Shown: positions 1-64,000 of the stretch, in pieces
Position numbering within the stretch: position 1 is the first letter of the stretch
Layout: each line of letters starts with the position of its first letter
NCBI GenBank assembly: GCA_018433595.1
Contig: JAHDQY010000032.1
Coordinates: 1 to 64,000, forward strand
Length of the DNA stretch: 64,000 nt
Origin: Synergistales bacterium
GTDB lineage: Bacteria; Synergistota; Synergistia; Synergistales; Aminithiophilaceae
Direction: 5' to 3'
Notes under the pieces: generated by a model
Seen by the model: only the letters and a program-made list of their open reading frames with translations
Told to the model about the DNA's origin: nothing
Databases searched by the model: none
Translations under genes and position numbers: made by a program

Positions 1-2
1 CT

Positions 3-92
3 CACGTCATCCCCAGGCCGCACGGCGATACGGAAAAGATGCTCCCCTCCTGTGAAAAGGCGGCCGAATCGATCGACGTCGCCAAGGACTAG
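3..92 (+). CDS. BMC-domain shell protein, C-terminal end only (5' truncated by window)
   Basis: Only the last 29 codons are present. They read HVIPRPHGDTEK and then a short tail ending SIDVAKD before TAG at 90-92. The HVIPRPH motif is the conserved end of the hexameric BMC domain in PduA, PduJ, EutM and CcmK shell proteins, so this is the end of a hexamer-type microcompartment shell protein. It sits 19 bp upstream of the EutJ-like gene and is the first visible gene of the microcompartment operon. Which paralogue it is (PduA, PduJ or EutM type) cannot be told from this fragment. Confidence 0.8.
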   Translation, partial: HVIPRPHGDTEKMLPSCEKAAESIDVAKD

Positions 93-111
93 CCGGGAAG
101 GGGGTCCGGTC

Positions 112-972
112 ATGAGCGCCTCTCTGTGGCTCACTCCCGCACTGGAGGCCTGTGCCCGGGCCCTCGAAAGCCCCCGGGCGACGGGGACGTGGGAAAAGCT
201 CTATCTCGGTTTCGACCTGGGCACGACCAATCTCGTCGTCGTCGCCGTCAGCGAAGCGGGTGTCCCTGTCGCAGCCGTCCTGGAACCCTCCTTTTCCGCC
301 GTTCGGGACGGCGTCGTCGTCGACTACTGGGCAGCCGTCCAGGGCATGAAAAAGGCCCTGGAACGGCTGTGCCGGAAGCTGGGCGACGGGGCTTTGAAGG
401 CCGTCGGAGCCGCCGCCTACCCGCCGGGCATTTCGCCCAAGACGGCCAAGGTCTGCGCCAACGTCGTCGAGAGTCTCGGCTTCGACTGTCTCGGCCTCTA
501 CGAGGAGCCGGCTGCTGCCGCCGTTGCCCTCGGCATGACCAAGGGGGCCATCATCGACATCGGCGGCGGGACGACGGGCGTTGCCGTCATCGAAGAGGGG
601 CGGGTCCTCTACAGCGCTGACGAACCCACGGGAGGGGTCCACATGACCCTCGTCCTCGCCGGCAGCCGGGGCCTCTCCTTCGAGGAGGCCGAAAGACTGA
701 AGCGGGACCGGGGCGAACAGAAACGTCTCGTCCCGACGCTCCAGCCCGTCCTGGAGAAGATGGCGACCCTTGCCCGGGGCCATCTCGCGCGAAGCGGCTA
801 TCTCGGCAGGATCCCCCTCGTCCTCGTCGGAGGCGGCGCCGATCTGCCGGGATCGGAGGAGATCCTCTCCTCCGTCGTCGGCTGCCCCGTGGCCCTGGCT
901 CCGGAGCCGCTGCTGGTGACGCCTTTGGGCATCGCCCTCAATCTTTGGAGGGATAACCATGGCGACGGTTGA
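112..972 (+). CDS. eutJ: EutJ-like microcompartment chaperone (actin/Hsp70-fold ATPase)
   Basis: The 286-residue protein has the ASKHA (actin/Hsp70) ATPase signatures in order: phosphate-1 loop FDLGTTN at residues 34-40, phosphate-2 loop IDIGGGTTG at 148-156 and an adenosine motif VGGGADLPG at 239-247. This layout and length match EutJ (about 278 residues), which is DnaK-like but lacks the substrate-binding domain. EutJ is thought to assist assembly or reactivation of the core enzyme; its exact role is not settled. ATG at 112 follows a GGAAGGGGG ribosome site; an in-frame start at 52 would overlap the shell gene and has no such site. The 3' end overlaps the next gene by 14 bp. It lies between shell-protein genes, so a microcompartment role is well supported by context. 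Confidence 0.85.
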   Translation: MSASLWLTPALEACARALESPRATGTWEKLYLGFDLGTTNLVVVAVSEAGVPVAAVLEPSFSAVRDGVVVDYWAAVQGMKKALERLCRKLGDGALKAVGAAAYPPGISPKTAKVCANVVESLGFDCLGLYEEPAAAAVALGMTKGAIIDIGGGTTGVAVIEEGRVLYSADEPTGGVHMTLVLAGSRGLSFEEAERLKRDRGEQKRLVPTLQPVLEKMATLARGHLARSGYLGRIPLVLVGGGADLPGSEEILSSVVGCPVALAPEPLLVTPLGIALNLWRDNHGDG

Positions 973-1621
973 TGACCTGATCGCAACGACGCTGAGGCGG
1001 CTTGCCCTGCCCCGGGTGGGGCTGCTCTGGTGGCACGAGACGGCGCCGAAACGTTTCGACGCGCCGCCTCAGGCGACGTGGATCCATTATCTCGCCCCCG
1101 GCTGCGTCTTCCCCAGGGAGCTCCGACCGGCCTACCGGCTGTCGCTGCTCTCCGAGCCGGAAGAGGAGGCGTCGACGCTGAACATGCTCGTCATTCCCTC
1201 GGCACGGGTCGAGCTCCTCGGCGATCTTCTCGAAGGCCTGCCCGTCTCTCCCGAGGGACGCCTCGCGGCCGGCTGTCTCGGCGCGGGCCTTCCCGTTCTC
1301 GTCGATGTCTCGGCCATCGCCCGCTGGACGGCCTGGAAGGGAGCCATCGGCCGGAGGCACCGGGAATCGATGGCGCGGCTGGAGGAGCTGGGCTGTCTCC
1401 TCCTGGGCGTGGGGGAGACGAAACCCCTTGAAGCCGACCGTACCGGCGGGGATCTCTCGGAGGCGCTTCTTCTTGAGGAGCCGGGCTGGACGAGCTGGGG
1501 TGAAATCGCCTCTCGCCTGGGCCGAAAGCGGGTCGTCCGGATCAGGAAGGGGGTCCGCCTCACCGCCGAGGCCCTCGACAGACTCCGGAGCCTCGGCATT
1601 GTCCTGAAAAGGGAGGGGTAG
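959..1621 (+). CDS. Uncharacterised microcompartment-operon protein (eut/pdu hypothetical type)
   Basis: The 220-residue soluble protein has no signal peptide or membrane segment. An alpha/beta N-terminal half contains a glycine-rich stretch (AAGCLGAGLPVLVDVSA, about residues 100-120), reminiscent of flavoprotein-like folds. The C-terminal 45 residues (TSWGEIASRLGRKRV, then IRKGVRLTAEALD, then LGIVL) resemble the tail 'VPKGA-x-VTPLA-x-D-x-A-x-x-LGI' shared by several poorly understood eut/pdu-locus proteins. I think it belongs to the hypothetical eut family described as TIGR02536, but this is recognition by pattern, not by search. It is translationally coupled to eutJ (14-bp overlap) and 4 bp from the next shell gene, so it is an integral part of this operon. 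Function unknown. Confidence 0.65.
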   Translation: MATVDDLIATTLRRLALPRVGLLWWHETAPKRFDAPPQATWIHYLAPGCVFPRELRPAYRLSLLSEPEEEASTLNMLVIPSARVELLGDLLEGLPVSPEGRLAAGCLGAGLPVLVDVSAIARWTAWKGAIGRRHRESMARLEELGCLLLGVGETKPLEADRTGGDLSEALLLEEPGWTSWGEIASRLGRKRVVRIRKGVRLTAEALDRLRSLGIVLKREG

Positions 1622-1625
1622 AACG

Positions 1626-1931
1626 ATGGCCATGAACTGTCACCTGATCGTCAAGCCGACGGCGGCCTGTCGCCGGATCATCGAAAGGCGCATGGCCTCC
1701 CGGTGGGACGAAACGATGGAAAAGGCCTCGTGGGGAGCCGTTCTCCTCGTCCAGGGGCCGGTCGCGGAGATCCTGGCCGCCGTCGATGTGGCCACCAAGG
1801 CCGCCTCCGTCTCCGCCGGCGAGATCGTCGGCAACTGTCCTCAGCAGATCAACACCGTCGCCTTTGTCGGGGCCGTCGCCGACGTCAAGCTGGCTCTGGC
1901 GGCCCTCAGGGAATGGGGGGATGTGCGATGA
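1626..1931 (+). CDS. Circularly permuted BMC shell protein, EutS/PduU-like
   Basis: The 101-residue protein ends in a BMC-fold block: GAVLLVQGPVAEILA, DVATKAASVSAGEIVG and INTVAFVGAVADVKLAL. The 'DVATKAA-x-V-x-x-GEI' segment and the HLIVKPT-type N-terminal strand are the arrangement of EutS/PduU, in which the last BMC strands are moved to the N-terminus. Those proteins form hexameric shell tiles with a plugged pore. The N-terminal 30 residues are divergent (many Arg; Trp at 28). ATG at 1626 follows a GGGAGGGG site. The stop overlaps the EutN-like start as ATGA. A different divergent BMC-H subtype is possible. Confidence 0.65.
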   Translation: MAMNCHLIVKPTAACRRIIERRMASRWDETMEKASWGAVLLVQGPVAEILAAVDVATKAASVSAGEIVGNCPQQINTVAFVGAVADVKLALAALREWGDVR

Positions 1932-2227
1932 AACTGGGACGCATCGTCGGCAATGTCGTCGCCACCCGCAAGGATGAACGCCTCGTGGGCCACAAGCTGC
2001 TGATCCTCCAGGTCCTCAAGCCCGAGGGGGGAGGATCGCTGGCGCCGGCCGACGAGAAGGACGGCTTCGTCGTCGCCGTCGATCTGGTCGGAGCGGGCGT
2101 CGGGGAGACGGTCCTCTTCTGTTCCGGAAGCTCGGCCCGGGCCTCTGCGGCCGAAGGGGCCTCTCCCATTGATGCCGCCGTCGTCGGCATCGTCGACAGC
2201 TTCGACGTCGATCTCGAGGCCCGATGA
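1928..2227 (+). CDS. eutN: EutN/CcmL/PduN-family pentameric vertex protein
   Basis: This 99-residue protein begins MKLGRIVGNVVATRKDERLVGHKLLI, the hallmark N-terminus of the EutN/CcmL/PduN family (G-x-V-x-G-x-V-x-A-T-x-K, then G-x-KLL). It continues with a VVAVDLVGAGVGETVLFCSG core, matching 'AVD-x-VGAG-x-GE-x-V' of the family. These proteins form pentamers that cap the vertices of the polyhedral shell. The gene overlaps both neighbours by 4 bp (ATGA at 1928-1931 and at 2224-2227), showing tight translational coupling. There is one copy in the window, as expected for a complete shell set. Confidence 0.93.
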   Translation: MKLGRIVGNVVATRKDERLVGHKLLILQVLKPEGGGSLAPADEKDGFVVAVDLVGAGVGETVLFCSGSSARASAAEGASPIDAAVVGIVDSFDVDLEAR

Positions 2228-3192
2228 TCATGGCGCCCATCTACACCGGCGGGGGAGACCGCGGAACGACCCGTCTCTGGGACGGCACGAAGGTCTCCAA
2301 AAGGGATCTCCGCATTCAGCTCAACGGCACTCTCGATGAGGCCAACGCCGCTCTCGGCGTCGCCAAGAGCGGCAGCCCCACGGAGGCCCTCAAAGAGGAG
2401 ATCGGCTTCATCCAGCGGGAGCTCATGGATCTCATGTCCTTTGTGGCGCGCGGAGAAAGGGACGTTCCTCCTCCTCAGGCTTCCCGCCTTGAGGAGCATA
2501 TCGACGCCCTTCAGGAGCAGTGGCCCGCCCAGGGGAGATTTGTCCTGCCCGGCGGCTCGCTCGCCGGGAGCGCCGCCCACCAGGCCCGCGCCATCGTCCG
2601 CCGCGCCGAGCGGCTGGCTCTGGAGCTCCTTGAGGAGGAGCTCTTCGACGAGGAGGCCTACGTCTACGTCAATCGCCTGTCGGACCTCCTCTATGCCCTG
2701 GCCCTGGCCTGCGACGGAGAGGCCTTCGTCGGCCGCGTCACGGCTCTCGTCATGGCTGCCGAGAAGGCTTCGACGGCGGCAAGGGGCATGACCCTCGCCC
2801 GGGCCAAGGAGCTGCTCGCCCAGGCCGAAGGCGAGGCCGAGCGCGTCGGTGTCCCCATGGTCGTCGCAGCCGTCGACGGCTCCGGCGACCTGGTGGCCCT
2901 TCATCGCATGGACGGTGCGTTGCCGGCCAGCATCGACCTGGCGCCCAGAAAGGCCAAAACGGCGGCCCGGCTCCGCATGACGACGGAAGCGCTTTCCCGA
3001 CTCGTCCAGCCCGGGGCCCCGCTTTACGGGCTTGCCTCCGATCCGGGGCTCTGCTGCTTCGGCGGCGGCGTCCCCCTCCAGGAGGCGGGGGAGACGGTGG
3101 GGGCCGTCGGCGTCAGCGGCGGCACCGTCGAAGAGGATCAGATCGTTGCGGGCCGGTCCCGCGATGTCTGGGAAAGCCTTTTTCAGTCTTGA
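2224..3192 (+). CDS. pduO: PduO: ATP:cob(I)alamin adenosyltransferase with C-terminal GlcG/HbpS-type haem-binding domain
   Basis: This is a full two-domain PduO of 322 residues. Residues 1-185 are the PduO-type adenosyltransferase: YTGGGDRGTT (ATP-binding N-terminus), LNGTLDEANAALG and AHQARAIVRRAERLAL are its diagnostic segments. Residues about 190-322 (MTLARAKELLAQAEGEAERV through GGVPLQEAGETVGAVGVSG) form the GlcG/HbpS (DUF336) domain, which binds haem in characterised PduO. The enzyme makes adenosylcobalamin from cob(I)alamin and ATP, so the lumen enzyme is probably B12-dependent (diol/glycerol dehydratase or ethanolamine ammonia-lyase). The start overlaps the EutN-like stop; a second in-frame ATG lies 6 bp further on. 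PduS, its likely reductase partner, is two genes downstream. Confidence 0.93.
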   Translation: MIMAPIYTGGGDRGTTRLWDGTKVSKRDLRIQLNGTLDEANAALGVAKSGSPTEALKEEIGFIQRELMDLMSFVARGERDVPPPQASRLEEHIDALQEQWPAQGRFVLPGGSLAGSAAHQARAIVRRAERLALELLEEELFDEEAYVYVNRLSDLLYALALACDGEAFVGRVTALVMAAEKASTAARGMTLARAKELLAQAEGEAERVGVPMVVAAVDGSGDLVALHRMDGALPASIDLAPRKAKTAARLRMTTEALSRLVQPGAPLYGLASDPGLCCFGGGVPLQEAGETVGAVGVSGGTVEEDQIVAGRSRDVWESLFQS

Positions 3193-3216
3193 TTCGTTAA
3201 GGTGGAGGTGACCGGT

Positions 3217-4614
3217 ATGGATCAGAACGACCTTGCCCGGATTGTCCGGGAGGTTTTGGCTCGCCTCGAAAAGGAGATGGACCCCGCAAGGGGCGGGAAA
3301 TGCCCCCACGGTTTCGCAGACGTCGACGAGGCCGTCGAGGCCTCGGTATCGGCCCAAGCGACCTGGCACCGGGACTTCAACATCGAGGCCAAATCGAAAA
3401 TCATCGGCGGACTCCGGAAGGATCTCCTGGACCATCTCGAGGAGCTGGCCCGCCTCGCCCTTGAGGATACGGGCATGGGGCGTCTCGACGACAAGGTTCT
3501 CAAAAAGGAGCTGGCCATCACCAAGACGCCGGGGCCGGAGTATTTCACCACCAAGGCCGTCTCCGGAGACAACGGACTCGTCCTGGAAGAGCTGGCCCCC
3601 TTCGGCGTCATCGCCTCCATCACGCCTTCGACGAACCCCGTGGCCTCCGTCATCAACAACACCATCGCCATGATCGCCGGCGGCAACGCCGTCGTCTTCG
3701 CCCCTCACCCGGGGGCCAGACGCTCGACGCTGAGAGCCGTCGAGGTCATCAACGAGTCTCTGGCCCGTCAGGGGGCTCCCTGCGGACTCGTGGCGACGCT
3801 GACGGCCATCAGCATGGAGAACGTCGACAAGCTGATGAGACACCCCAAGGTCCGTCTCGTGGCCGCCACGGGAGGCCCCGGTGTCGTCCATGCCGCCCTC
3901 AGCTCGGGCAAGCCCGCCATCGGCGCCGGACCGGGCAATCCGCCCGTCGTCGTCGACGAGACGGCCCATCTCCGCCAGGCCGCCATCGACGTCATCCTCG
4001 GCTGTTCCTTCGACAACAACCTGCCCTGCACCTCCGAAAAGGAGCTCATCGCCGTCAACTGCATCGCCGACGAGCTCAAAAAGCACATGCTTGAAAACGG
4101 TGCCCACGAACTCAAGGCGGCCTCGGAGATCAAAAGGCTGCGGGAGCTCGTCTTCGACGACAAGGGCAAGCCGAATAAGGGTTGCATCGGGAAGGACGCC
4201 ACCTGGCTTCTCAAGCAGATCGACGTCGTCGTCCCCGCCAAGACGCGGGTCCTCCTCATCGAGTGCGACGAGGAGGACCCCTTCGTCCAGGAGGAGATGC
4301 TCATGCCCGTCCTGCCCATGGTCCGTGTCGCCGACTTTGCCGAGGCCCTCGCCATGGCCCTCCGGGTCGAGCACGGCTTCCGTCACTCCGCCGCCATCCA
4401 CAGCACCAACATCGACAACATGAGCCTCATGGCCCGCCTCATGGAGACGACAATCTTCACCAAAAACGCCCCCTCCTACGCCTCTCTGGGCTACGGAGGC
4501 GACTGTCCCACGGCCTTCACCATCGCCACTTCGACGGGCCAGGGGCCGACGACGCCTCTTTCCTTCTGCCGCCTGCGGCGCTGCACCCTCCACGGCGCCT
4601 TCCGGATCATCTAG
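3217..4614 (+). CDS. pduP: CoA-acylating aldehyde dehydrogenase PduP/EutE with shell-targeting peptide
   Basis: The 465-residue protein oxidises propionaldehyde or acetaldehyde to the acyl-CoA with NAD+ inside the microcompartment. The first 18 residues (MDQNDLARIVREVLARLE) form an amphipathic helix like the PduP encapsulation peptide, followed by a Gly/Pro-rich linker. The catalytic cysteine is Cys271 in FDNNLPCTSEKE, and the GAGPGNPPVVVD block (236-247) is typical of PduP/EutE. ATG at 3217 follows AAGGTGGAGGTG; the in-frame GTG at 3202 lies inside that ribosome site, so it was not used. It is spaced 24 bp from pduO. Substrate (C2 versus C3) cannot be read from the sequence; PduS/PduT/PduF-like neighbours favour the Pdu side. 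Confidence 0.93.
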   Translation: MDQNDLARIVREVLARLEKEMDPARGGKCPHGFADVDEAVEASVSAQATWHRDFNIEAKSKIIGGLRKDLLDHLEELARLALEDTGMGRLDDKVLKKELAITKTPGPEYFTTKAVSGDNGLVLEELAPFGVIASITPSTNPVASVINNTIAMIAGGNAVVFAPHPGARRSTLRAVEVINESLARQGAPCGLVATLTAISMENVDKLMRHPKVRLVAATGGPGVVHAALSSGKPAIGAGPGNPPVVVDETAHLRQAAIDVILGCSFDNNLPCTSEKELIAVNCIADELKKHMLENGAHELKAASEIKRLRELVFDDKGKPNKGCIGKDATWLLKQIDVVVPAKTRVLLIECDEEDPFVQEEMLMPVLPMVRVADFAEALAMALRVEHGFRHSAAIHSTNIDNMSLMARLMETTIFTKNAPSYASLGYGGDCPTAFTIATSTGQGPTTPLSFCRLRRCTLHGAFRII

Positions 4615-4625
4615 GGGGCCCTCCG

Positions 4626-5957
4626 GTGCAGGCCGACGAAGTGATCCGCAAGGTTTACGAGGCCGGCGTCGTGGGGGCCGGGGGGGCCGGCTTTCCCACC
4701 CACGTCAAGCTCAGGGCTCGGAACATCGATACCTATCTCGTCAACGGGGCCGAGTGCGAGCCCCTCCTCGCCGGCGATCAGTACCTCATGCGGGAGAAGG
4801 CCGCCGGACTTGTCGCCGCGGCGGGAGCCGTCGCCGAGGCCCTGGGCGCGGAGAGAGCCCTTTTCGTCCTCAAGAAGAAGTACGTCGCCGAAAAGAGCGC
4901 CCTCGAGGCCGCCGGAGGATACGTCGCCGTCGTCGGCGACTACTACCCGGCGGGGGACGAAATCATCCTCATCGAGGAGGTGATGGGACGGATCGTCCCC
5001 GAGGGAGATCTGCCCCTCGCCGTCGGCGTCGTCGTCAACAACGTCGAGACCCTCTACAACATCGGACGGGCCCTCGAGGGTGAACCCGTCACGAAAAGCT
5101 GGGTCACCGTCGGAGGGGCCGTGAAGGAGCCCGGAATCTGGCGCGTCCCCCTGGGGACGCCTGCCGCCAGACTTCTTGATCTGGCCGGAGGGCCGACGGC
5201 GGCCGATCCCTGGTACGTCGACGGCGGCCCCTTGACCGGTCCCTACCACCGGGAGCCTGACTTTCTCGTCACCAAGACCAGCAACGGCCTCCTCGTCCTG
5301 CCCGGAGCCTCGGCACTCGTCCGCTACGAGACGATGGACGTGGAGAGGATGCTCCGCCAGGCCCGGTTTGCCTGCATCCAGTGCAACCAGTGCACCGTGG
5401 CCTGTTCGAGGAACCTCGTCGGCTACCGTCTGGAACCCCACCGGATCATGAGGGCCATGGCCTACCCCGAGCAGCGGACGGCCTCCGTTCTCCGCCAGGC
5501 CTTTCTCTGCAGCGAGTGCAACCTCTGCAGCGGTCTTCACGCCTGCCCCATGCAGCTTTCGCCGCGACGGGTCAACCAGGAGCTCAAGAAAGCGCTCCGT
5601 TCCCAGGGGGTGGCGCCCGATTTTCCCGAAAGAGAGATCGTGCCCCATCCGATGCGCCCCTATCGCCTGGTCCCGACGAATCGTCTCATGTTCCGCCTCG
5701 GCCTCGCGTCCTATGACGGCCACCCCCCCTTCCGGGGAGACGTGATCGTCGACGAGGTCCTTCTCCCGCTGAAACAGCACCTGGGGGCCCCCTGCCTCCC
5801 TCTCGTCGCCGCCGGCGATGCCGTCGAAGAGGGGCGGAAGGTGGCAACGCCTCCCGAAGGCGCTCTCGGCGCTCCCATCCACGCCTCCATCGCGGGGCGG
5901 GTGGAGGAGGTCACCGAGACGGCCATTCGGATCCGATCGATCAGGACGGAGGGATAA
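4626..5957 (+). CDS. pduS: PduS: RnfC-like cobalamin reductase / electron-transfer flavoprotein
   Basis: The 443-residue protein (PduS is about 451) has the NADH/FMN-binding domain of Complex I 51-kDa/RnfC type (GAGGAGFPTHVKL at 17-29; NGAECEPLL at 40-48; a SLBB-like domain around 155-200). Two 4Fe-4S motifs follow: C250-x2-C253-x2-C256-x3-C260 and C295-x2-C298-x2-C301-x5-C307. PduS reduces cob(III/II)alamin for PduO and can pass electrons across the shell through PduT. GTG at 4626 is chosen after a GGGGGCC stretch 11 bp behind the pduP stop; upstream in-frame codons would overlap pduP by hundreds of bases. The C-terminal PIHASIAGRVEEV is an RnfC-type barrel-sandwich tail. Confidence 0.92.
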   Translation: MQADEVIRKVYEAGVVGAGGAGFPTHVKLRARNIDTYLVNGAECEPLLAGDQYLMREKAAGLVAAAGAVAEALGAERALFVLKKKYVAEKSALEAAGGYVAVVGDYYPAGDEIILIEEVMGRIVPEGDLPLAVGVVVNNVETLYNIGRALEGEPVTKSWVTVGGAVKEPGIWRVPLGTPAARLLDLAGGPTAADPWYVDGGPLTGPYHREPDFLVTKTSNGLLVLPGASALVRYETMDVERMLRQARFACIQCNQCTVACSRNLVGYRLEPHRIMRAMAYPEQRTASVLRQAFLCSECNLCSGLHACPMQLSPRRVNQELKKALRSQGVAPDFPEREIVPHPMRPYRLVPTNRLMFRLGLASYDGHPPFRGDVIVDEVLLPLKQHLGAPCLPLVAAGDAVEEGRKVATPPEGALGAPIHASIAGRVEEVTETAIRIRSIRTEG

Positions 5958-5960
5958 GCG

Positions 5961-6509
5961 GTGGAACGCGCCATCGCAACACTGGAAAGCATCAGCGTCG
6001 CCCGGGGGTATCTCGCCACGGACAGCATGCTCAAGGCCGCCGACGTCTCCCTGCTCTGGGCCTGCACGATCTGTCCCGGCAAGTACCTCGTCGTCGTCGG
6101 CGGCCAGGTCAGCGCCGTCAGAAGCGCCCTGGCCGCAGGGCTCCAGGCGGCGGGGGAGGCCGCCATCGACCACATGGTCCTGCCCAATGTTCACCCCGAT
6201 GTCTTCGCCGCCCTGGCCGACGCCACCGATCCGGGAATCCCCAAAGACCTGGGCGTCATCGAGACCATGGCCGCCCCCGTTGCCCTTGAGGCGGCCGACG
6301 CCGCCGTCAAGGCCGCCCAGGTGAAGCTCCTGGAGATCCGTCTCGGCCGGGGCATGGGAGCCAAATCCTTCTTCAGCCTCACCGGCGAGATCTCCAACGT
6401 CAAGACGGCCGTCGCCGCGGCCAGGGCCGTCGTCGGCGAACGGGGTCTCCTCGTCGATGCCGTCGTCATCAGCCGCCCCCACAGGGCCCTTCTGGAGGCG
6501 ATGCTCTAG
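5961..6509 (+). CDS. pduT: PduT: tandem-BMC trimeric shell protein with predicted Fe-S pore
   Basis: The 182-residue protein contains two BMC domains in tandem (about 1-90 and 95-182), the second ending VVISRPHRALLEAML. TICPGKYLVVVGG places a cysteine at residue 38, the same position as Cys38 of PduT, where three copies ligate a 4Fe-4S cluster at the trimer pore. An additional Cys35 is visible. Length (PduT is 184) and sequence order agree throughout. It directly follows pduS (3 bp), its known electron-transfer partner. The GTG start at 5961 is preceded by a weak GGGATAAG site, suggesting translational coupling to pduS. Confidence 0.93.
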   Translation: MERAIATLESISVARGYLATDSMLKAADVSLLWACTICPGKYLVVVGGQVSAVRSALAAGLQAAGEAAIDHMVLPNVHPDVFAALADATDPGIPKDLGVIETMAAPVALEAADAAVKAAQVKLLEIRLGRGMGAKSFFSLTGEISNVKTAVAAARAVVGERGLLVDAVVISRPHRALLEAML

Positions 6510-6603
6510 CGCCGCATGAGAGGTCCGTCTCAACCGAGGGAGACCGGGGCAAGGCGCCTTCGTCAGGAACCTTCACAGCGCGAATCTTCATGGAGGTGTC
6601 ACC

Positions 6604-7332
6604 GTGACCAATCTGTTCGGAGAATTCATCGGTACGTTCGTCCTCTGTTCCTTCGGCTGCGGCGTCGTCGCCGACGTCCTTCTCAAAAAATCAAAGGGGG
6701 AGGGCGCGGGCTGGACGGAGATCAACGTCGGCTGGGGGCTGGCCGTCATGATGGGAGTCTTCGCCGCCGTCAGCACCGGAGCCCCCCAGGCCGACATCAA
6801 CCCCGCCGTGACCCTGGCCAAGACGTTCATGGGCGTCTATTCCATGGGGCACGCCGTCGTCACCATGGTCGCCCAGACGGCCGGCGGATTCGCGGCCGGC
6901 TGTTTCGTCTGGCTCGTCTATCTGCCCCACTGGAAGGTTACCGAAGACAAGGGAGCCAAGCTGGGCACCTTCGCCACGGCTCCGGCCATCCGGGATCCCT
7001 TCGGCAACTTCCTCTGCGAGTTCCTCGTCACCATCTTTCTCGTTCTCGGCATCTTCTTCATCGTCAAGTCCGCCGAAGGCCAGACGATTCCCTTCTGGGC
7101 CGTCCCCTACCTCGTCGGCGCCCTCATCTGCGCTCTCGGCATGAGCTTCGGCGGCCCCACGGGGTACGCCATCAACCCCGCCCGTGACCTCGGGCCCCGC
7201 CTGGCCCACGCTCTCCTCCCCATTGCGGGCAAGGGCGAATCGGACTGGGGTTACGCCTGGATTCCCATCGTCGCCCCCCTCTGCGGAGGAGGCGCGGCCT
7301 TCTTCATCGGCCGGGCCATCGGCATCCTCTAG
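6604..7332 (+). CDS. pduF: MIP-family glycerol/diol facilitator (GlpF/PduF-like)
   Basis: This 242-residue integral membrane channel has both half-helix pore motifs: INPAVTLAKT in the first half and INPARDLGPRL in the second. The Asp after the second NPAR (NPARD) is typical of glycerol-conducting aquaglyceroporins rather than water-only aquaporins. Six hydrophobic segments are visible. GTG at 6604 follows GGAGGTGTCACC. It is last in the microcompartment operon, 94 bp after pduT and just before a strong hairpin, and would bring the diol or glycerol substrate into the cell. By context PduF; glycerol rather than 1,2-propanediol remains possible. Confidence 0.88.
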   Translation: MTNLFGEFIGTFVLCSFGCGVVADVLLKKSKGEGAGWTEINVGWGLAVMMGVFAAVSTGAPQADINPAVTLAKTFMGVYSMGHAVVTMVAQTAGGFAAGCFVWLVYLPHWKVTEDKGAKLGTFATAPAIRDPFGNFLCEFLVTIFLVLGIFFIVKSAEGQTIPFWAVPYLVGALICALGMSFGGPTGYAINPARDLGPRLAHALLPIAGKGESDWGYAWIPIVAPLCGGGAAFFIGRAIGIL

Positions 7333-7345
7333 CCTCCCCTCGGAG

Positions 7346-7395
7346 CCGAAAAGAGACGGGACCGCTCGACACGGAGCGGTCCCGTCTCTTTTCGG
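7346..7395 (+). terminator. Hairpin closing the microcompartment operon
   Basis: A perfect 22-bp stem (7346-7367 with 7374-7395) and a 6-nt loop begin 13 bp after the pduF stop. The outer stem is A/T-rich (GAAAAGAGAC / GTCTCTTTTC), so the 3' arm supplies a run of four U residues before GGGCGGG. This is a probable intrinsic terminator, though the U-tract is inside the stem. Confidence 0.75.
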
Positions 7396-7878
7396 GCGGG
7401 TCTCAGGCCGGTATCGCCGTGAATCGGCAATGGGCTTCCGTCGTCGGCGGCACGCCGCCGACGACGGAAGCGGGAGCCGCTCCGGTCGTTCTGCGCTCGA
7501 ACCCGATAGGATGCAGTGTATAATTGTGACTTACCGAAATACTCTTGACAAATCTTGAGAACAGGAGGTAAGGTAAAACCGAGATGATTCGGATATGGAC
7601 TTCCGAAATTGAAGCCTAGTTTTTTCAAGGCCCGGCAGGGGGAATTTTGCTGAAGAAAGATGCGAGGTCCGTAAGGGCCGTTATGTGAGGGACTCTGAAG
7701 AGATGTTCCGGCGATGACGCCGTTGGAAGGGAGTCCCCTGTGAAGAAGTTTTTCCGGCATCGGCCTTCCGAAAAAATGGGATCGAACCGTTTCCCGAAGT
7801 CGACGCTCCCGGAACCTGAAGCGGCCTCGGGAGAAGTCTGAAAGGTCCGTCACGGGTATCGGCAGGGAGGGGACTTCT
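7396..7878. other. 483-bp region between the microcompartment and peptide-transport operons: hairpins, promoter-like elements and a possible uORF
   Basis: No supported protein gene. It holds a perfect 16-bp hairpin with a 4-nt loop (7435-7450/7455-7470), a consensus -10 TATAAT at 7519-7524 with a poor -35, and a separate TTGACA at 7545-7550 with only a weak -10 (TAAGGT, 7569-7574). Downstream is a long leader with an imperfect stem-loop at 7689-7737 (GGGACTC pairs with GAGTCCC; inner CGGCG-ATGA-CGCCG). A 33-codon frame at 7740-7841 (GTG start, GGAAGGGAG six bases ahead) could be an upstream ORF; its product starts MKKFFRHRPSEKM and resembles nothing I know. Confidence 0.5.
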
Positions 7879-8850
7879 TTGAAGACGGCGCTGTTGGACG
7901 TCAGGAACCTGAAGACCTGTTTTTCCATAGAAGGCGAAGAGGTTGCCGCCGTCGATTCCATCAGTCTCACCGTCGAAGCGGGCAAGACGTTGGGCATCGT
8001 CGGAGAGTCCGGTTCCGGCAAGAGCGTGACCGCCTTGTCCGTCCTGCGCCTTGTCCCCAGCCCCCCCGGAAGGATCAGGGACGGCGAGATCCTTTTTGAG
8101 GGCGAGGATCTGCTTCTCAAGAGCGAAGAGGAAATGAGGCGTGTCCGGGGCAACCGGATATCCATGATCTTCCAGGAGCCGATGACATCGCTCAATCCCG
8201 TCCACACCATCGGGAGCCAGATTTCGGAGGCCCTCATGCTCCATCAGGGGCTATCGAAGAGGGAGGCCCTCGAAAAGAGCGAAGAGATGCTGAACCTCTG
8301 CAAGGTCTCCCTGCCTCACAAGCGGATCGGCCAGTACCCCCATGAACTGAGCGGCGGCATGCGGCAGCGCGTGATGATCGCCATGGCTCTGGCCTGCAAC
8401 CCGCGCCTTCTTATCGCCGACGAGCCGACGACGGCCCTGGACGTCACCGTTCAGGCCCAGATTCTCGAACTCATCGTCAATCTCCAGCGCGAAACGGGCA
8501 GCGCCGTTCTCTTCATCACCCATGACCTCGGCGTCATCAGCGAGGTGGCCGATCACGTGGCCGTCATGTACTGCGGCCGCATCGTCGAATACGGACGGAC
8601 CGGGGATGTCCTTTCGTCCCCCCTTCACCCCTACACGAGGGGGCTTCTGAATTCTCTCCCCTCGATAGGAGGCGCGAAAAAAACCCTTCGCCCCATACGG
8701 GGTACCGTCCCCGCTCCCAATGAGATCCGCTCCGGATGCCGGTTCAGGCCCCGCTGCGACGAGTCGACGGCGGAATGCGACAGAGAAGAGCCTCCTCTGA
8801 CCGATCTGGGCGGCCGCCGGGTGCGATGCCGCAAATGGGTCGAGTCCTGA
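7879..8850 (+). CDS. Oligopeptide/dipeptide ABC transporter ATPase (OppD/DppD type)
   Basis: The 323-residue ABC ATPase has Walker A GESGSGKS (42-49), signature LSGGMRQR (157-164), Walker B LLIADEP (177-183) and the H-loop ITHDLG. The C-terminal oligo_HPY-type extension, [11 protein letters not shown] followed by a Cys-rich end (CRFRPRC and two further Cys), is specific to peptide/nickel transporter ATPases. The start is TTG at 7879 behind AGGGAGGGG; no ATG fits. It is the first gene of the operon and pairs with the second ATPase 237 bp downstream, an unusually long gap within an operon. Confidence 0.93.
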
Positions 8851-9087
8851 GAAGACGTCACCCGTCAGGCTGAGAGATCTTCAGCCCTGGCGCGCCGGGC
8901 ATCGCTCCTTCGACGGCCACCACCTCCTTCCTTCCACCCTCCTTCCGGCTCAATCTCCTTTTGCAGACAGGCGACGGGCTTTTTCCCGAAAACGCCGGAG
9001 GCGCTTGCTCTTTGCCCGCGCGTGCGGCAGGCGGCGCCTCTTCGGAGAGTGCGGCAGCGGTTGCGGCACAGGGGGAAGGAGGCTTCC

Positions 9088-10056
9088 ATGTCAGGTCCCA
9101 TGCTTGAATTAAAGGAACTGCGAGTCTATTTCCGCGACAAGTCCAGTCTCCCTTTCGGTGGCGGAAGGTACATCCGGGCCGTCGACGGCGTCAGTTTCGC
9201 GCTCGCGGAAGGAGAGACTCTCGGACTCGTCGGCGAAAGCGGCTGCGGAAAATCCACCTTGGGGCGGGCCATCGTCAGGCTTGTCGAGGCCGAAAAGGGA
9301 AGCGGCCTGTGGTACCGGAAGGCCGATGTGCTCGGGTTTTCCCGCAGGGAACTCCGGAGCTACCGGAAAAAGGCCCAGATGATCTTCCAGGACCCTTTCG
9401 GATCGCTGAACCCCAGGATGACCCTGGGCGATGCCCTCGAAGAGGTCCTTTCTGTCCACGAGAAGGGCAGCGCCGCTGAGCGCGGCAGGAAAGTGGAGCG
9501 GCTTCTCGAGGTCGTCGGGCTGCCGAAGCGGTATCGGTCGAGGTATCCCCACGAGTTCAGCGGAGGCCAGAGACAGCGGGTCGTCATCGCCAGGGCTCTT
9601 GCCGTCGATCCGGAGTTTCTGGTCTGCGACGAGCCCGTTTCGGCCCTGGACGTCTCCATTCAGGCCCAGATCATCAATCTCCTCGAAAATCTCCAGGCTC
9701 AATTGGGGCTGACCTACCTGTTCATCTCTCACGACATGGCCGTCGTCAGGCACATCAGCACGCGGGTTGCGGTCATGTACCTCGGGAAAATCGTGGAAAT
9801 CGCCACGACGGACGGGCTCTTTGAATCGCCTCTCCATCCCTATACCCGGGCTCTTCTGGCGGCGATTCCCGATGTCGCAGCCGGTCGAAGGAAGAAGCGG
9901 TCTCTTCTTGAAGGGGACGTTCCGAGCCCTCTGAATCCCCCCAAGGGCTGCCGGTTCCATCCGCGCTGTCCTCTGGCGAAGGAACGGTGCGCCCTTGAAG
10001 AGCCTCTTTGGTCCGAGAAGGGCGGGGGGCATGCCGTGGCCTGCCATTTCGCCTGA
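9088..10056 (+). CDS. Oligopeptide/dipeptide ABC transporter ATPase (OppF/DppF type)
   Basis: The 322-residue partner ATPase has Walker A GESGCGKS (49-56), signature FSGGQRQRV, Walker B FLVCDEPVSALD and the family-specific [11 protein letters not shown] plus GCRFHPRCPLAKERC tail. ATG at 9088 follows GGAAGGAGG; an in-frame ATG at 9022 has no ribosome site. The 8851-9087 gap upstream contains only a small hairpin (8868-8886) and pyrimidine-rich sequence. OppD and OppF heterodimerise and power the permease pair encoded 1.8 kb downstream. Confidence 0.93.
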   Translation: MSGPMLELKELRVYFRDKSSLPFGGGRYIRAVDGVSFALAEGETLGLVGESGCGKSTLGRAIVRLVEAEKGSGLWYRKADVLGFSRRELRSYRKKAQMIFQDPFGSLNPRMTLGDALEEVLSVHEKGSAAERGRKVERLLEVVGLPKRYRSRYPHEFSGGQRQRVVIARALAVDPEFLVCDEPVSALDVSIQAQIINLLENLQAQLGLTYLFISHDMAVVRHISTRVAVMYLGKIVEIATTDGLFESPLHPYTRALLAAIPDVAAGRRKKRSLLEGDVPSPLNPPKGCRFHPRCPLAKERCALEEPLWSEKGGGHAVACHFA

Positions 10057-10137
10057 AGCGGGCGCGCATCCGAGAGGACGTGCAAAGGCGTGACGCGTGA
10101 TAGACGGGAGATACCCGGAAAAAGGAGGTCGTCAGGA

Positions 10138-11709
10138 ATGAGGAAGGTCTTTTGGGAGGGTTTTCTGCGCGGTCCGATGCGATGTCTTTTCGCCGTGTTT
10201 CTGGCCCTGATTTTCTGTGTCGGAGTCTCGGTCGCGCCGACAGGGGCGTCCGGGAAGAAGGTTATCGTGCACGGGATGAACCAGGATCCCGATATCCTGG
10301 ATACCATCAAGGCCGCCTGGTATTCCGATGCGCTGATCTATCTGCACGATCGTCTCGTGACGAGAGACTACAATTTCCAGTATCGGCCCGGCCTGGCAGA
10401 GAGCTGGGAGACCTCCGGGGACGGGCTCGTCTGGACGTTTCATCTGAAAAAGGGCGTCCGGTTTCACGACGGGAGTCCCTTCACGGCGAAAGACGTCAAA
10501 TGGACCTTCGACACGATCAAAACCCCTGAGACGGCCTCGCCCTTCGCCGGGGACCTGAAGGCCATCGAGAAAATCGTGATCAGGGATGATTACACGGTGG
10601 ATTTCATTTTAGGCTATCCCTTTCCCAACCTGCTCTTCAATCTTTCCAACACCGCAGCCGGAATTCAGCCGGAAAACTGCTACGGGAAATACGGAGACGA
10701 TTACGGGATCAAGACCGTCATCGGCACGGGACCGTTCATCTTCAAGGAGTGGATCAAAGGCGACAGGATCGTCCTGCTGAAGAACCCCGATTACGCCTGG
10801 GGCCCCGCCTGGATGTCCAACCAGGGTCCTCCTCTCTTCGACGAACTCGTCATTCGGGCGATACCCGAAGAGACGACGCGATTCATGGAGCTGGAGACGG
10901 GCGGCGTCCACATTCTCCGCGACGTCCCCACGGTATTCGTCGACAAGCTGGAGGCGAATCCCGACGTCGGGCTCGTGACGGAATCGGCGACGAAGCTCGG
11001 CTACCTGGCCTATGCCTGCGACAAGAAGCCCTTCACCGACGTCCGCGTCCGTCAGGCGATCAATCACGCCATCGACAGGGACACGATCGTGAAGTTCATC
11101 TTCCGGGGGAAGGCCACCCCTGCCTACGGCTATCTCCCGCCGGCCCTGAAGGACGAATACCTTGAGGAGAGCGAAGCGCTCGCCTACCGGTACGATCCGG
11201 CGAAGGCCAGAAGCCTGCTCGCGGAAGCCGGCTATCCCCAGGGCTTCGAGGTGTCGCTGGCCGCCGATAACGCGACGCTGAGCAAGAGGCTTGCCGAGGT
11301 CCTCCAGGCTCAGCTGGCGGAGGCCGGGATCAAGGCGAAGATCCAGCTTTTCGACAGCGCCAGCTATGTGGCCATGCTCAAGGAGGGGAAGCAGGATCTG
11401 TTCATCCGCCTTTACAGCTGGCCTAACGCCGACATCCTCGACTGGTTCCTGCTTTCGTCGCAGTTCCCCTACCCGAACCATTCGCGCTGGAAGGATGAAA
11501 CGACCGACGCCATGATCAACGGGGCCGCCACCTCGCCGAGCTGGGAGGAGAGGGCGGAGAAGTACAGGGAGGTGCAGCGGTACCTGATCGAGCAGGCCGT
11601 ATGGTGCCCCATTTATATTCCCAGCCAGATCACGGCCGTCAGGAAAGAGGTCAAGAACTTCAAGCCTCACCCCTGGATGATCCAGTACAACGACGGCATC
11701 GATCTGTAG
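10138..11709 (+). CDS. Peptide-binding lipoprotein or periplasmic protein of an ABC importer (SBP family 5)
   Basis: The 523-residue protein starts with a typical secretion signal (basic MRKVFWEGFLRGPMR, hydrophobic core LFAVFLALIFCVGVSV, cleavage near APTGASG). The mature part is the DppA/OppA fold: RLVTRDYNFQYRPGLAESWE, FHLKKGVRFHDGSPFTAKDV and VRQAINHAIDRDTIV are the conserved family-5 blocks. It would capture peptides outside the membrane. No lipobox Cys is obvious. ATG at 10138 has a perfect AAAGGAGG site at the right distance, so the longer frame from 10090 was not used. A 141-bp gap with a GC-rich imperfect hairpin (about 11734-11790) follows and may lower expression of the permeases relative to the binding protein. 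Confidence 0.92.
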   Translation: MRKVFWEGFLRGPMRCLFAVFLALIFCVGVSVAPTGASGKKVIVHGMNQDPDILDTIKAAWYSDALIYLHDRLVTRDYNFQYRPGLAESWETSGDGLVWTFHLKKGVRFHDGSPFTAKDVKWTFDTIKTPETASPFAGDLKAIEKIVIRDDYTVDFILGYPFPNLLFNLSNTAAGIQPENCYGKYGDDYGIKTVIGTGPFIFKEWIKGDRIVLLKNPDYAWGPAWMSNQGPPLFDELVIRAIPEETTRFMELETGGVHILRDVPTVFVDKLEANPDVGLVTESATKLGYLAYACDKKPFTDVRVRQAINHAIDRDTIVKFIFRGKATPAYGYLPPALKDEYLEESEALAYRYDPAKARSLLAEAGYPQGFEVSLAADNATLSKRLAEVLQAQLAEAGIKAKIQLFDSASYVAMLKEGKQDLFIRLYSWPNADILDWFLLSSQFPYPNHSRWKDETTDAMINGAATSPSWEERAEKYREVQRYLIEQAVWCPIYIPSQITAVRKEVKNFKPHPWMIQYNDGIDL

Positions 11710-11850
11710 ACAGGCAAAGACCGCGTCGAAAGGGGAGGAGGCGGCGGGCCGCATCATTTCGGCGTCATCGCCCGCTTCCTCCCTCCTCCGGAAGGAGTCT
11801 CGACAGGCGGAGCCGGGTGGCAGGCCAAGTCGGCGGGGAGGAGATGCCGA

Positions 11851-12771
11851 GTGCTTCGATACGCGATAAAACGGATTTTTCTGCTCATTCCGATCCTGCT
11901 GGGCATGACGATCATCGTCTTTTCCATGCTGCACCTGGCGCCGGGTGACCCCATCGACCTGGTCGTCGGTCCGAACGTCACGCCCGAGGTGAGGGAGAAC
12001 ATCCGGCACCAGTACGGGCTCGACCGGCCGGTGGCGATTCAGTACGTCAGCTTCGTGAAGAGACTTCTTCGCGGGGATCTCGGCCAATCCATTCTGCAGC
12101 ACAAGCCCGTCGCCGAAATCATCCTCGAAAAGTTTCCCGTCACGCTCGAACTGGGGCTGACGTCGCTGGTCATCTCTTTCCTGATCGCCGTTCCCATCGG
12201 CATCAAGGCGGCCGTCAAGAGGAACACCGTGACGGATTACGCCAGCATGAGCCTCTCCCTCGTGGGGATGTCGATGCCCACCTTCTGGTTCGGGCTCATG
12301 CTCCTGTACCTGTTCGCCTACAAGTTGAGACTGTTTCCGATCTCCGGATACGGAACCTGGAGACACCTTTTCCTTCCCGCCCTGGCCATCGGCATCACCG
12401 ATGCGGCGCTGACGGCCCGCATGGTGCGTTCCAGCATGCTCGAAGTCATCCGTCAGGACTACATCAGGACGGCACACAGCAAGGGGCTGTCGAAGAAGGC
12501 GGTCATCAACCGCCATGCCCTTAAGAACGCCCTGATCCCCATCATCACGCTTCTGGGATTGAGAATCGGCTGGATCATGGGAGGGTCCGTCGTCGTCGAG
12601 ATCGTTTTCACCCGGCCGGGCCTGGGCAGAATGATGGTCGAAGCCATTCTTTCCAGGGATTACCCCGTCGTTCAGGGCGGCATGGTCGTCCTGACGGCGG
12701 CCATTATTCTGGGAAACCTGCTGGCTGACGTTCTCTACGCGGTCGTCGATCCGCGGATCAAACTCAGATGA
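11851..12771 (+). CDS. Peptide ABC transporter permease (DppB/OppB type)
   Basis: This 306-residue membrane protein begins with the invariant start of this family (MLRYAIKRIFLLIPILLGMT, with a cytoplasmic start and first membrane helix, then FSMLHLAPGDPID). It has about six hydrophobic helices and an EAA loop for ATPase contact (TAHSKGLSKKAVINRHALKN). GTG at 11851 follows GGCGGGGAGGAG. It forms the translocation pore with the next gene's product. Confidence 0.93.
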   Translation: MLRYAIKRIFLLIPILLGMTIIVFSMLHLAPGDPIDLVVGPNVTPEVRENIRHQYGLDRPVAIQYVSFVKRLLRGDLGQSILQHKPVAEIILEKFPVTLELGLTSLVISFLIAVPIGIKAAVKRNTVTDYASMSLSLVGMSMPTFWFGLMLLYLFAYKLRLFPISGYGTWRHLFLPALAIGITDAALTARMVRSSMLEVIRQDYIRTAHSKGLSKKAVINRHALKNALIPIITLLGLRIGWIMGGSVVVEIVFTRPGLGRMMVEAILSRDYPVVQGGMVVLTAAIILGNLLADVLYAVVDPRIKLR

Positions 12772-12814
12772 CGCCTCTTCGGGGCCGAATCGAAAAGCAG
12801 GGTGAGAGGACATG

Positions 12815-13690
12815 ATGGAAGAGGTCGCTCAGGCTGTACCGGATAAAAGTGACAGCGGTTTCTCCGAATTCAAGCGGCGGTTGTTTCGAAACAGGGCGGC
12901 GATCTTCGGCGTGATCATCCTGTCGTTGATGTTTCTGTGCGCGGTGTTCGCCCCCTGGCTGGCCCTGTCCGACTATGCCAGACAGGACCTCCCGTCGATG
13001 CTTCAGGCTCCTTCATGGGGACACCCTTTCGGAACGGACGAGTTCGGCAGGGACATCTTCAGCAGAATCGTCTACGGAGCGAGGGTCTCCCTTGTGGTGG
13101 GCTTTCTTGCCGTCGGCATCTCCCTGGCCATCGGGCTCCTTCTGGGGAGCCTCGCCGGCTATTTCGGCGGGTTTGTCGATCACGGCATCTGCGCGCTCAT
13201 CGACATCGCATGGGCCTTTCCGATGACGCTTCTCGCCATCGCCATCATCGCCATCCTCGGTCCGAGCCTTTTCAACGTCTGTCTCGCCATCGCCGCCTCC
13301 AGCTGGGCGGCCTTCGCCAGGATCGTCCGCGGGCAGTTTCTCTCGCTGAAAAGCCAGGAGTTCGTGGAGGCCGCGAGGATTCTCGGCTTTTCCGACGGGC
13401 GCATCATCCTGCGGCACATCTTCCCCAATGCGATCGCGCCGGTCGTGGTTCTGACGACCCTTGAGGTTCCGAAAGCCATCATCGTCGAGGCCACGCTGAG
13501 CTTCCTCGGCCTCGGCGTCCAGCCTCCGATCCCGAGTTGGGGGTCGATCATGAGCTCCGGCCGCTCCTTCCTCTTTGAAGCGCCCTGGATCACCCTTTTC
13601 CCCGGCTTGATGATCGTTCTGGTCGTCATGGGGTTCAATCTTTTCGGCGACGCTCTTCGCGACTCGCTCGATCCGCGGCTGCGGAACTGA
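12815..13690 (+). CDS. Peptide ABC transporter permease (DppC/OppC type)
   Basis: The 291-residue membrane protein shows the DppC N-terminal domain (FKRRLFRNRAAIFGVIIL), the GTDEFGRDIFSRIVYGARVSL block immediately before the transport domain, and an EAA loop (EAARILGFSDGRIILRHIFPN). The second of two adjacent in-frame ATGs (12815) is taken because the GAGAGGA site then lies four bases away; with ATG 12812 it is only one base away. It ends 19 bp before the D-aminoacylase gene. Confidence 0.92.
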   Translation: MEEVAQAVPDKSDSGFSEFKRRLFRNRAAIFGVIILSLMFLCAVFAPWLALSDYARQDLPSMLQAPSWGHPFGTDEFGRDIFSRIVYGARVSLVVGFLAVGISLAIGLLLGSLAGYFGGFVDHGICALIDIAWAFPMTLLAIAIIAILGPSLFNVCLAIAASSWAAFARIVRGQFLSLKSQEFVEAARILGFSDGRIILRHIFPNAIAPVVVLTTLEVPKAIIVEATLSFLGLGVQPPIPSWGSIMSSGRSFLFEAPWITLFPGLMIVLVVMGFNLFGDALRDSLDPRLRN

Positions 13691-13709
13691 CAAGGACGGT
13701 GACGGGACA

Positions 13710-15308
13710 ATGCTCGACCTGCTGATTCAGGGCGGAACGGTCATCGACGGTTCGGGGCGAGGGCGCCGGATTTCCGACGTGGCGATAGAAGGCGGAAAAA
13801 TCGTCGAAATCCGGCCGGGCCTGACCGGGGAAGCAGGAGAAGTGATCGAGGCAAGAGGCCTGGTCGTGTGTCCGGGCTTCATCGATATCCATTCCCATAC
13901 GGATTTCACCCTCCCGCAAAACCCCCTTTGCGAAAGCAAGCTCCGTCAGGGCGTCACGACGGAGGTCGTCGGAAATTGCGGTTTCACGGCCGCGCCCGTC
14001 TGTCCGGATCATTTCGACGACCTGATGGGCTATCTCACCAACACCGCTTCCATTACGGAAGAGGAGAGGCGGTCCTGGACCTGGAGGACCCAGGTCGATT
14101 TTCTCGATTGGGCCTGCAGGAACGGCTCGGCGTTGAATGTGGCCACCCTGGTGGGGCATGGGACTCTTCGGATAGCGGCCGCGGGGTTCGAGAAGAAACG
14201 GCTCGATCCCGACGAGTTGAGACGGATGGGGGACCTCCTGGAAGGGGAGCTTGAAAGGGGAGCCAAGGGGCTCTCCCTGGGGCTTCAGTACGAGCCGGGG
14301 GCCTTCGCCTCCGAGGAGGAGCTGTGCTCTCTTGCGGAACGCCTTCAGCGCGGAGGGGGCTTTCTGGCCGTCCATCTCCGCGATGAAAGCGACGGTCTGT
14401 CGGAAAGCCTGGCCGAGGTGATCGGCGTCGCCGAAAAGACGGGAGTCAGTCTCCAGATCTCCCACCTGAAGACCGAGGGCCGGCGGAACTGGGGAAAGGC
14501 CCGGGAGGCGCTTCACCTCGTCGATCAGGTCCGCAGCGGAGGACTGCCCGTCTCCTTCGACGTCTACCCCTATCTGGCCTACGGGAGCGGCCTGGTCGAT
14601 CTCGTCCCTTCCTGGTGCAGGGATCGGGGGATCGGGGGGCTTCTGGCTCTTTTGGCCGATCCGGGAAGCTGCGGCAGGATCCTTCGGGAGATGCAGGACT
14701 TCTACGGGGCGTCCTCCTTTCACGACTGGGGCAACTATCGGATTTCCTCGGCCGCGCTCCCGTACCGGAAGGAGGTCGAAGGGAGGACGATCGCCCGGAT
14801 TGCCGACGCCCGCGGCTGTGAGCCGGAAAAAGCCGTCATCGATCTGATCGCGGATGCCGAGGGCGCCGTGAAGATGGTCGTTTTCGGAATGTGCGAGGAG
14901 GACGTCCGCTCCTTCATCGTCCACGAGGCCTCGATGATCGCCTCGGACGGCCGTGCCGTCGCCCCCGTCGGGCCGCTCGGAGTCGGCAAGATTCACCCCA
15001 GGTACTACGGGGCCTTCCCGAGGGTCCTCGGCCGTTATGTGAGGGAGCAGGGAGTCCTGAGCCTCGAAGAGGCGATCCGGAAGATGACGTCCCTCCCCGC
15101 GGCCAAGTCGAACCTGCGGGGACGGGGGCTTCTCCGGGAGGGTTCCTGGGCCGACGTGACCCTTTTCGACCCCGAACGGGTGCGGGATTGCGCCGACTAC
15201 GACGATCCGCACCGTTTTGCCGAGGGCATTCGCGGGGTCATCGTCAACGGGGAGGTGGTCTTCAGTGAGGGCGCCTACAGAGGGGTTCTCCCGGGCCGGC
15301 GGCTGTGA
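13710..15308 (+). CDS. N-acyl-D-amino-acid deacylase (D-aminoacylase) / amidohydrolase
   Basis: This 532-residue metal-dependent amidohydrolase is of the D-aminoacylase family. It opens with LLIQGGTVIDGSGRGRRISDVAI, then the metal site HSHTD (61-65) preceded by PGFIDI and the family-specific GNCGFT (Cys90 region). LQISHLKTEG and a C-terminal ADVTLFDPERVRD followed by GVIVNGEVVF close the composite beta-barrel. It releases free D-amino acids from N-acyl derivatives, or acts on D-residue dipeptides, in the cytoplasm. Its position between a peptide importer and a gamma-glutamyl-type peptidase suggests that imported D-amino-acid-containing peptides are the substrate (inference). ATG at 13710 is 19 bp after the permease. 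Confidence 0.88.
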   Translation: MLDLLIQGGTVIDGSGRGRRISDVAIEGGKIVEIRPGLTGEAGEVIEARGLVVCPGFIDIHSHTDFTLPQNPLCESKLRQGVTTEVVGNCGFTAAPVCPDHFDDLMGYLTNTASITEEERRSWTWRTQVDFLDWACRNGSALNVATLVGHGTLRIAAAGFEKKRLDPDELRRMGDLLEGELERGAKGLSLGLQYEPGAFASEEELCSLAERLQRGGGFLAVHLRDESDGLSESLAEVIGVAEKTGVSLQISHLKTEGRRNWGKAREALHLVDQVRSGGLPVSFDVYPYLAYGSGLVDLVPSWCRDRGIGGLLALLADPGSCGRILREMQDFYGASSFHDWGNYRISSAALPYRKEVEGRTIARIADARGCEPEKAVIDLIADAEGAVKMVVFGMCEEDVRSFIVHEASMIASDGRAVAPVGPLGVGKIHPRYYGAFPRVLGRYVREQGVLSLEEAIRKMTSLPAAKSNLRGRGLLREGSWADVTLFDPERVRDCADYDDPHRFAEGIRGVIVNGEVVFSEGAYRGVLPGRRL

Positions 15309-16059
15309 TGCAGGGCGAAAGCCCCGGATCGGCGTGAGCTGCGTCCGGTCCGCCGAAACGTGGGGATGCGGGGGGGATCTCGAGGAGTTTCACTATGTGG
15401 GGAGGCGGTATGTCGATGCCGTCCGGAAATCGGGGGGGATCCCGCTCCTTCTTCCCGTCGTGGAGGAAGAACCGGTCCTGGCTTCCGCCGTCGAGGAGAT
15501 GACGGAAGCCGTCGACGGCCTCCTGCTGAGCGGCGGAGGTGACGTCGGAGGCGGGACGAAAGGAAGGAGGATGGCCCCCACCCTTTTCGAACAGCAGCCG
15601 GCCCGCTATCTCTTCGAGAGAGAGCTTCTTTTGTGCGCCCGCAGGAAGGGAATGCCCGTGCTGGGGATCTGCCGCGGCTTTCAGATGATCGTCGAAGTGC
15701 TGGGCGGGAGGCTGGCCCCCGGGACGGTCAAGGGGCACCGCCAGCTCGAAGCGGGTGACCGGGCCTCGCACGGCCTTGTCCTCTACAGGGGGACCGAGGC
15801 GAACAGGGTCCTCGAAACGGAACGCATGAGGGTCAACAGCTTCCATGTCCAGAGCGTCGCGGCTGTTCCCGAGGGCTTTGTCGTCAGCGGGCTCTCCGAC
15901 GACGGCGTCATCGAGTTCATCGAATCGTCGTCGGCCGGTTTCCTCTGGGGTGTCCAGTTCCATCCCGAAGAGATGTATGACGTCGACGAAAAGGCAAGAC
16001 GCCTTATCGATGCCTTTGTCGAGAAGGCTGGAGCCTACGGAAGACCCCCCTCTTCCTGA
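15265..16059 (+). CDS. Class-I glutamine-amidotransferase-like peptidase (C26, PuuD-like gamma-glutamyl hydrolase)
   Basis: The 264-residue protein has the C26 triad elements: nucleophile Cys in LGICRGFQMI, His in GVQFHPEEM, with a LLLSGGGDV oxyanion block upstream. The N-terminus PRIGVSCVRS starts the Rossmann-like fold. PuuD-type relatives cleave gamma-glutamyl bonds. The start is inferred as GTG 15265, which has GGAGG nine bases upstream and lies inside the end of the D-aminoacylase gene (44-bp overlap). An ATG at 15217 is possible, but the only later candidate (GTG 15334) would delete the first strand. It ends the peptide-uptake operon. Confidence 0.82.
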   Translation: MRAPTEGFSRAGGCDAGRKPRIGVSCVRSAETWGCGGDLEEFHYVGRRYVDAVRKSGGIPLLLPVVEEEPVLASAVEEMTEAVDGLLLSGGGDVGGGTKGRRMAPTLFEQQPARYLFERELLLCARRKGMPVLGICRGFQMIVEVLGGRLAPGTVKGHRQLEAGDRASHGLVLYRGTEANRVLETERMRVNSFHVQSVAAVPEGFVVSGLSDDGVIEFIESSSAGFLWGVQFHPEEMYDVDEKARRLIDAFVEKAGAYGRPPSS

Positions 16060-16114
16060 GGGGAGGGCGGGGCCGTTCCTGACAGCCGCATCTGAGGGTC
16101 TTTGTGCTCATCGA

Positions 16115-16142
16115 GGAGGGCGCCTTCGAAGGCGCCCTCCTG
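16115..16142 (+). terminator. 28-nt perfect palindrome after the peptide operon
   Basis: AGGAGGGCGCCTTC and its exact complement are centred on TTCGAA, giving a 12-bp stem with a TCGA tetraloop. It begins 56 bp after the C26 peptidase stop and 78 bp before peptidase T. No clear U-run follows immediately, so termination strength is uncertain. Confidence 0.65.
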
Positions 16143-16219
16143 TCATCGAAAGAGACCTTTGCTTTTTTGACGCCCTTGGCATAGTCTTGGCCTGTCATGC
16201 CGAAAGGGGGAAAAGAAGA

Positions 16220-17470
16220 TTGTCGTCCGTCCTGGAGCGGTTTTTGCGCTACGTGGCCGTCCCGAGCAACGCCGACCCGTTGGGAAAGGAGACGCCGAGC
16301 AGCCCCGGCCAGTGGGAGATGGCCCGCCTCCTGGCTGCGGAGATGGAGGCTCTGGGCCTGGAAGACGTCGTCGTCGACGGTCACGCCTACGTGACGGCGA
16401 CGCTGCCGTCGAACCTGCCGTCGGGTCGTGACGTTCCCGTCGTCGGCCTGATCGCCCATCTCGACACGTCGCCGGCCGTGACGGATCAGTCCGTCTCTCC
16501 CCGCGTCGTCCGCTACGAAGGGGGCGAGGTCGTCCTCGACGCCGAGGGCCGCTACCGCCTCTCGCCCGGAGAGTTTCCCGAGCTGGAGGACTATGTGGGT
16601 CAGGATCTCGTCGTCACCGACGGACGGACCCTCCTGGGAGCCGACGACAAGGCCGGTGTCGCCGAAATCCTCGCCGCCGTCGAACACCTGAAGGCCCATC
16701 CTGAAATCCCCCGGGGCAAGGTCCGCATCGCCTTCACTCCCGACGAGGAGATCGGCCACGGGGCGGAGCTTCTCGACCTGGAGGCCTTCGGCGCCGATTT
16801 CGCCTTCACCGTCGACGGAGGGCCTCTCGGCGAACTCTCTTTCGAGACCTTCAACGCCGCCAGGGCCGACGTGACGATCCGTGGGCGCAGCGTCCATCCC
16901 GGAACGGCCAAGGGGAAGATGATCAACGCCGTCCTCGTCGGCGCCGAGCTCATCGCCCGCCTGCCCTCCGGCGAGACCCCGGCCCGCACCGAGGGGCGTC
17001 AGGGCTTCTTCCACGTCGAGAGCTTCCGCGGCGATGTCGAGGAGGCCCGCCTGGAGATTCTCGTCCGCGATCACGACAGGGGACGTTTCGACGAGCGCAA
17101 AAGCTTTCTGGAGACCGCCGTCGAGGAGGTCGGACGGGAAAGCGGAGCCCGCCTGGATCTTGAGCTGCGGGAGCAGTACCTCAACATGGGCGCTCTCTTT
17201 GAAGGCGAGGCACGAAGAATCGTCGACCTGGCGAGAAGAGCCATGGCGGCTTCCGACGTCCCGGTCAGGGAGGTCCCCGTCAGAGGCGGCACCGACGGGT
17301 CCCGCCTCTCCTTCCGCGGGCTGCTGACCCCCAATCTCTTCACCGGCGGCCACAACTTTCACGGCCGCTGCGAATACATCCCCCTTGCAGCCATGGAAAA
17401 GGCCGTCGAGGTCCTGGTGAACCTTCTTCGCCAGGTCGCCGGGCCCGGGACCGCGGCGCTCGGACGATAG
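16220..17470 (+). CDS. pepT: Peptidase T (tripeptide aminopeptidase, M20B)
   Basis: The 416-residue enzyme (E. coli PepT is 408) starts LSSVLERFLRYVAVPSNA. Metal-site motifs are LIAHLDTSPA (His80), LLGADDKAGVAEIL and FTPDEEIGHGAELL, followed by VDGGPLGELSFETFNAA and a dimerisation domain with SVHPGTAKGKMINA. It removes the N-terminal residue from tripeptides in the cytoplasm, completing use of imported peptides. The start is TTG 16220 behind AAAGGGGGAAAAG; no ATG or GTG fits the family's N-terminus. It stands apart from the upstream operon by 160 bp and a hairpin. Confidence 0.92.
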   Translation: MSSVLERFLRYVAVPSNADPLGKETPSSPGQWEMARLLAAEMEALGLEDVVVDGHAYVTATLPSNLPSGRDVPVVGLIAHLDTSPAVTDQSVSPRVVRYEGGEVVLDAEGRYRLSPGEFPELEDYVGQDLVVTDGRTLLGADDKAGVAEILAAVEHLKAHPEIPRGKVRIAFTPDEEIGHGAELLDLEAFGADFAFTVDGGPLGELSFETFNAARADVTIRGRSVHPGTAKGKMINAVLVGAELIARLPSGETPARTEGRQGFFHVESFRGDVEEARLEILVRDHDRGRFDERKSFLETAVEEVGRESGARLDLELREQYLNMGALFEGEARRIVDLARRAMAASDVPVREVPVRGGTDGSRLSFRGLLTPNLFTGGHNFHGRCEYIPLAAMEKAVEVLVNLLRQVAGPGTAALGR

Positions 17471-17481
17471 GAGGAACGGTC

Positions 17482-18828
17482 GTGCCCCTTGATCCACGGA
17501 CGGAGGCGATGGGATCCGATCCCATCGGAAGCCTCCTTGTGCGCTTCTCCACGCCGGCCATTGTCGGCCTTCTGGCCAACGCCCTCTACAACATCGTCGA
17601 CCGCATGTTCATCGGCCGCATCGTCGGCTCCCAGGGGCTGGCGGCCGTGACGGTCTCTTTCCCCTTCTTCGGCCTGGCCATCACTTTGGGGATCTTCGTC
17701 GCCGTCGGCGCCTCGTCGCTGGTCTCGCGGAGCCTCGGCCGCGGCGACAAGGGCCGGGCCGAGCAGGTGCTGGCCAACGCCTTCCTTCTTGCCGTCGTCG
17801 CCGGCCTCGCCCTCGCCCTCGTCGGCTTTCTGCAGGGCGACATCCTCCTGCGCCTCTTCGGGGCCAGCGATCAGATCCTTCCCGAGGCCCGTCGCTACCT
17901 CAACGTGGTCCTCCTGGGGGTTCCCTTCCTCCTGATGACCTTCGTTTTCAACGGCCTCATGCGTGCCGAGGGCTCTCCCCGCTGGGCCATGGGGACGATG
18001 CTGATCGCCACGATGACGAACATCGTCCTCGACTGGCTCTTCATCGCCCGATGGGGCTGGGGCGTCGTCGGAGCCGCCTGGGGGACGACGATCGCCCAGG
18101 TCGTGGCCCTTCTCTGGGTGAGCTTCTACTACGGCGGCCGAAGCGCTCTCAAGATCCGTCCCGCCCTGCTTCCGCTCCGGAAGGAGATCGTCGTCCCCAT
18201 TCTGGCCGTCGGCTTCTCGCCGGGGCTGATGGAGCTCTCCTTCGTCGCCCTCCTGGTCCTTCTCAACCACACCTTCGGCTCCCTCGGCGGGGATGTGGCC
18301 ATCTCGGCGGCGGGCATCTTCTTCAGTCTCGACAGCCTTTTCTATCTTCCCGCCCTGGGCATCGGAGAGGGCGTCCAGCCCCTTATCGGCTTCAACTACG
18401 GTGCCGGCAGGACGGACCGCGTCCGGCAGGCCGTCCGGCTCGCCATCGGGGCGGCTGCGGTTGTCTTCGCCCTCTCCTGGGGTGTCGCCGAGCTTTTTCC
18501 CCACTTCCTGGTGGGGCTTTTCTCCAAAGGCGACGCCGAGCTGACGGCCATCGCCGTTCGGGGGCTGCGGCTGGGCTACATGCTCCTGCCCCTGGCCTCG
18601 CTTTACGTCGTGACGAGCTACACCTTTCAGGCCCTGGGCCGGGCCAGGGCGGCCTTCGTCCTTCAGGTGCTCCGTCAGATCGTCTTCTGTTTCCCCCTGC
18701 TGCTCCTCATGCCCCGCTTCCTGGGCATGGACGGGGTCTGGCTCGCCTTTCCCCTCATGGACCTCAGCGGTTTTACCCTGGCCTTCCTGATGCTTCGGCG
18801 CGAGATGAGGCGATGGCGGAAGGGCTGA
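17482..18828 (+). CDS. MATE-family efflux transporter
   Basis: The 448-residue protein has 12 hydrophobic segments in two halves. The N-terminal half carries the MATE pattern FSTPAIVGLLANALYNIVDR, then FIGRIVGSQGLAAVTVSFP, and the second half repeats it with LGIGEGVQPLIGFNYGAGR. It most resembles the MepA-like branch, which exports cationic drugs and metabolites with Na+ or H+. GTG at 17482 lies 11 bp after the pepT stop with TAGGAGG overlapping that stop, so the two are probably co-transcribed. Substrate not deducible. Confidence 0.9.
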   Translation: MPLDPRTEAMGSDPIGSLLVRFSTPAIVGLLANALYNIVDRMFIGRIVGSQGLAAVTVSFPFFGLAITLGIFVAVGASSLVSRSLGRGDKGRAEQVLANAFLLAVVAGLALALVGFLQGDILLRLFGASDQILPEARRYLNVVLLGVPFLLMTFVFNGLMRAEGSPRWAMGTMLIATMTNIVLDWLFIARWGWGVVGAAWGTTIAQVVALLWVSFYYGGRSALKIRPALLPLRKEIVVPILAVGFSPGLMELSFVALLVLLNHTFGSLGGDVAISAAGIFFSLDSLFYLPALGIGEGVQPLIGFNYGAGRTDRVRQAVRLAIGAAAVVFALSWGVAELFPHFLVGLFSKGDAELTAIAVRGLRLGYMLLPLASLYVVTSYTFQALGRARAAFVLQVLRQIVFCFPLLLLMPRFLGMDGVWLAFPLMDLSGFTLAFLMLRREMRRWRKG

Positions 18829-18843
18829 ACGCTCCGGTCGTCG

Positions 18844-19383
18844 TCACCACCCGTTATGGTGCAGCCGCGCCCCGTCAAGCCCCTCGTGAGGGGGCGGCAC
18901 CTCCCGGCCGTAGCCGACGAGGGCCAGGGAAAGACAGCGGACCCCTTCGGGCAGCCTCAGCAGCGGCGTCATCTCCCCTTCCCGGGGGTGGCGGTCGGCG
19001 ACTTTGACCCAGACGCCTTCGAGGCCCAGAGCCCGGGCGGCGATGAGAATGTTCTCCATGGCGGCGGCGCCGTCTTCCATCCAGGTGCCGTCATGAAGGT
19101 TGTAGGCGGTCCGGTAGGCTTTCACGTCCACGCAGACGGCAAGGGCCAGAGGGGCCTCCCGGAACATCTTCGCCTGGCCGTAGGCCTTGCCGAGGTCGTC
19201 CAGGAGGGATCGGTCGTCGATGACGATGAAGTGGCAGGGCCTCCGGTCTTTGGAGCTCGGCGCGGCGAAGGCGCAGGCCAGAAGGGTCTCCACCTTGTCG
19301 GGCTCCACAGGATGGGGGTGAAAGGATCGGACGCTTCGTCTCCCCAGAATCAGGCCGATCGTTTCGTTCAGGGATCCGGTCAT
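18844..19383 (-). CDS. Nitroreductase-family flavoprotein
   Basis: The 179-residue FMN-dependent oxidoreductase begins with the conserved LILGRRSVRSFHPHPVE (phosphate-binding RRS-x-R-x-F). FAAPSSKDRRPCHFIV, DGAAAMENILIAARALGLEG and the C-terminal VGYGREVPPP are family blocks. It ends 15 bp from the convergent MATE gene. The physiological substrate is unknown; such single-domain proteins reduce quinones, nitro compounds or flavins with NAD(P)H. Confidence 0.9.
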   Translation of the reverse strand: MTGSLNETIGLILGRRSVRSFHPHPVEPDKVETLLACAFAAPSSKDRRPCHFIVIDDRSLLDDLGKAYGQAKMFREAPLALAVCVDVKAYRTAYNLHDGTWMEDGAAAMENILIAARALGLEGVWVKVADRHPREGEMTPLLRLPEGVRCLSLALVGYGREVPPPHEGLDGARLHHNGW

Positions 19384-19435
19384 GATCTCTCCTCCTCCTC
19401 TTCATCCCAAAGAGAAGCGTTGCCTTCAGTGGATG

Positions 19436-19651
19436 CTATCGACGAAAAAAGGGAAGGGACAGGCGACGTTCCACCATCATCCGCACCAGGAGCGTGTCGC
19501 TCCAGGTCTTCCCCGGGTGGCAGAATTTGTCGATGACGACGACGAAGACCAGGGCAGCGACGATGACGGCGAGGACGGTCAGCACCTGACGGAGATAGGG
19601 CGGCCGGGAATAGATCCGCCGCCGAGGCGGGTAGCGGTACGGTCCATACAT
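19436..19651 (-). CDS. Small single-pass membrane protein, unknown
   Basis: The 71-residue protein has a Tyr/Arg/Pro-rich N-terminus (MYGPYRYPPRRRIYSRPPY), one transmembrane helix (VLTVLAVIVAALVFVVVI) and a basic C-terminal end. ATG at 19651 is preceded on this strand by GGGGGGAG four bases away, so I prefer it over the longer frame from 19759. A consensus -10 (TATAAT at 19681-19676) lies about 25 bp upstream of the start, without a good -35. The gene is 52 bp upstream of the nitroreductase on the same strand and may be co-transcribed. No function can be assigned. Confidence 0.65.
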   Translation of the reverse strand: MYGPYRYPPRRRIYSRPPYLRQVLTVLAVIVAALVFVVVIDKFCHPGKTWSDTLLVRMMVERRLSLPFFRR

Positions 19652-19786
19652 CTCACTCCCCCCTTCTTTTTTTAAATTATAATTGAATTTGTCGTTCCAG
19701 GCGAGATCTTCTTTGACATGGCTTTTGATTGATGGCCCGGATCGCCTGAGGTCCTGCACCTTATGCCGTCGATTTCATACCTGGTC

Positions 19787-19815
19787 TTAAGAGGAGGCTC
19801 TGCTTGCCCTATAAT
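19787..19815 (+). promoter_or_regulatory. Sigma-70-type promoter for the KAS III-like gene
   Basis: TTAAGA (19787-19792), a 17-bp spacer and a perfect TATAAT (19810-19815) lie 74 bp upstream of the start at 19889. The -35 matches 4 of 6 positions of TTGACA. Confidence 0.55.
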
Positions 19816-19888
19816 CGATGGGGTGATAGGATCGGCATTTCTTCGAGAGGTGGGAGTCTCAAACGAGAGAGACCAAGGAGGAATCCCT

Positions 19889-20902
19889 ATGAGTGAAACG
19901 AAGGCAGCCCTTGCCCGTATCGCCTGCCACCTGCCGCAGAAGCGCCTGACGAACGGCGATCTTGTCTGGGAGTTCGGCAGCTGGACCGCCGAAAAGATCC
20001 GGGCCAAGACCGGCATCGACGAGCGCCGCGTCGCTGCGACGGAACCCGTTTCGGAGCTCGCCTCCCTGGCGGCGGAAAGGCTCTTCAGCGAGGGTGGAGT
20101 CGATCGCAGCGAGGTCGACATGCTCCTGCTCTGCACCGAGACGCCCGACTACATCATGCCCGCCACGGCCTGCATCGCCCATGAACGGCTGGGTCTTCGC
20201 AGGGACTGCGGCGCCTTCGACTACAACCTCGGTTGTTCGGGCTACATCTACGGCCTGCACATGGCCTCGGCCATGGTCCGGTCCTCTCTTGCCCGGAAGG
20301 TCCTGCTTCTCACGGGCGACGTCATGACCCGCTATATCCACCGCAACGACAAAAGCACCCGCACCATCTTCGGAGACGGCTTCACGGCTTCTCTTATCGA
20401 CGGAGCGGGTACGGGTGAAATCGGCGGTTTCGTCCTGGGTACCGACGGGGGCGGCGCCCAGGAGCTCATCATCCCCGCCGGAGGGACCGTTCTCCCCTGC
20501 TCCGAGGAGACCCGCGTGCTTCGTACCAATCGCTACGGCAACAGCCGGACTCAGGAGAACCTTTACATGAACGGTCCCGAAGTCCTCAAGTTCGCCCTTC
20601 GGGAGGTTCCTCCGGCCGTTCATCGCTGCCTCGAGATCAACGGCCTGGCCTTTGGCGACGTCGACTTCTTCGTCTTCCATCAGGCCACGGCGATGATGCT
20701 CGACAAGCTTCGTCGCGAGATGGCCATCCCCGAGGAAAAGTTCGTCCTCGACATGGCCGACAAGGGGAACACGATCAGCTCCACCATCCCCTTCGCCCTC
20801 CATCGGCTGATGAAGGAGGGCCGTCTCGGGAAGGGGGCGACGGCGCTTCTCTGCGGTTTCGGCGTCGGCTACTCCTGGGGGGCCACGGTGCTTCGCTTCT
20901 AG
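19889..20902 (+). CDS. 3-oxoacyl-ACP synthase III-like condensing enzyme (KAS III, FabH family)
   Basis: This 337-residue thiolase-fold enzyme has the KAS III triad: Cys116 in NLGCSGY, His264 in FVFHQAT and Asn294 in DKGNTISSTIP. The C-terminal LLCGFGVGYSWGA is also typical. FabH starts fatty-acid synthesis by condensing acetyl-CoA with malonyl-ACP. Here no other fab genes adjoin, and the enzyme may be a dedicated paralogue (for example with an unusual starter). ATG at 19889 follows AAGGAGGAATCCCT. It converges on the alcohol dehydrogenase with only 2 bp between stops, and no hairpin separates them. Confidence 0.85.
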   Translation: MSETKAALARIACHLPQKRLTNGDLVWEFGSWTAEKIRAKTGIDERRVAATEPVSELASLAAERLFSEGGVDRSEVDMLLLCTETPDYIMPATACIAHERLGLRRDCGAFDYNLGCSGYIYGLHMASAMVRSSLARKVLLLTGDVMTRYIHRNDKSTRTIFGDGFTASLIDGAGTGEIGGFVLGTDGGGAQELIIPAGGTVLPCSEETRVLRTNRYGNSRTQENLYMNGPEVLKFALREVPPAVHRCLEINGLAFGDVDFFVFHQATAMMLDKLRREMAIPEEKFVLDMADKGNTISSTIPFALHRLMKEGRLGKGATALLCGFGVGYSWGATVLRF

Positions 20903-20904
20903 CG

Positions 20905-22053
20905 CTACCAGGCCCGACGGTAGATCTCGAGGGCGTCCTCTTCGGTGACGGTCCGGGGGTTGTTCCCCAAAAGGCGTTCCTCCTTCAGGCAGGCCTTGGC
21001 CATCCCGGACAGGGCTTCGCGGTCGATTCCCAGATCCCGGAGGCGGATGTCGCATCCGACGGCGGAGGAGAGGCGTCTGAGGGCGGAGAGGATCCCTTCG
21101 GCGGCCTCGTCGTCTGCGAGGCCGCCCAGGCCCAGGGCTTCGGCGAGGCGTCCCGTCCTGTCTCCGCACGCGGGCAGGTTGAACTCCAGGACGGATGTCA
21201 TCAGCACCGTGTTGGCGAGCCCGTGGGGGACGTGGAAGGTGCCTCCGGGCGGATAGGCCAGGGCGTGGATGGCCGCCGTTCCGGCCATGGAGAAGGCGAG
21301 CCCCGCCTGAAGGCTTCCCAGGCTCAGGTGGGTGCGGGCCTCGACATCGTCTCCCCTTCTGACGGCCCGCTCCAGCCAGGGGACGATCTCCCTGATCGAG
21401 GCCAGCGAGAGGACCTCGCTCATGGCGTTCGAGCGACGGGAGAGAAAGGATTCGAGGCCGTGAATCAGGGCGTCCATCCCCGTATGAGCCGTCGTCGCCG
21501 CCGGAAGCCCCACGGTGAGAAGGGGGTCGACGACGGCGGCATCGGGCGTCAGGAAGGGGCTCGAAAGGCCCAGCTTCACCCCCTCTTCGGGGAAGGCGAA
21601 GACCGCCACGGGAGAGACCTCGGAGCCGCTCCCGGCCGTCGTGGGGATCATGACCGTGGCCATCCCTTTTGAGGGGACGAGCCCCCGGCCCACCATGGAT
21701 CGCAGGGGACGGTCGGCGGCGCAGATCGAGAGCCCCTTGGTGAAGTCCATCGTGCTTCCGCCGCCGAGGCCGATGAGCAGGTCGAAGCCCTCTCCGGCGA
21801 TCCGCCGCCCCGCCTCCTCGACGAGGTGCGCCGGCGGTTCCGGTTCGGCGCCGTCGAAAAGCCCGGCTTCCAGGCCGGCCTCGTTCAGAAGGGCCAGAAG
21901 GCTTCCGGCCACGGCGCTTTTGCCCACTCGGGGGCCCGTAACGACCAGGGGACGGGAGGAGCCGAGGCGCCGCACCTCCTCGGGCAGCGTTTCGGCCTTG
22001 CCGCAGCCGAAGACAATCCGGTTCGGGCAGAGCATTTCGAAAGAATACGTCAC
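20905..22053 (-). CDS. Iron-containing (group III) alcohol dehydrogenase
   Basis: The 382-residue enzyme begins MTYSFEMLCPNRIVFGCGKAE. NAD-binding GGGSTMDFTKG, IPTTAGSGSEVSP and the metal-ligand region HTGMDALIHGLES through HALAYPPGGTFHVPHG (three His plus an upstream Asp) identify the family. It interconverts an aldehyde and an alcohol with NAD(P)H. GTG at 22053 is preceded by GAAAGGAG on this strand. It could dispose of excess reductant from the fermentations encoded nearby; substrate not known. Confidence 0.9.
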   Translation of the reverse strand: MTYSFEMLCPNRIVFGCGKAETLPEEVRRLGSSRPLVVTGPRVGKSAVAGSLLALLNEAGLEAGLFDGAEPEPPAHLVEEAGRRIAGEGFDLLIGLGGGSTMDFTKGLSICAADRPLRSMVGRGLVPSKGMATVMIPTTAGSGSEVSPVAVFAFPEEGVKLGLSSPFLTPDAAVVDPLLTVGLPAATTAHTGMDALIHGLESFLSRRSNAMSEVLSLASIREIVPWLERAVRRGDDVEARTHLSLGSLQAGLAFSMAGTAAIHALAYPPGGTFHVPHGLANTVLMTSVLEFNLPACGDRTGRLAEALGLGGLADDEAAEGILSALRRLSSAVGCDIRLRDLGIDREALSGMAKACLKEERLLGNNPRTVTEEDALEIYRRAW

Positions 22054-22158
22054 GATCGTCTCCTTTCTCGGCCTTCAGGCCGTCTGAATCATCATAGTCC
22101 GCCCGAGATCGGGCTTCAACGGCAGCAGAACCGTCCATTTTCGAAGGGAGGACCCGCC

Positions 22159-23076
22159 TTGGCACGCCGTTTTTCCCTCGTCGCTCTTTTTCTTCTCCTT
22201 TGTGCCTCCCCCTGTCCGGCAGCGGGGAAGAGGGCCCTCTTCATCGCGCCCCAGGCCGTCTTTCAGGGTGAGCCCTTTCTCGTCGAACTTCGGCTTCCCT
22301 TCGACCCCGAGAGCGCGGTCCTGATCTGGCTGGGCCGGAGCCAGCCGCTTGAGGCCCGGCCTCTCGACGGGGGCTTCTGGGTTCTCAGGGGCCTTGTCGG
22401 CACCCAGGCCTCCCAGAAGCCCGGCAGGGAGCTTCTGGCCCTTCGCGTCGAGGCCGGAGGGCGATCCCGGACCTTCCCCTGGCAGATCGAGATCAAGGGA
22501 CGCGCCTTCCCCGAAAGCCGTCTCACCGTCCCGGAAAAGATGGTCGTCCCCCCCGAGGAGGTGCGGGCCCGGATCGAAAGAGAGTCCCGCCGCGTCCGGG
22601 AGGCGCTGGATCGCTCCATGGCGGAGAACCTCTGGACCCTGCCGCTGGCGCGCCCCGTCAAGGGGATCGTCACCTGCCCCTACGGCTGGCGCCGCGTCTA
22701 CAACGGCAAGCCCCGGAACCCCCACAGCGGCGTCGATCTCCGTGCCGCCGTGGGAGCCCCGGTCCACGCCGTGGCGCCGGGCCGGGTCCTGCTGGCCGAA
22801 GAGCACTATTTCGCCGGAAACGTCGTCTACGTCGACCACGGCGGCGGCGTCGCCAGCGCCTACGCCCACCTCTCCCGCATCGACGTCGGGCCGGGCCAGG
22901 CCGTCGAACGGGGCCAGACCCTGGGCCTTGCCGGAGCCACCGGGCGCGTCACTGGCCCTCACCTCCACCTGGGGCTTTTTCTTCAGGGACGTCATGCCGA
23001 TGCCATGCCCCTTTTCGAATCCGACGAAAAAGCCCTTCTCGACGGCCGGGAAGGGCTGGAGGTCGCGATCGATTGA
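22159..23076 (+). CDS. Secreted M23-family metallopeptidase (LytM-type)
   Basis: The 305-residue protein has an N-terminal signal (ARRFSLVALFLLLCASPCPAA) and an alpha/beta linker domain. The C-terminal LytM domain (about 165-290) has zinc ligands in NPHSGVDLRA (H-x3-D) and GPHLHLG (H-x-H), with VDHGGGVASAYAHLS between. It is expected to cut peptidoglycan cross-bridges outside the membrane. The start is TTG 22159 after GGGAGGACC, divergent from the alcohol dehydrogenase with 105 bp between. All zinc ligands are intact, so it is probably active. Confidence 0.9.
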   Translation: MARRFSLVALFLLLCASPCPAAGKRALFIAPQAVFQGEPFLVELRLPFDPESAVLIWLGRSQPLEARPLDGGFWVLRGLVGTQASQKPGRELLALRVEAGGRSRTFPWQIEIKGRAFPESRLTVPEKMVVPPEEVRARIERESRRVREALDRSMAENLWTLPLARPVKGIVTCPYGWRRVYNGKPRNPHSGVDLRAAVGAPVHAVAPGRVLLAEEHYFAGNVVYVDHGGGVASAYAHLSRIDVGPGQAVERGQTLGLAGATGRVTGPHLHLGLFLQGRHADAMPLFESDEKALLDGREGLEVAID

Positions 23077-23101
23077 GGGACGGAGGGCCTGAAGGCTTCC
23101 T

Positions 23102-23536
23102 TCAGCCGCGCACCAGCCAGGCTCCGAGGAAGAGCAGGGCCACTCCGGCCAGCCGCGGCAGCGTGATGGCCTGGGCTCCGAAGCCGAAGAGGTTCGTGGC
23201 GTCCAGGAGGAGCCCCGTCGTCAGCTGGCCGGCGATGACGGCCGACAGGGCCGCCGCCGTCCCCAGGCGGGGGATTCCGAGAATGAGGAGTGTCACGTAG
23301 ACCGCCGCCAGGAGGCCGCCGGTCCACTCCCACCAGGCGGCTGTCATCAGCCCCCGCAGATCGCCGCGTCCCTGAAGGGCGACGAAACCCAGAAGGCAGA
23401 GGGCGCCGACGAGGAAGGAGACGAAAGAACTCTCCAGCAGACCGACCCGCTGAGCCAGTCTCCCGTTGATCGAAGGCTGGATGGCCGTCATGGCGCCGGC
23501 CAGAACCATCAGCAGAACCAGATGCGCTTTGGACAT
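23102..23536 (-). CDS. YdcZ-like (DUF606) DMT-superfamily membrane protein
   Basis: The 144-residue protein has five hydrophobic helices. The first, LVLLMVLAGAMTAIQPSINGRLAQRVG, and the ending LPRLAGVALLFLGAWLVRG are characteristic of the YdcZ/DUF606 (PF04657) family. This family has half the length of a 10-helix DMT transporter and probably works as a dimer. Function unknown. It converges on the M23 peptidase gene. Confidence 0.85.
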   Translation of the reverse strand: MSKAHLVLLMVLAGAMTAIQPSINGRLAQRVGLLESSFVSFLVGALCLLGFVALQGRGDLRGLMTAAWWEWTGGLLAAVYVTLLILGIPRLGTAAALSAVIAGQLTTGLLLDATNLFGFGAQAITLPRLAGVALLFLGAWLVRG

Positions 23537-23609
23537 GACGAAGACCGCCTTTCCGGGCCGAGCGAGCCCTTATCCTTTTGGGAGGATCATAACACGGGAA
23601 GGTGGCGGA

Positions 23610-23639
23610 ACGGGGCGAGGCTCATGAGCCTCGCCCCGT
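23610..23639 (-). terminator. 30-nt perfect palindrome between glcD and the YdcZ-like gene
   Basis: ACGGGGCGAGGCT and its complement are centred on CATG (13-bp stem). It lies downstream of the dehydrogenase gene in its transcription direction and upstream of the YdcZ-like gene, so it probably ends the lactate operon. Being symmetrical, it could work in either direction. Confidence 0.6.
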
Positions 23640-23654
23640 CGAAAGGAAGATCGT

Positions 23655-23692
23655 CGCCCGGCCCTCCGCGACGGAGCTGCGAGGGCCGGGCG
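23655..23692 (-). terminator. Hairpin 33 bp after the glcD stop
   Basis: A 12-bp stem (CGCCCGGCCCTC at 23655-23666 with its complement at 23681-23692) and a 14-nt loop. It is the first of two tandem hairpins after the operon in the minus direction. No U-tract. Confidence 0.5.
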
Positions 23693-23724
23693 CTTCGGAG
23701 GCGGTTCTTTCCTGAGAGGGCGCC

Positions 23725-25149
23725 TCACTCCCAGGGGACGATCTTGCCGGGGTTGAGGATGTTGTTGGGGTCGAAGGCCAGCTTGACGCGGCGGATGAGA
23801 TCAATCTGGGCCCCGTCGAGAAAGAGGCCGATGGAGTCCCTCCGCTTGAGCCCCACGCCGTGTTCTCCCGTCAGCGTTCCTCCCAGCGATTTGACGATCC
23901 CGTAAAGCTCGTCCTGGACGAGATGAAGGAGCGACTCCCTTTCGGGGAGATCCCGATCGGGGGTGACGGTGACGTGCATGTTGCCGTCGCCGATATGGCC
24001 GAAGGCGACGTAGGAAGTCTCCAGGCGCGAGGCGACCTCGTCGAGGCGTCTCATCAGCTCCGGGACGGCCGCCGTGGGGACGACGACGTCTTCGTTCACG
24101 TTCTTGCCGGGGTGGAAGGCCCAGACCGACTCGGTGATGCTCTTGCGGGCCTTCCAGAGCCTGTCGCGGCTGTTGCGGTTGTCGGCGACGAAGACCTCCA
24201 GCGCGCCGTGGGCCAGGCAGAGGTCGCCGATGCGCTCGTACTCGTCGGCCAGGCTCTCCGTGTCGTTCCCTTCGAGCTGGATGATCAGGTGGGCTCCGGC
24301 GTCGCTGTAGGGGAGCCTCGTGTTGAGGAAGCGCTCCGTCAGATTGATGGAGCGGCGGTCCATGAACTCCACCGAGGCGGGGAGGACCTTCCCCTCGGTG
24401 ACGATGCGGGGGACGAAGGCCACGGCCGTCGCCACGTCGGGAAAGGGGACGAGAAGGTCGACGATCTCGGCGGGGAGGGGGAGGAGCTTGAGGACGATCC
24501 TGGTGATCAAGGCCAGCGTCCCCTCCGATCCGACGAGGAGGTGGACGAAATCGTAGCCCGTCACGTCCTTGCGCCTCTTGCCGCCGAACCAGGTCACGCT
24601 CCCGTCGGCGAGGACGGCCTCCAGGGCCAGAACGTGGCTTCCCGTGGGTCCGTACTTGACGACCTTGTTTCCCCCGGCGTTCTCGGCCACGTTGCCTCCG
24701 ATGTAGGAGGCGTCTCCGCTGCAGGGGTCGCCGGCGTAGAGCAGGCCCGCCTCGGCTGCGGCCCGGTTGATGTCGGCCGTGATCACGCCCGGTTCCACCG
24801 TGATAGTCAGGTTCTCCCTGTCCAGTTCGACGATGCGGTTCATCTTCTCGAAGGAGACGACGATTCCCCGGCAGGCCGGAACGGCACCGCCCGAGAGCCC
24901 CGTCCCGGCCCCTCGGGCCGTGAGGGGGATCTTTTTTTCGTTGGCGTAGCGGGCCAGGGCCGCCACGTGGTCGGTCCCTTCGGGAAAGACGACCACTTCG
25001 GCGAGGCATCCGTCCTGCCAGAAGGGCCCCTGGACCTCGTCCCTCGAATAGGAGAGGAGCTTGTCGGGGTCGCAGGAGACGTTGCGCCCGCCCAGAAGTG
25101 CGGCCAGATCGGAGATGACGTCAGCCGTCACGGGGTGGTACTCAGTCAT
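23725..25149 (-). CDS. FAD-binding D-lactate/glycolate dehydrogenase (GlcD type), LctD-like subunit
   Basis: The 474-residue protein has an N-terminal FAD-binding (VAO/PCMH) domain: PLTARGAGTGLSGGAVPA and GDPCSGDASYIGGNVAENAGG are signature blocks. The FAD-oxidase C-terminal domain has FGHIGDGNMHV and GEHGVGLKR. Alone this would be a lactate/glycolate oxidase, but the gene overlaps etfA by 8 bp and follows etfB-etfA, the gene order of lctB-lctC-lctD. In Acetobacterium that complex couples endergonic lactate oxidation by NAD+ to reduced-ferredoxin oxidation. A lactate-confurcating role is therefore inferred; glycolate or another 2-hydroxyacid remains possible. Confidence 0.88.
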   Translation of the reverse strand: MTEYHPVTADVISDLAALLGGRNVSCDPDKLLSYSRDEVQGPFWQDGCLAEVVVFPEGTDHVAALARYANEKKIPLTARGAGTGLSGGAVPACRGIVVSFEKMNRIVELDRENLTITVEPGVITADINRAAAEAGLLYAGDPCSGDASYIGGNVAENAGGNKVVKYGPTGSHVLALEAVLADGSVTWFGGKRRKDVTGYDFVHLLVGSEGTLALITRIVLKLLPLPAEIVDLLVPFPDVATAVAFVPRIVTEGKVLPASVEFMDRRSINLTERFLNTRLPYSDAGAHLIIQLEGNDTESLADEYERIGDLCLAHGALEVFVADNRNSRDRLWKARKSITESVWAFHPGKNVNEDVVVPTAAVPELMRRLDEVASRLETSYVAFGHIGDGNMHVTVTPDRDLPERESLLHLVQDELYGIVKSLGGTLTGEHGVGLKRRDSIGLFLDGAQIDLIRRVKLAFDPNNILNPGKIVPWE

Positions 25150-26164
25150 GACGTTCCTCCCTCTCCCGGCGCAGTGCCTCGATCAGCCGGGGCAGGATCT
25201 CGTAGAGGTCGCCGCAGAGGGCGATGTCGGCGACGCGGAAAATGGGAGCCTCGGGGTCCTTGTTGACGGCGATGACCGTCTCGGCCGTCTGCATCCCCGC
25301 CAGATGCTGAACGGCGCCGGAGATGCCGGCGGCGAGATAGATCCTGGGGGCGACGACCTTCCCCGAAAGGCCCACCTGATGGGGATAGGAGATCCACTTG
25401 GCCTCCACGGTGGGACGGCTGGCCCCGACGGCGCCTTCCAGCAGGTCCGCCAGCTCCCGGAGGAGCTTGAAGCCTTCGGGGCGCTTCAGCCCCTTGCCGC
25501 CGGAGACGACGACGTCGAGATCCTGGATGTCGACCTCCTCGTCGTCGACGGTCTCCTCTTCGAGGCAGACGACGCCGCTTTCGAAAAGGGCCTCCTCCAG
25601 CTCGGGGCGTTCGACGGACCCCGTGCGCTCTCCGAGGGAAGAGGCGGGGAAGGTCTTGGGCCTGACCGTGGCCATCTGGGGCAGATGGTCGGGCGTCCTG
25701 ATGGTGGCGATGACGTTGCCGCCGATGGCGGGTCGTGTCTGGAGGAGCAGTCCCGTCTCGTCGTCGATCTCCAGTCCCGTGCAGTCCGCCGTCAGTCCCG
25801 TGTGGGTGAGGGCCGCCACGGCCGGCAGAAGAGTCCGTCCCGATGTCGTCGCCGGGGCCAGGACGATCTCGGGATCTCCCTCCTCGACGAGTCGGGCGAC
25901 GATGCGGCTGTGCACCTCGGCGTTCAGCGAGGCCAGACGCTCGTCCTCGACGAGGAGGACCCGGTCGGCGCCGTAGCGGAAGAGATCGCCGACGCCCTCC
26001 GGCGACGGCCCGCGGAGGACGACGACGGTCACGTCCTTGCCCCGCCGGTCGGCCAGCTCCCTCGCCTTGGAGGTCAGCTCCAGCGTGCAGGAGTGGAGGC
26101 GCCCTCTGCGCACCTCGGCGACGACGAAGACGCCGCCGAGTCCCTTCGCTTCGCCGCGCCTCAT
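25142..26164 (-). CDS. etfA: Electron transfer flavoprotein alpha subunit (LctC-like)
   Basis: The 340-residue protein has an N-terminal adenine-nucleotide-hydrolase-like domain (VFVVAEVRRGRLHSCTLELTSKARELA) and the FAD-binding C-terminal domain VVSGGKGLKRPEGFKLL, HQVGLSGKVVAPRIYLAAGISGA-type block and VAVNKDPEAPIF. It lacks the N-terminal ferredoxin domain found in some bifurcating EtfA proteins. ATG at 26164 overlaps the etfB stop as ATGA. A longer frame reaching 26974 is only etfB read out of frame and was rejected. Confidence 0.92.
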   Translation of the reverse strand: MRRGEAKGLGGVFVVAEVRRGRLHSCTLELTSKARELADRRGKDVTVVVLRGPSPEGVGDLFRYGADRVLLVEDERLASLNAEVHSRIVARLVEEGDPEIVLAPATTSGRTLLPAVAALTHTGLTADCTGLEIDDETGLLLQTRPAIGGNVIATIRTPDHLPQMATVRPKTFPASSLGERTGSVERPELEEALFESGVVCLEEETVDDEEVDIQDLDVVVSGGKGLKRPEGFKLLRELADLLEGAVGASRPTVEAKWISYPHQVGLSGKVVAPRIYLAAGISGAVQHLAGMQTAETVIAVNKDPEAPIFRVADIALCGDLYEILPRLIEALRREREERHD

Positions 26165-26964
26165 GGCCGGTCCCCTCCCTGGAGCAGGGCCTTTTCCCGC
26201 AGAAGGGCGAGGACGTGGGCGATCCCCTTGTCGAGGTCCTTCGCCCCGTAAAAGGCCGTCTTCCGGGCGATCTTGGGGTGGGCGATCCTGACGACCCGCG
26301 TGGGCGATCCCGTCAGCCCCACCTCGGAAGCGTCCAGGCCCAGGTCGGCCAGCCCCCAGCGGGTCACCTCGGCCCGCCGCCCCCGTTTCTTGCCGGCCAG
26401 CGTCGGCATGGACGGCTCGTTGAGATCGTGAAGCACCGTCACGAGACAGGGGCAGGGGAGGCGCAGGCGCTGGTACCCCTCCTCGACGGTGCGGCGGACC
26501 GTCACGCCTTCCGTCGCCGCCTCGAGGCGGCTCACGTAGGTGGCGAAGGGGAGCCCCAGCAGCGTCGCCACCTCGGGGCCGACCTGGCCCGTCTCGCCGT
26601 CGGTGGCCTTTCCTCCGGCCAGGATCAGATCGTAGGGTCCCGTCTTCTCCAGCAGCATCGCCAGAACCTTCGCCGTGGCCCAGGTGTCGGCTCCGGCAAA
26701 GGCCCGGTCCGAAAGGAGGAAGGCCCTTTCGGCGCCGAGAGCCAGCCCTTCTCTCAAGGCCCTTTCGGCCTGGGGCGGTCCCATGGAGAGGACCGTCACC
26801 GTCCCCTGCCGCTGTCCGGTCAGGGAAAGGGCGGCCTCCAGGGCGTTGAGATCGAGGGGGTTGATGAGGCTGCCGACGCCGTCGCGGATCATGGTCCCCT
26901 TCTCGGGGTCCATCTTCACCTCGTCCGTGTCGGGAACCTGTTTGATGAGCACTGCGATGTCCAT
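26161..26964 (-). CDS. etfB: Electron transfer flavoprotein beta subunit (LctB-like)
   Basis: The 267-residue protein begins MDIAVLIKQVPDTDEVKMDP. It contains INPLDLNALEAAL, GGKATDGETGQVGPEVA and the ETF-beta signature region VTVLHDLNEPSMPTL. It pairs with EtfA to hold FAD and shuttle electrons for the adjacent dehydrogenase. ATG at 26964 has GGGAGGAG at good spacing. It is the first gene of etfB-etfA-glcD, divergent from a GntR regulator 226 bp away that probably controls it. A second, different ETF-beta gene is at 63099. Confidence 0.93.
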   Translation of the reverse strand: MDIAVLIKQVPDTDEVKMDPEKGTMIRDGVGSLINPLDLNALEAALSLTGQRQGTVTVLSMGPPQAERALREGLALGAERAFLLSDRAFAGADTWATAKVLAMLLEKTGPYDLILAGGKATDGETGQVGPEVATLLGLPFATYVSRLEAATEGVTVRRTVEEGYQRLRLPCPCLVTVLHDLNEPSMPTLAGKKRGRRAEVTRWGLADLGLDASEVGLTGSPTRVVRIAHPKIARKTAFYGAKDLDKGIAHVLALLREKALLQGGDRP

Positions 26965-27051
26965 GAAAGGGCACTCCTCCCCATCCGATGGCGCCTCTTT
27001 CTCGTCGGTGCGCCTTGATCGCTGAAACAATTTTTCTTTTCCCGCCCTTGC

Positions 27052-27080
27052 TTGCATCAGTTTACAGCCAGTGCTATAGT
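27052..27080 (+). promoter_or_regulatory. Promoter for the GntR-family regulator gene
   Basis: TTGCAT (27052-27057), a 17-bp spacer and TATAGT (27075-27080) preceded by an extended -10 TGC. It lies 111 bp upstream of the GTG start. The divergent etfB promoter must be in the same 226-bp interval, so the regulator could control both. Confidence 0.55.
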
Positions 27081-27190
27081 TGTGTCCAGCCATTTTTAAA
27101 ATACAAGTCAGATTTATCAGTATTCACAACGATTGAGAGGAGTAAGGCTGCATTTGCTCTGTGTCCAGTATGCAAGAAAGGAGGTGTGCC

Positions 27191-27865
27191 GTGCGACTCC
27201 CCTCGCCCACTCTGACAGAGAGGGCTTATTACGAATTGCGCAACGGCATTCTCAACGGTGAAATCGGCCCCGGCACCCTTCTTCTCGAGGAACCCCTGGC
27301 GGCCCGCCTCGGCATGAGCCGGACGCCGGTGCGGACGGCCCTCAAGATGCTGCTTTCCGAGGGATTCCTGGTGCAGAGAGAGGACCGCCGCCTTCGGGTG
27401 GCGGCCGTCTCTCTGCAGGAGCTGGCGGAGACCTTCGCCGCCCGGCGGGCCGTCGAAGGGGCCATCGCCGAACTGGCCTGCCGCAGCGGCGGCGACGACG
27501 ACCTGGCGCGGCTGGAGCACTTCGTCTTCGATGAGGAGTTGGCCCATCGGGAACATAACCGCCTTCTCATCCTTCACAGCGACAGAAACTTTCACGCCCA
27601 CCTGGCCCAGATGGCCGGGAACGCCTTCCTGATCGACTTTCAGGAGCGTCTCAGCGGCGTCGTCAGCCGCTTTTTGGCCCTGAGCTCCACCCTGAACGCG
27701 GAGGTCGCCTTCGCCCTCCGCGAGCACCGTGCCATCGTCGAGGCCCTCCATCTTCGGGAGCCCGAGGCGGCGCGGTCGGCCATGCTGAACCATCTTGACA
27801 ATATCGAGGACCGGATCCGCCGGCGCATCGAAGCCGCGGAATGTCTTGAAGGAGAGGAGAAATAG
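27191..27865 (+). CDS. GntR-family transcriptional regulator, FCD (FadR/LldR-like) subfamily
   Basis: The 224-residue protein has an N-terminal winged helix (LTERAYYELRNGILNGEI, PLAARLGMSRTPVRTALKMLLSEGFLV, about residues 8-70). The all-helical FCD effector domain follows, with metal-site residues in D-x-N/FHAHLA and EHRAIVEAL. FCD regulators respond to carboxylic acids such as lactate or amino-acid catabolites. Divergence from the lactate dehydrogenase/ETF operon and co-direction with a TRAP transporter suggest that it senses the shared substrate. GTG at 27191 follows a perfect AAGGAGGTG; the earlier frame start at 27161 lacks one. Confidence 0.88.
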   Translation: MRLPSPTLTERAYYELRNGILNGEIGPGTLLLEEPLAARLGMSRTPVRTALKMLLSEGFLVQREDRRLRVAAVSLQELAETFAARRAVEGAIAELACRSGGDDDLARLEHFVFDEELAHREHNRLLILHSDRNFHAHLAQMAGNAFLIDFQERLSGVVSRFLALSSTLNAEVAFALREHRAIVEALHLREPEAARSAMLNHLDNIEDRIRRRIEAAECLEGEEK

Positions 27866-27867
27866 AC

Positions 27868-29088
27868 ATGCAGCCCGAGTGGGAACGTTTATTGAGCGAC
27901 AAGGTGGCCCATCGGCTCGAACCCTCGCTTATCGGCGAGATGATGATGCTGGTGAAGGAGCTGGGGGCCATCTCCTTCACGGCCGGGGAGCCCAGCGCCG
28001 ACCTCTACCCCTTGGAAGACCTCAGGGAATCCTTCGATCGGGCCTTCGGCGAGGCCTCGCTTTTCTCCTATTACCCCCATAACGGCGGCCTTCGGGAGCT
28101 GCGCCGCTGGATCGCCGACTGGATGAAATCCGACGGCCTGGCTCCCCGGTGGCTCTCCGAGGAGGAGGTTCTCCTCACCAACGGCTCCCAGGAGGGCATT
28201 CACCTCCTGGCCGAGGCGTTCATCGCCGAGGGCGACGCCATCATCGTCGAGAGTCCCACCTATCCCGAGGCCCTGCTGACCTTCCGGCGCCAGGGGGCAC
28301 GGTTTCTCTCCGTCCCCGTCGACCGCGACGGGATCATCCCCGAGGCCCTGGAAAAGGTTCTCCGGACGTCGGGACCGGTCAAGTTCATCTACACCATCGT
28401 CAACTTCCAGAACCCGTCAGGCTACACCACGACGGACGAGCGCAAGGCCAAAGTCCTCGACCTGGCCCGCCGCTACGGCACGGTCATCGTCGAAGACGAT
28501 CCCTACCGTCACCTCCGCTACGAAGGCGAGCCTCAGGGGAGCTACTTCGTCCTCGGCGGCGACGAGGGGCGCGTCCTCTACCTGGGAAGCTTCTCCAAAA
28601 TCATCGTCCCCGGAATCCGCGTGGGCTGGCTTGCCCTTCCGCCGGCCCTGGCCGGCAAGATGACGGAGCTTCGCGTCTCCTGCGAGATCAGCCTCCCCGC
28701 CATCACCCAGTACGCCGTCTGGGATTTCATGAAAGGGCGCGACCTGCCGAGCTACCTGGAGCGGCTCCACGGCGTCTACCGCTCCCGGCGCGACGCTCTG
28801 GCCGAGGCCCTCCGGAACGAGTGCGGCCCCCTCGGCCTGGAGATCGACGTTCCCGAGGGCGGCTTTTTCCTCTGGGGGAAGATCCCCTGGGTCAGGGACA
28901 TGGTCGACTTCGCCCGCTATGCCATCAGGGAGGAGAAGATCGGTTTCATTCCGGGCTCGATCTTTTTCTCCGATCCGAAGGAGGGAGCGGGAACGGTCCG
29001 TTTCTCCTTCGCCAAGGTCGACGGCGGACTGGCCCGTGAGGGCGCGCGCCGGCTTGCAAGGGCCCTGGCCTCCTATCGGAGCCGTTAA
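27868..29088 (+). CDS. PLP-dependent aminotransferase, class I/II (LysN/2-aminoadipate type)
   Basis: The 406-residue fold-type I aminotransferase has the PLP lysine at 244 in GSFSKIIVPGIRVGW, with the preceding EDDPYRHLRY and NFQNPSGYTT motifs. These are typical of the LysN/ARO8/MocR-C-terminal branch rather than classical AspC. No DNA-binding domain is attached. It starts 2 bp after the GntR gene's stop, so the two are coupled. It probably transaminates a branched, aromatic or 2-aminoadipate-like amino acid to a 2-oxo acid; substrate not resolved. Confidence 0.88.
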   Translation: MQPEWERLLSDKVAHRLEPSLIGEMMMLVKELGAISFTAGEPSADLYPLEDLRESFDRAFGEASLFSYYPHNGGLRELRRWIADWMKSDGLAPRWLSEEEVLLTNGSQEGIHLLAEAFIAEGDAIIVESPTYPEALLTFRRQGARFLSVPVDRDGIIPEALEKVLRTSGPVKFIYTIVNFQNPSGYTTTDERKAKVLDLARRYGTVIVEDDPYRHLRYEGEPQGSYFVLGGDEGRVLYLGSFSKIIVPGIRVGWLALPPALAGKMTELRVSCEISLPAITQYAVWDFMKGRDLPSYLERLHGVYRSRRDALAEALRNECGPLGLEIDVPEGGFFLWGKIPWVRDMVDFARYAIREEKIGFIPGSIFFSDPKEGAGTVRFSFAKVDGGLAREGARRLARALASYRSR

Positions 29089-29099
29089 TCCTTTTCGAG

Positions 29100-29127
29100 T
29101 TGACTTTGGTTCTTTTTACTGTAACAT
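29100..29127 (+). promoter_or_regulatory. Possible internal promoter ahead of the TRAP transporter
   Basis: TTGACT (29100-29105), a 16-bp spacer and TAACAT (29122-29127) sit in a locally AT-rich 159-bp gap between the aminotransferase and dctP. Both hexamers are imperfect. Confidence 0.4.
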
Positions 29128-29247
29128 AACTTACTATCGTTTACGAGGAGGTGCGTTTTGAGGCGACGTCTGAGATCGGGGAGTCTTCGCGCCATGGGAG
29201 AAGGGCTTCTGTCCTTCCGTCTCGACTGGAAAGAAGGAGGCATCGCA

Positions 29248-30252
29248 GTGAAGAACAAGAAGAGGCTGCTCGCCGTGACTTTTTCGCTTTTCGCATTTTT
29301 CGGTCTGGTGCTCGCCGGCCCGGCCCTGGCCAAGACCTACTCGATCAAGCTGGCCTACGTCGTTCCCGAGACCCAGTCGACGCATCTGGCCGCCGCCGAG
29401 GCCTTCAAGCCCTACGTGGAGAAGGCCTCGGAGGGCCGGATCAAGGTCGAGCTCTACCCCAACGGCCAGCTCGGCGGCGACCGCCAGGCCATCGAGGCCG
29501 TCCAGCTCGGTACGGTTCACATGACCATTCCCGCTGCGGCCGTCCTCTCCGGCTTTGAACCCAGGTTCCAGGTCTTCGACCTCCCCTTCGTCTTCAAATC
29601 GAAGGAGGCCGCCTACAGGGCCCTCGACGGCGAGCTGGGCGACAGGCTCTCGTCCCTGCTGATTCCGCTGGGGATGCGCAACCTGGCCTTCGCCGAGAAC
29701 GGTTTCCGCCACGTCTCGAACAACAGGGCCCCCGTCACCAGGCCTGAGGATCTGGCGGGCTTCAAGATCCGCACCATGGAAAACCCCGTCCACATGGCCA
29801 CCTTCAAGGCCCTGGGCGCCAACCCGACGCCGATCAGCTTCGGCGAGCTCTACACGGCCCTCCAGCAGAAGGTCGTCGACGCCCAGGAGAACCCCATTCC
29901 CCTCGTCTACACCTCCAAGTTCTACGAGGTGCAGAAGTACTACTCCCTGACGGGGCATGTCTACGCCGCCACGGTGGTCCTCATCAACGATGCCTTCTTC
30001 ACCTCTCTGCCCGAGGACCTTCAGAAGATCCTCGTCGAAGGGGCCGTCCGGTACCGCACCTACCAGCGCGAACTCTCCCAGAAGCAGGACGAGGAGATGA
30101 TCGCCAAACTCCGCGAGGCCGGCATGGAGGTCAACGAGCTGACGGAGGAGCAGAAACAGCTCTTCATCGAGAAGACCCTTCCCGTCTACGACCAGTTCGC
30201 CGACCAGATCGGCGCCGACCTGATCGAACTGGCCAAGAGGGCCAACGACTAG
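29248..30252 (+). CDS. dctP: TRAP transporter solute-binding protein, DctP family
   Basis: The 334-residue protein has a clear signal peptide (KNKKRLLAVTFSLFAF, then FGLVLAGPALA). The mature DctP fold includes LAAAEAFKPYVEKASEGRIKVELYPNGQLGG, DLPFVF and the family Arg/Asn region FKIRTMENPVHMATFKALGANPTPISFGELYTAL, with QENP nearby. The conserved Arg in 'FKIRTM-x-NP' binds the substrate carboxylate. GTG 29248 has AAGGAGG nine bases ahead, so I do not use the longer frame from 29158. With dctQ and dctM it imports an organic or 2-oxo/hydroxy acid using Na+. Confidence 0.92.
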   Translation: MKNKKRLLAVTFSLFAFFGLVLAGPALAKTYSIKLAYVVPETQSTHLAAAEAFKPYVEKASEGRIKVELYPNGQLGGDRQAIEAVQLGTVHMTIPAAAVLSGFEPRFQVFDLPFVFKSKEAAYRALDGELGDRLSSLLIPLGMRNLAFAENGFRHVSNNRAPVTRPEDLAGFKIRTMENPVHMATFKALGANPTPISFGELYTALQQKVVDAQENPIPLVYTSKFYEVQKYYSLTGHVYAATVVLINDAFFTSLPEDLQKILVEGAVRYRTYQRELSQKQDEEMIAKLREAGMEVNELTEEQKQLFIEKTLPVYDQFADQIGADLIELAKRAND

Positions 30253-30321
30253 CCCGAAAGTTCATCCCGTCGGGGCGCGCAAGACGCCCCGACGGCCTGC
30301 CGAAGGGGGGATCGGGATATC

Positions 30322-30804
30322 GTGATCGGCAAAATCTGGAACCGCCTGGAGGAGATCCTTCTCGTCTTCAGCCTCGCCTTCACCGTCGGCCTCATTTTCA
30401 TTCAGATCCTCATGCGCTACGTCTTTCAGAACTCCCTCTCCTGGAGCGAGGAGCTGGCCCGCTATCTCTTTCTCTGGCAGATCTGGCTCGGCGCCAGCTT
30501 CGCCGTCAAGGAGCACGCCCACCTCCGGATCGAGGCCCTCATCGACAACGTCTCTCCCAGGGCACGGCGTGCCATGGCATTCTGCGCCCTCCTGGCCTGG
30601 TTCGCCTTCAGCCTCTTCCTGGCCGTCAAGGGATCGGAGCTTGCCCTGCTTCTTTTGAAACGGGGCCAGGTCTCGCCGGCCATGAGGATGCCCATGGCCT
30701 ACGCCTATGCCTCCGTCCCCGTCGGATCGACCCTCATGGCCATCCGCCTCGTCGAGGAGATGATCCGCTTCTTCCGCGGGCCCCGCACGGGGGAGGTGAG
30801 TTAG
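30322..30804 (+). CDS. dctQ: TRAP transporter small permease subunit, DctQ
   Basis: The 160-residue protein has four hydrophobic helices. SWSEELARYLFLWQIWLGASFAVKE is the signature of DctQ. It pairs with the large permease to form the membrane component. GTG at 30322 follows AAGGGGGGATC, and the stop abuts the dctM start with no spacer. Confidence 0.92.
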   Translation: MIGKIWNRLEEILLVFSLAFTVGLIFIQILMRYVFQNSLSWSEELARYLFLWQIWLGASFAVKEHAHLRIEALIDNVSPRARRAMAFCALLAWFAFSLFLAVKGSELALLLLKRGQVSPAMRMPMAYAYASVPVGSTLMAIRLVEEMIRFFRGPRTGEVS

Positions 30805-32088
30805 ATGTCGGTCCCCGCTCTTTTCGCCGTCCTCACGGCCTGCCTGGCTCTCTCCATTCCCATCGGCATCTCCCTGGGGATCGCCACGGCCGTCATCCTC
30901 TGGCTGACGAGCGACATCCCTCTCATCATGATCAGCCAGAACGCCTTCGCCGCTCTCGACTCCTTCCCCCTCCTGGCCATTCCCCTCTTCATGCTCGCCG
31001 GCTCCCTCATGAGCCACGGCGGCATCTCGAGGCGTCTCGTCGCCCTCGCCGACAGCCTGGTGGGCTTCATCTCCGGCGGCCTGGCCATGGTGACCGTCAC
31101 GGCCTGCATGTTCTTCGGGGCCATCTCGGGCTCGGGACCGGCGACGGTCTCGGCCATCGGATCGTTCATGATCCCGGCCATGAAAAAGAAGCAGTACGGC
31201 GACGGCTTCGCCGCGGCCCTGACGGCGGCGGCCGGCTCCATCGGCGTCATCATCCCGCCCTCGATCCCCTTCGTCATCTACGGCGTCGTCTCGGGAGCCT
31301 CCATCGGCGAGATGTTCATGGCCGGCGTCATTCCCGGCGTCATCATCGGGCTGGCCCTCATGTCCGTCTCCTACGTCATCGCCAAAAGGAGGGGCTACCC
31401 CAAAAGCGACACGCCGCCGACGGCCTCGGGCCTCTGGAAGGCCTTCCGTGAGGCCTTCTGGGCCCTGCTTGTGCCCCTCATCATCCTCGGCGGCATCTAC
31501 GGCGGCATCTTCACTCCCACCGAGGCCGCCGTCGTCGCCGTCGTCTACTCCCTCTTCATCGGCCGTTTCGTCTACCGCGAACTCGACGGGGCCGCGACGT
31601 ACCGTGCCTTCCGGGATGCCGCCCTCGTCAACGGGGCGACGACCTTCATGATCGGTCTCTCCATGGGCTTCGCCCAGTACCTGACGATGGAGCAGATCCC
31701 CGTCAAAATCGCCGCGGCCATGCTGACGATCTCCTCCAACTACGTCGTCATCATCCTCCTCATCATCGCCCTTCTCCTCGTCGTGGGCTGCTTCGTCGAC
31801 AACATCTCCTCCATGATCATCCTCACGCCCATTCTCCTGCCCGTCGTCCAGAGGCTCGGCATGGAGCCCGTCCACTTCGGGCTTGTCATGACGGTGGCCC
31901 TCGCCACGGGCTTCATCACCCCGCCCTACGGAGCCAACCTCTTCGTCGCCTCGGCCGTCTCGGGGGTGCGGATAGAGAAAATCTCCCGCAACATGATCCC
32001 CTTCTTCGCTGCCCTCGTGGGTTGTCTGCTCCTTTTCGCCTTCGTGCCCGCCCTCAGCATGGGCCTGGTGAGGCTCTTCATGAGGTGA
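30805..32088 (+). CDS. dctM: TRAP transporter large permease subunit, DctM
   Basis: The 427-residue protein has about 12 hydrophobic segments. It contains the DctM blocks PLFMLAGSLMSHGGISRRL, GAISGSGPATVSAIGSFMIP and IIPPSIPFVIYGVVSG. It drives substrate import with the sodium gradient. ATG at 30805 starts directly at the dctQ stop, with GAGGTGAG upstream. It is the last gene before the inverted-repeat element at 32113. Confidence 0.94.
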   Translation: MSVPALFAVLTACLALSIPIGISLGIATAVILWLTSDIPLIMISQNAFAALDSFPLLAIPLFMLAGSLMSHGGISRRLVALADSLVGFISGGLAMVTVTACMFFGAISGSGPATVSAIGSFMIPAMKKKQYGDGFAAALTAAAGSIGVIIPPSIPFVIYGVVSGASIGEMFMAGVIPGVIIGLALMSVSYVIAKRRGYPKSDTPPTASGLWKAFREAFWALLVPLIILGGIYGGIFTPTEAAVVAVVYSLFIGRFVYRELDGAATYRAFRDAALVNGATTFMIGLSMGFAQYLTMEQIPVKIAAAMLTISSNYVVIILLIIALLLVVGCFVDNISSMIILTPILLPVVQRLGMEPVHFGLVMTVALATGFITPPYGANLFVASAVSGVRIEKISRNMIPFFAALVGCLLLFAFVPALSMGLVRLFMR

Positions 32089-32112
32089 GGCGGCGGGGCG
32101 TCACAAGAGCGC

Positions 32113-32185
32113 AAGAGCGGGGTCAGACCTACACATTTGACAAAATAGAATATTTTGTCAAATGTGTAGGTCTGACCCCGCTCTT
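32113..32185. repeat. 73-nt perfect inverted repeat (35-bp arms, 3-nt loop) between convergent genes
   Basis: Arms 32113-32147 and 32151-32185 are exact complements around GAA. Each arm starts AAGAGCGGGGTCAGACC and continues with an AT-rich inner half (ACACATTTGACAAAATA). The inner part is far more AT-rich than the surrounding genes. It lies 25 bp after dctM and 9 bp before the end of otsA, so both transcripts run into it and it can serve as a two-way terminator. Its form also suits a mobile palindromic unit; I recall the GGGGTCAGACC-type core as a dispersed repeat in other bacteria, but could not check. Confidence 0.85.
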
Positions 32186-32193
32186 CGCTCTCC

Positions 32194-33702
32194 CTAGGAG
32201 AGATGCCGTTCCAGCGGCTGGGGGACCAGCGGCGCCAGGTCGCCCGGCGGGAAGTCCCGCAGGGCCTTGCCGGCAGCGGCGCGGAGGAAGTTGTCGACCC
32301 ACCAGAAGATGTCGCGGCGTCGTATGATCCGGCGTAGCCGTCTCATCCGGCTCTGCCGTTCCTGCGGCGCCATCTCGAAGGCCTTGAGAAGCGTCCGGGC
32401 GAGGCCCTCGATGTCGTGGGGGTTCACGAGAAGGGCTTCCGGGGCGAGCTGCCCTGCGGCACCGGCGAATTCGCTCAGGATCAGGACGCCGTCGTTGTCG
32501 GCGTGGCAGGCGCAGTACTCCTTGGCGACGAGGTTCATGCCGTCCCTCAAGGGGGTCACGGCGGCGATGTCGGCGGCCCGGTAGAATCCGGCCAGCTCGT
32601 CGGCCGGAAAGGAGCGGAAGAAGAAGGTCAGGGGGGTCCAGTTCGTCGTGGCGAAGCGGCCGTTGATACGGCTCACCGTCTGGGTGATCTCATCGCGGAG
32701 GCGGCTGTAGGCGTCGACTCCCTCTCGGCTGGGGACGACGATCTGGACGAAGACGACCTTTTCACGCAGCTCGTCGTAGAGTTCCAGAGCCCTTTCGTAG
32801 GCCTCCAGCCGTTGGGGAATCCCCTTGGTGTAGTCGAGACGGTCGACGCCGAGAAGGATCTTGCGGGTCCCGTGGGCCTCCCTCAGGGCTTTCACCGTCT
32901 CCCGGGCCGTCTTGGAACGGGTCAGGTTCATGAAGTGGGTGAAGTCGATGCTGATGGGGAGGGCTCCGGCGATGATATTCCCTTCGTTGCGGCTGATCCG
33001 GACGACGGGGCCCCGTCCCCGGACCCGCGAGGAGGGCCAGAAGCTTCTCAGGCAGGCCTGGAAGTTCTGGCGGTCCCGGAGCGTCTGAAAGCCGACGAAG
33101 TCGAAGGCGGCAAGGGCCTCCATCACCTCGTAGCGCCAGGGGAGCTTGAGGAAGATGTCGGGCGAGGGAAAGGGAATGTGGAGGAAGAAGGCGCACCGCC
33201 GGTTGTTGTTCCTTTTTTTCAGCTCCAGGGCCAGGTGCATCAGGTGGTAGTCGTGGACCCAGATGAAGTCGCTTCCCCGGCTGTGGCGCCTGACGATGCG
33301 GGCGAAGCGGCTGTTGACGTCCCGGTAGGCCTCCCAGAAGCGGGGTTGAAAGAGGCAGGCCATCTGAAGGTCGTGAAAGAGGGGCCAGATCGAGGCGTTG
33401 GCGAATCCCTCGTAGTAGTTTTCGATATGCTCCTTTTCGAGGATGACGGGGATGAGGCGGTAGCCCGAGGCTTTCGAGACGGGGCCCAGGATGTGGCGAA
33501 GGACCTCCCGGTCGATGGGGTCGCGATTGCCGGGCCAGCCGATCCAGAGTCCGCCCCGGTCCTTGAGGACCGGTCCCAGGGCGGTGACGAGGCCTCCCGA
33601 GCCGGCTTCGAAGCGCCATTCTTCCCCCTCCCTGCGGAGGGCCAGAGGCAGACGGTTGGAGACGACGACGAGCCGCGTCTCCTCCTTGCCGTTAGCCTTC
33701 AT
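32194..33702 (-). CDS. otsA: Trehalose-6-phosphate synthase
   Basis: The 502-residue GT20 enzyme condenses a nucleotide-glucose with glucose-6-phosphate. It shows VVSNRLPLALRRE, SGGLVTAL, WIGWPG, WVHDYHLMHLALEL, FFLHIPFPSPDIF, LLGVDRLDYTKGIPQRL and the C-terminal PLRDGMNLVAKEY, LSEFAGAA and VNPHD motifs. All substrate-binding blocks are present. It overlaps the otsB stop by 11 bp and is last in the trehalose operon. Confidence 0.95.
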   Translation of the reverse strand: MKANGKEETRLVVVSNRLPLALRREGEEWRFEAGSGGLVTALGPVLKDRGGLWIGWPGNRDPIDREVLRHILGPVSKASGYRLIPVILEKEHIENYYEGFANASIWPLFHDLQMACLFQPRFWEAYRDVNSRFARIVRRHSRGSDFIWVHDYHLMHLALELKKRNNNRRCAFFLHIPFPSPDIFLKLPWRYEVMEALAAFDFVGFQTLRDRQNFQACLRSFWPSSRVRGRGPVVRISRNEGNIIAGALPISIDFTHFMNLTRSKTARETVKALREAHGTRKILLGVDRLDYTKGIPQRLEAYERALELYDELREKVVFVQIVVPSREGVDAYSRLRDEITQTVSRINGRFATTNWTPLTFFFRSFPADELAGFYRAADIAAVTPLRDGMNLVAKEYCACHADNDGVLILSEFAGAAGQLAPEALLVNPHDIEGLARTLLKAFEMAPQERQSRMRRLRRIIRRRDIFWWVDNFLRAAAGKALRDFPPGDLAPLVPQPLERHLS

Positions 33703-34477
33703 CTTTTTCTCCCCTTTCGCGAACCTCGGCCCACTCCCGAAGCAGGAGGGGAATCGCTTCCCGGCGAATCCGGCCGTCGGCGGAGGTCGGACGGTCCTCT
33801 TCGGCGACGAGCAGGGCCAGCCCGCGGCGGTTCAGGGCCCTGAAGGCGTCCTCGTCGGTCTCGTCGTCGCCGAGGTAGGCCGCCGCCGCCGTCGGCTCCT
33901 CCTCAAGAAGCGACGTGACGGCAAGCCCCTTGTGAAATCTTTTGAGCCGCAGCTCCAGCCCCCCGTCGAAGGCTCGAAGTTCTCCCGCCCCGGCAGGGAG
34001 TCCCTGCCAGGCCTTGCGGAGCCTTTCGCCGAGGCGAAGGGCCGTCTCTTCCGCCAGGCCCCGGAAGTGTCCCGCCACCGACAGCGGCTTGATCTCCAGC
34101 GCCTCCGGGAGGAGGATCTCCGCCGCCGTCCGGGCGGCAGCGTCAAGGAGGTCTTTCTCCTCTTCGGTGAGCAGGGGCAGCGTTCTCGTCCCTTCGGCGG
34201 TCAGCTTTTCGGCTCCGTGGCACCCCCGGATTTCGGGGCGGTCCTCCATGGCCAGAAGGCGGGCCACCTCGCCCGCCTCGCGCCCGGAGATGATGACGAG
34301 GCGGGTGCCGCTTGCGGCGACGCGGGCCAGCCCTTCGACGACGCCCCTGTCGGGAAGGGCCTCTTCCCTGCGTTTCCGGAAGGCGGCCAGCGTCCCGTCG
34401 TAGTCGGCCATCAGGAGGGCCCGAGGCGCCTCGGCGAGGCGCCGGCGGAAGCTCTCCGGCAGCAGGGCGGGACTCAG
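33692..34477 (-). CDS. otsB: Trehalose-6-phosphate phosphatase (probable CTG start)
   Basis: This HAD-superfamily phosphatase has motif I DYDGTLA, motif II VIISGR and motifs III/IV in RFHKGLAV and YLGDDETDEDAF. It removes the phosphate made by OtsA. The first conventional start is ATG 34411, but that gives MADYDGT and deletes the first strand of the HAD fold. The frame continues upstream as LPESFRRRLAEAPRALL, exactly what a normal OtsB N-terminus looks like, back to a CTG at 34477. That CTG overlaps the TreT stop as CTGA, with GGAG eight bases upstream. I therefore extend the gene to CTG 34477 (261 residues); ATG 34411 (239 residues) is the conservative alternative. Confidence 0.85.
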   Translation of the reverse strand: MSPALLPESFRRRLAEAPRALLMADYDGTLAAFRKRREEALPDRGVVEGLARVAASGTRLVIISGREAGEVARLLAMEDRPEIRGCHGAEKLTAEGTRTLPLLTEEEKDLLDAAARTAAEILLPEALEIKPLSVAGHFRGLAEETALRLGERLRKAWQGLPAGAGELRAFDGGLELRLKRFHKGLAVTSLLEEEPTAAAAYLGDDETDEDAFRALNRRGLALLVAEEDRPTSADGRIRREAIPLLLREWAEVRERGEKDEG

Positions 34478-35751
34478 AGCGAGATCTCCAGCCGTTCCGG
34501 ATCGCCGGCCTGCAGGGCCGCCATGAGGGCCAGGGCGCTGCGGAGCTGGCGGGTGATGAGAAAGTTCTCCCGGGCGTAGTGGTGGGCGTTCTCTCCCATC
34601 CGCTCGGCCTGACCGGGGTGCTGCAGCAGGTGGCGCAGCCGGAGGGCCGCCCCCTGGGGGGTGCGGACGCGGTAGCCGTTGAAGCGGTCCAGCACCTGAA
34701 GGCGGATGCCGCCGACATCGCCTCCGATGACGGGCTTGTGTTTCCAGAGCCCCTCCGAGACGGTGAGGCCGAAGCCCTCCCGCGTCGATTTCTGCATCAC
34801 CACCGTCGCTCCCCGCTGGAGGGCGTTGATCGTGCGGTGGGCGTCGTCGGGCAGGACGAGGACATGGATGTCGGGGTCCCCCGCGGCCGCCGCCATGACC
34901 TCGTCGAGGACGGTCGCCCCTTCGGGGTCGTCCGAGGCGCCGCCGCCGGCCAGGACGAGCTGGAGGTCCTGGTGGCGCTTGCAGAGCCGGTAGGCTTCGA
35001 TGACGCCGAGGGGGTCCTTGAACCGGTCGAAACGGGAGACCTGGACGACGAGAGGCCGGGACGGATCAATGCCGAAGCTCTCCAGCGCCGCCGTCACCTC
35101 TTCATCGGGGAGGGCGATGTTCTTCTCGCTCAGAGGGTCGATGCTGGGCGGAATGATGTACTGGAGATGGGGGAGAGGCTGGGCGAAATCGGCGAGGGAG
35201 AAGATGCTGGCGTCGTAGGGGGCCGTCCAGCGCCGGAGATAGCGCCAGACCTTCCGGTTGGGCCGGCTTGCGTCGATGTGGCATCGCCAGATCCACTTGC
35301 CTCTCCGGCTGGGGCAGAGCGAAAGGAGCGGCGCGGGCTGAGGGTCGTGGATGAAGACGAAATCGGCCTCTTCCAGGATGGGGCGGAGATGCCCGGCATT
35401 CTCGGCGTTCGTCGCCTCGAAGGTGGACATCATCGCCGTCGAGAGTCCCTTGGACGATCCCTGAAGGGCGTTGTGAATCGTCTTGGTCGTCTCGAAGAAG
35501 CCTTCCGTCCCGGTGATGACCTCCCATCGAGTCGAGATGCCGAGGCCGTTCATGAGGGGAACGAAACGTTCGAGGATCTCGGCCACGCCGCCTCCGCTGC
35601 GCGTCGAATTGACGTGAACGACCTGAAGCCCCTCCAGGTATCTCCCGAGCTGGAGGAGATGGCGGATGACGGCCGGACCGACGACCTCTTCGTAGCGTTT
35701 CAGGATATCGCCGTCGTCATTTTTTCCAGACAGCCTCCTTTGGGGAGTCAT
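34474..35751 (-). CDS. treT: TreT-type trehalose glycosyltransferring synthase (GT4)
   Basis: The 425-residue GT4 protein has GLQVVHVNSTRSGGGVAEILE at the N-terminus, FVFIHDPQPAPL, WRCHIDAS, VVQVSRFDRFKDPLGVIEAY and QKSTREGFGLTVSEGLWK (donor-site E-x7-E). VHVNST-x-x-GGGVAE is the TreT signature. TreT joins NDP-glucose and glucose directly to trehalose, reversibly. It starts at 35751, overlapping the DUF5752 stop as ATGA, and its own stop overlaps otsB. Confidence 0.9.
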   Translation of the reverse strand: MTPQRRLSGKNDDGDILKRYEEVVGPAVIRHLLQLGRYLEGLQVVHVNSTRSGGGVAEILERFVPLMNGLGISTRWEVITGTEGFFETTKTIHNALQGSSKGLSTAMMSTFEATNAENAGHLRPILEEADFVFIHDPQPAPLLSLCPSRRGKWIWRCHIDASRPNRKVWRYLRRWTAPYDASIFSLADFAQPLPHLQYIIPPSIDPLSEKNIALPDEEVTAALESFGIDPSRPLVVQVSRFDRFKDPLGVIEAYRLCKRHQDLQLVLAGGGASDDPEGATVLDEVMAAAAGDPDIHVLVLPDDAHRTINALQRGATVVMQKSTREGFGLTVSEGLWKHKPVIGGDVGGIRLQVLDRFNGYRVRTPQGAALRLRHLLQHPGQAERMGENAHHYARENFLITRQLRSALALMAALQAGDPERLEISL

Positions 35752-36416
35752 GCTTCCCCTCCTTCCTTCATGTCGGGTGCCAGCGCCTCCAGCAGAGCCA
35801 GGCGGAGTTCTTCCAGGGAGAGAAGGTAAGGGTCGAGGAAACGGAGGCGCCTTATCGTTTCTTCCGTCCCCTCGAAGGCCCGGAGCCAGCAGGAGAAGTC
35901 GTCGTCGTGACTCTCCGTCCTCCGCCGGGCGTCGATGAAGTGGTAGAAGATGCTGCTGCGCTCGGTCTCGTCAAGGCGAAGGCGCAGCTCTTCCGGCGTC
36001 GATGCCGCCAGCCCGCCATCGAAGACGAGCATCTGGGCCCGGCTGAAGAAGAAGGGCCGTTCCGCCCGCACCCAGCGAAGGCGCTCAGCCTCGTCGAGAC
36101 GTTCCTCGATGAGGCTGAGAATTTCCTCGCGGAGGCTTTCCAGATCGGCATGGTCAGAGGGGTTGACGGCCGAAAGGCGTTCGGCCAGGGTGCGGTCGTG
36201 GAGTTCCGACTCCGACCAGGAGGCGAAGTCGTTGCCGTACTCGCTCTCTCCGATCTGGGGGCGCAGCAGGCGTCCCCAGAAGTGGTAGTGCAGGCTGCTG
36301 GGGGGCGCCGCCTGAAGATGATTCGCCAGCTCCTCCAGCGTCTGAGAGCGCAGCCCCGTGCTCAGGGGAAGGAGCTCGCAGCTTCTGATCTTGAACGGTT
36401 CGGGAGAGGGGATCAT
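35748..36416 (-). CDS. DUF5752-family protein of the trehalose operon
   Basis: The 222-residue protein is built of two visible repeats. PPSSLHYHFWGRLLRPQ with NDFASW (about 40-75) recurs as RSSIFYHFIDARRR with DDFSCWLR (about 155-190), each followed by an acidic helix (SLREEILSLIEE; SLEELRLALLEAL). I recognise this as DUF5752, a family often beside trehalose or glycogen glycosyltransferases; its function is unknown. ATG 36416 is preceded by AAAGGAG eight bases away; the longer frame from 36557 has none. It is the first gene of DUF5752-treT-otsB-otsA, all overlapping, so a partner role in trehalose synthesis is likely. Confidence 0.8.
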   Translation of the reverse strand: MIPSPEPFKIRSCELLPLSTGLRSQTLEELANHLQAAPPSSLHYHFWGRLLRPQIGESEYGNDFASWSESELHDRTLAERLSAVNPSDHADLESLREEILSLIEERLDEAERLRWVRAERPFFFSRAQMLVFDGGLAASTPEELRLRLDETERSSIFYHFIDARRRTESHDDDFSCWLRAFEGTEETIRRLRFLDPYLLSLEELRLALLEALAPDMKEGGEA

Positions 36417-36650
36417 CGCGTCATCTCCTTTCGGCGAGGGGCGGAGGGAAGGCGATGAAGGAGACCGACCCTCGGGTCGAGTCTCCCTATCGTACCGGGC
36501 TGGGGAAAGGGTCTGCGGAAAAGGTAATGGTGAGAGTGGGAAGAGAAAAGACGGCATCCGTTAACACAATGCAAATGACAACATAGCAGATAACCATCAA
36601 GAGTGCAAATGGCATGCAGCCGGACAGGCGCCGAACGCCGGGACGACGAT

Positions 36651-36673
36651 AAAAAGGGGCGCCGAGGCGCCCC
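36651..36673 (-). terminator. Intrinsic terminator of the aminotransferase gene
   Basis: An 8-bp GC stem (GGGGCGCC/GGCGCCCC, 36656-36673) is followed on the minus strand by TTTTT. It ends 26 bp beyond the aminotransferase stop and insulates the trehalose operon. Confidence 0.8.
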
Positions 36674-36698
36674 AGGGTCTCTTGCCGGACGGTTTTGT

Positions 36699-37892
36699 TC
36701 AGGCTTCCAGGTTGTTGAGGAAGCGATAGAGGCGTTTCATCCCTTCGTCGATCTCTTCGGCGGAGTTGGCGTAGGAGAGGCGCAGATGGCCGGGGGCCAG
36801 AAAGGGGCTGCCCGGCACCGTGGCGACGTACTCGGCGTCGAGAAGGCTGTTGCAGAAGGCCAGGTCGCTGTCGAGGAGCTTCCCCCGGTAGCTCGTTCCC
36901 AGGCAGGCGCGGATGTCGACGAAGACGTAAAAGGCGCCCTGGGGCTGGACGAAATGGATGTAGGGCATAGCGCTCAGCCGTTCGACCATGAGGTCCCGCC
37001 GCTTCCGGAAGGCCCGACGCATGGCCTCCACATCGTCGTCGGCTTCTTTCAGGGCTCCGACGGAGGCCCACTGGGAGATGGAACAGGCGTTGGAGGTGAA
37101 GTGTCCCTGCACGGCTCCCATTTTGGCCAGAAGGGTCTTGGGACCCAGGGCATAGCCGACGCGCCATCCCGTCATGGCGAAGGTTTTGCTGACGCCGTTG
37201 ACGAGGAGCGTCCGATCGGCGGCTTCAGGCACCAGGGCGACGATGTTTTCGTGCCGGGCCTCGCCGTAGGTGAAACGCTCGTAGATTTCGTCGAAGAGGA
37301 TCCAGAGGTCCCGCTCCTCGGCGATCCGGGCCAGCCCCCGGAGAAGGTCGGCGTCGTAGAGGACGCCCGTCGGGTTGCAGGGGGTGTTGATCAGAAGGCC
37401 TGCCGTCCTCGGTGAAAGGGCCTTCCTGACGTCTTCCAGGCGGGGGATGAAGTCCGTTTCCGCCGTGTCGACGACGACTTCCCTCCCTCCGCAGAGGCGG
37501 ATCTGCTCCACATAGCTGACCCAGGCGGGAGCGAAGACGACGACCTCGTCACCGGGATCGAGAAGGCAGGCGAAGGCCTCGTAGACGAGGGGCTTGGCCC
37601 CGGCGCCGATGAGGACTTGGGCCGGTTCGTAGGTGAGGCCGAAGCGCTCTCGATAGTAGCGGCAGACCTCCTCCCGAAGCTCGGGGATCCCCGCTCCGGG
37701 CGTGTAGTGCGTCTCTTTCCGATCCATGGCGGCCTTTGCCGCCTCCATGACCGCAGGGGGCGAGGTGAAATCAGGCTCGCCGGCGCCGAATGAAATCACG
37801 GGTTTGCCGGATCGCTTCAGTTCTTTGGCTTTGGTGGCGACGGCCATGGTGGCCGAAGGCTCTAGGGCTGTCGCTCGGGCCGACAGTCTCAT
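36699..37892 (-). CDS. Aspartate/aromatic aminotransferase, class I
   Basis: The 397-residue fold-type I aminotransferase has GAGEPDFTSPP, NTPCNPTG (NPTG 173-176), DEIYERFTYGE and PLP lysine 236 in VNGVSKTFAMTGWRVGY. The C-terminal Arg in HLRLSYANSAEEIDEGM is typical of the Ig-gamma AspC group. It interconverts aspartate or another amino acid with its 2-oxo acid. ATG 37892 is preferred because GAGGAG is then nine bases upstream; ATG 37901 abuts that site. It is monocistronic, flanked by a terminator. Confidence 0.92.
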   Translation of the reverse strand: MRLSARATALEPSATMAVATKAKELKRSGKPVISFGAGEPDFTSPPAVMEAAKAAMDRKETHYTPGAGIPELREEVCRYYRERFGLTYEPAQVLIGAGAKPLVYEAFACLLDPGDEVVVFAPAWVSYVEQIRLCGGREVVVDTAETDFIPRLEDVRKALSPRTAGLLINTPCNPTGVLYDADLLRGLARIAEERDLWILFDEIYERFTYGEARHENIVALVPEAADRTLLVNGVSKTFAMTGWRVGYALGPKTLLAKMGAVQGHFTSNACSISQWASVGALKEADDDVEAMRRAFRKRRDLMVERLSAMPYIHFVQPQGAFYVFVDIRACLGTSYRGKLLDSDLAFCNSLLDAEYVATVPGSPFLAPGHLRLSYANSAEEIDEGMKRLYRFLNNLEA

Positions 37893-38018
37893 CTGGATCA
37901 TCTCCTCTTAAGCGGTAGGCGTGTCGCGAATGTCGCCTATTTTACGTCATTTTGCGGAAGGCAGGTAGTCCTGAGCGAAAATGTCGTCGAAAGACGGTCC
38001 CTTCCGCGGAAAGGAGAA

Positions 38019-39599
38019 TCAACCTCCAAAAGACTTGGACAGAGCCCAGAAGAACCCGTAGAGACCGTCTCCGGCGATGAGGCCCGCTTCGCGGATCTCC
38101 ATCCATTCCTTGCCCATCATGAGTTTGAAGACGACGGCGGCGGCGACCCCCAGGCCGTAGACGGGGTTGTTGATCAACAGCCCCGTGGCGAAAAGGATCC
38201 CCAGAGCTCGCCGTGGTCCTCCGACGAGCTGGATCAGTGCTCCGGGGAGAGCCCAGAGAAGCAATTCCCGGAAGATCGCGGGATTGCTCCCGGCCTTGAT
38301 GGTCGTGGCGAAGACCCGGCTGACGGGAGCGAGGAGGTCGAGGCGGAAATGCATATCCATCAGAAAATAGACGACCACCATGGCGATGACCCCGCCCAGG
38401 GTCTCGGCCAGAAATTGTTGCTTTTTCCCGGCCGCCTCTGCTTCCCGATCCCGTCCCGAACCCCGGATGCACCAGCCGGTCTTGAGGTCGTAGCCCATAT
38501 CGGCGAAGCAGGGGCCGGTGGAAGAGATATATCCTACCATGAGCGCCAACGGGAGTGCTGGAAAGCCCATGAAAAGCCCCAGGCTCAGGAAGATGATGCT
38601 TATGGCGAAGGCGGGGAACCATCCGGAATGCATGGCGCTGAGACCGACGAGTACGGGGGCGACGGAGGCGGAGAAGGTCGTCCAGAGAACCCATGCGCTC
38701 AGGCGGGGAAAGGACATCGATTGGTACAGCCCTCCGATGAGGGAAAGGATGGCTGCTCCTGCGGCGAAAAGAGCGATGTGGATCAGCATGGCGCGTCGAA
38801 GATCTCTGTTCAGGACGGAGGGACGGGAAAAACCCTCTGACGGATCGGAAGGATTTCCCTCTCCATCTTCTCCTTTCTCCCTGGCCGTAATGATCCGGAG
38901 GGCCTGAAAGAGTGAGACGATTCCCGCTCCGATCATCACGCCGTGGGGGATGTAGGTCTTTCCCAGGTCGAGAGCGAAAAGGGAGGAGGAGTAGCCCCGT
39001 AATAGAAGGCCCAGACCGAGGGCGGACATGGCGAAGGTGTTGGCGATGAAGACGATGCCGATGGCGGCCATGGGGAGACCGAAGTGGCTTCCGATGGCGC
39101 CCGCGGCGGCCCCCTGAAGGAGGCGGATGGCTTTTTGTCCCCCCTCGTCTCCGGCGATCAGGGCCTGAGCGGTGGCGACGCCGGGCGGCCATGCTCCGGC
39201 GGCGGGGAAAATGGACGAGTCGAAGGTCCGGTAGACAAAATGAATGCCGATGAATGTGGCGACCCCCGATCCGACCAGCATGGGAAGGACGTAGGCTCTT
39301 TCTCCCAGGGCATAGACGATGCCGATGGCCAGCAGGCCGCAGTTGGAGGCGGCGAAACCCGCTGCGGAGGCCATCGTCTGTACCAGGTTCTGCCGTTCCA
39401 GGGACCGGAAGCGCCTGCAATGAGAGAAGGGAAGCCGGGCCAGGGCCATGGCGATGACGGCGCCCAGAATGGAAGTGTTGGCGGGAATCCCGATCCGGGC
39501 AATAAGCTGCATGCAGATGATGGCCGAGAGGACGGAGACGATGACGCTCAGCAGCAAAGTCGATGGTTCCAGCGCCTTGACACGTTCCTTGACGTCCAT
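38019..39599 (-). CDS. OPT-family oligopeptide transporter
   Basis: The 526-residue membrane protein has roughly 14 hydrophobic segments. Opening MDVKERVKALEPSTLLLSVIVSV, IGIPANTSILGAVIAMAL, AASNCGLLAIGIVYALG, FIGIHFVYRTFDSSIFPAA and MGYDLKTGWCIRGSGRDREAE fit the prokaryotic OPT family, which imports small peptides. It is the last gene of M29-M20-OPT, 11 bp after the dipeptidase. ATG 39599 follows GAGGAGTG. Iron-siderophore (YSL) activity is an alternative for this family, but the peptidase neighbours argue for peptides. Confidence 0.85.
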   Translation of the reverse strand: MDVKERVKALEPSTLLLSVIVSVLSAIICMQLIARIGIPANTSILGAVIAMALARLPFSHCRRFRSLERQNLVQTMASAAGFAASNCGLLAIGIVYALGERAYVLPMLVGSGVATFIGIHFVYRTFDSSIFPAAGAWPPGVATAQALIAGDEGGQKAIRLLQGAAAGAIGSHFGLPMAAIGIVFIANTFAMSALGLGLLLRGYSSSLFALDLGKTYIPHGVMIGAGIVSLFQALRIITAREKGEDGEGNPSDPSEGFSRPSVLNRDLRRAMLIHIALFAAGAAILSLIGGLYQSMSFPRLSAWVLWTTFSASVAPVLVGLSAMHSGWFPAFAISIIFLSLGLFMGFPALPLALMVGYISSTGPCFADMGYDLKTGWCIRGSGRDREAEAAGKKQQFLAETLGGVIAMVVVYFLMDMHFRLDLLAPVSRVFATTIKAGSNPAIFRELLLWALPGALIQLVGGPRRALGILFATGLLINNPVYGLGVAAAVVFKLMMGKEWMEIREAGLIAGDGLYGFFWALSKSFGG

Positions 39600-39610
39600 G
39601 GGATCACTCC

Positions 39611-41008
39611 TCAGCTTGCCAGTTCCACCATGGCGGCGGCCATGATTTGGACGGTGCGCAAAAGGGAATCGAGGGAGATGTATTCGTCGGCCTTGTGAAC
39701 GACGTCCGGATCGCCGGGGAAGCGGGGGCCGAAAGCCACCGTGTTCGGCAGGGCCTTGGCGTAGGTCCCGCCTCCCATGGAGAGCAGCGACGGTTCCTGG
39801 CCGGTCTTCTCCCGGTAGACCTTTTGAAGACGGCGGATCAGTTCGCTTTCCTGAGGCATCCAGAGAGGGGGTTTCCGGCGCAGAAGTTCCATATGGAGGG
39901 ATTCCCCCTGAGCCCAGCCTCTGAGGCGGGTCAAGAGTTCCTCCGCATCGGCGGTGACGGGATGACGGATATCGAGGCCCATTCGGAAAGAGCTCTCTCC
40001 CCCCTCGATGAGTCCCACGTTGCATGTCAGGGCTCCCGAAGGCGCGTCGGAGATAGCCAGTCCCAACTTCCTTCCTTCCGGGGCGTCAAGGAATGCGCTG
40101 CCCACCTCTTTCAGACGGCAAGCCCAGCTTTCGTCGACGGTTTCGCCGAGAAGGTCCATGAGAAGCAGCGCCGCGTTGACTCCCCGTTCCGGCGTACTGC
40201 CGTGGGCCGAGCGCCCCCGAAGGGAAACTTCGAGGGGCTCCGCCCCGCTTCCTCGAAGGGCAAGGGAGATTCCCCTGGCCGAAGCGTCTTCGTTCAGAAC
40301 GCGTCCGAGCTTTGCGGCTGCCGTCTCGTCGGGGCAGGACAGAATGGCGACCGCCTCGTCAGGTACGACATTGATGGCTGTCCCGGCCGTCAGTTTTTTC
40401 AGCCCGATTTGTCGAGGAAGCGGAAGTGCCCCCCTCAGGTCAATGTGAAGCTGCCCTTTTTCCGCGGCGACGATGGGGAAATCGCCGTCAGGTGTGAACC
40501 CGAAGCGGGGAGATTCACCTCCGGCCTGAAGGTAATGGGGGATGTCGGCCATTCCGCTCTCCTCGTTCGTTCCCAGGATAAGACGAATGCGCCGGTGAAG
40601 GGGCAGGGCAAGCGATCGGATGGCGTGAAGCGCCCAGAGGGCTCCGATGGCGGGTCCCTTGTCGTCCATGGCGCCTCGGCCGTAGAGCCGTCCCTCCCGC
40701 ACTTCCGCCCCATAGGGAGGAAGACTCCAGCCGTCGCCTGCCGGCACGACGTCGAGGTGGGCGAGGACGGCGACCATCTCGTCACCGTCGCCGATCTCGG
40801 CCCAGCCCACATAACCGTCGCATTCTCCCGTCCGCAGTCCCAGGCGACGGGCTTCGCAGAGGGCATGATCCAAAGCCCTCCCGACCTCCCGGCCGAAAGG
40901 AGCTCCCTCTTCGGCTGCGGAGCGCACCGAGGGAATCCTGATGGAAGCCTGCAGGGAGGAGAGAATTTCAGGGAAAAGTTCCTGAAGTTTCCGATCCAGG
41001 GTCTTCAT
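39611..41008 (-). CDS. M20-family dipeptidase (PepV-like)
   Basis: The 465-residue metallopeptidase has metal-site motifs AVLAHLDVVPAGDGW, LYGRGAMDDKGPAIGAL, LILGTNEESGMADI and FTPDGDFPI. The inserted lid/dimer domain includes RSAHGSTPERGVNAALLLM, and the length is that of PepV (about 470). PepV-type enzymes split dipeptides with broad specificity in the cytoplasm, and would process peptides imported by the OPT transporter 11 bp downstream. Confidence 0.9.
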   Translation of the reverse strand: MKTLDRKLQELFPEILSSLQASIRIPSVRSAAEEGAPFGREVGRALDHALCEARRLGLRTGECDGYVGWAEIGDGDEMVAVLAHLDVVPAGDGWSLPPYGAEVREGRLYGRGAMDDKGPAIGALWALHAIRSLALPLHRRIRLILGTNEESGMADIPHYLQAGGESPRFGFTPDGDFPIVAAEKGQLHIDLRGALPLPRQIGLKKLTAGTAINVVPDEAVAILSCPDETAAAKLGRVLNEDASARGISLALRGSGAEPLEVSLRGRSAHGSTPERGVNAALLLMDLLGETVDESWACRLKEVGSAFLDAPEGRKLGLAISDAPSGALTCNVGLIEGGESSFRMGLDIRHPVTADAEELLTRLRGWAQGESLHMELLRRKPPLWMPQESELIRRLQKVYREKTGQEPSLLSMGGGTYAKALPNTVAFGPRFPGDPDVVHKADEYISLDSLLRTVQIMAAAMVELAS

Positions 41009-41023
41009 GGGGGATCACAGCCG

Positions 41024-42091
41024 TCAGTAGCCGGAGACGCCCATCTTCCGGCACAGCTCGACCGTTCGGGCGTCGCGGTAGATGCCTTCGTCCTCAAAAA
41101 GCTCGTCATCCAGAAGAATTGTCGGAGAGAGGGTGATTCCGTCCGTGTGGGAGGCGGCGGACCAGCAGCGCCCCATGATCTGCTTGCCCTGACTGCCGAA
41201 TCCGAACTCGATGCAGCCGAAGACGCGCTCGTCTTCGACGATTCTGCCCGTGGGAGCTGTCACTCCGGGGTTGAAGCCCAACGAATAGTGGGCCAGACGG
41301 AACATGGCGGGATCGTGGAAAGAGTCCAGCCAGGAACGGAAGACGTCGGCTTCCCGGCCTCCCGAAATCTTGACGGCGACGCCGTCAACGATGTCCAGCC
41401 GGATGGGTTCCCGGAGGATTCCCAGTTCTTCCGGCGGGAAGACGGCCCCGTCGAAAACCAGGGTCCCGTTGATGGTCTCCTCGATCGGGCACCAGCTCAC
41501 CTGTCCTCCGAGCATGACGGGATAGCCCTTTTTGGTGGCTTTTTCCCCGGAAAGGCGGATCTTGCGTCCCCGATTGAAGGCGACGAGATTTGTCCCTGCC
41601 GGATTGCGGATCTCGACCTTGTCGGCCTCTCCGAGTCGTTTCTGGAAATGCTGTCCCATCTCGATCATCAGATCATAGTCGACGTTGGCGATGCAGTTGA
41701 CGGCCATGGCGACGTCCATGCCGGTGAGGTTGATGTAGCGGCAGCCTCGTTCCATGGCGTTTCTCCACGATTGAGAGTGCATGACCGTCGCGTAGGCGAA
41801 CTCGATCCAGACGTCGGCATGGGCGGTGGCTTCCGCCATGGGGGGGCTCATTTCGCTTGCGAACGTCTGGTGTGGCGTGGGGTAGTAGAGGAGGAGAGGG
41901 CAGGCTCCGACGGCGCAGGCGGCTTCGGCGGTCGCCTCGGCCACGCGCCTGTCTCCGGAGCTGTCGCAGGTTATGACGACAGTTTCTCCCTTCTGGGCGA
42001 GCATGACGTCACGGACAAGGGTGAGCGCTCCTTTGGCAAGTTCCATCGATCGATAGGCTGCCGTAGGTTCGATGCCGCTTTTGAACTCCAT
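41024..42091 (-). CDS. M29-like aminopeptidase family protein
   Basis: The 355-residue protein resembles the thermophilic aminopeptidase family (M29, AmpS), whose relatives include the dioxygenase NicX. Supporting regions are LAQKGETVVITCDSSGDRRV, the metal-ligand Glu in FGCIEFGFGSQGK, and HTDGITLSPTILLDDE near the C-terminus. It starts the M29-M20-OPT operon (15 bp before the dipeptidase) and is probably an exopeptidase. Because this branch is divergent, a non-peptidase hydrolase or oxygenase role cannot be excluded. A TATACT box lies in the 154-bp gap upstream. Confidence 0.75.
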   Translation of the reverse strand: MEFKSGIEPTAAYRSMELAKGALTLVRDVMLAQKGETVVITCDSSGDRRVAEATAEAACAVGACPLLLYYPTPHQTFASEMSPPMAEATAHADVWIEFAYATVMHSQSWRNAMERGCRYINLTGMDVAMAVNCIANVDYDLMIEMGQHFQKRLGEADKVEIRNPAGTNLVAFNRGRKIRLSGEKATKKGYPVMLGGQVSWCPIEETINGTLVFDGAVFPPEELGILREPIRLDIVDGVAVKISGGREADVFRSWLDSFHDPAMFRLAHYSLGFNPGVTAPTGRIVEDERVFGCIEFGFGSQGKQIMGRCWSAASHTDGITLSPTILLDDELFEDEGIYRDARTVELCRKMGVSGY

Positions 42092-42245
42092 ATCATTGCC
42101 TCCCTTGAGTGGATTCGGTACCGTGGGTCGAAGTATAGGTTCTCAAGGGAGGGGAGGCATCGTCGGCGACCGAGAGCAGGAATGGCGATAGGGGCTGAAA
42201 AATGAGAATAAAAGACAAAGATCGCGGTCAATTGTCCATCGGAGA

Positions 42246-43790
42246 CTAAGAAAGGGGAGGTTTTTTGTCGATTTGGTAAAGGAGCACAGCCAAAGCGAGT
42301 TCCGTCCGGCGCCTGCCGTCATGGTCGGCCAAACGGAGCATCTCCTCCAGGCAGCGGATCCTGTATTTCATTGTGTTGTAATGAAGGTTGAGATCCGCGG
42401 CGGCTGGAGCGATCTGCCAGTCATGACGCACAAGGGCCTCTAGCGTTTTCATGAAATCAAATCTTTTTTGAGAGTTGTTTTTCTCTAAGAGCGGGCCCAG
42501 CTGTTTCTCAATGAAGCTTTGTCCCATTTCTGTATTTTTTAGTACGCTTAAAATTCCATCCAACCCTATTTCATCGAATAGTCTTACAGGGGGATAACCA
42601 GATGTCCTCATAACGACATCCAGGGCTTTTTGGGCTTCAGAAAAAGCTTCCCTTGCTAAAAACAGTCCATCCTTTCTCGAACTCAATCCACTCATTAAAT
42701 TGAATCCATTTTTGACGTTCACGGAGAGTATTGTTTCTTTTATGTACTTAAAAACATCGTCCAGGTCGTTGTTTGATTTTAGTGGAACAAATAATACAAG
42801 GTCATGGTCAGATGCAAGACCTAACGAGCCTGAGAATTTTGATTTCACCCGTAGCAAGAAAGACTCGAATAGGTTTTTGTCTTCTTTAATTTTCGACATA
42901 TCTGGATTGTTTTTTATAATTGCTATAGCGAGCTTCCAAGATAAGTCCCACTTGTAAAACTGAGATTTTCTTTTTATATCATTTTCGTTGATGTTTTTAT
43001 TGTAGAGTAGGTTTTTTAAGAAATCTTCCAGATGATAGTTTTCTATTCGGATTTCAGCGTCTTCTCTTTGTATCAAAATGGAAATATACTTCTTCGCTAT
43101 GCTTGTTATTATTGAAAATTCAGCATCACTAAGCCTTTCTCCACGGCTTCGAATGCATAAAGAAGCTCTTGATTTACCATTTGCTACTATGGGGACACTT
43201 TCGGAACCATAAAGACGATCTGATTCGATATTGTTATTTTTTGCAAGGAAAGACACGTCTGTTCGATTTTTTAAGAAAGTTATGTTAGCATCAGTTAATT
43301 CAGAAGTTTTACGAATGACATCGTCAATAGTGGCTCCATCGAGTAATAAATCCAAATAGATGTCATTCGTCCTATTTTTTAGAACGATTTGCTCATGGTT
43401 GGCATGCATGATGGTTGCAATGACGGGTTGAATGATATCTACATGATTAAAATGATCAGGGATTCCAATCAGTGGAAAATTCAACCTGTTTGCGGCGTCA
43501 AGGATGTCAATGGGAATTTTACCAAGATATCTGCCTATTTTTATCCCAAAGGCAGCGGCTTGAGATCTTCCTGCTCCCTCTATAAACGAACGAAGTTCCA
43601 GCGGTTTTTCACAGAAGATGTAGCCTGAAGAGATCAGGAACTCTCCGCCGCGGAGCCATTGGTGAGCTTCTGGCGTATCGATGACAACGACGGTACTGAC
43701 GGTTCTCTGCTGTGCCCCCTTTTCTCCGGCCAACAGGGTCATCCCTTTTAAGGATTCGATTCGGAGCATTTGAGATACGGTAAGGGGCAT
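42246..43790 (-). CDS. PucR-family transcriptional regulator, AT-rich
   Basis: The 514-residue protein has an N-terminal PucR ligand domain (MPLTVSQMLRIESLKGMTLLAG through HQWLRGGEFLISSGY), a central GGDEF-like region and the C-terminal PucR helix-turn-helix (HDWQIAPAAADLNLHYNTMKYRIRCLEEML). PucR/CdaR proteins activate purine, sugar-acid or amino-acid catabolism. ATG 43790 has AAGGAGG nine bases ahead; the longer frame would overlap the MFS gene. The central part (about 42440-43640) is strikingly rich in A/T and in Lys, Asn and Ile codons, unlike all neighbours, while both ends are GC-rich. It sits directly upstream of the M29-M20-OPT operon on the same strand and is its likely regulator. Confidence 0.85.
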   Translation of the reverse strand: MPLTVSQMLRIESLKGMTLLAGEKGAQQRTVSTVVVIDTPEAHQWLRGGEFLISSGYIFCEKPLELRSFIEGAGRSQAAAFGIKIGRYLGKIPIDILDAANRLNFPLIGIPDHFNHVDIIQPVIATIMHANHEQIVLKNRTNDIYLDLLLDGATIDDVIRKTSELTDANITFLKNRTDVSFLAKNNNIESDRLYGSESVPIVANGKSRASLCIRSRGERLSDAEFSIITSIAKKYISILIQREDAEIRIENYHLEDFLKNLLYNKNINENDIKRKSQFYKWDLSWKLAIAIIKNNPDMSKIKEDKNLFESFLLRVKSKFSGSLGLASDHDLVLFVPLKSNNDLDDVFKYIKETILSVNVKNGFNLMSGLSSRKDGLFLAREAFSEAQKALDVVMRTSGYPPVRLFDEIGLDGILSVLKNTEMGQSFIEKQLGPLLEKNNSQKRFDFMKTLEALVRHDWQIAPAAADLNLHYNTMKYRIRCLEEMLRLADHDGRRRTELALAVLLYQIDKKPPLS

Positions 43791-43815
43791 ATCGATGAGC
43801 CTCCTTAAAACAGGT

Positions 43816-44976
43816 TCAGGGGGTCCTTCTCCACAGGAAGGGCAGAGAGAGCAGGGGCAGAAGGCCGACGACGACGAGCGTCGCCGAGAGCCCAACCCTG
43901 TCGGCGAGGTAGCCCAGAGGGGCCATGGCGAATCCGCCGATCCCCCAGGAGAGTCCCATGACGATGGAGCTGGCCGTGCTTCTCGCCTCGGGGGCGCTCT
44001 CCTGCCCCATGGCGGCCGTGATGGGCTGGGAGGCGTTGAGGAAGGCCGTTCCGGCGATGAAAAGGAGGTAGGAGGGAAGCCCCGAAAGGAGGGCCGCCGG
44101 AACGAGGCAAAGCGGAGTGGCCAGAAAGATCACCCGGAGGACGCGCTCCTTGCCGAAGGCGTCGGAGAGTCTGCCCCCGATCAGGGGAGAGACCGTTCCG
44201 GCGGCCATCATGAAGAAAAGGACCGTTCCCACCCGGGTGACGTCGCCTCCGGAGGCCGTCACCACCAGGGGAAGGAAGAAGCGGACCGCCTGAAAGGCGG
44301 CGTCGCGGGTGACCGACAGGGCCCAGACGGGGTAGATCTTGCCGAAGACGGCGACGAGGCTGCGGAGGATGTCGCCGAAACGGAAGGTCCCGGCCGGGAT
44401 TTCGTCATCGTTGAATCGCGAGAGGAAACGCCAGATGAAAAAAGCCAGGAGCGTTACCGGAAGGAGAGCCGCCAGGGGGAGGAAGCGGTACCCGACGAGC
44501 CTTGCCAGGCTCAGGGCGTAAAGAGGGCTCAGGGCGCCGCCCAGCATCCCGGCGACGCTGAAGAGGGAGATGCTGAAGGCCAGACGTTCCGGAGAGGCCA
44601 CGAGGCCGACCGCCCCGTGCCCCTGGGGGTGGAAGGTGGCGCTGCCGATGCTCCAGAGTCCCGTAAAGAGCAGGGCCGCTCCGTAGCTCGGCGAGAGGGG
44701 GAGCAGCGAAGCTCCCAGCGCCGACATCAGGGGGCCGATCATGACGGGAATGGGCCGCGACGATCGATCGGCCAGGAAACCCAGAAGCGGCTGGCAGACG
44801 ATGTGAATCGCTCCGGAAAGGGCCTGCAGCCCGCCCGCCTGGGCGACGGAAATGCCGAGGCGCTTGATGATGATTGGTATAAAGGTGACGAGGAAGGAGG
44901 CGTGGATGTCGTTGAGGAGATGGCCGGCGCAGAGAAGAGCGATCTTCGTTCTGGCCGGAAGGGGTCGGCGCGTCAT
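43816..44976 (-). CDS. MFS transporter, Fsr (fosmidomycin resistance)-like
   Basis: The 386-residue protein has 12 hydrophobic segments. GHLLNDIHASFLVTFIPIII, GFLADRSSRPIPVM and SIGSATFHPQGHGAVG (the Fsr hallmark FHP-x-G) identify the branch, which exports drugs or sugars. ATG 44976 has AAGAAGGTGC upstream and a TATAAT box (45014-45009 on this strand) 33 bp away, with a weak -35. It ends 25 bp before pucR and is probably co-transcribed with it. Confidence 0.88.
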   Translation of the reverse strand: MTRRPLPARTKIALLCAGHLLNDIHASFLVTFIPIIIKRLGISVAQAGGLQALSGAIHIVCQPLLGFLADRSSRPIPVMIGPLMSALGASLLPLSPSYGAALLFTGLWSIGSATFHPQGHGAVGLVASPERLAFSISLFSVAGMLGGALSPLYALSLARLVGYRFLPLAALLPVTLLAFFIWRFLSRFNDDEIPAGTFRFGDILRSLVAVFGKIYPVWALSVTRDAAFQAVRFFLPLVVTASGGDVTRVGTVLFFMMAAGTVSPLIGGRLSDAFGKERVLRVIFLATPLCLVPAALLSGLPSYLLFIAGTAFLNASQPITAAMGQESAPEARSTASSIVMGLSWGIGGFAMAPLGYLADRVGLSATLVVVGLLPLLSLPFLWRRTP

Positions 44977-45019
44977 GGTGCACCTTCTTTCAGGTTCTGT
45001 TTGACCGATTATACCTTGC

Positions 45020-45205
45020 CTGCCGGATAAAGGCCTAGAGGGTGATTCCCGACTCCAAGGGTCTCTTCCGGCTGCGGAGGAAGATGAGGGCCGTGGCGGC
45101 GGAAAAAGAGCGGGAAACGTATCTCCGCCGGGAAAGACGGCTCCGCACCGCCGGGGCGTTCCGCGGGCACGGCAGTCGGTACGGTGGAAAGATTAAGCTT
45201 CAGGG
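45020..45205. other. Upstream part of the MFS/metX divergent interval, no gene seen
   Basis: The interval between the divergent MFS and metX genes is 509 bp. The half nearest the MFS gene holds only that gene's promoter-like box and purine-rich sequence. Open frames here have no ribosome sites or recognisable products. The remaining 280 bp is the methionine leader. Confidence 0.5.
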
Positions 45206-45209
45206 GCTG

Positions 45210-45239
45210 TTGACAGTTCCGGCGATCGTTGTTTATACT
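45210..45239 (+). promoter_or_regulatory. Strong sigma-70-type promoter of the methionine operon
   Basis: A perfect TTGACA (45210-45215), an 18-bp spacer and TATACT (45234-45239). Transcription would start near 45246, giving a leader of about 240 nt before metX that contains a short ORF and a terminator. Confidence 0.8.
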
Positions 45240-45309
45240 CACTCGAACCGGCGGCCCTTTAAAAGGGCGGCCTGGCGCGACAGAGATGACGAGAAAAGGA
45301 GGAGCCTCC

Positions 45310-45399
45310 ATGACGACCCGACAGGCCACCATGATGATGTGCGCCATGATGATGTGCGGCAACGGCGGATCTCCTCCAGGAAGGACCGGCGGCTGCTGA
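45310..45399 (+). CDS. Methionine-rich leader peptide of the met operon (attenuator peptide)
   Basis: The 29-codon ORF has an excellent ribosome site (AGGAGG at 45297-45302, seven bases before ATG). Its product contains TMMMCAMMMC: Met codons at positions 8-10 (45331-45339) and 13-15 (45346-45354), each run followed by Cys; a third Cys is the last residue. Seven Met in 29 codons immediately upstream of a methionine-synthesis operon, with a terminator starting 20 nt after the stop, is the design of a ribosome-stalling attenuator such as trpL or hisL. Charged tRNA-Met, and possibly tRNA-Cys, would be the signal. There is no biochemical evidence here; the call rests on composition and layout. 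Confidence 0.85.
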   Translation: MTTRQATMMMCAMMMCGNGGSPPGRTGGC

Positions 45400-45418
45400 C
45401 GCGTCGCTGTCTGAAATG

Positions 45419-45462
45419 GACCGGGATCCCCGCAGCTTTCGGCGGATCCCGGTCTTTTTATT
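45419..45462 (+). terminator. Attenuator terminator ahead of metX
   Basis: An 11-bp perfect stem (GACCGGGATCC at 45419-45429 with GGATCCCGGTC at 45444-45454), a 14-nt loop and TTTTTATTT: a strong intrinsic terminator 24 bp before the metX start. The 9-mer CGGCGGATC occurs in the loop/3' arm (45440-45448) and again inside the leader-peptide gene (45363-45371). The upstream copy can therefore pair with the 5' arm (about 7 bp) as an antiterminator. Confidence 0.85.
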
Positions 45463-45485
45463 TGCCTTGAGGAGGGGTGGTGGCC

Positions 45486-46682
45486 ATGGAGAGAGAAAAC
45501 CGGACGATCACGCATCGCGATGTCATGCCTTCCGATTCCGTTGGATGGACCGAGGCCGGGAAGGTGCGTCTTTTTTCCGAAGAGGAGCCCTTCGTCACGG
45601 AGCTCGGCGGGCGGCTTCCTTCCGTCGAGGTCGAATATGAGACCTACGGGGCCCTGTCGCCGGGAGGAGGGAACGCGATTCTCGTCGAGCACGCCCTTTC
45701 CGGAGATGCCCATGCCGCCGGAAGGGATCGGGCATGGCGGGAGCAGGGCCGGCCCTGGAGGGCGTCTCGGCCGGGGTGGTGGGATTCCATGATCGGTCCC
45801 GGGAAGGCGATCGACACGGACCGTTTCTTCGTGATCTGTCAGAACGTCCTCGGAAGCTGCTACGGCTCCACCGGCCCCGGCTCCATCGACGCCGGAACGG
45901 GACGGCCCTACGGCCGCTCCTTCCCCCTGGTGACCGTCGGCGACTGGGTGCGGCTCCAGGCCCGGGTCCTCGATGAACTCGGAGTGGAGCGGCTTCACGC
46001 CGTCGTCGGCGGGTCGCTCGGCGGCCAGCAGGCTCTGGAGTGGGCCCTCGCCTATCCCGGCCGTGTCGATCGGGTGGCGGTCCTCGCCGCCGCTCCCAGC
46101 CTTTCCGCCCAGGGGCTGGCCTTCAACGCCGTGGGCAGGCAGGCCATCATGAGCGATCCCGCCTTCCGGAACGGCGACTATTACGGTGGACCCCTTCCCG
46201 CCTCGGGGCTGGCGGCGGCCCGGATGCTGGGCCACATCACCTACCTTTCGGAGGAGGGGATGGAGCTCAAGTTCGGCCGGAGGCTGAAGCCGGAGAGGGA
46301 GGGCGGCTTCGGCGTCGAGTTCGAGGTGGAGAGCTACCTGGACCATCAGGGGCGGTCTTTCGTGGAGCGCTTCGACGCCAACAGCTACCTCTACATCACC
46401 CGGGCGATGGATTATTACGACGCCTCGCGGTGGGGGGGCGGCGACATGACCGAGGCCTGCCGCCGCATCGCCGCCGACGTCCTCGTCGTCTCCTTTGATA
46501 CGGACTGGCTCTATCCCCCCAAGGCATGCCGCCTCCTGGCCCGGGCCCTCACCCGCAGCGGAAGAAGGGTCACCTACGTCAACCTCTCCTCCCGCTACGG
46601 GCATGACGCCTTTCTCGTGGAGGCCGAGGAGCTCGGTCGCTTCCTCAAGCCCTTTCTGGAGCAGGGGAGGCGCGCGCGATGA
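45486..46682 (+). CDS. metX: Homoserine O-acetyltransferase
   Basis: The 398-residue alpha/beta hydrolase has NAILVEHALSGDAHAAG, WWDSMIGPGKAIDT, NVLGSCYGSTGP, nucleophile Ser in VVGGSLGGQQALEWA, catalytic Asp in VSFDTDWLYPP and His in YGHDAFLVE. It activates homoserine with acetyl-CoA (or succinyl-CoA in some family members; specificity not determined here). ATG 45486 follows GAGGAGGGG; GTG 45477 overlaps that site. It is the first enzyme gene after the attenuator. The stop overlaps metW as ATGA. Confidence 0.95.
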   Translation: MERENRTITHRDVMPSDSVGWTEAGKVRLFSEEEPFVTELGGRLPSVEVEYETYGALSPGGGNAILVEHALSGDAHAAGRDRAWREQGRPWRASRPGWWDSMIGPGKAIDTDRFFVICQNVLGSCYGSTGPGSIDAGTGRPYGRSFPLVTVGDWVRLQARVLDELGVERLHAVVGGSLGGQQALEWALAYPGRVDRVAVLAAAPSLSAQGLAFNAVGRQAIMSDPAFRNGDYYGGPLPASGLAAARMLGHITYLSEEGMELKFGRRLKPEREGGFGVEFEVESYLDHQGRSFVERFDANSYLYITRAMDYYDASRWGGGDMTEACRRIAADVLVVSFDTDWLYPPKACRLLARALTRSGRRVTYVNLSSRYGHDAFLVEAEELGRFLKPFLEQGRRAR

Positions 46683-47440
46683 AAGCGGACAGCCTTGCGG
46701 CCCCGGAGCGGCTCGTCGAGTGGATCTCCTCCTTTTTCGACGTTCCCCCCGTCGACGTCCGGCGCTTCGTGGCGTCCCGGGAGAGAGGGAATTCCGCCTC
46801 TTCCCGGGAGGGCCGGCGCTGGCAGGATGCCCTCATCGAAAGGGAGATTCCCCAGGGGGCCTCCGTTCTCGATCTCGGTTGCGGCCGGGGCGACCTGCTC
46901 TCCCGCCTCGCGGCCAGCCGGTCCGTCCGGGGACAGGGCGTCGAACTCGATCCCGGCGGCGTGGAGGCCTGCATCGCCCGGGGCGTTCCGGTGATTCAGT
47001 CCGACCTGGACGAGGGGCTCCGCGATTTTCCCGACGGGAGCTTCGATTTCGTCGTCCTCGAGGAGACGCTCCAGACGCTGCGGTCCCCCATGACGATCCT
47101 GGAGGAGATGCTCCGCGTGGGTGGAAGGGGGATCGTCTCCTTTCCCAACTTCGCCTTCTGGAAGGTCTGGACCGATTTCGCCCTTCGGGGGCGCATGCCC
47201 GTCACATCGAGCCTCCCCTATCGGTGGCACGACTCGCCGAACATCCACCTTTTCACCTTTCGCGATTTCGCCGACTGGGCCCGGGCCTCGGGGGTCCGCC
47301 TCGCGGCCGTCCACGTCCGTTCCGGAGAAGGCGTCCGCCGCTACGGAGAGGGGGACGACTTCAGGGGCGAAGAGATGCTCGTCGTCGTGGAAAAAGACCG
47401 GATTCCTTCCGGTACCGGAAGAGAAAGCGAGGAGCGATGA
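46679..47440 (+). CDS. metW: MetW methyltransferase-fold protein
   Basis: The 253-residue protein has a SAM-binding Rossmann fold (SVLDLGCGRGDLLSRLA) and MetW-specific blocks: PVIQSDLDEGLRDFPDGSFDFVVLEETLQTL, GRGIVSFPNFAFWKVW and SLPYRWHDSPNIHLFTFRDF. MetW is nearly always fused to or next to metX and is needed for full homoserine acetylation in several bacteria. An N-terminal extension of about 55 residues precedes the methyltransferase core. It overlaps metX and metY by 4 bp each. Confidence 0.92.
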   Translation: MKADSLAAPERLVEWISSFFDVPPVDVRRFVASRERGNSASSREGRRWQDALIEREIPQGASVLDLGCGRGDLLSRLAASRSVRGQGVELDPGGVEACIARGVPVIQSDLDEGLRDFPDGSFDFVVLEETLQTLRSPMTILEEMLRVGGRGIVSFPNFAFWKVWTDFALRGRMPVTSSLPYRWHDSPNIHLFTFRDFADWARASGVRLAAVHVRSGEGVRRYGEGDDFRGEEMLVVVEKDRIPSGTGRESEER

Positions 47441-47442
47441 AA

Positions 47443-48741
47443 ATGAGCGACAGCAGGCGTTACCGTTTCGAGACCCTGGCGATTCACGGCGGACAGGTCC
47501 CCGATCCCGGCACTCAGGCCAGGGGGGTCCCTGTCTCCAGAAGCAGCTCTTTCGTCTTCAAGAGCGTCCGTCATGGGGCCGACCTTTTCGCGCTCCGTGA
47601 CCGGGGCAACATCTATTCCCGTCTCGGGAATCCCACCGTGGAGGTCCTGGAGGAACGGATCTCCCTTCTCGAGGGGGGCGCCGCCTCGGTGGCGGTGGCC
47701 TCGGGAACCAGCGCCATCCACTACGCCGTCATCACCCTCGCCGGGGAGGGTGACGAGATCCTGGCGGCGAACAACCTCTACGGCGGGACCTACACCATGT
47801 TCGACTCCCTCCTGCCTCAGTTCGGCATCCGAACGCGCTTCGTCGACCCCGGAAGGCCCGAGGAGTTCCGAAAGGGCCTCACGGCCCGGACGAAGGCGGT
47901 CTACGTCGAGACCATCGGCAACCCCTCCCTGGACGTCATCGACGTGGAGGCCGTCGCCAGGATCGCCCACGAGGCGGAAATCCCCCTGATCGTGGACGGC
48001 ACCTTCACCACCCCCTACCTCCTCCGCACGATCGACCATGGGGCGGACATCGTGGTCAACTCGCTGACGAAATGGCTCGGCGGCCACGGGACGGCCATCG
48101 GGGGCATCGTGACCGACGCGGGGAACTTTCCCTGGAAGGGCAACGGCAAGTTCCCCCTGTTCAACGATCCCGATCCCAGTTACCATGGCCTTCGTTGGGC
48201 TCACGACCTGCCCGGGGACCTGGCCTCGGCCCCCTTCGCCTTCCGCCTGCGCATGGTGCCGCTCCGGAATCTCGGCGCCTGCCTCTCGCCCGACAACGCC
48301 TGGATCTTTCTTCAGGGCATCGAGACGCTCCCCTTCCGCATGGCCCGCCACGGGGAGAACGCGGCGGCCGTGGCCGCCTTCCTGAAGGGGCACCCCAAGG
48401 TGGCCTGGGTGCGTTTCCCCGGGCTGGCCGACGACCCCTCCCATCCCGTGGCGAGACGCTACCTCAAAAGGGGATTCGGCGGTATGGTGGTCTTCGGGGT
48501 CAGCGGCGGCGCTGAAGGGGGCGCCCGTTTCATCGAGTCCCTCCGGCTCTTCTCCCACCTGGCCAACGTGGGCGACGCCAAATCCCTGGCCCTTCACCCG
48601 GCGAGCACGACCCACAGCCAGCTTACGGAGGAGCAGCAGCGGGAAAGCGGGCTGGCGCCGGAACTGATCCGCCTTTCCGTCGGCATCGAGCACATCGACG
48701 ACATCCTTGAGGATATCGACCAGGCTCTTCGGAAGGTCTGA
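47443..48741 (+). CDS. metY: O-acetylhomoserine sulfhydrylase
   Basis: The 432-residue Cys/Met-metabolism PLP enzyme has the N-terminal FETLAIHGGQVPDPGTQARGVP, GNPTVEVLEERISLLEGG, VDGTFTTPYLLRTI-type block and the PLP lysine in VVNSLTKWLGGHGTAIGG. The insert around WKGNGKFPLFNDPDPSYHGL and LGACLSPDNAWIFLQGIETL is specific to MetY. It makes homocysteine from O-acetylhomoserine and sulfide. ATG 47443 has GGAG eight bases ahead; ATG 47437 (overlapping the metW stop as ATGA) is the alternative and adds two residues. Confidence 0.94.
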   Translation: MSDSRRYRFETLAIHGGQVPDPGTQARGVPVSRSSSFVFKSVRHGADLFALRDRGNIYSRLGNPTVEVLEERISLLEGGAASVAVASGTSAIHYAVITLAGEGDEILAANNLYGGTYTMFDSLLPQFGIRTRFVDPGRPEEFRKGLTARTKAVYVETIGNPSLDVIDVEAVARIAHEAEIPLIVDGTFTTPYLLRTIDHGADIVVNSLTKWLGGHGTAIGGIVTDAGNFPWKGNGKFPLFNDPDPSYHGLRWAHDLPGDLASAPFAFRLRMVPLRNLGACLSPDNAWIFLQGIETLPFRMARHGENAAAVAAFLKGHPKVAWVRFPGLADDPSHPVARRYLKRGFGGMVVFGVSGGAEGGARFIESLRLFSHLANVGDAKSLALHPASTTHSQLTEEQQRESGLAPELIRLSVGIEHIDDILEDIDQALRKV

Positions 48742-48874
48742 GGCGACGGGAAGGGCAAAAGCGGCGACCGGCAGGGGAAGGAAAAAGGAGCCCGGAGACG
48801 TTCCCGGGAAGAACCGTTCCGCCGGAGCCGCTCCAGAGGGACCGACGCTGTCTTGTTTGAGGAAGGAGATCGTC

Positions 48875-51289
48875 ATGGACCTGAAACGCTGGATCGAAGC
48901 GAGAGAAGGGATCACCGTTCTCGACGGAGCCATGGGGACGATGCTGGCCGAGAAGGGGTGGCGCCCCCCTCTCCTGCCCGAGGAGATGCTCCTGACGGCC
49001 CCCGATGCGGTCCTCTCCATTCACGAGGCCTACGTGGGAGCCGGAGCCGGGATCATCGAGACGAACACCTTCGGCGCCTCGACGCTCAAGCTGGCTCACC
49101 GGAATCTCCAGGCACGGGCCGAGGAGATCGGCTTTTCCGCCGCCTCGATCGCCCGGAGGGCCGCAGGAGACAGGGCCCTCGTCGCCGGCTCCGTCGGTCC
49201 CCTGGGCCGCCTCGTCGAGCCTCTCGGCGACGTCTCCTTCGATGAGGCCGTTGCCGCCTTCCGTCCCCAGATCCGGGGGCTCCTCGCGGGCGGGGCCGAT
49301 TTCATTCTCATCGAGACCATGCTCGACCTGAGGGAGGCCAAGGCCGCCGTCCTTGCCGTCAAGGAAGAGGATCGTCAGGCCGCCTTCGCTGTCAGCTTCA
49401 CCTTCGACCGCAACGGCAGCACCATGACGGGGACGCCTCCCGAAGTCGCCGCCGCCTGGGCCATGGCCGTCGGGGCCTCCGCCGTCGGCGCCAACTGCGG
49501 CGTCGGTCCCGGAGCCTATGCCGAGACCGTCGCCCGTCTCCGCCGTTCCTGCGACCTGCCGATCCTCGTCTACGCCAACGCCGGTCTTCCGGCCCAAGGG
49601 GTCACCCTCGACGCCGGAAGCTTCGCCGCCGCCTGCCGCCGCCTCGTCGAGGCCGGAGCGGCCGTCGTCGGCGGCTGCTGCGGCACCGGCCCCGGTCACA
49701 TCGCCGCCCTCCAGGCGGAGCTTGGAGGATTGCGCCCCCTCGCGGCGGAAGACGTGGAGGTCACGGCATTGGCGAGCCGGAGCCGCGTCGCCCTCTGCGG
49801 TCCCGACGAGCCCCTTCTCATCGTCGGCGAGCGGATCAACCCCTCCCGCAAGGGGCCCCTGAAGGAGGCCATGACCGAAGGGCGCTGGAGCGTCGTCCGC
49901 GACGAGGCCAGGCTCCAGACCGAAGCCGGCGCCTCCCTCCTCGACGTCAACGCCGGCATCGCCGGCCAGGACCGCAGCAAACTCATGGCCGCGGCCATCG
50001 ATGCCGCCCAGGGTGCCTCCGCTCTTCCCCTCTCCATCGACAGCGACGACGGGACCCTTCTCGAACTCGGCGCCCGATCCTACTGTGGCGTCCCCCTCCT
50101 CAACTCCGTCACCTGCGACGGGAAATCCCTCGAAAGAGGCGTGGAGCTGGCCCGGCGCGTCGGGGCCGGTCTCGTCGTCCTCACCCTCGACGGCAAGGGG
50201 ATTCCCGACAGCGCCGCAGGCCGCCTCGCCCTCGCTCGAAGGGCCGTCGCCGCCGCCGCCGCCGCCGGCCTGCCCCGGCGCTATCTCTTCATCGACCCCC
50301 TGACTCTGGCCGTCGGGGCCGACGGGAGAAACGCCGCCGTCACCCTCGAAACGCTCCGGGGGCTCCGGGGGCTGGGAACGCGCTCCATCATGGGCGTCAG
50401 CAACGTCTCCTTCGGCATGCCCGATCGGGCGCTGCTGAACCGGACCTTCCTCGTCATGGCCCGGGCCGAGGGACTTGAGGCCGTCATCGCCGATCCCCTC
50501 GACGGCGCCTTCATGGCCTCCGTCGCCGCCTCCGACGCTCTCACCGGACGCGATCGGGCCATGAGACGCTACATCGCGGCCGCCAAGGCCCGGGAGAAGG
50601 CGCCCGCTGCTCCCGTCTCCGTCTCACGCGCCGTCGATGCCCCTTCATCGGCCCCGGAGGGAGAGATCGGAAGAGCCGTCGTCTCAGGCGACAGGGAGGC
50701 CGCCCTCGCCGCGGCCGAGGCCTTTCTGGCCGGCGGCGCCGAGCCCATGGAACTCATCGGCGGGAAGGTCATCCCTGCCCTTGAGGAGGTGGGCCGCCGC
50801 TACGACTGCGGCGACTTCTTCCTTCCCGAGCTCCTTGAGGCCTCCGAGGCGGCCCAGGCCCTCTGTGACCTCGCCGAATCGCGTCTCCTGCAGCGGGGCG
50901 AGGCGCTCCGCTGCAGGGGAACGGTCGTCATGGCCACCGTGGAAGGGGATCTCCACGACCTGGGGAAGAAGGTCGTCGCCATGGTCCTCAAAAGCCGGGG
51001 CTACCGCATCGTCGATCTCGGTGTCGACGTTCCGGCCCAGGCCATCCTTGAGGCGGCAAGGCGGGAAGAGGCCGACGTCGTCGGTCTCTCGGCCCTCATG
51101 ACGACCACCGTCGAGGCCATGAAGACCGTCATCGCCCAGGGACGGCGCCTCGATCTCGGCTGCCGTTTCATCGTCGGCGGAGCCGCCGTCTCCTCCGCCT
51201 TCGCCCTCGATGCCGGAGCCGACGGCTACGCTCCCGACGCCGTCGAGGCCGCCCGACTCGTCGACCGCCTCATGGCGGAACGAACCTAG
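48875..51289 (+). CDS. metH: Cobalamin-dependent methionine synthase, short form lacking the reactivation domain
   Basis: The 804-residue protein has an N-terminal homocysteine-binding domain (zinc ligands Cys208 and Cys268-Cys269 in VGGCCGTGPGH), a methyl-folate pterin-binding domain (IVGERINPSRKGPLKEAM onward, about 320-570), a B12 cap (about 615-680) and the B12 domain with DLHDLGKK (axial His about 694). It ends after the B12 fold; the roughly 330-residue AdoMet reactivation domain of E. coli MetH is absent, as in many anaerobes. It methylates homocysteine using 5-methyl-tetrahydrofolate. A 133-bp gap separates it from metY. ATG 48875 follows GGAAGGAG; the frame upstream to 48707 overlaps metY and was rejected. 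Confidence 0.94.
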   Translation: MDLKRWIEAREGITVLDGAMGTMLAEKGWRPPLLPEEMLLTAPDAVLSIHEAYVGAGAGIIETNTFGASTLKLAHRNLQARAEEIGFSAASIARRAAGDRALVAGSVGPLGRLVEPLGDVSFDEAVAAFRPQIRGLLAGGADFILIETMLDLREAKAAVLAVKEEDRQAAFAVSFTFDRNGSTMTGTPPEVAAAWAMAVGASAVGANCGVGPGAYAETVARLRRSCDLPILVYANAGLPAQGVTLDAGSFAAACRRLVEAGAAVVGGCCGTGPGHIAALQAELGGLRPLAAEDVEVTALASRSRVALCGPDEPLLIVGERINPSRKGPLKEAMTEGRWSVVRDEARLQTEAGASLLDVNAGIAGQDRSKLMAAAIDAAQGASALPLSIDSDDGTLLELGARSYCGVPLLNSVTCDGKSLERGVELARRVGAGLVVLTLDGKGIPDSAAGRLALARRAVAAAAAAGLPRRYLFIDPLTLAVGADGRNAAVTLETLRGLRGLGTRSIMGVSNVSFGMPDRALLNRTFLVMARAEGLEAVIADPLDGAFMASVAASDALTGRDRAMRRYIAAAKAREKAPAAPVSVSRAVDAPSSAPEGEIGRAVVSGDREAALAAAEAFLAGGAEPMELIGGKVIPALEEVGRRYDCGDFFLPELLEASEAAQALCDLAESRLLQRGEALRCRGTVVMATVEGDLHDLGKKVVAMVLKSRGYRIVDLGVDVPAQAILEAARREEADVVGLSALMTTTVEAMKTVIAQGRRLDLGCRFIVGGAAVSSAFALDAGADGYAPDAVEAARLVDRLMAERT

Positions 51290-51300
51290 GAGGGTTGTCC

Positions 51301-52191
51301 ATGTTCATCGCCGATCTCTTCCGCAGAGAGGGTCCCGTCGTCTCCTTCGAGGTCTTCCCCCCCAAGGCCGGGGCCCCCGTCGAAAACGTCTACCGCACCA
51401 TCGAGGCGATCGCCGACCTGGCGCCGGGATTCGTGAGCGTCACCTACGGGGCCGGAGGCTCCAGCAGGGACCGCACCGTAGAAATCGCCTCGCGGATCTG
51501 CAGCACCTACGGCCTGGAGGCCCTGGCCCACCTCACCGGCATGAGCCACAGCACCGGGGAGATCGACGCCATCTGCCGCTCCCTGCTGGAGCGGGGCGTC
51601 GGGAATATCCTCGCCCTCAGGGGCGACCCTCCCCGGGAGGGAGGGGCCGTCGCCCGGAGCTATCCCTACGCCGCGGGCCTCATCGGCCACATCAAGACGG
51701 CCTTCCCCGGGAGCTTCTGCGTCGCCGCCGCCGCCTATCCCGAGGGGCACGTCGAGTGCGCCGATCCCGAAAGGGACCTGGATCACCTCAAGGAGAAGGT
51801 CGACGTCGGGGCCGACCTCCTCATCACGCAGCTTTTCTTCGACAACGAGATCTTCCATCGTTTCCGCGACCGCGTCGCCGCCCGGGGCATCGACGTCCCC
51901 CTCGTTGCCGGCATCTTCCCCGTCCTCAATGCCGGCCAGGTCCAGCGCATCGTCACCCTCTGCGGCGCCTCGCTGCCGCCCAAGTTCACCCGCATCATGG
52001 CCCGCTACGCCAATGACCCCGAGGCTCTGGCCGAGGCCGGCGTCGCCTACGCCACGGAGCAGATCGTCGATCTCCTCTCGTCCGACGTCGACGGCATCCA
52101 CCTCTACACCATGAACCGGCCCGAGACGACGCGGCGCATCATGGGCAACATCGGCCGGCTCCGCCGAGTCGCGCCGGCCTGCGGTCGCTGA
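51301..52191 (+). CDS. metF: 5,10-methylenetetrahydrofolate reductase
   Basis: The 296-residue TIM-barrel flavoenzyme begins VSFEVFPPKAGAPVENV and includes VSVTYGAGGSSRDRT, LAHLTGMSHS, NILALRGDPP and DLLITQLFFDNEIFHRF, all MetF motifs (catalytic Glu in SFEVFPP; FAD contacts in the middle blocks). It supplies methyl-THF to MetH. ATG 51301 is 11 bp after the metH stop, with AGGAGGG in between. Confidence 0.95.
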   Translation: MFIADLFRREGPVVSFEVFPPKAGAPVENVYRTIEAIADLAPGFVSVTYGAGGSSRDRTVEIASRICSTYGLEALAHLTGMSHSTGEIDAICRSLLERGVGNILALRGDPPREGGAVARSYPYAAGLIGHIKTAFPGSFCVAAAAYPEGHVECADPERDLDHLKEKVDVGADLLITQLFFDNEIFHRFRDRVAARGIDVPLVAGIFPVLNAGQVQRIVTLCGASLPPKFTRIMARYANDPEALAEAGVAYATEQIVDLLSSDVDGIHLYTMNRPETTRRIMGNIGRLRRVAPACGR

Positions 52192-52193
52192 CC

Positions 52194-53336
52194 ATGTCAG
52201 CGCTCCGCCGTCTTCTCGCGGCGCTTCTCTTTCCGGTCCTGGCCCTCGTCTCGGGCGAGGTGCTCCTGGAGCGCCACGGCCTGGCCGGGAGGCTCTTGCC
52301 CGTCGAGGCGGCCCGCCTGGCCCGACTGGCCGATTACGACTACGTCGCCGACATCGAGGCGCTGCGCGGGGAGGGACTCCTCGCCGAGGCCCTGGAGCTG
52401 GCCCGTTACGTCGCGGCCCACCCCGATCTCCCCGGCCACGGACGGGCCCTCGCTCTCGAAGCCGAGCTGGACGGTGAACTTCACTCCCTCTGGGGTTGGT
52501 CGAAGCGGGCCGCCTGGGGTTTCCTCTCCGGCGAAGCGGAGACGATGGAGGCGGCAGGCGGCGCCATCCTCTCGGACATGCTTCTTTACGGTGACCTGCG
52601 AGACCTGGCGAAACAGGCCTACTGCGGGGCGACGGGCAAGGAGACCGATCCGCTGCTGATCGCTCTCTCCGGCGTGGGCCTGCTCACCGAGGTCGTCGAC
52701 GGCATCGACTGGGCCCCGGCGGTGCTCAAGGTTTTCCGGAAGGCCGGGGCGATGACGAAGCGGTTCGGAGACTGGCTTCTGACCCTGTCGAAGAGCTCCG
52801 TCGCGGCCAGGCGCCTCGACCCGATGCTGAAGGGCCTCTTTGAAAACATCCGGGTGATGAGGGATTCCGTCGGTCTCCCCCGGACGATGCGTCTCTTCCG
52901 CCACGTCGACGACGGCGGTGATGCGGCCCTGCTGGCCCGGTCGGTCTCGCGCCACGGCGATGCCGCCTACCTGGCCGTCAAAAACGGAGGGGAGGAGGGC
53001 GTCGCACTGCTCCGGCGCCTCGACGGGGCCCCGGGGGCGGAGAAGCTGCTTGCCCTGGCGGCCCGCAAAGGGCGGGGAGGCGTCACGTTCCTTCTCCGTC
53101 CTCCCTCACGGCTCTGGGTCACCCTGAGCCGCGGCGCCAGGATTTTTCACCTCGACCGGATCGAAACCTTTTTGAAGGACTGGGTTCTCCGCGACGGCAG
53201 GGTCCTCTGGGGGGTCTGGGGCGCCTTCTTTGCCGGTCTGGGAGGGACGGCCCTCTCGGGAAGGCGCGCCCTGAAGGCCGCCGGGCGCCGCCTCGCCGCC
53301 TCCAAGGGGTCGGGCGGCGAGATGGCGGGAGGCTGA
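52194..53336 (+). CDS. Unknown protein in the methionine operon
   Basis: The 380-residue protein has a hydrophobic N-terminus (LRRLLAALLFPVLALVSGEVLL) that may be a signal or anchor, and a second hydrophobic stretch near the end (LWGVWGAFFAGLGGTALSG). The middle is Arg/Leu-rich and helical, with a repeated 'RRLD' element (ARRLDPMLKGLF; LLRRLDGAPG). It resembles no family I know. It starts 2 bp after metF, so it is translationally coupled and probably expressed with the methionine genes. Orthologues in the same place in related genomes would be the best clue to function. Confidence 0.75.
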   Translation: MSALRRLLAALLFPVLALVSGEVLLERHGLAGRLLPVEAARLARLADYDYVADIEALRGEGLLAEALELARYVAAHPDLPGHGRALALEAELDGELHSLWGWSKRAAWGFLSGEAETMEAAGGAILSDMLLYGDLRDLAKQAYCGATGKETDPLLIALSGVGLLTEVVDGIDWAPAVLKVFRKAGAMTKRFGDWLLTLSKSSVAARRLDPMLKGLFENIRVMRDSVGLPRTMRLFRHVDDGGDAALLARSVSRHGDAAYLAVKNGGEEGVALLRRLDGAPGAEKLLALAARKGRGGVTFLLRPPSRLWVTLSRGARIFHLDRIETFLKDWVLRDGRVLWGVWGAFFAGLGGTALSGRRALKAAGRRLAASKGSGGEMAGG

Positions 53337-53341
53337 CGGCC

Positions 53342-54067
53342 GTGGCCTCCGTCGACGTCGTCTTTTCCCCGGCTGAACCGCTCCCCCGGGCCGACTGCTG
53401 GCTCGTCGTCGATCTTCTGCGGGCTTCGACGACGATCGTCGCCTTTTTCGAGCGCGGCGGCCGCTGCCTCCTGCCGGCGGCGGCCGTCGACGAGGCCCGG
53501 GATCTGAAGAGGAGGCTTCCCGGCCGGTGGCTTCTCATGGGAGAGCGTAACGCCCTGCCTCCTGAGGGATTCGACCTCGGCAATTCGCCGCTGGAGCTGG
53601 CCTCCGTCGACATGACCGCCTTCGACGGCGCCGTCATGACCACCACCAACGGCACGAGGGCCCTGCTGGCGGCGGCGGAGAGGGGGGGCGAAATCCGCGT
53701 CGCCTGCGCCCGGAACGCCAGGGCTGCGGCGGTCCGGGCTGCGGCTTTCCGCTCCGTCGCCGTCTTCTGCGCCGGCCTTGAGGGGCGCCCGGCGCTGGAC
53801 GATACGGCCTGCGCCGGCCTGCTCGTCGACCGCCTCCTCGAAAGGGGTCCCCGGGAGCTCGGTGACGGAGCCCAAATGGCCCTGTCTCTCTTTCGCGACT
53901 GCCGGTGCAGCCTGGCCGATCTCGTCTCCATGTCCCGGCACGGCCGCCGCCTCAAGACCCTGGGCCTTGAGGCGGACCTGCTCTACTGCTGCGAAACGGA
54001 CCGGAGCGACTGGGGCGCCCGCCTGGAAAGGTGCGGGGGGCTGATGAGACTCCTGCCGGAGCGCTAG
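53342..54067 (+). CDS. ComB-family 2-phosphosulfolactate phosphatase-like protein
   Basis: The 241-residue protein matches the ComB family (PF04029): VVDLLRASTTIVAFFE, LLMGERNALPPEGFDLGNSP, AVMTTTNGTRALL and CAGLEGRPALDDTACAGLLV are the conserved blocks. ComB hydrolyses 2-phosphosulfolactate in coenzyme M synthesis, but family members occur in many bacteria without that pathway, where the substrate is unknown. GTG 53342 is 5 bp after the preceding gene, making it the seventh enzyme-sized gene of the met operon; a sulfur-related role is inference. It ends 4 bp into the convergent CsaA-like gene. Confidence 0.85.
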   Translation: MASVDVVFSPAEPLPRADCWLVVDLLRASTTIVAFFERGGRCLLPAAAVDEARDLKRRLPGRWLLMGERNALPPEGFDLGNSPLELASVDMTAFDGAVMTTTNGTRALLAAAERGGEIRVACARNARAAAVRAAAFRSVAVFCAGLEGRPALDDTACAGLLVDRLLERGPRELGDGAQMALSLFRDCRCSLADLVSMSRHGRRLKTLGLEADLLYCCETDRSDWGARLERCGGLMRLLPER

Positions 54068-54408
54068 AAAATCCGAGCTCCCAGAGGGACGTCCCCGTCG
54101 ACGGAAAGGAGCGCCACCCGACCTTTGGCGTCGGGGGCCCCCATGACGAGCACCTCCGAAACGAAGCCGGCGATCCGCTTGGGCGGGAAGTTGACGACGG
54201 CCACGACCCGGCGGCCGATGAGGTCGCCGATGTCGTAGAGGTCGACGATCTGGGCGCTGCTGGCCTTCACGCCGATCTCGGGGCCGAAGTCGACCTTCAG
54301 GCAGTAGCTGGGTTTGCGGGCCTTGACGTTGGGCTCGGCGGAGAGAATGCGCCCCACCCTCATGTCGACGGCGAGAAAGGTTTCGTAGTCGAGGTCTTTC
54401 GCGGTCAT
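54064..54408 (-). CDS. csaA: CsaA-like tRNA-binding-domain protein
   Basis: The 114-residue protein is a stand-alone EMAPII/OB tRNA-binding domain: FLAVDMRVGRILSAEPNVKARKPSYCLKVDFG, SSAQIVDLYD, VVAVVNFPPKRIAGFVSEVLVMG. CsaA proteins act as export-related chaperones and bind tRNA-like structures; the same fold is the C-terminus of methionyl-tRNA synthetase. Its stop overlaps the ComB-like stop by 4 bp (convergent). Confidence 0.9.
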   Translation of the reverse strand: MTAKDLDYETFLAVDMRVGRILSAEPNVKARKPSYCLKVDFGPEIGVKASSAQIVDLYDIGDLIGRRVVAVVNFPPKRIAGFVSEVLVMGAPDAKGRVALLSVDGDVPLGARIF

Positions 54409-54441
54409 GATCGGTCTCCTTTCTGTCCCCGCAGTTGTAAC

Positions 54442-54471
54442 GGGGGCCGCCGAAAGCCTTCGGCGGCCCCC
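54442..54471 (-). terminator. Hairpin after tryptophanase
   Basis: A perfect 13-bp stem (GGGGGCCGCCGAA/TTCGGCGGCCCCC) with an AGCC loop, 28 bp beyond the tryptophanase stop on the minus strand and upstream of the CsaA-like gene. No U-tract, so it may be a partial terminator or an RNA-stabilising end. Confidence 0.55.
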
Positions 54472-54499
54472 TGCGTTCTCTTCTGTCGGGCTTCCCGGT

Positions 54500-55891
54500 T
54501 TAGAGGTCGTACGGTTCGAGATGAACGAGGAAGTGCTTCATCCCCTTGACGGCAGGGGAGTAACCCTCTTTGAGGCCGTAGCGGATCGTATCGCGCCGCC
54601 TGAAAACGTCGATGATCTTTTCGGCGATGAACTCCATGTGGTGGTTCGTGTAGGTCCGGCGGTTGATGGCCAGACGGTAGAGCTCCAGCTTGGGGTAGAC
54701 GATCCTGCCCGTCTCGTCGGACGTGGCGAAGGCCAGAGCCCCCAGCCCGATGCCCCGGATGGCTCCCTCCCTGTAGATCTCGACGCCCAGCACGTCGGCG
54801 GGATAGGCGCTCTGGGGGATGTGGGGAAGGAAGGCGGCGGCGTCGACGAAGATGGCGTGCCCTCCTGAGGGTTTCACGCAGGGAACGCCGCCCTCGTCGA
54901 GGAGTTCGCCGAGGTAGCGGACCTGGGCGACGCGGTGGGCCAGGTACTGCTCGTCGACCATCTCCCGCAGGCCCTGGGCCAGGGCCTCCAGGTCCCTCCC
55001 GGCCAGGCCGCCGTAGGTGGCATAGCCCTCGAAGAGGATCACCCGGGGGAGGAAGGTGTTGTGCAGCTCCTCGGTGCGGCTGCAGACCATGCCGCCGATG
55101 TTGACGAGGGGATCCTTCTTGCAGGAGACGGTGATGGCATCAGCCGTGTTCATCGTCTCCTTCAGGATCTCGGCGACGGACATGCCGCGGCAGGCCTCTT
55201 CGCGGCTCTTGATGAAGTAGGCGTTCTCGGCCATCCGGGCGGCGTCGAGAAGAAGGGGGATGCCGTGACGGCGGCAGACGTCGGAGACCTGGCGGAGGTT
55301 CTCCAGGCTCACGGGCTGGCCGCCTCCGGAGTTGTTGGTGACGGTGACCATCACGAGAGGGATGCGCTCCTTGCCGTATTTCGCGATGGCCGCCTCAAGC
55401 TTTGCGATGTCCACGTTGCCCTTGAAGGGATGTTCCGCCTCGGGGCGGTAGGCCTCGTCGATGATGCAGTCCAGGGGTTCTCCGCCGTTGTTGAAGATGT
55501 GGGCCCGCGTCGTGTCGAAGGGCATGTTGAAGGGGATGATATCGCCCTTCTTGACGAGGCTCCCGAAGACGACGTTTTCCGCCGCCCGTCCCTGGTGGGT
55601 GGGGACGACGTAGTCGAAGCCCAGGACCTCCTTGACGGCCTTCTTGAGGCTGTAATAGCTGTCGGCTCCGGCATAGGCCTCGTCGCCCATCATGAGGGCG
55701 GCCCACTGCTGCTTGCTCATCGCTCCCGTCCCCGAGTCGGTCAGCAGGTCGATGTAGACGTCCTGGGACCGGAGGCCGAACATGTTGTAATGGGCTTTTT
55801 TGAGGGCCTCCTCGCGCTCGTCGCGGCTCGGGACCTTGACCGGTTCCACCATCTTGATGCGGTAGGGCTCGGGCATGATGCGTTCAACCAT
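54500..55891 (-). CDS. tnaA: Tryptophanase (tryptophan indole-lyase)
   Basis: The 463-residue PLP beta-eliminating lyase begins EPYRIKMVEPVKVPSRDERE. It has YIDLLTDSGTGAMS, GDEAYAG, VPTHQGRAAEN, NNSGGGQPVS and PLP lysine 259 in SCKKDPLVNIGG. Tyrosine phenol-lyase is the close alternative. The position of TPL's phenol-binding Arg381 (in 'RSMERG') reads IRGIGLG here, with Leu as in tryptophanases (Ile), so tryptophanase is favoured. It cleaves tryptophan to indole, pyruvate and ammonia. ATG 55891 has AAGGAG eight bases ahead; the frame to 56020 has no such site. It diverges from an NSS symporter, as expected for tryptophan uptake plus breakdown. Confidence 0.88.
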   Translation of the reverse strand: MVERIMPEPYRIKMVEPVKVPSRDEREEALKKAHYNMFGLRSQDVYIDLLTDSGTGAMSKQQWAALMMGDEAYAGADSYYSLKKAVKEVLGFDYVVPTHQGRAAENVVFGSLVKKGDIIPFNMPFDTTRAHIFNNGGEPLDCIIDEAYRPEAEHPFKGNVDIAKLEAAIAKYGKERIPLVMVTVTNNSGGGQPVSLENLRQVSDVCRRHGIPLLLDAARMAENAYFIKSREEACRGMSVAEILKETMNTADAITVSCKKDPLVNIGGMVCSRTEELHNTFLPRVILFEGYATYGGLAGRDLEALAQGLREMVDEQYLAHRVAQVRYLGELLDEGGVPCVKPSGGHAIFVDAAAFLPHIPQSAYPADVLGVEIYREGAIRGIGLGALAFATSDETGRIVYPKLELYRLAINRRTYTNHHMEFIAEKIIDVFRRRDTIRYGLKEGYSPAVKGMKHFLVHLEPYDL

Positions 55892-55957
55892 CTCAAAGAC
55901 TCCTTCGGCTGGTCTTCGGCTCGGCTGGAAAACGCCTGTGCTGCCTAAGCTGAGCTG
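55892..55957 (-). promoter_or_regulatory. Array of 12 NAG triplets in the tryptophanase leader (TRAP-like site)
   Basis: In the sense of the tnaA transcript, 12 NAG triplets occur between 55957 and 55892: CAG, CAG, TAG, CAG, CAG, CAG, GAG, AAG, CAG, AAG, GAG, GAG. Most spacers are 1-3 nt (one of 8, one of 0, one of 5). The array begins about where transcription should start and includes the AAGGAG ribosome site. TRAP binds 11 NAG triplets spaced by 2-3 nt when tryptophan is abundant. CAG and AAG are weaker TRAP ligands than GAG/UAG. Confidence 0.5.
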
Positions 55958-55962
55958 TTTCC

Positions 55963-55991
55963 GATATAACACATCCCTTATGAAAGAGCAA
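55963..55991 (-). promoter_or_regulatory. Possible tnaA promoter
   Basis: On the minus strand TTGCTC (55991-55986), a 17-bp spacer and TATATC (55968-55963). Both hexamers are imperfect, but the position gives a short leader starting at the NAG-triplet array. Confidence 0.4.
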
Positions 55992-56248
55992 TGGGAAACC
56001 GGGCCGGATGTGGCCTTCATGTGAAAAATGCCTCTTTAGTGTTACGATATCCCTATGCTATCTTCAGTTAAGAAAGGGGGGTTGCAACCTGACCTGATAC
56101 GACAGCGGATCTCCCGCCAGCCGAGACGAGACAGACTGAGATCTCCAGCCGAGTCGAGAGCAGCCGAGATGGAGTTTCCCGGGTTTGTGGTCCGAGGGAT
56201 CTGCCCCGATCATCTGCCTCTTCTTCTCGTGTGAAAGGAGAACCAGTG
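55992..56248. other. Rest of the tnaA/NSS divergent interval
   Basis: The divergent interval is 357 bp and contains no protein gene. In addition to the two NAG arrays it has a -10-like TATGCT at 56054-56059 for the symporter gene, a run of six G (56073-56078 region) and two nested ATCTC...GAGAT pairings (56109-56113 with 56138-56142; 56141-56145 with 56166-56170) that would place the NAG triplets in hairpin stems and loops. Confidence 0.5.
56118..56174 (+). promoter_or_regulatory. Array of 11 NAG triplets in the NSS symporter leader (TRAP-like site)
   Basis: In 57 nt the + strand carries exactly 11 NAG triplets in the order CAG, GAG, GAG, CAG, GAG, CAG, GAG, GAG, CAG, GAG, GAG, with spacers of 2, 2, 1, 3, 5, 2, 2, 2, 2 and 3 nt. 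Seven are GAG, the best TRAP triplet. The array contains a repeated CAGCCGAG unit (three copies) that also occurs, in the sense strand, in the tnaA leader. It ends about 75 nt before the ATG. A DNA-binding repeat is the alternative reading. Confidence 0.55.
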
Positions 56249-57640
56249 ATGTCCCAGCAGGAAGACAACAGGATGCTTCAGCGTGACCAGTTCACCTCTC
56301 GTGCCGGGTTTATTTTGGCCTCAGCCGGTTCTGCCATAGGCCTTGGCAACATCTGGCGTTTCCCCTACACGGCGGGGATGAACGGCGGTGGCGCCTTCCT
56401 CTTCGTCTACCTCTTCTTCGTCGTTTTCGTTGCCACGGCCCTTCTTCTCGTCGAATTCGTCATCGGACGCCACGGCCGGTCCAATGCCGTCGAGTGTTAC
56501 CGCAAGCTTTCGCCCCGTTTCGCCTGGGTGGGCTATCTGGGAGTGTTGACGTCCTTCCTGCTTCTTGCCTTCTACTCCGTCGTCGGAGGCTGGACGATCC
56601 GCTACGCCCTTCTGGCCTGTCTGGGACGATTTGGCGGCATCGCCCCCGAGGGGGCCGGTGCCGTCTTCGGAAACTTCATCAGTGGCGTCGGCTCTCCCAT
56701 CGGCTACCTCTTCCTCTTCATGGGGGCAACAGCCTTCATCATCGCCCAGGGCGTCGCTTCGGGCATTGAACGCTACAGCAAAATCCTCATGCCTGTCCTC
56801 TTTGTCCTTCTCGTCGCTCTCGTCCTCCGCTCCGTGACTCTTCCCGGAGCCCGAGAGGGGCTTCGGTGGTTTCTCCAGCCCGACTTCTCCAAGATCACCT
56901 TGGGCGTCGTCGTCTCGGCTCTGGCGCAGAGCTTCTTCTCCCTCAGCGTCGGCATTTCCAGCATGACCACCTATGCCAGCTATCTCGGCAAGGAGGAGAA
57001 TCTCATCCAAGCGGCCTTCTGGGTTTCCCTCTGTGATACGGCCATCGCCTGCATGGCCGGGTTTGTCATCTTCCCCGCCGTCTTCGCCTTCTCCATGGAA
57101 CCCGCCGCCGGTCCGGGGCTGGTCTTCATCACGCTTCCGGCCGTCTTTGGCGCCATGCCGGCAGGAAACATCTTTGCCGGGGCTTTCTTCGTCCTCCTCG
57201 TCATCGCCGCCCTCACGTCGTCGATCAACATGATGGAGGTGGCCGTCTCGTTCTTCTCGGAAAGATCCGGCAGGGATCGCAGGAAGGTGGCCGCCGCTTA
57301 CGGGATGATCTGTTTCGTCATCGCCATTCCGGCTTCCCTCAGCTTCGGTGCATGGAAGAATGTGACCTTCCTAGGCAAGACCATCTTTGACTGTTACGAT
57401 TACTTCGTTTCCAACATCGCGCTCTCTCTTTCGGCCCTCATGTGCGCCCTTCTCGTCGGTTGGGTCTGGAAGAAAGGAGCCATGGAGGAGCTTTCCAACA
57501 ACGGCACCATCCGCAGCGCCTACGTGCCCTTCTGGTTTTGGACCGTTCGCTACGTCTCGCCCTGGGCCGTAGGCATCATCTGGCTCGAGAGCGTCGGACT
57601 CCTTCGACCTCTGGCCGCTTTGGTGGGTATCAGTTTCTAA
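56249..57640 (+). CDS. NSS-family sodium:amino-acid symporter (tryptophan transporter, TnaT/MhsT-like)
   Basis: The 463-residue membrane protein has about 11-12 helices. The NSS signature in helix 1 is GFILASAGSAIGLGNIWRFPY, followed by NGGGAFLFVYL. Helix 8 contains ITLPAVFGAMPAGN and the sodium-site ALTSSINMMEV. Bacterial NSS proteins (LeuT, MhsT, TnaT, Tyt1) import neutral, often aromatic, amino acids with Na+. Divergent pairing with tryptophanase makes tryptophan the likely substrate; Symbiobacterium TnaT is a precedent. ATG 56249 follows AAAGGAG. RidA follows 23 bp later. Confidence 0.9.
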   Translation: MSQQEDNRMLQRDQFTSRAGFILASAGSAIGLGNIWRFPYTAGMNGGGAFLFVYLFFVVFVATALLLVEFVIGRHGRSNAVECYRKLSPRFAWVGYLGVLTSFLLLAFYSVVGGWTIRYALLACLGRFGGIAPEGAGAVFGNFISGVGSPIGYLFLFMGATAFIIAQGVASGIERYSKILMPVLFVLLVALVLRSVTLPGAREGLRWFLQPDFSKITLGVVVSALAQSFFSLSVGISSMTTYASYLGKEENLIQAAFWVSLCDTAIACMAGFVIFPAVFAFSMEPAAGPGLVFITLPAVFGAMPAGNIFAGAFFVLLVIAALTSSINMMEVAVSFFSERSGRDRRKVAAAYGMICFVIAIPASLSFGAWKNVTFLGKTIFDCYDYFVSNIALSLSALMCALLVGWVWKKGAMEELSNNGTIRSAYVPFWFWTVRYVSPWAVGIIWLESVGLLRPLAALVGISF

Positions 57641-57663
57641 AACCTTGCAAGGAGTGATGGACA

Positions 57664-58038
57664 GTGAAAAAGGCGATTCATACGGATAAGGCGCCCAAGG
57701 CTCTCGGCCCCTACTCTCAGGCCATCGACGGCGGAGATGCGGTCTTTCTCTCGGGACAGATCGGCATCGACCCGGCATCGGGCAAGTTCGCCGAGGGCGT
57801 CGAGGCCCAGGCCCGCCAGGCCCTGAAGAACATCGGCAACGTCCTGGCCGAGGCGGGGCTTTCCCTGGAGAACGTCGTCAAGACGACGATCTTTCTCACG
57901 GACATCGGGGATTTTGCCGCCGTCAACGCCGTCTATGCCTCCTTTTTCGCCGAGCCCTACCCGGCTCGATCCTGCATTCAGGTGACGGCTCTTCCCGGCG
58001 GGGCGCTTGTCGAAATCGAAGTTCTGGCCCGTCGCTAG
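57664..58038 (+). CDS. ridA: RidA/YjgF enamine/imine deaminase
   Basis: The 124-residue trimeric protein has KAPKALGPYSQAI, VFLSGQIGIDPASGKF, the conserved Arg in YPARSCIQVTALPGGALVEIE and a Glu in the last strand. RidA hydrolyses 2-aminoacrylate to pyruvate. Tryptophanase and other PLP beta-eliminating enzymes release 2-aminoacrylate, so co-location with tnaA and the tryptophan symporter makes functional sense. GTG 57664 follows AAGGAGTG; the gene ends 10 bp before an intrinsic terminator. Confidence 0.94.
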   Translation: MKKAIHTDKAPKALGPYSQAIDGGDAVFLSGQIGIDPASGKFAEGVEAQARQALKNIGNVLAEAGLSLENVVKTTIFLTDIGDFAAVNAVYASFFAEPYPARSCIQVTALPGGALVEIEVLARR

Positions 58039-58047
58039 CCGTTGCGG

Positions 58048-58078
58048 GGCGGCCTCCCGACAAGGAGGCCGCCTTTTT
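58048..58078 (+). terminator. Intrinsic terminator after ridA
   Basis: A 10-bp stem (GGCGGCCTCC/GGAGGCCGCC) with a 6-nt loop followed by TTTTT: a canonical rho-independent terminator. Confidence 0.9.
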
Positions 58079-58169
58079 CCCCCACTTCCGATGGAGTATG
58101 ATAAAAAAAGGTGACGGAATTCCACGATACCTTCCTTTCGTTGCCGATATCGAAAGTGGAGGGTGGACC

Positions 58170-61133
58170 ATGAAGTACCGAGCGCAGTTTCTGGGTGACC
58201 CCGCCTTTTTCGCGGACCACGAAGAAATCCCCTTTCCCTTTCTGAAGGCCCGAATTCTGGCTCTCCTCCTGGTGGAGGAGGGCGCCATGCATCGTGACCG
58301 CATCGGCTCCCTCCTCTGGGGAGACAAGACGACCGAGGCGGCCCGGCGGAACCTGAGCAACGCCCTCAGTTCGATCCGCAACCTGACGCCCATTTTCATC
58401 TCCAGCGGGCGATCGATCGGGGTGGACCCGAAAATCAAGGTGGCCAGGGACGTCGATCTGCTTCGCGAGATGGACAGCCTCTCCTGGGAGGAGATGGAGC
58501 GGCTTTTTCATCCCTATCTCAACCTGCCCGAGCTCGACGACTGGCCCGTCTTCGACGAGTGGCTCCAGGAACGCCGCGAAAGCTACCGCAAGCTTCTTGT
58601 CGAAGGCCTTCGCAACCGGGCCGGCTTGAAGCTTCACGGGGGGACCGACGAGTCTTTCCAGGATGGGGTCCGCTGTTTCGAGAAGCTGGCCGAACTGGAG
58701 CCCTACGACGAGGATATCAACGGAGAGCTGGCGCGGCTTTACATCAAGGCCGACCGCAAGGTCGACGCCGTCCGGGTGGCCCGGGCCTTCTCCCGCCGGA
58801 TCGAAGAGGATCTGGGCATCGCGTCGGCCCTGGAGGAGATCACCCCTTCTGCGAAGCGTTCCCACAAGGTCAAGGGATCGATGATCCGAAAGCATCTCGC
58901 CGAAGACAACCCTCTTCTCCGCAACGAGGAGGTCCTGAAGCTTCTCGAATTCTTCTGCTGCCCCGATGGTGAAGGCCAGTCGTTGTGCGGTTTCATCTGG
59001 GGTGAAGAGGGGATCGGCAAGGGAGCTCTCATCAAGGAGGTGACGACGCGGCTCGGCAAGAACGGCTGGACCTGCCTTCCCGTCCGGTGCTACCAGGAGG
59101 AGATGGCCCGCCCCATGGCCCCCTTCCTTCATCTCCTGCGCAGGCTCGGCTGCTCCCTCCCCCAGGAGGAGGGGAGCCTCTCGCCCACGGAGCTGAGCTA
59201 CTTCCGCGTCGCCGAACTGGTTCTGGAGCACCTCGCTTCCGAGGATCCGAAGGAGCAGCGGCTCCTTTTTGTCGAAAATCTCCAGTGGATGGATAACGCC
59301 TCCTGGATGATCCTCGAATCGATCCTCTGGAACGAATCGGTACCCCGTAAGCTGCTCATCTCGGGCTATGAGGAGGTCCGCCCGACCTTCATGCTCCGGA
59401 CCGAAATCGCCGGAGAGCCTATCGAGACGCTGGAAATCCGCCTCGAACGGTTCAACCTGGAGCAGACCTCTCAGATCTGCCGGCGCCTGCGCCCCGAATT
59501 GGCCTGGACGGAGCAGCGTCTCGCCGAAATCTACAGCCAGACCCAGGGCAACCCCTTCTTCATCAGTCAGGTGCTGACGCCGATCCAGGAAATGGAGACG
59601 ACGGAGCAGGAGGAGGACGCCTCGACGCCTCGCCGGCTCTATCCGAACCTCTACACGGCCCGGATCCAGCTGCTCGACGACGAAGACCGGCTTTTCCTGG
59701 AAGGCCTGGCGGTTCTCCCCGTTCCGGCGGCACTCTCACAGATTACGGCCCTTCTCGACCTCTCTCCTCTTTCCGTCTCGTCCATGCTCGATCGGATCCA
59801 GCTTCAGGGCCTGATACGGGAGCATCCCGACGAGGAAGGCGAAGTCCTCTACTACTTCACTCACCCCAAGATCAGGGAGGCCCTCCTGGAGGGCATGTCG
59901 CCCACCCGGCAGGCCGCCCTGATCGACAAGGGCATCGCCGTTCTCGAAAGGCTGCTTCAGGAGGGACGGGAAAGCCGCCTCCGCTTCGCCAACCTGGCCG
60001 CCTTGTGTCGCGAAGGAGGGTTTCACGACCGAGAGCTTTATTGGCGTCTTCGGGAGCTGAAGCTTCACTTCAAGGTCGCTCACGAAGTCTTCCCCTCCCT
60101 GAGCGATCAGGAGTTGGCGCTCTGCGTTCCCGTCGCGGAAGACACGGGCTACACGGCATACTCCATCACCGAAATGCGCTCGCTTCTGGACAAGCAGATC
60201 CGCCGTCTCGGCCGCGATTCCGAGCGATCCGCCCTGGAGCGGGAACTTCTTGTTCTCGAAGGGGGCTATCTCTGGTGGAGCGGCCACTATGACGATGCCG
60301 ACCAGCTGCTGAGGGAGGCCTATCGCAGAGCCCGAAAGAAAGGGGCGGCCGAACAGGCCGAAGCCCTCCTGCAGCTCTGTTATCTCGCCATTCAGACCGA
60401 CGACGCGGCCAGGCTCTTCCCCTGCGCCCGCGAGATGTACCGCCTCTGCCTGGCTCATCGGCTTTACGTGCCCCTGGGCGGTGCCATGCGCTTTCTCGCC
60501 ATCGCCCAGATCATGGAGGGCCGCCTTGATGCGGCTTCGCGGCTGCTCCAGATGTCGACGAAACTTTTCGAAAAACTGGAGGAGGAGGGGCCGGGCTACA
60601 CCCTGCCTCTCATCGCCGCCGAACACTTCCGAGGCGATCTGGCCATGGCCCGCGACGATGTCGAGAGCGCCCTTGCCCTCTACCGTCGCTGCGTCCAGAT
60701 GGGCGAATCCCTCGGCATTCACCGCGGCATGGGCCTCTCCCTGGCCAAGGCCGGTTACTGCCTCTGCCATCTCGACCGGTTCGACGAGGCCGAAGAGACC
60801 CTTCGCCGTCTCGAGGCCTTCTACCTCCTTCTGAACTCCGAGCGGGACGGAGGACTCCAGGGAGGCGGCATCGCCTTCAGCCTCATGGGGCTCGTGGCGG
60901 GGCTCAAGGGAGATTGGGACAGAAGCCGGAAGCACTTCGCCCTTGCGGAAAAGCTTGTCACCCAGACTCAGCGACCCACCTGGGGGGCCATCCTCTGCTG
61001 GGCCAAGGCCGAGCTGGTCCGGCGGGGAATCGCCATCCCCGGGGATTTCGCTTCCTCCATCCTTATCGAGGGAGAGGAGCGCTACCGGGAGAAGATGCAT
61101 CAGATGGGTTCCAAGGTCGGCTGGATTCACTGA
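58170..61133 (+). CDS. Large SARP/BTAD-type transcriptional regulator with ATPase and TPR-like repeats
   Basis: The 987-residue protein has an N-terminal OmpR-like winged helix (about 1-95; FPFLKARILALLLVEEG, RRNLSNALSSIRNL), and a bacterial transcriptional activation domain (about 100-220; WLQERRESYRKLLVEGL, LAELEPYDEDINGELARLYI). An AAA/STAND-like ATPase domain follows (about 245-500) with P-loop GEEGIGKGAL at 278-287 and LFVENLQWMD as Walker B. The P-loop has Gly-Ala where GKT/S is usual, so nucleotide hydrolysis may be weak. The C-terminal half (about 560-987) is helical TPR-like repeats. Relatives are activators of metabolism in AfsR/MalT-like style. ATG 58170 follows TGGAGGGTGG. It is 131 bp after ridA behind a terminator, so it is a separate unit; target unknown. 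Confidence 0.82.
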   Translation: MKYRAQFLGDPAFFADHEEIPFPFLKARILALLLVEEGAMHRDRIGSLLWGDKTTEAARRNLSNALSSIRNLTPIFISSGRSIGVDPKIKVARDVDLLREMDSLSWEEMERLFHPYLNLPELDDWPVFDEWLQERRESYRKLLVEGLRNRAGLKLHGGTDESFQDGVRCFEKLAELEPYDEDINGELARLYIKADRKVDAVRVARAFSRRIEEDLGIASALEEITPSAKRSHKVKGSMIRKHLAEDNPLLRNEEVLKLLEFFCCPDGEGQSLCGFIWGEEGIGKGALIKEVTTRLGKNGWTCLPVRCYQEEMARPMAPFLHLLRRLGCSLPQEEGSLSPTELSYFRVAELVLEHLASEDPKEQRLLFVENLQWMDNASWMILESILWNESVPRKLLISGYEEVRPTFMLRTEIAGEPIETLEIRLERFNLEQTSQICRRLRPELAWTEQRLAEIYSQTQGNPFFISQVLTPIQEMETTEQEEDASTPRRLYPNLYTARIQLLDDEDRLFLEGLAVLPVPAALSQITALLDLSPLSVSSMLDRIQLQGLIREHPDEEGEVLYYFTHPKIREALLEGMSPTRQAALIDKGIAVLERLLQEGRESRLRFANLAALCREGGFHDRELYWRLRELKLHFKVAHEVFPSLSDQELALCVPVAEDTGYTAYSITEMRSLLDKQIRRLGRDSERSALERELLVLEGGYLWWSGHYDDADQLLREAYRRARKKGAAEQAEALLQLCYLAIQTDDAARLFPCAREMYRLCLAHRLYVPLGGAMRFLAIAQIMEGRLDAASRLLQMSTKLFEKLEEEGPGYTLPLIAAEHFRGDLAMARDDVESALALYRRCVQMGESLGIHRGMGLSLAKAGYCLCHLDRFDEAEETLRRLEAFYLLLNSERDGGLQGGGIAFSLMGLVAGLKGDWDRSRKHFALAEKLVTQTQRPTWGAILCWAKAELVRRGIAIPGDFASSILIEGEERYREKMHQMGSKVGWIH

Positions 61134-61162
61134 TCACCGGCCCGGCCTGAACAGCTCTTCCA

Positions 61163-61192
61163 TCAGGGGCCCCTCTCCGGAGGGGCCCCTGA
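61163..61192 (+). terminator. Hairpin after the SARP-type regulator
   Basis: A perfect 13-bp stem (TCAGGGGCCCCTC/GAGGGGCCCCTGA) with a TCCG loop, 29 bp after the stop; only a short U-poor tail follows. Confidence 0.7.
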
Positions 61193-61876
61193 CTTGTCGA
61201 GATTTTCCGGTGACGGCGGAAGAAGCGCCCTTGTTCCGCAGACTTTAACTCAACCCGAGGGTTTTATGAGAATCAATTTAAAGTGAGGCTCATTGTGCAA
61301 AAGCAGGCCTTTTTGTCGCGCTTTTTTGACCATGGTGGCACCTCCAGAATAGAGCATAGATGATTTGCTCTTTTCCGTGTCCACCGATTTGGGGGAACAT
61401 CATCCTTTTTCTGATTTTCCCCCGTTCCCTTGGTCGTGGAAACCTGACGCGATAATCCGCTGATCCATGAGACCGGCTGTTGAGGTCGGTCAGCGGACAA
61501 GAAGGGCGGCAGGCCCCATTTCGCGCATGCCGCGATCGGCTCCCGTTTCATTAAGGAGGTGATTCTCCTGCCGGCGTGGTCTTGGAAAAACAAAGGAACG
61601 TTGCATGTCGAAATGTAAAACAGACTTCATAGTGCAAAAAGACAGCCTTGCCGACGGTATTTTTTTCAGTTTTTTTGCAGACAAAAAAGAGTCTTTTTGG
61701 CAAATTTTGCCCTCATTGCATAGTCTTTGGTTAAGTTTTACTGGATAGGGGAGGGAAGCGAAGGCCTTCCGGGCGAAACGACAACTGACTTAATGAAGTT
61801 CGATGACGGCCTCGGAGACGATGTCAGATTTTCTGAAGGCGTCGCGATGACGGATGAGGAAAGAGGTTCTGTTTCT
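61193..61876. other. 684-bp AT-rich region without a confident gene; two imperfect repeats and an operator-like palindrome
   Basis: Base composition is clearly more AT-rich than the neighbours. Two related segments, at about 61289-61312 and 61626-61650, share TCATNGTGCAAAA followed by CAG-x-C-x-T and T-rich sequence. Read in frame from GTG 61283 or ATG 61605 both give -IVQK- followed by Phe/Leu-rich residues (26 and 47 codons, the latter ending at 61748 with AAAGGA before its ATG). A 13-nt palindrome GGCAAATTTTGCC lies at 61699-61711, 166 bp before the aminotransferase start. A 106-codon minus-strand frame (61273-61593) looks spurious. Confidence 0.45.
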
Positions 61877-63067
61877 ATGGTGACAAAAATTGGTTTTCCC
61901 AACAGTCGCATGGCGAATATTCCTCTTGCCGGCGGGATTCGGGAAATTCTGGGCCTTGCCGAAGAGCTTGAGCGTCAGGGGCGCTCCATCGTCCACATGG
62001 AGATCGGCCGCCCCGATTTCGATTCCCCCCTGAAGGCCAAGGAGCGGGCCAAGGCTGCTCTCGACGCCGGCAACGTCCACTACACTGATATGGCCGGCGA
62101 TCGCGATCTGCGCCTGGCCATCGCCGAGAAGTACGGCCGCGAGCAGGGTCTCGCCGTCGACGCCGACAGGCAGGTCCTCGTCACCGTCGGTGCCATGGAG
62201 GCCATCCTGGTGGCCCTGCTGACCCTGCTGGAGCCGGGCGACGAGGTCATTGTCCCCGCTCCCTTCTTTCCGGCCTATTCGGATCAGATCGCCCTGGCCG
62301 GGGCCAGGCAGGTCACCGTCCCCTGCCCCATGGAAAAGGGCTTCCGCCTCCAGGTGGAGGATCTCCGCGAGGCCGTCACCGACAGGACGCGCCTCATTCT
62401 TCTCAACTCGCCCAACAACCCCTCCGGCGCCGTCCTCGCCGAAGAGGACCTGGCGGCCATCGCCGAGCTGGCCTGCGAAAAGGATCTGTGGGTCCTCTCC
62501 GACGAGTGTTACGAGAAGTTTCTCTACGACGGCGTCCACCGGACCATCGCCGCCCTGCCGGGCATGGCCGAACGGACCGTCATCGCCTCCAGCGCCTCCA
62601 AGACCTGGTCCATGACGGGCTGGCGCGTCGGCTGGCTCGTCATGCCGAAAGAGATGACGCCTTATGCCGTCAAGTGCCATCAGAACGTGACCTCCTGCGC
62701 CGCCTCCTTCGCCCAGGCCGGAGTGGCCCTGGCTCTGCGCGAGGCCGACGACGATGTGGCCTCAATGATCGCCGAGTACCGCCGGCGGAGAGACCTTGTC
62801 GTGAGCTGCCTGAAGGAGACGCCGGGCATCGAGTCCGTCGTCCCCGAAGGGGCCTTCTACGCCTTTCCCAATATCGAAAGGCTGGGCATGCCTGCCCTCG
62901 ATTTCTGCATGCACCTTCTGCGCGAGAAGGGCGTCTCCGTCGTTCCCGGCGATGTCTTCGGCTCACCCGGCTTCGTGCGCATCGCCTACTGCCGCTCCTG
63001 CGGCGAGATCGAAGAGGGGATGAGGCGTATCCAGGAAGCGGTTCGGGAGCTGATGGCCCGATCATGA
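61877..63067 (+). CDS. PLP-dependent aminotransferase, class I (AspC-like)
   Basis: The 396-residue fold-type I aminotransferase has ANIPLAGGIREILGLAEEL, HMEIGRPDFDSPL, NSPNNPSGAVL, SDECYEKFLYDG and the PLP lysine in SSASKTWSMTGWRVGW. The C-terminal VRIAYCRSCGEIEEGM carries the substrate-carboxylate Arg. It belongs to the broad aspartate/alanine/aromatic group; the substrate is unknown. ATG 61877 is chosen because it gives a family-typical N-terminus and has AAAGAGG ten bases ahead; ATG 61847 (ten residues longer) is possible. It precedes the second ETF pair by 31 bp, so its 2-oxo acid product may feed an ETF-linked step. Confidence 0.9.
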   Translation: MVTKIGFPNSRMANIPLAGGIREILGLAEELERQGRSIVHMEIGRPDFDSPLKAKERAKAALDAGNVHYTDMAGDRDLRLAIAEKYGREQGLAVDADRQVLVTVGAMEAILVALLTLLEPGDEVIVPAPFFPAYSDQIALAGARQVTVPCPMEKGFRLQVEDLREAVTDRTRLILLNSPNNPSGAVLAEEDLAAIAELACEKDLWVLSDECYEKFLYDGVHRTIAALPGMAERTVIASSASKTWSMTGWRVGWLVMPKEMTPYAVKCHQNVTSCAASFAQAGVALALREADDDVASMIAEYRRRRDLVVSCLKETPGIESVVPEGAFYAFPNIERLGMPALDFCMHLLREKGVSVVPGDVFGSPGFVRIAYCRSCGEIEEGMRRIQEAVRELMARS

Positions 63068-63098
63068 ATTTTTCATCTGGCGACGGGGAGATGAGACG

Positions 63099-63905
63099 AT
63101 GAGAATAGCTGTAATGATCAAACAGGTGCCGGCGACGGACACCGTCAAGATCGACCCCGAGAAGGGGACGATGATCCGCGAGGGGCTGGAGATGGAGATC
63201 AACCCCCTCGACCTTCACGCCCTGGAGGCCGCCGTGACCTGGCGGGACCGCCTCGGCGGCGATTCGGAGGTCGTCGCCTTCTCCATGGGGCCGCCCAGCG
63301 CCGTCAAGGCCATCCGCAGCGCCCTCGCCTTCGGTTGCGACCGGGGATTTCTGATCTCCGACCGTCTTTTCGGGGGATCGGACACCCTGGCGACGGCAAG
63401 AACTCTGGCTGCGGCCCTCAACCGCGAGGGGCCCTTCGATGTCGTCCTCTGCGGCGAGCGGGCCACCGACGGCGAAACGGGCCAGGTCGGCCCGGCCTTG
63501 GGACACTTGCTGGGCGCTTCTGTCCTGACCTATGTTAACGAAATTCTCGAGCTTGGAGAGGGAGATGTCGTCGTGAGGCGGGCCGTGGAAGGAGGCTCCC
63601 AGGTGATCCGGGCCGAACTCCCGGTTCAGATGAGCGTCGTCAAGGAGCTCAATCGCCCCCGCCTGCTGACTTTGAGGAGCAGACAGAGTGTCCGTGAAAG
63701 GGTGATTCCCTGTCTTTCTGCCGCTGACTTGGATCTCCCGGGAGAGTGGTGCGGGTTGAAGGGATCGCCGACCCAGGTCGTATCCGTCACCTATCCGGAG
63801 CTTGCCCGTTCTTGCGAGATGATCCACGTCGGGGCCGACCTGGAGAAGGCTGTGGCAAGAGTGGCGGGGATTCTGATGAAAGAGGTTGCCTGTGATGAAA
63901 AGTGA
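63099..63905 (+). CDS. Electron transfer flavoprotein beta subunit (second copy)
   Basis: The 268-residue protein begins MRIAVMIKQVPATDTVKIDP. It has INPLDLHALEAAV, CGERATDGETGQVGPALG and VKELNRPRLLTLRS, the ETF-beta pattern. It is similar to but clearly distinct from the copy at 26161-26964, which it resembles most at the N-terminus (KIDPEKGTMIREGL versus KMDPEKGTMIRDGV). It lies between an aminotransferase and ETF alpha, so its partner dehydrogenase should be encoded just beyond the window. ATG 63099 is preceded by GGGGAGATGAG. Confidence 0.93.
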   Translation: MRIAVMIKQVPATDTVKIDPEKGTMIREGLEMEINPLDLHALEAAVTWRDRLGGDSEVVAFSMGPPSAVKAIRSALAFGCDRGFLISDRLFGGSDTLATARTLAAALNREGPFDVVLCGERATDGETGQVGPALGHLLGASVLTYVNEILELGEGDVVVRRAVEGGSQVIRAELPVQMSVVKELNRPRLLTLRSRQSVRERVIPCLSAADLDLPGEWCGLKGSPTQVVSVTYPELARSCEMIHVGADLEKAVARVAGILMKEVACDEK

Positions 63906-64000
63906 GCTGACGAAAGGAGTCTGGACTCTGGCGGAGATTCGCGAGGGCCGCGTTCATGAAACCTCTTGGGAGCTTCTCGCCTGGGGGCGCAGTCTTGCCG
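63895..64000 (+). CDS. Electron transfer flavoprotein alpha subunit, 5' part only
   Basis: The first 35 codons run to the window edge. GVWTLAEIREGRVHETSWE then LLAWGRSLA matches the first strand and helix of ETF alpha (compare VFVVAEVRRGRL and SKARELA of the copy at 25142-26164). ATG 63895 lies 11 bp inside the ETF-beta gene, so the two are translationally coupled. The gene is cut by the window end. Confidence 0.85.
   Translation, partial: MKSELTKGVWTLAEIREGRVHETSWELLAWGRSLA

Follow-up and report, generated by a model that had tools for sequence, protein, structure and literature searches.

How does a bacterium of the Synergistales control a methionine operon that lies behind a short open reading frame (ORF) in which methionine codons stand in runs? 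We analysed a window of 64,000 nucleotides in which such a leader precedes the genes metX-metW-metY-metH-metF, in that order and all on the same strand (coordinates below are those of the window, and all features are on its plus strand). Methionine control is generally ascribed to SAM riboswitches, T-boxes or repressors. A preliminary description, made from the sequence alone, had read the leader as a Met-codon, ribosome-mediated attenuator, and this reading held when judged by the leaders of relatives, the coevolution of a pairing, RNA folding and the match between codon runs and downstream genes. We conclude that the metX leader is very likely a ribosome-mediated transcription attenuator that senses the charging of elongator methionyl-tRNA, a conclusion that rests on computational tests throughout and has no expression data behind it.

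Anatomy of the metX leader

The leader opens with a sigma-70-type promoter (45210-45239) in which TTGACA (45210-45215) and TATACT (45234-45239) are separated by 18 nt and match the consensus at 11 of 12 positions; it is the sole sigma-70-like site in 700 nt (shuffles: 0.1 ± 0.4). Downstream, a Shine-Dalgarno (SD) sequence, AAAAGGAGGAG (45294-45304), precedes a leader peptide ORF of 29 codons (45310-45399, ATG at 45310) whose translation, MTTRQATMMMCAMMMCGNGGSPPGRTGGC followed by a stop, belongs to a family conserved in relatives. Codons 8-10 and 13-15 of this ORF are all Met codons, and each triplet is followed by a Cys codon, so that regulatory run 1 (45331-45342) and regulatory run 2 (45346-45357) both read ATG ATG ATG TGC. 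The two runs form a perfect 15-nt tandem duplication, CCATGATGATGTGCG, and the sequence ATGATGATGTGY is observed twice in the window against 0.00 expected in shuffles.

The remaining elements are the strands of two alternative structures. Strand 2, CGGCGGAUCUCCUCCA (45363-45378), lies within the tail codons of the ORF and was identified by duplex tests and folding as the 5′ strand of an antiterminator, and strand 3 (45417-45432), identified in the same way, is both its alternative partner and the 5′ arm of the terminator. Strand 4 (45440-45459) comprises the terminator 3′ arm and U tract. By folding, the antiterminator encloses a further hairpin (45383-45412) whose apical loop holds the UGA stop codon. 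The leader SD is a candidate for strand 1, being able to pair with CUCCUCC in the tail. The terminator hairpin itself (45418-45455) has a folding energy of about −28 kcal/mol and runs into the U tract UUUUUAUUU. A simple consensus scanner for terminators did not pick it up, probably because its stem is bulged and its loop long. The 9-mer CGGCGGATC occurs at 45363-45371 and again at 45440-45448; by itself it is mildly enriched in the window (7 observed, 3.1 expected). The preliminary description had listed the promoter, the 29-codon ORF, its ribosome site, the Met runs with their TGC codons, the terminator and the duplicated 9-mer, and all of these held at the positions it gave. Separately, a stable hairpin with 11-nt arms (GGCGGCCCUUUAAAAGGGCGGCC, 45248-45275, −17.6 kcal/mol) lies at or close to the predicted start of the metX transcript, and we assign it no function.

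The leader meets four criteria for a ribosome-mediated attenuator that can be judged from sequence: a translatable ORF with an SD lies between promoter and operon, an intrinsic terminator lies between that ORF and metX, the codon runs specify an amino acid that the downstream genes produce or import, and a mutually exclusive antiterminator uses the terminator 5′ arm. A competing explanation is that a metabolite-binding riboswitch, for SAM or something else, controls metX and that the ORF is incidental. In its favour, SAM-I riboswitches control many Synergistales met operons, in some cases directly upstream of a Met attenuator. Against it, a search of the window leader against Rfam returned no family match even at E ≤ 1 (Trp, His, Leu, Thr and Phe leaders included), and that search found no match to the SAM-I aptamer (RF00162) or to T-box (RF00230) features. 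SAM-I riboswitches were present in 113 of 183 Synergistales genomes and in none of the four genomes of the window's genus, this genome and three others. Moreover, the parts that are conserved are the codons, the tail and the terminator, not a fixed aptamer. We consider this explanation as good as ruled out.

Methionine leaders within the genome and across the Synergistales

Across the whole 2.53-Mb genome ATGATGATGTGY occurs 5 times, always within one of three met leader ORFs, those of metX, metQ (peptide MTRRIDMMMCSMMMCGVSGSPPGRIGDC) and metN (peptide MRQALIGITGNAMMMCMMMRARGSSPGMAGA), each of which is accompanied by a promoter-like sequence, an SD and a terminator-like hairpin. We built a covariance model, R1, from an alignment of twelve leaders. 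On these twelve leaders RNAalifold, run without guidance, recovered the terminator, with compensatory changes, and predicted that GGAGG of the SD pairs with CCUCC of the tail. R1 matched 134 of 183 Synergistales genomes, covering 54 of 59 genera, at up to 13 places per genome and with bit scores of 54-138 for the listed matches; against 25 outgroup genomes (about 98 Mb, from other phyla with a related metX) the best match scored no more than 31 bits, and we did not trust matches at or below about that score.

The alignment of metX leaders from relatives that the preliminary description had proposed as a check was run, and the nearest metX relatives, in genomes G077 (77% identity) and G182 (73%), keep the Met runs, the tail and the terminator. 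The three genomes of the same genus (G001-G003) lack metX, yet they carry Met-run leaders on metQ. When we examined the regions upstream of metX in 80 metX relatives from many phyla, a Met-run leader was found solely in a Synergistaceae genome (L032); one in 80 means that the leader is not a general feature of metX. The comparative evidence comes entirely from related genomes of a single phylum.

The codon run follows the downstream gene

We read about 95 distinct leaders together with their downstream genes, taking the nearest long ORF as the gene, with the result that some assignments are approximate; the set also contains miscalled leader ORFs (the second hits of L114 and L167, and L165 and L226). 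Nearly all leaders follow one plan, consisting of an SD, a brief variable opening, a stretch of codons of a single kind, a tail, a stop and a terminator, and the tail has the consensus G-(S/D/G)-(S/P)-P-(G/E/D)-x-x-G across leaders for different amino acids. Leaders with Met runs stand ahead of metQ, metN, metY and metX. Among distinct Met leaders, 51 of 58 precede metN, metQ, metX or metY, compared with 0 of 33 usable non-Met leaders (Fisher P = 3 × 10−18, relatedness not removed). The other seven comprise four ahead of a gene family that we call GTPEEIN, with the rest accounted for by a contig end, a frame problem or an insertion element.

Other codon runs accompany other pathways. Runs of the form TMTMT or TTTTTMTT stand ahead of aspartokinase and homoserine dehydrogenase genes, runs of Leu, Val and Ile codons ahead of ilvN, ilvC, leuA, leuC, an ilvA-like gene and NSS transporters, runs of Phe and Tyr codons ahead of, among others, a phenylacetate-CoA ligase gene, and Ala runs ahead of an aminotransferase gene and of a gene without known function (GTPEEIN family). 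The RNA frame remains constant and the codon run alone changes, which amounts to a natural swap of the sensing element. We regard this swap as the strongest support for reading the metX leader as a Met attenuator, and in this light the leader is the Met version of a modular, phylum-wide cassette, with codon runs swapped to suit the gene that is controlled.

Individual leaders in this set deserve mention. The leaders that combine Thr and Met codons (AMTMTSGDPPG, TTTTTMTTC) were seen at L200, L201, L205 and L228 before aspartokinase and at L142, L146 and L217 before homoserine dehydrogenase, and they appear to sense both end products of the homoserine branch jointly. At L157 a leader of Phe/Tyr codons, NCFFEYYYASEG, precedes the phenylacetate-CoA ligase gene. 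Leaders of Ala codons with a terminator (FLVAAAAMATGGPPGGAGAP, FLLAAAAMCGGPPGGAGAP) were seen at L152 (G000:C3:23600-23755), followed after about 240 nt by an aminotransferase gene, and at L148 (G001:C1:2943230-2943382), followed by a GTPEEIN-family gene; that these are alanine attenuators is a possibility we raise only tentatively. The GTPEEIN proteins are about 420-430 aa long, carry the motifs YGTPEEIN and GGPETITGYFGG, and are encoded downstream of L120, L122, L125, L134, L148 and L224. Neither NCBIfam nor PDB gave a match for the L148 member, and Pfam gave none for the L012/L134 member. A family found under Met or Ala leaders, it is likely tied to methionine metabolism.

The leader tail and the terminator arm coevolve

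In the window, the antiterminator pairs 45363-45378 with 45417-45432 over about 14 bp in two main blocks. The preliminary description had proposed this pairing with the terminator 5′ arm, which held, and had put its length at about 7 bp, which is corrected here. Across 92 leaders, duplexes between a leader's tail and its own terminator arm were stronger than duplexes with swapped arms (−15.8 versus −13.9 kcal/mol; 0 of 5000 permutations), and the difference persisted with one leader taken from each of 23 sequence-similarity clusters (z = −4.2, P ≤ 0.0005). Control swaps that used the ORF start in place of the tail, or a reversed arm, had no effect. These computations show that the complementarity between the tail and the terminator 5′ arm coevolves. 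The terminator stem also covaries strongly across 65 non-redundant leaders. Column-wise covariation in the model-fitted alignment was tried for the antiterminator and gave a noisy signal, for which codon indels in the tail are the probable reason, and the duplex swap test was used in its place.

The preliminary description had further suggested folding the leader under the constraint of a stalled ribosome; this was done and the predicted switch was obtained. We folded the nascent RNA of 92 leaders without the terminator 3′ arm, placing a ribosome either at the first regulatory codon or at the stop codon. The probability that the tail sequesters the terminator 5′ arm was 0.74 with the stalled ribosome, 0.16 with the ribosome at the stop and 0.55 without a ribosome, and 72 of 92 leaders exceeded 0.5 when stalled while remaining below 0.3 at the stop. 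Weighted by cluster, the stalled value was 0.65, compared with 0.47 when terminator arms were swapped in from other clusters. In the untranslated RNA of the window leader, the antiterminator is also favoured (0.71). At equilibrium, the full RNA beyond a stalled ribosome prefers the terminator with local hairpins (−46.9 kcal/mol) to the antiterminator fold (−34.4 kcal/mol, computed on RNA without the 3′ arm). The terminator is thus the thermodynamic optimum, and the switch must act kinetically, as is usual for attenuators.

The tail may serve a second pairing. Duplexes between SD and tail had an energy of −11.3 kcal/mol, compared with −7.8 kcal/mol for shuffled tails, and were better than the shuffled ones in 83 of 92 leaders, from which the leader's own SD would be strand 1 of a classical four-strand attenuator. 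We rejected CUCC as a universal anti-SD element of the tail, since the exact sequence is missing in 26 of 95 leaders; SD pairing is therefore common but not universal, and the evidence for pairing with the terminator arm as the constraint on the tail is stronger. For the window leader, the assignment of the SD as strand 1 is an inference that remains uncertain, as SD pairing is not the best fold of its untranslated RNA.

The conserved tail invites a different explanation, in which the nascent peptide (MMMC...SPPG) itself arrests the ribosome, perhaps by sensing SAM or methionine or in an EF-P-dependent manner at Pro-Pro-Gly. In its favour, the C-terminal G-S-P-P-G-x-x-G is conserved across leaders for different amino acids. 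PPG is, moreover, a known slow translation motif. Against it, the tail residues vary (SPPG, SSPG, SSPE, SSPD, SSCD, SSYD, GPPG, DPPG, PSEG), yet the tail stays complementary to the terminator arm, and gene function is tracked by the codon run and not by the tail. RNA pairing consequently explains the tail better than an arrest peptide does; we hold nascent-peptide arrest to be very improbable, although it cannot be excluded without mutants.

A related possibility is that the TGC codons after the Met runs sense cysteine or sulfur supply besides methionine, as the preliminary description had suggested. Cys does follow MMM in 58 of 65 runs. However, Arg takes its place in 6 of 65. Leaders for Ile/Leu, Phe and Thr likewise carry a Cys codon immediately ahead of their tail, where UGCGG forms part of strand 2 or borders it, so that RNA pairing explains part of the Cys codons. 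The suggestion was not supported, and we think cysteine sensing improbable.

Finally, the leader could be a constitutive terminator next to an unused small ORF, present by chance or as a relic. The absence of expression data leaves nothing of that kind to set against this idea, but conservation, association with genes and coevolution all oppose it, and we treat it as practically excluded.

Proposed mechanism

Under the attenuation reading, a ribosome would translate the leader peptide close behind the RNA polymerase, which would meanwhile be transcribing the region just downstream. When Met-tRNA is scarce, the ribosome would stall on the ATG runs (45331-45354), leaving strand 2 (45363-45378) free to pair with strand 3 (45417-45432); this pairing would block the terminator, and metX-metW-metY-metH-metF would be transcribed. 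When Met-tRNA is plentiful, the ribosome would reach the stop codon, cover strand 2 and open the stop-codon hairpin, whereupon strands 3 and 4 would form the terminator and transcription would end before metX. Without a ribosome, strand 2 may pair with the leader SD (strand 1), a pairing that would promote termination and prevent new rounds of initiation. The anatomy of the leader, its conservation, its association with genes and the coevolving alternative pairings are shown by sequence; stalling, coupling, antitermination in the cell, the response to tRNA charging and the role of SD pairing are inferred.

Met attenuators and SAM-I riboswitches in series

Ten loci, spread over nine genomes, have a SAM-I aptamer directly upstream of a Met attenuator. 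Such serial arrangements were seen before metX, metY or metQ at L032 (L032:3504-3910), L119, L172, L136, L188, L009, L010, L026 and L028, and a SAM-I element with a terminator of its own was seen in tandem at L032, L026 and L172. At L032 a perfect TTGACA-18-TATAAT promoter is followed by the SAM-I aptamer, a terminator, the Met leader, a second terminator and metX. From the order of the two terminators we infer a two-input gate, which would open only when SAM and charged Met-tRNA are both low. Of 54 metX genes, at least 17 had SAM-I alone, at least 15 a Met attenuator alone and at least 2 both, leaving at most 20 with neither, and the distribution of the two elements over metX and metY operons is as expected of interchangeable met sensors. 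T-boxes are also present in Synergistota.

Taken together as a joint claim, a bolder reading is likely: Synergistota reuse one reprogrammable attenuator cassette across amino-acid genes, made up of the SD as strand 1, a codon slot, a fixed tail, a stop-codon hairpin and a terminator, with Met, Thr+Met, Ile/Leu/Val, Phe/Tyr and Ala versions obtained by swapping the codon run, and some met operons place it in series behind SAM-I as a two-input gate.

Relation to known regulatory systems

Ribosome-mediated attenuation itself is old and well known. The classical attenuators (trp, his, leu, ilv, thr and phe, in Enterobacteria and others) likewise combine a leader ORF rich in codons for the product, a 2:3 antiterminator and a 3:4 terminator, with one ORF per operon. 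The metX leader differs in sensing methionine, and the leaders of this phylum differ in sharing a tail and a terminator style while the codon run is exchanged, in placing strand 2 within the last ORF codons, before the stop, and in apparently using the leader's own SD as strand 1.

The preliminary description had called a Met-codon attenuator unusual; a weak proposal of a Met leader already exists for Streptomyces lividans, where metL was placed upstream of metNIQ, together with an alaL (PMC8079986). Like some of the leaders described here, metL stands before a methionine transporter operon; unlike the window leader, metL (MSTTSDRTPATEATTTPGARCMCRRMCAF) is leaderless, contains two internal Met codons, each isolated, and lacks a typical terminator (PMC8079986), and the proposal rests on RNA-seq of a single genome (PMC8079986). 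A study of histidine regulation that included Synergistetes reported new leader attenuators solely in Firmicutes groups (PMC9413887). The open-access literature that we searched held no description of Met leader peptides or attenuation in Synergistetes or Synergistota, most subscription papers being outside this coverage. Judged by that literature, three things are new: the complete and conserved Met-codon attenuator, the modular cassette shared across the phylum, and its placement in series with SAM-I.

Other systems share parts of this logic. SAM-I (S-box, RF00162) also controls met genes by terminator and antiterminator; it differs in that its aptamer senses SAM. A SAM-I riboswitch of Xanthomonas campestris that binds uncharged initiator tRNA likewise joins SAM and tRNA-Met signals at a met operon and involves SD/anti-SD pairing (PMC7270179), but it is one riboswitch that acts mainly on translation and binds free tRNA-fMet (PMC7270179), whereas the tandem of Synergistota consists of two transcription attenuators, the second read by a ribosome (elongator tRNA). 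The T-box (RF00230) also senses tRNA charging and controls a terminator, but it binds the tRNA directly and needs no translated ORF. The cysteine leader peptides of actinobacteria share a codon run for a sulfur amino acid, but their Cys run lies near the stop and they have no conserved terminator (PMC1262725).

A clear and conserved attenuator built on Met codons supplies a missing entry among the amino acids that translating ribosomes sense. Its family provides natural domain swaps, in which the RNA frame is the same and the codon slot and operon differ, making the rules of attenuation testable by comparison, and the cassette is a source of prefabricated parts from which sensors for different amino acids could be built. 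The serial arrangement and interchange of SAM-I and Met attenuators bear on why a cell would sense the end product, the cofactor or both.

The downstream met operon

The first regulated gene, metX (45477-46682; start GTG at 45477 or ATG at 45486), encodes a homoserine O-acyltransferase (NF001209, 2 × 10−145) and is followed by metW (46679-47440; TIGR02081, 1 × 10−62), by metY (47443-48741), encoding O-acetylhomoserine sulfhydrylase (TIGR01326, frame residues 324-745), by metH (48707-51289; model match) and by metF (51295-52191), encoding methylenetetrahydrofolate reductase (TIGR00676, 7 × 10−89). The start of metY is approximate, the gene sitting in a longer open frame (46495-48741). The MetH protein has the homocysteine, pterin and B12 domains and was matched by the metH model to position 861 of 1182, with no match to the C-terminal SAM-dependent reactivation domain.

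The nearest named relative of the window metX is that of Synergistaceae bacterium LM3-B13.2. None of the three same-genus genomes holds a match to the gene, and the closest relatives of this metX (77% and 73% identity) belong to other families, which leaves open the possibility that the met operon was transferred horizontally together with its leader. Directly past the operon lies an ORF of 380 aa (52194-53336) with zero NCBIfam or Pfam matches, and the next gene after it (53342-54067) is 2-phosphosulfolactate-phosphatase-like.
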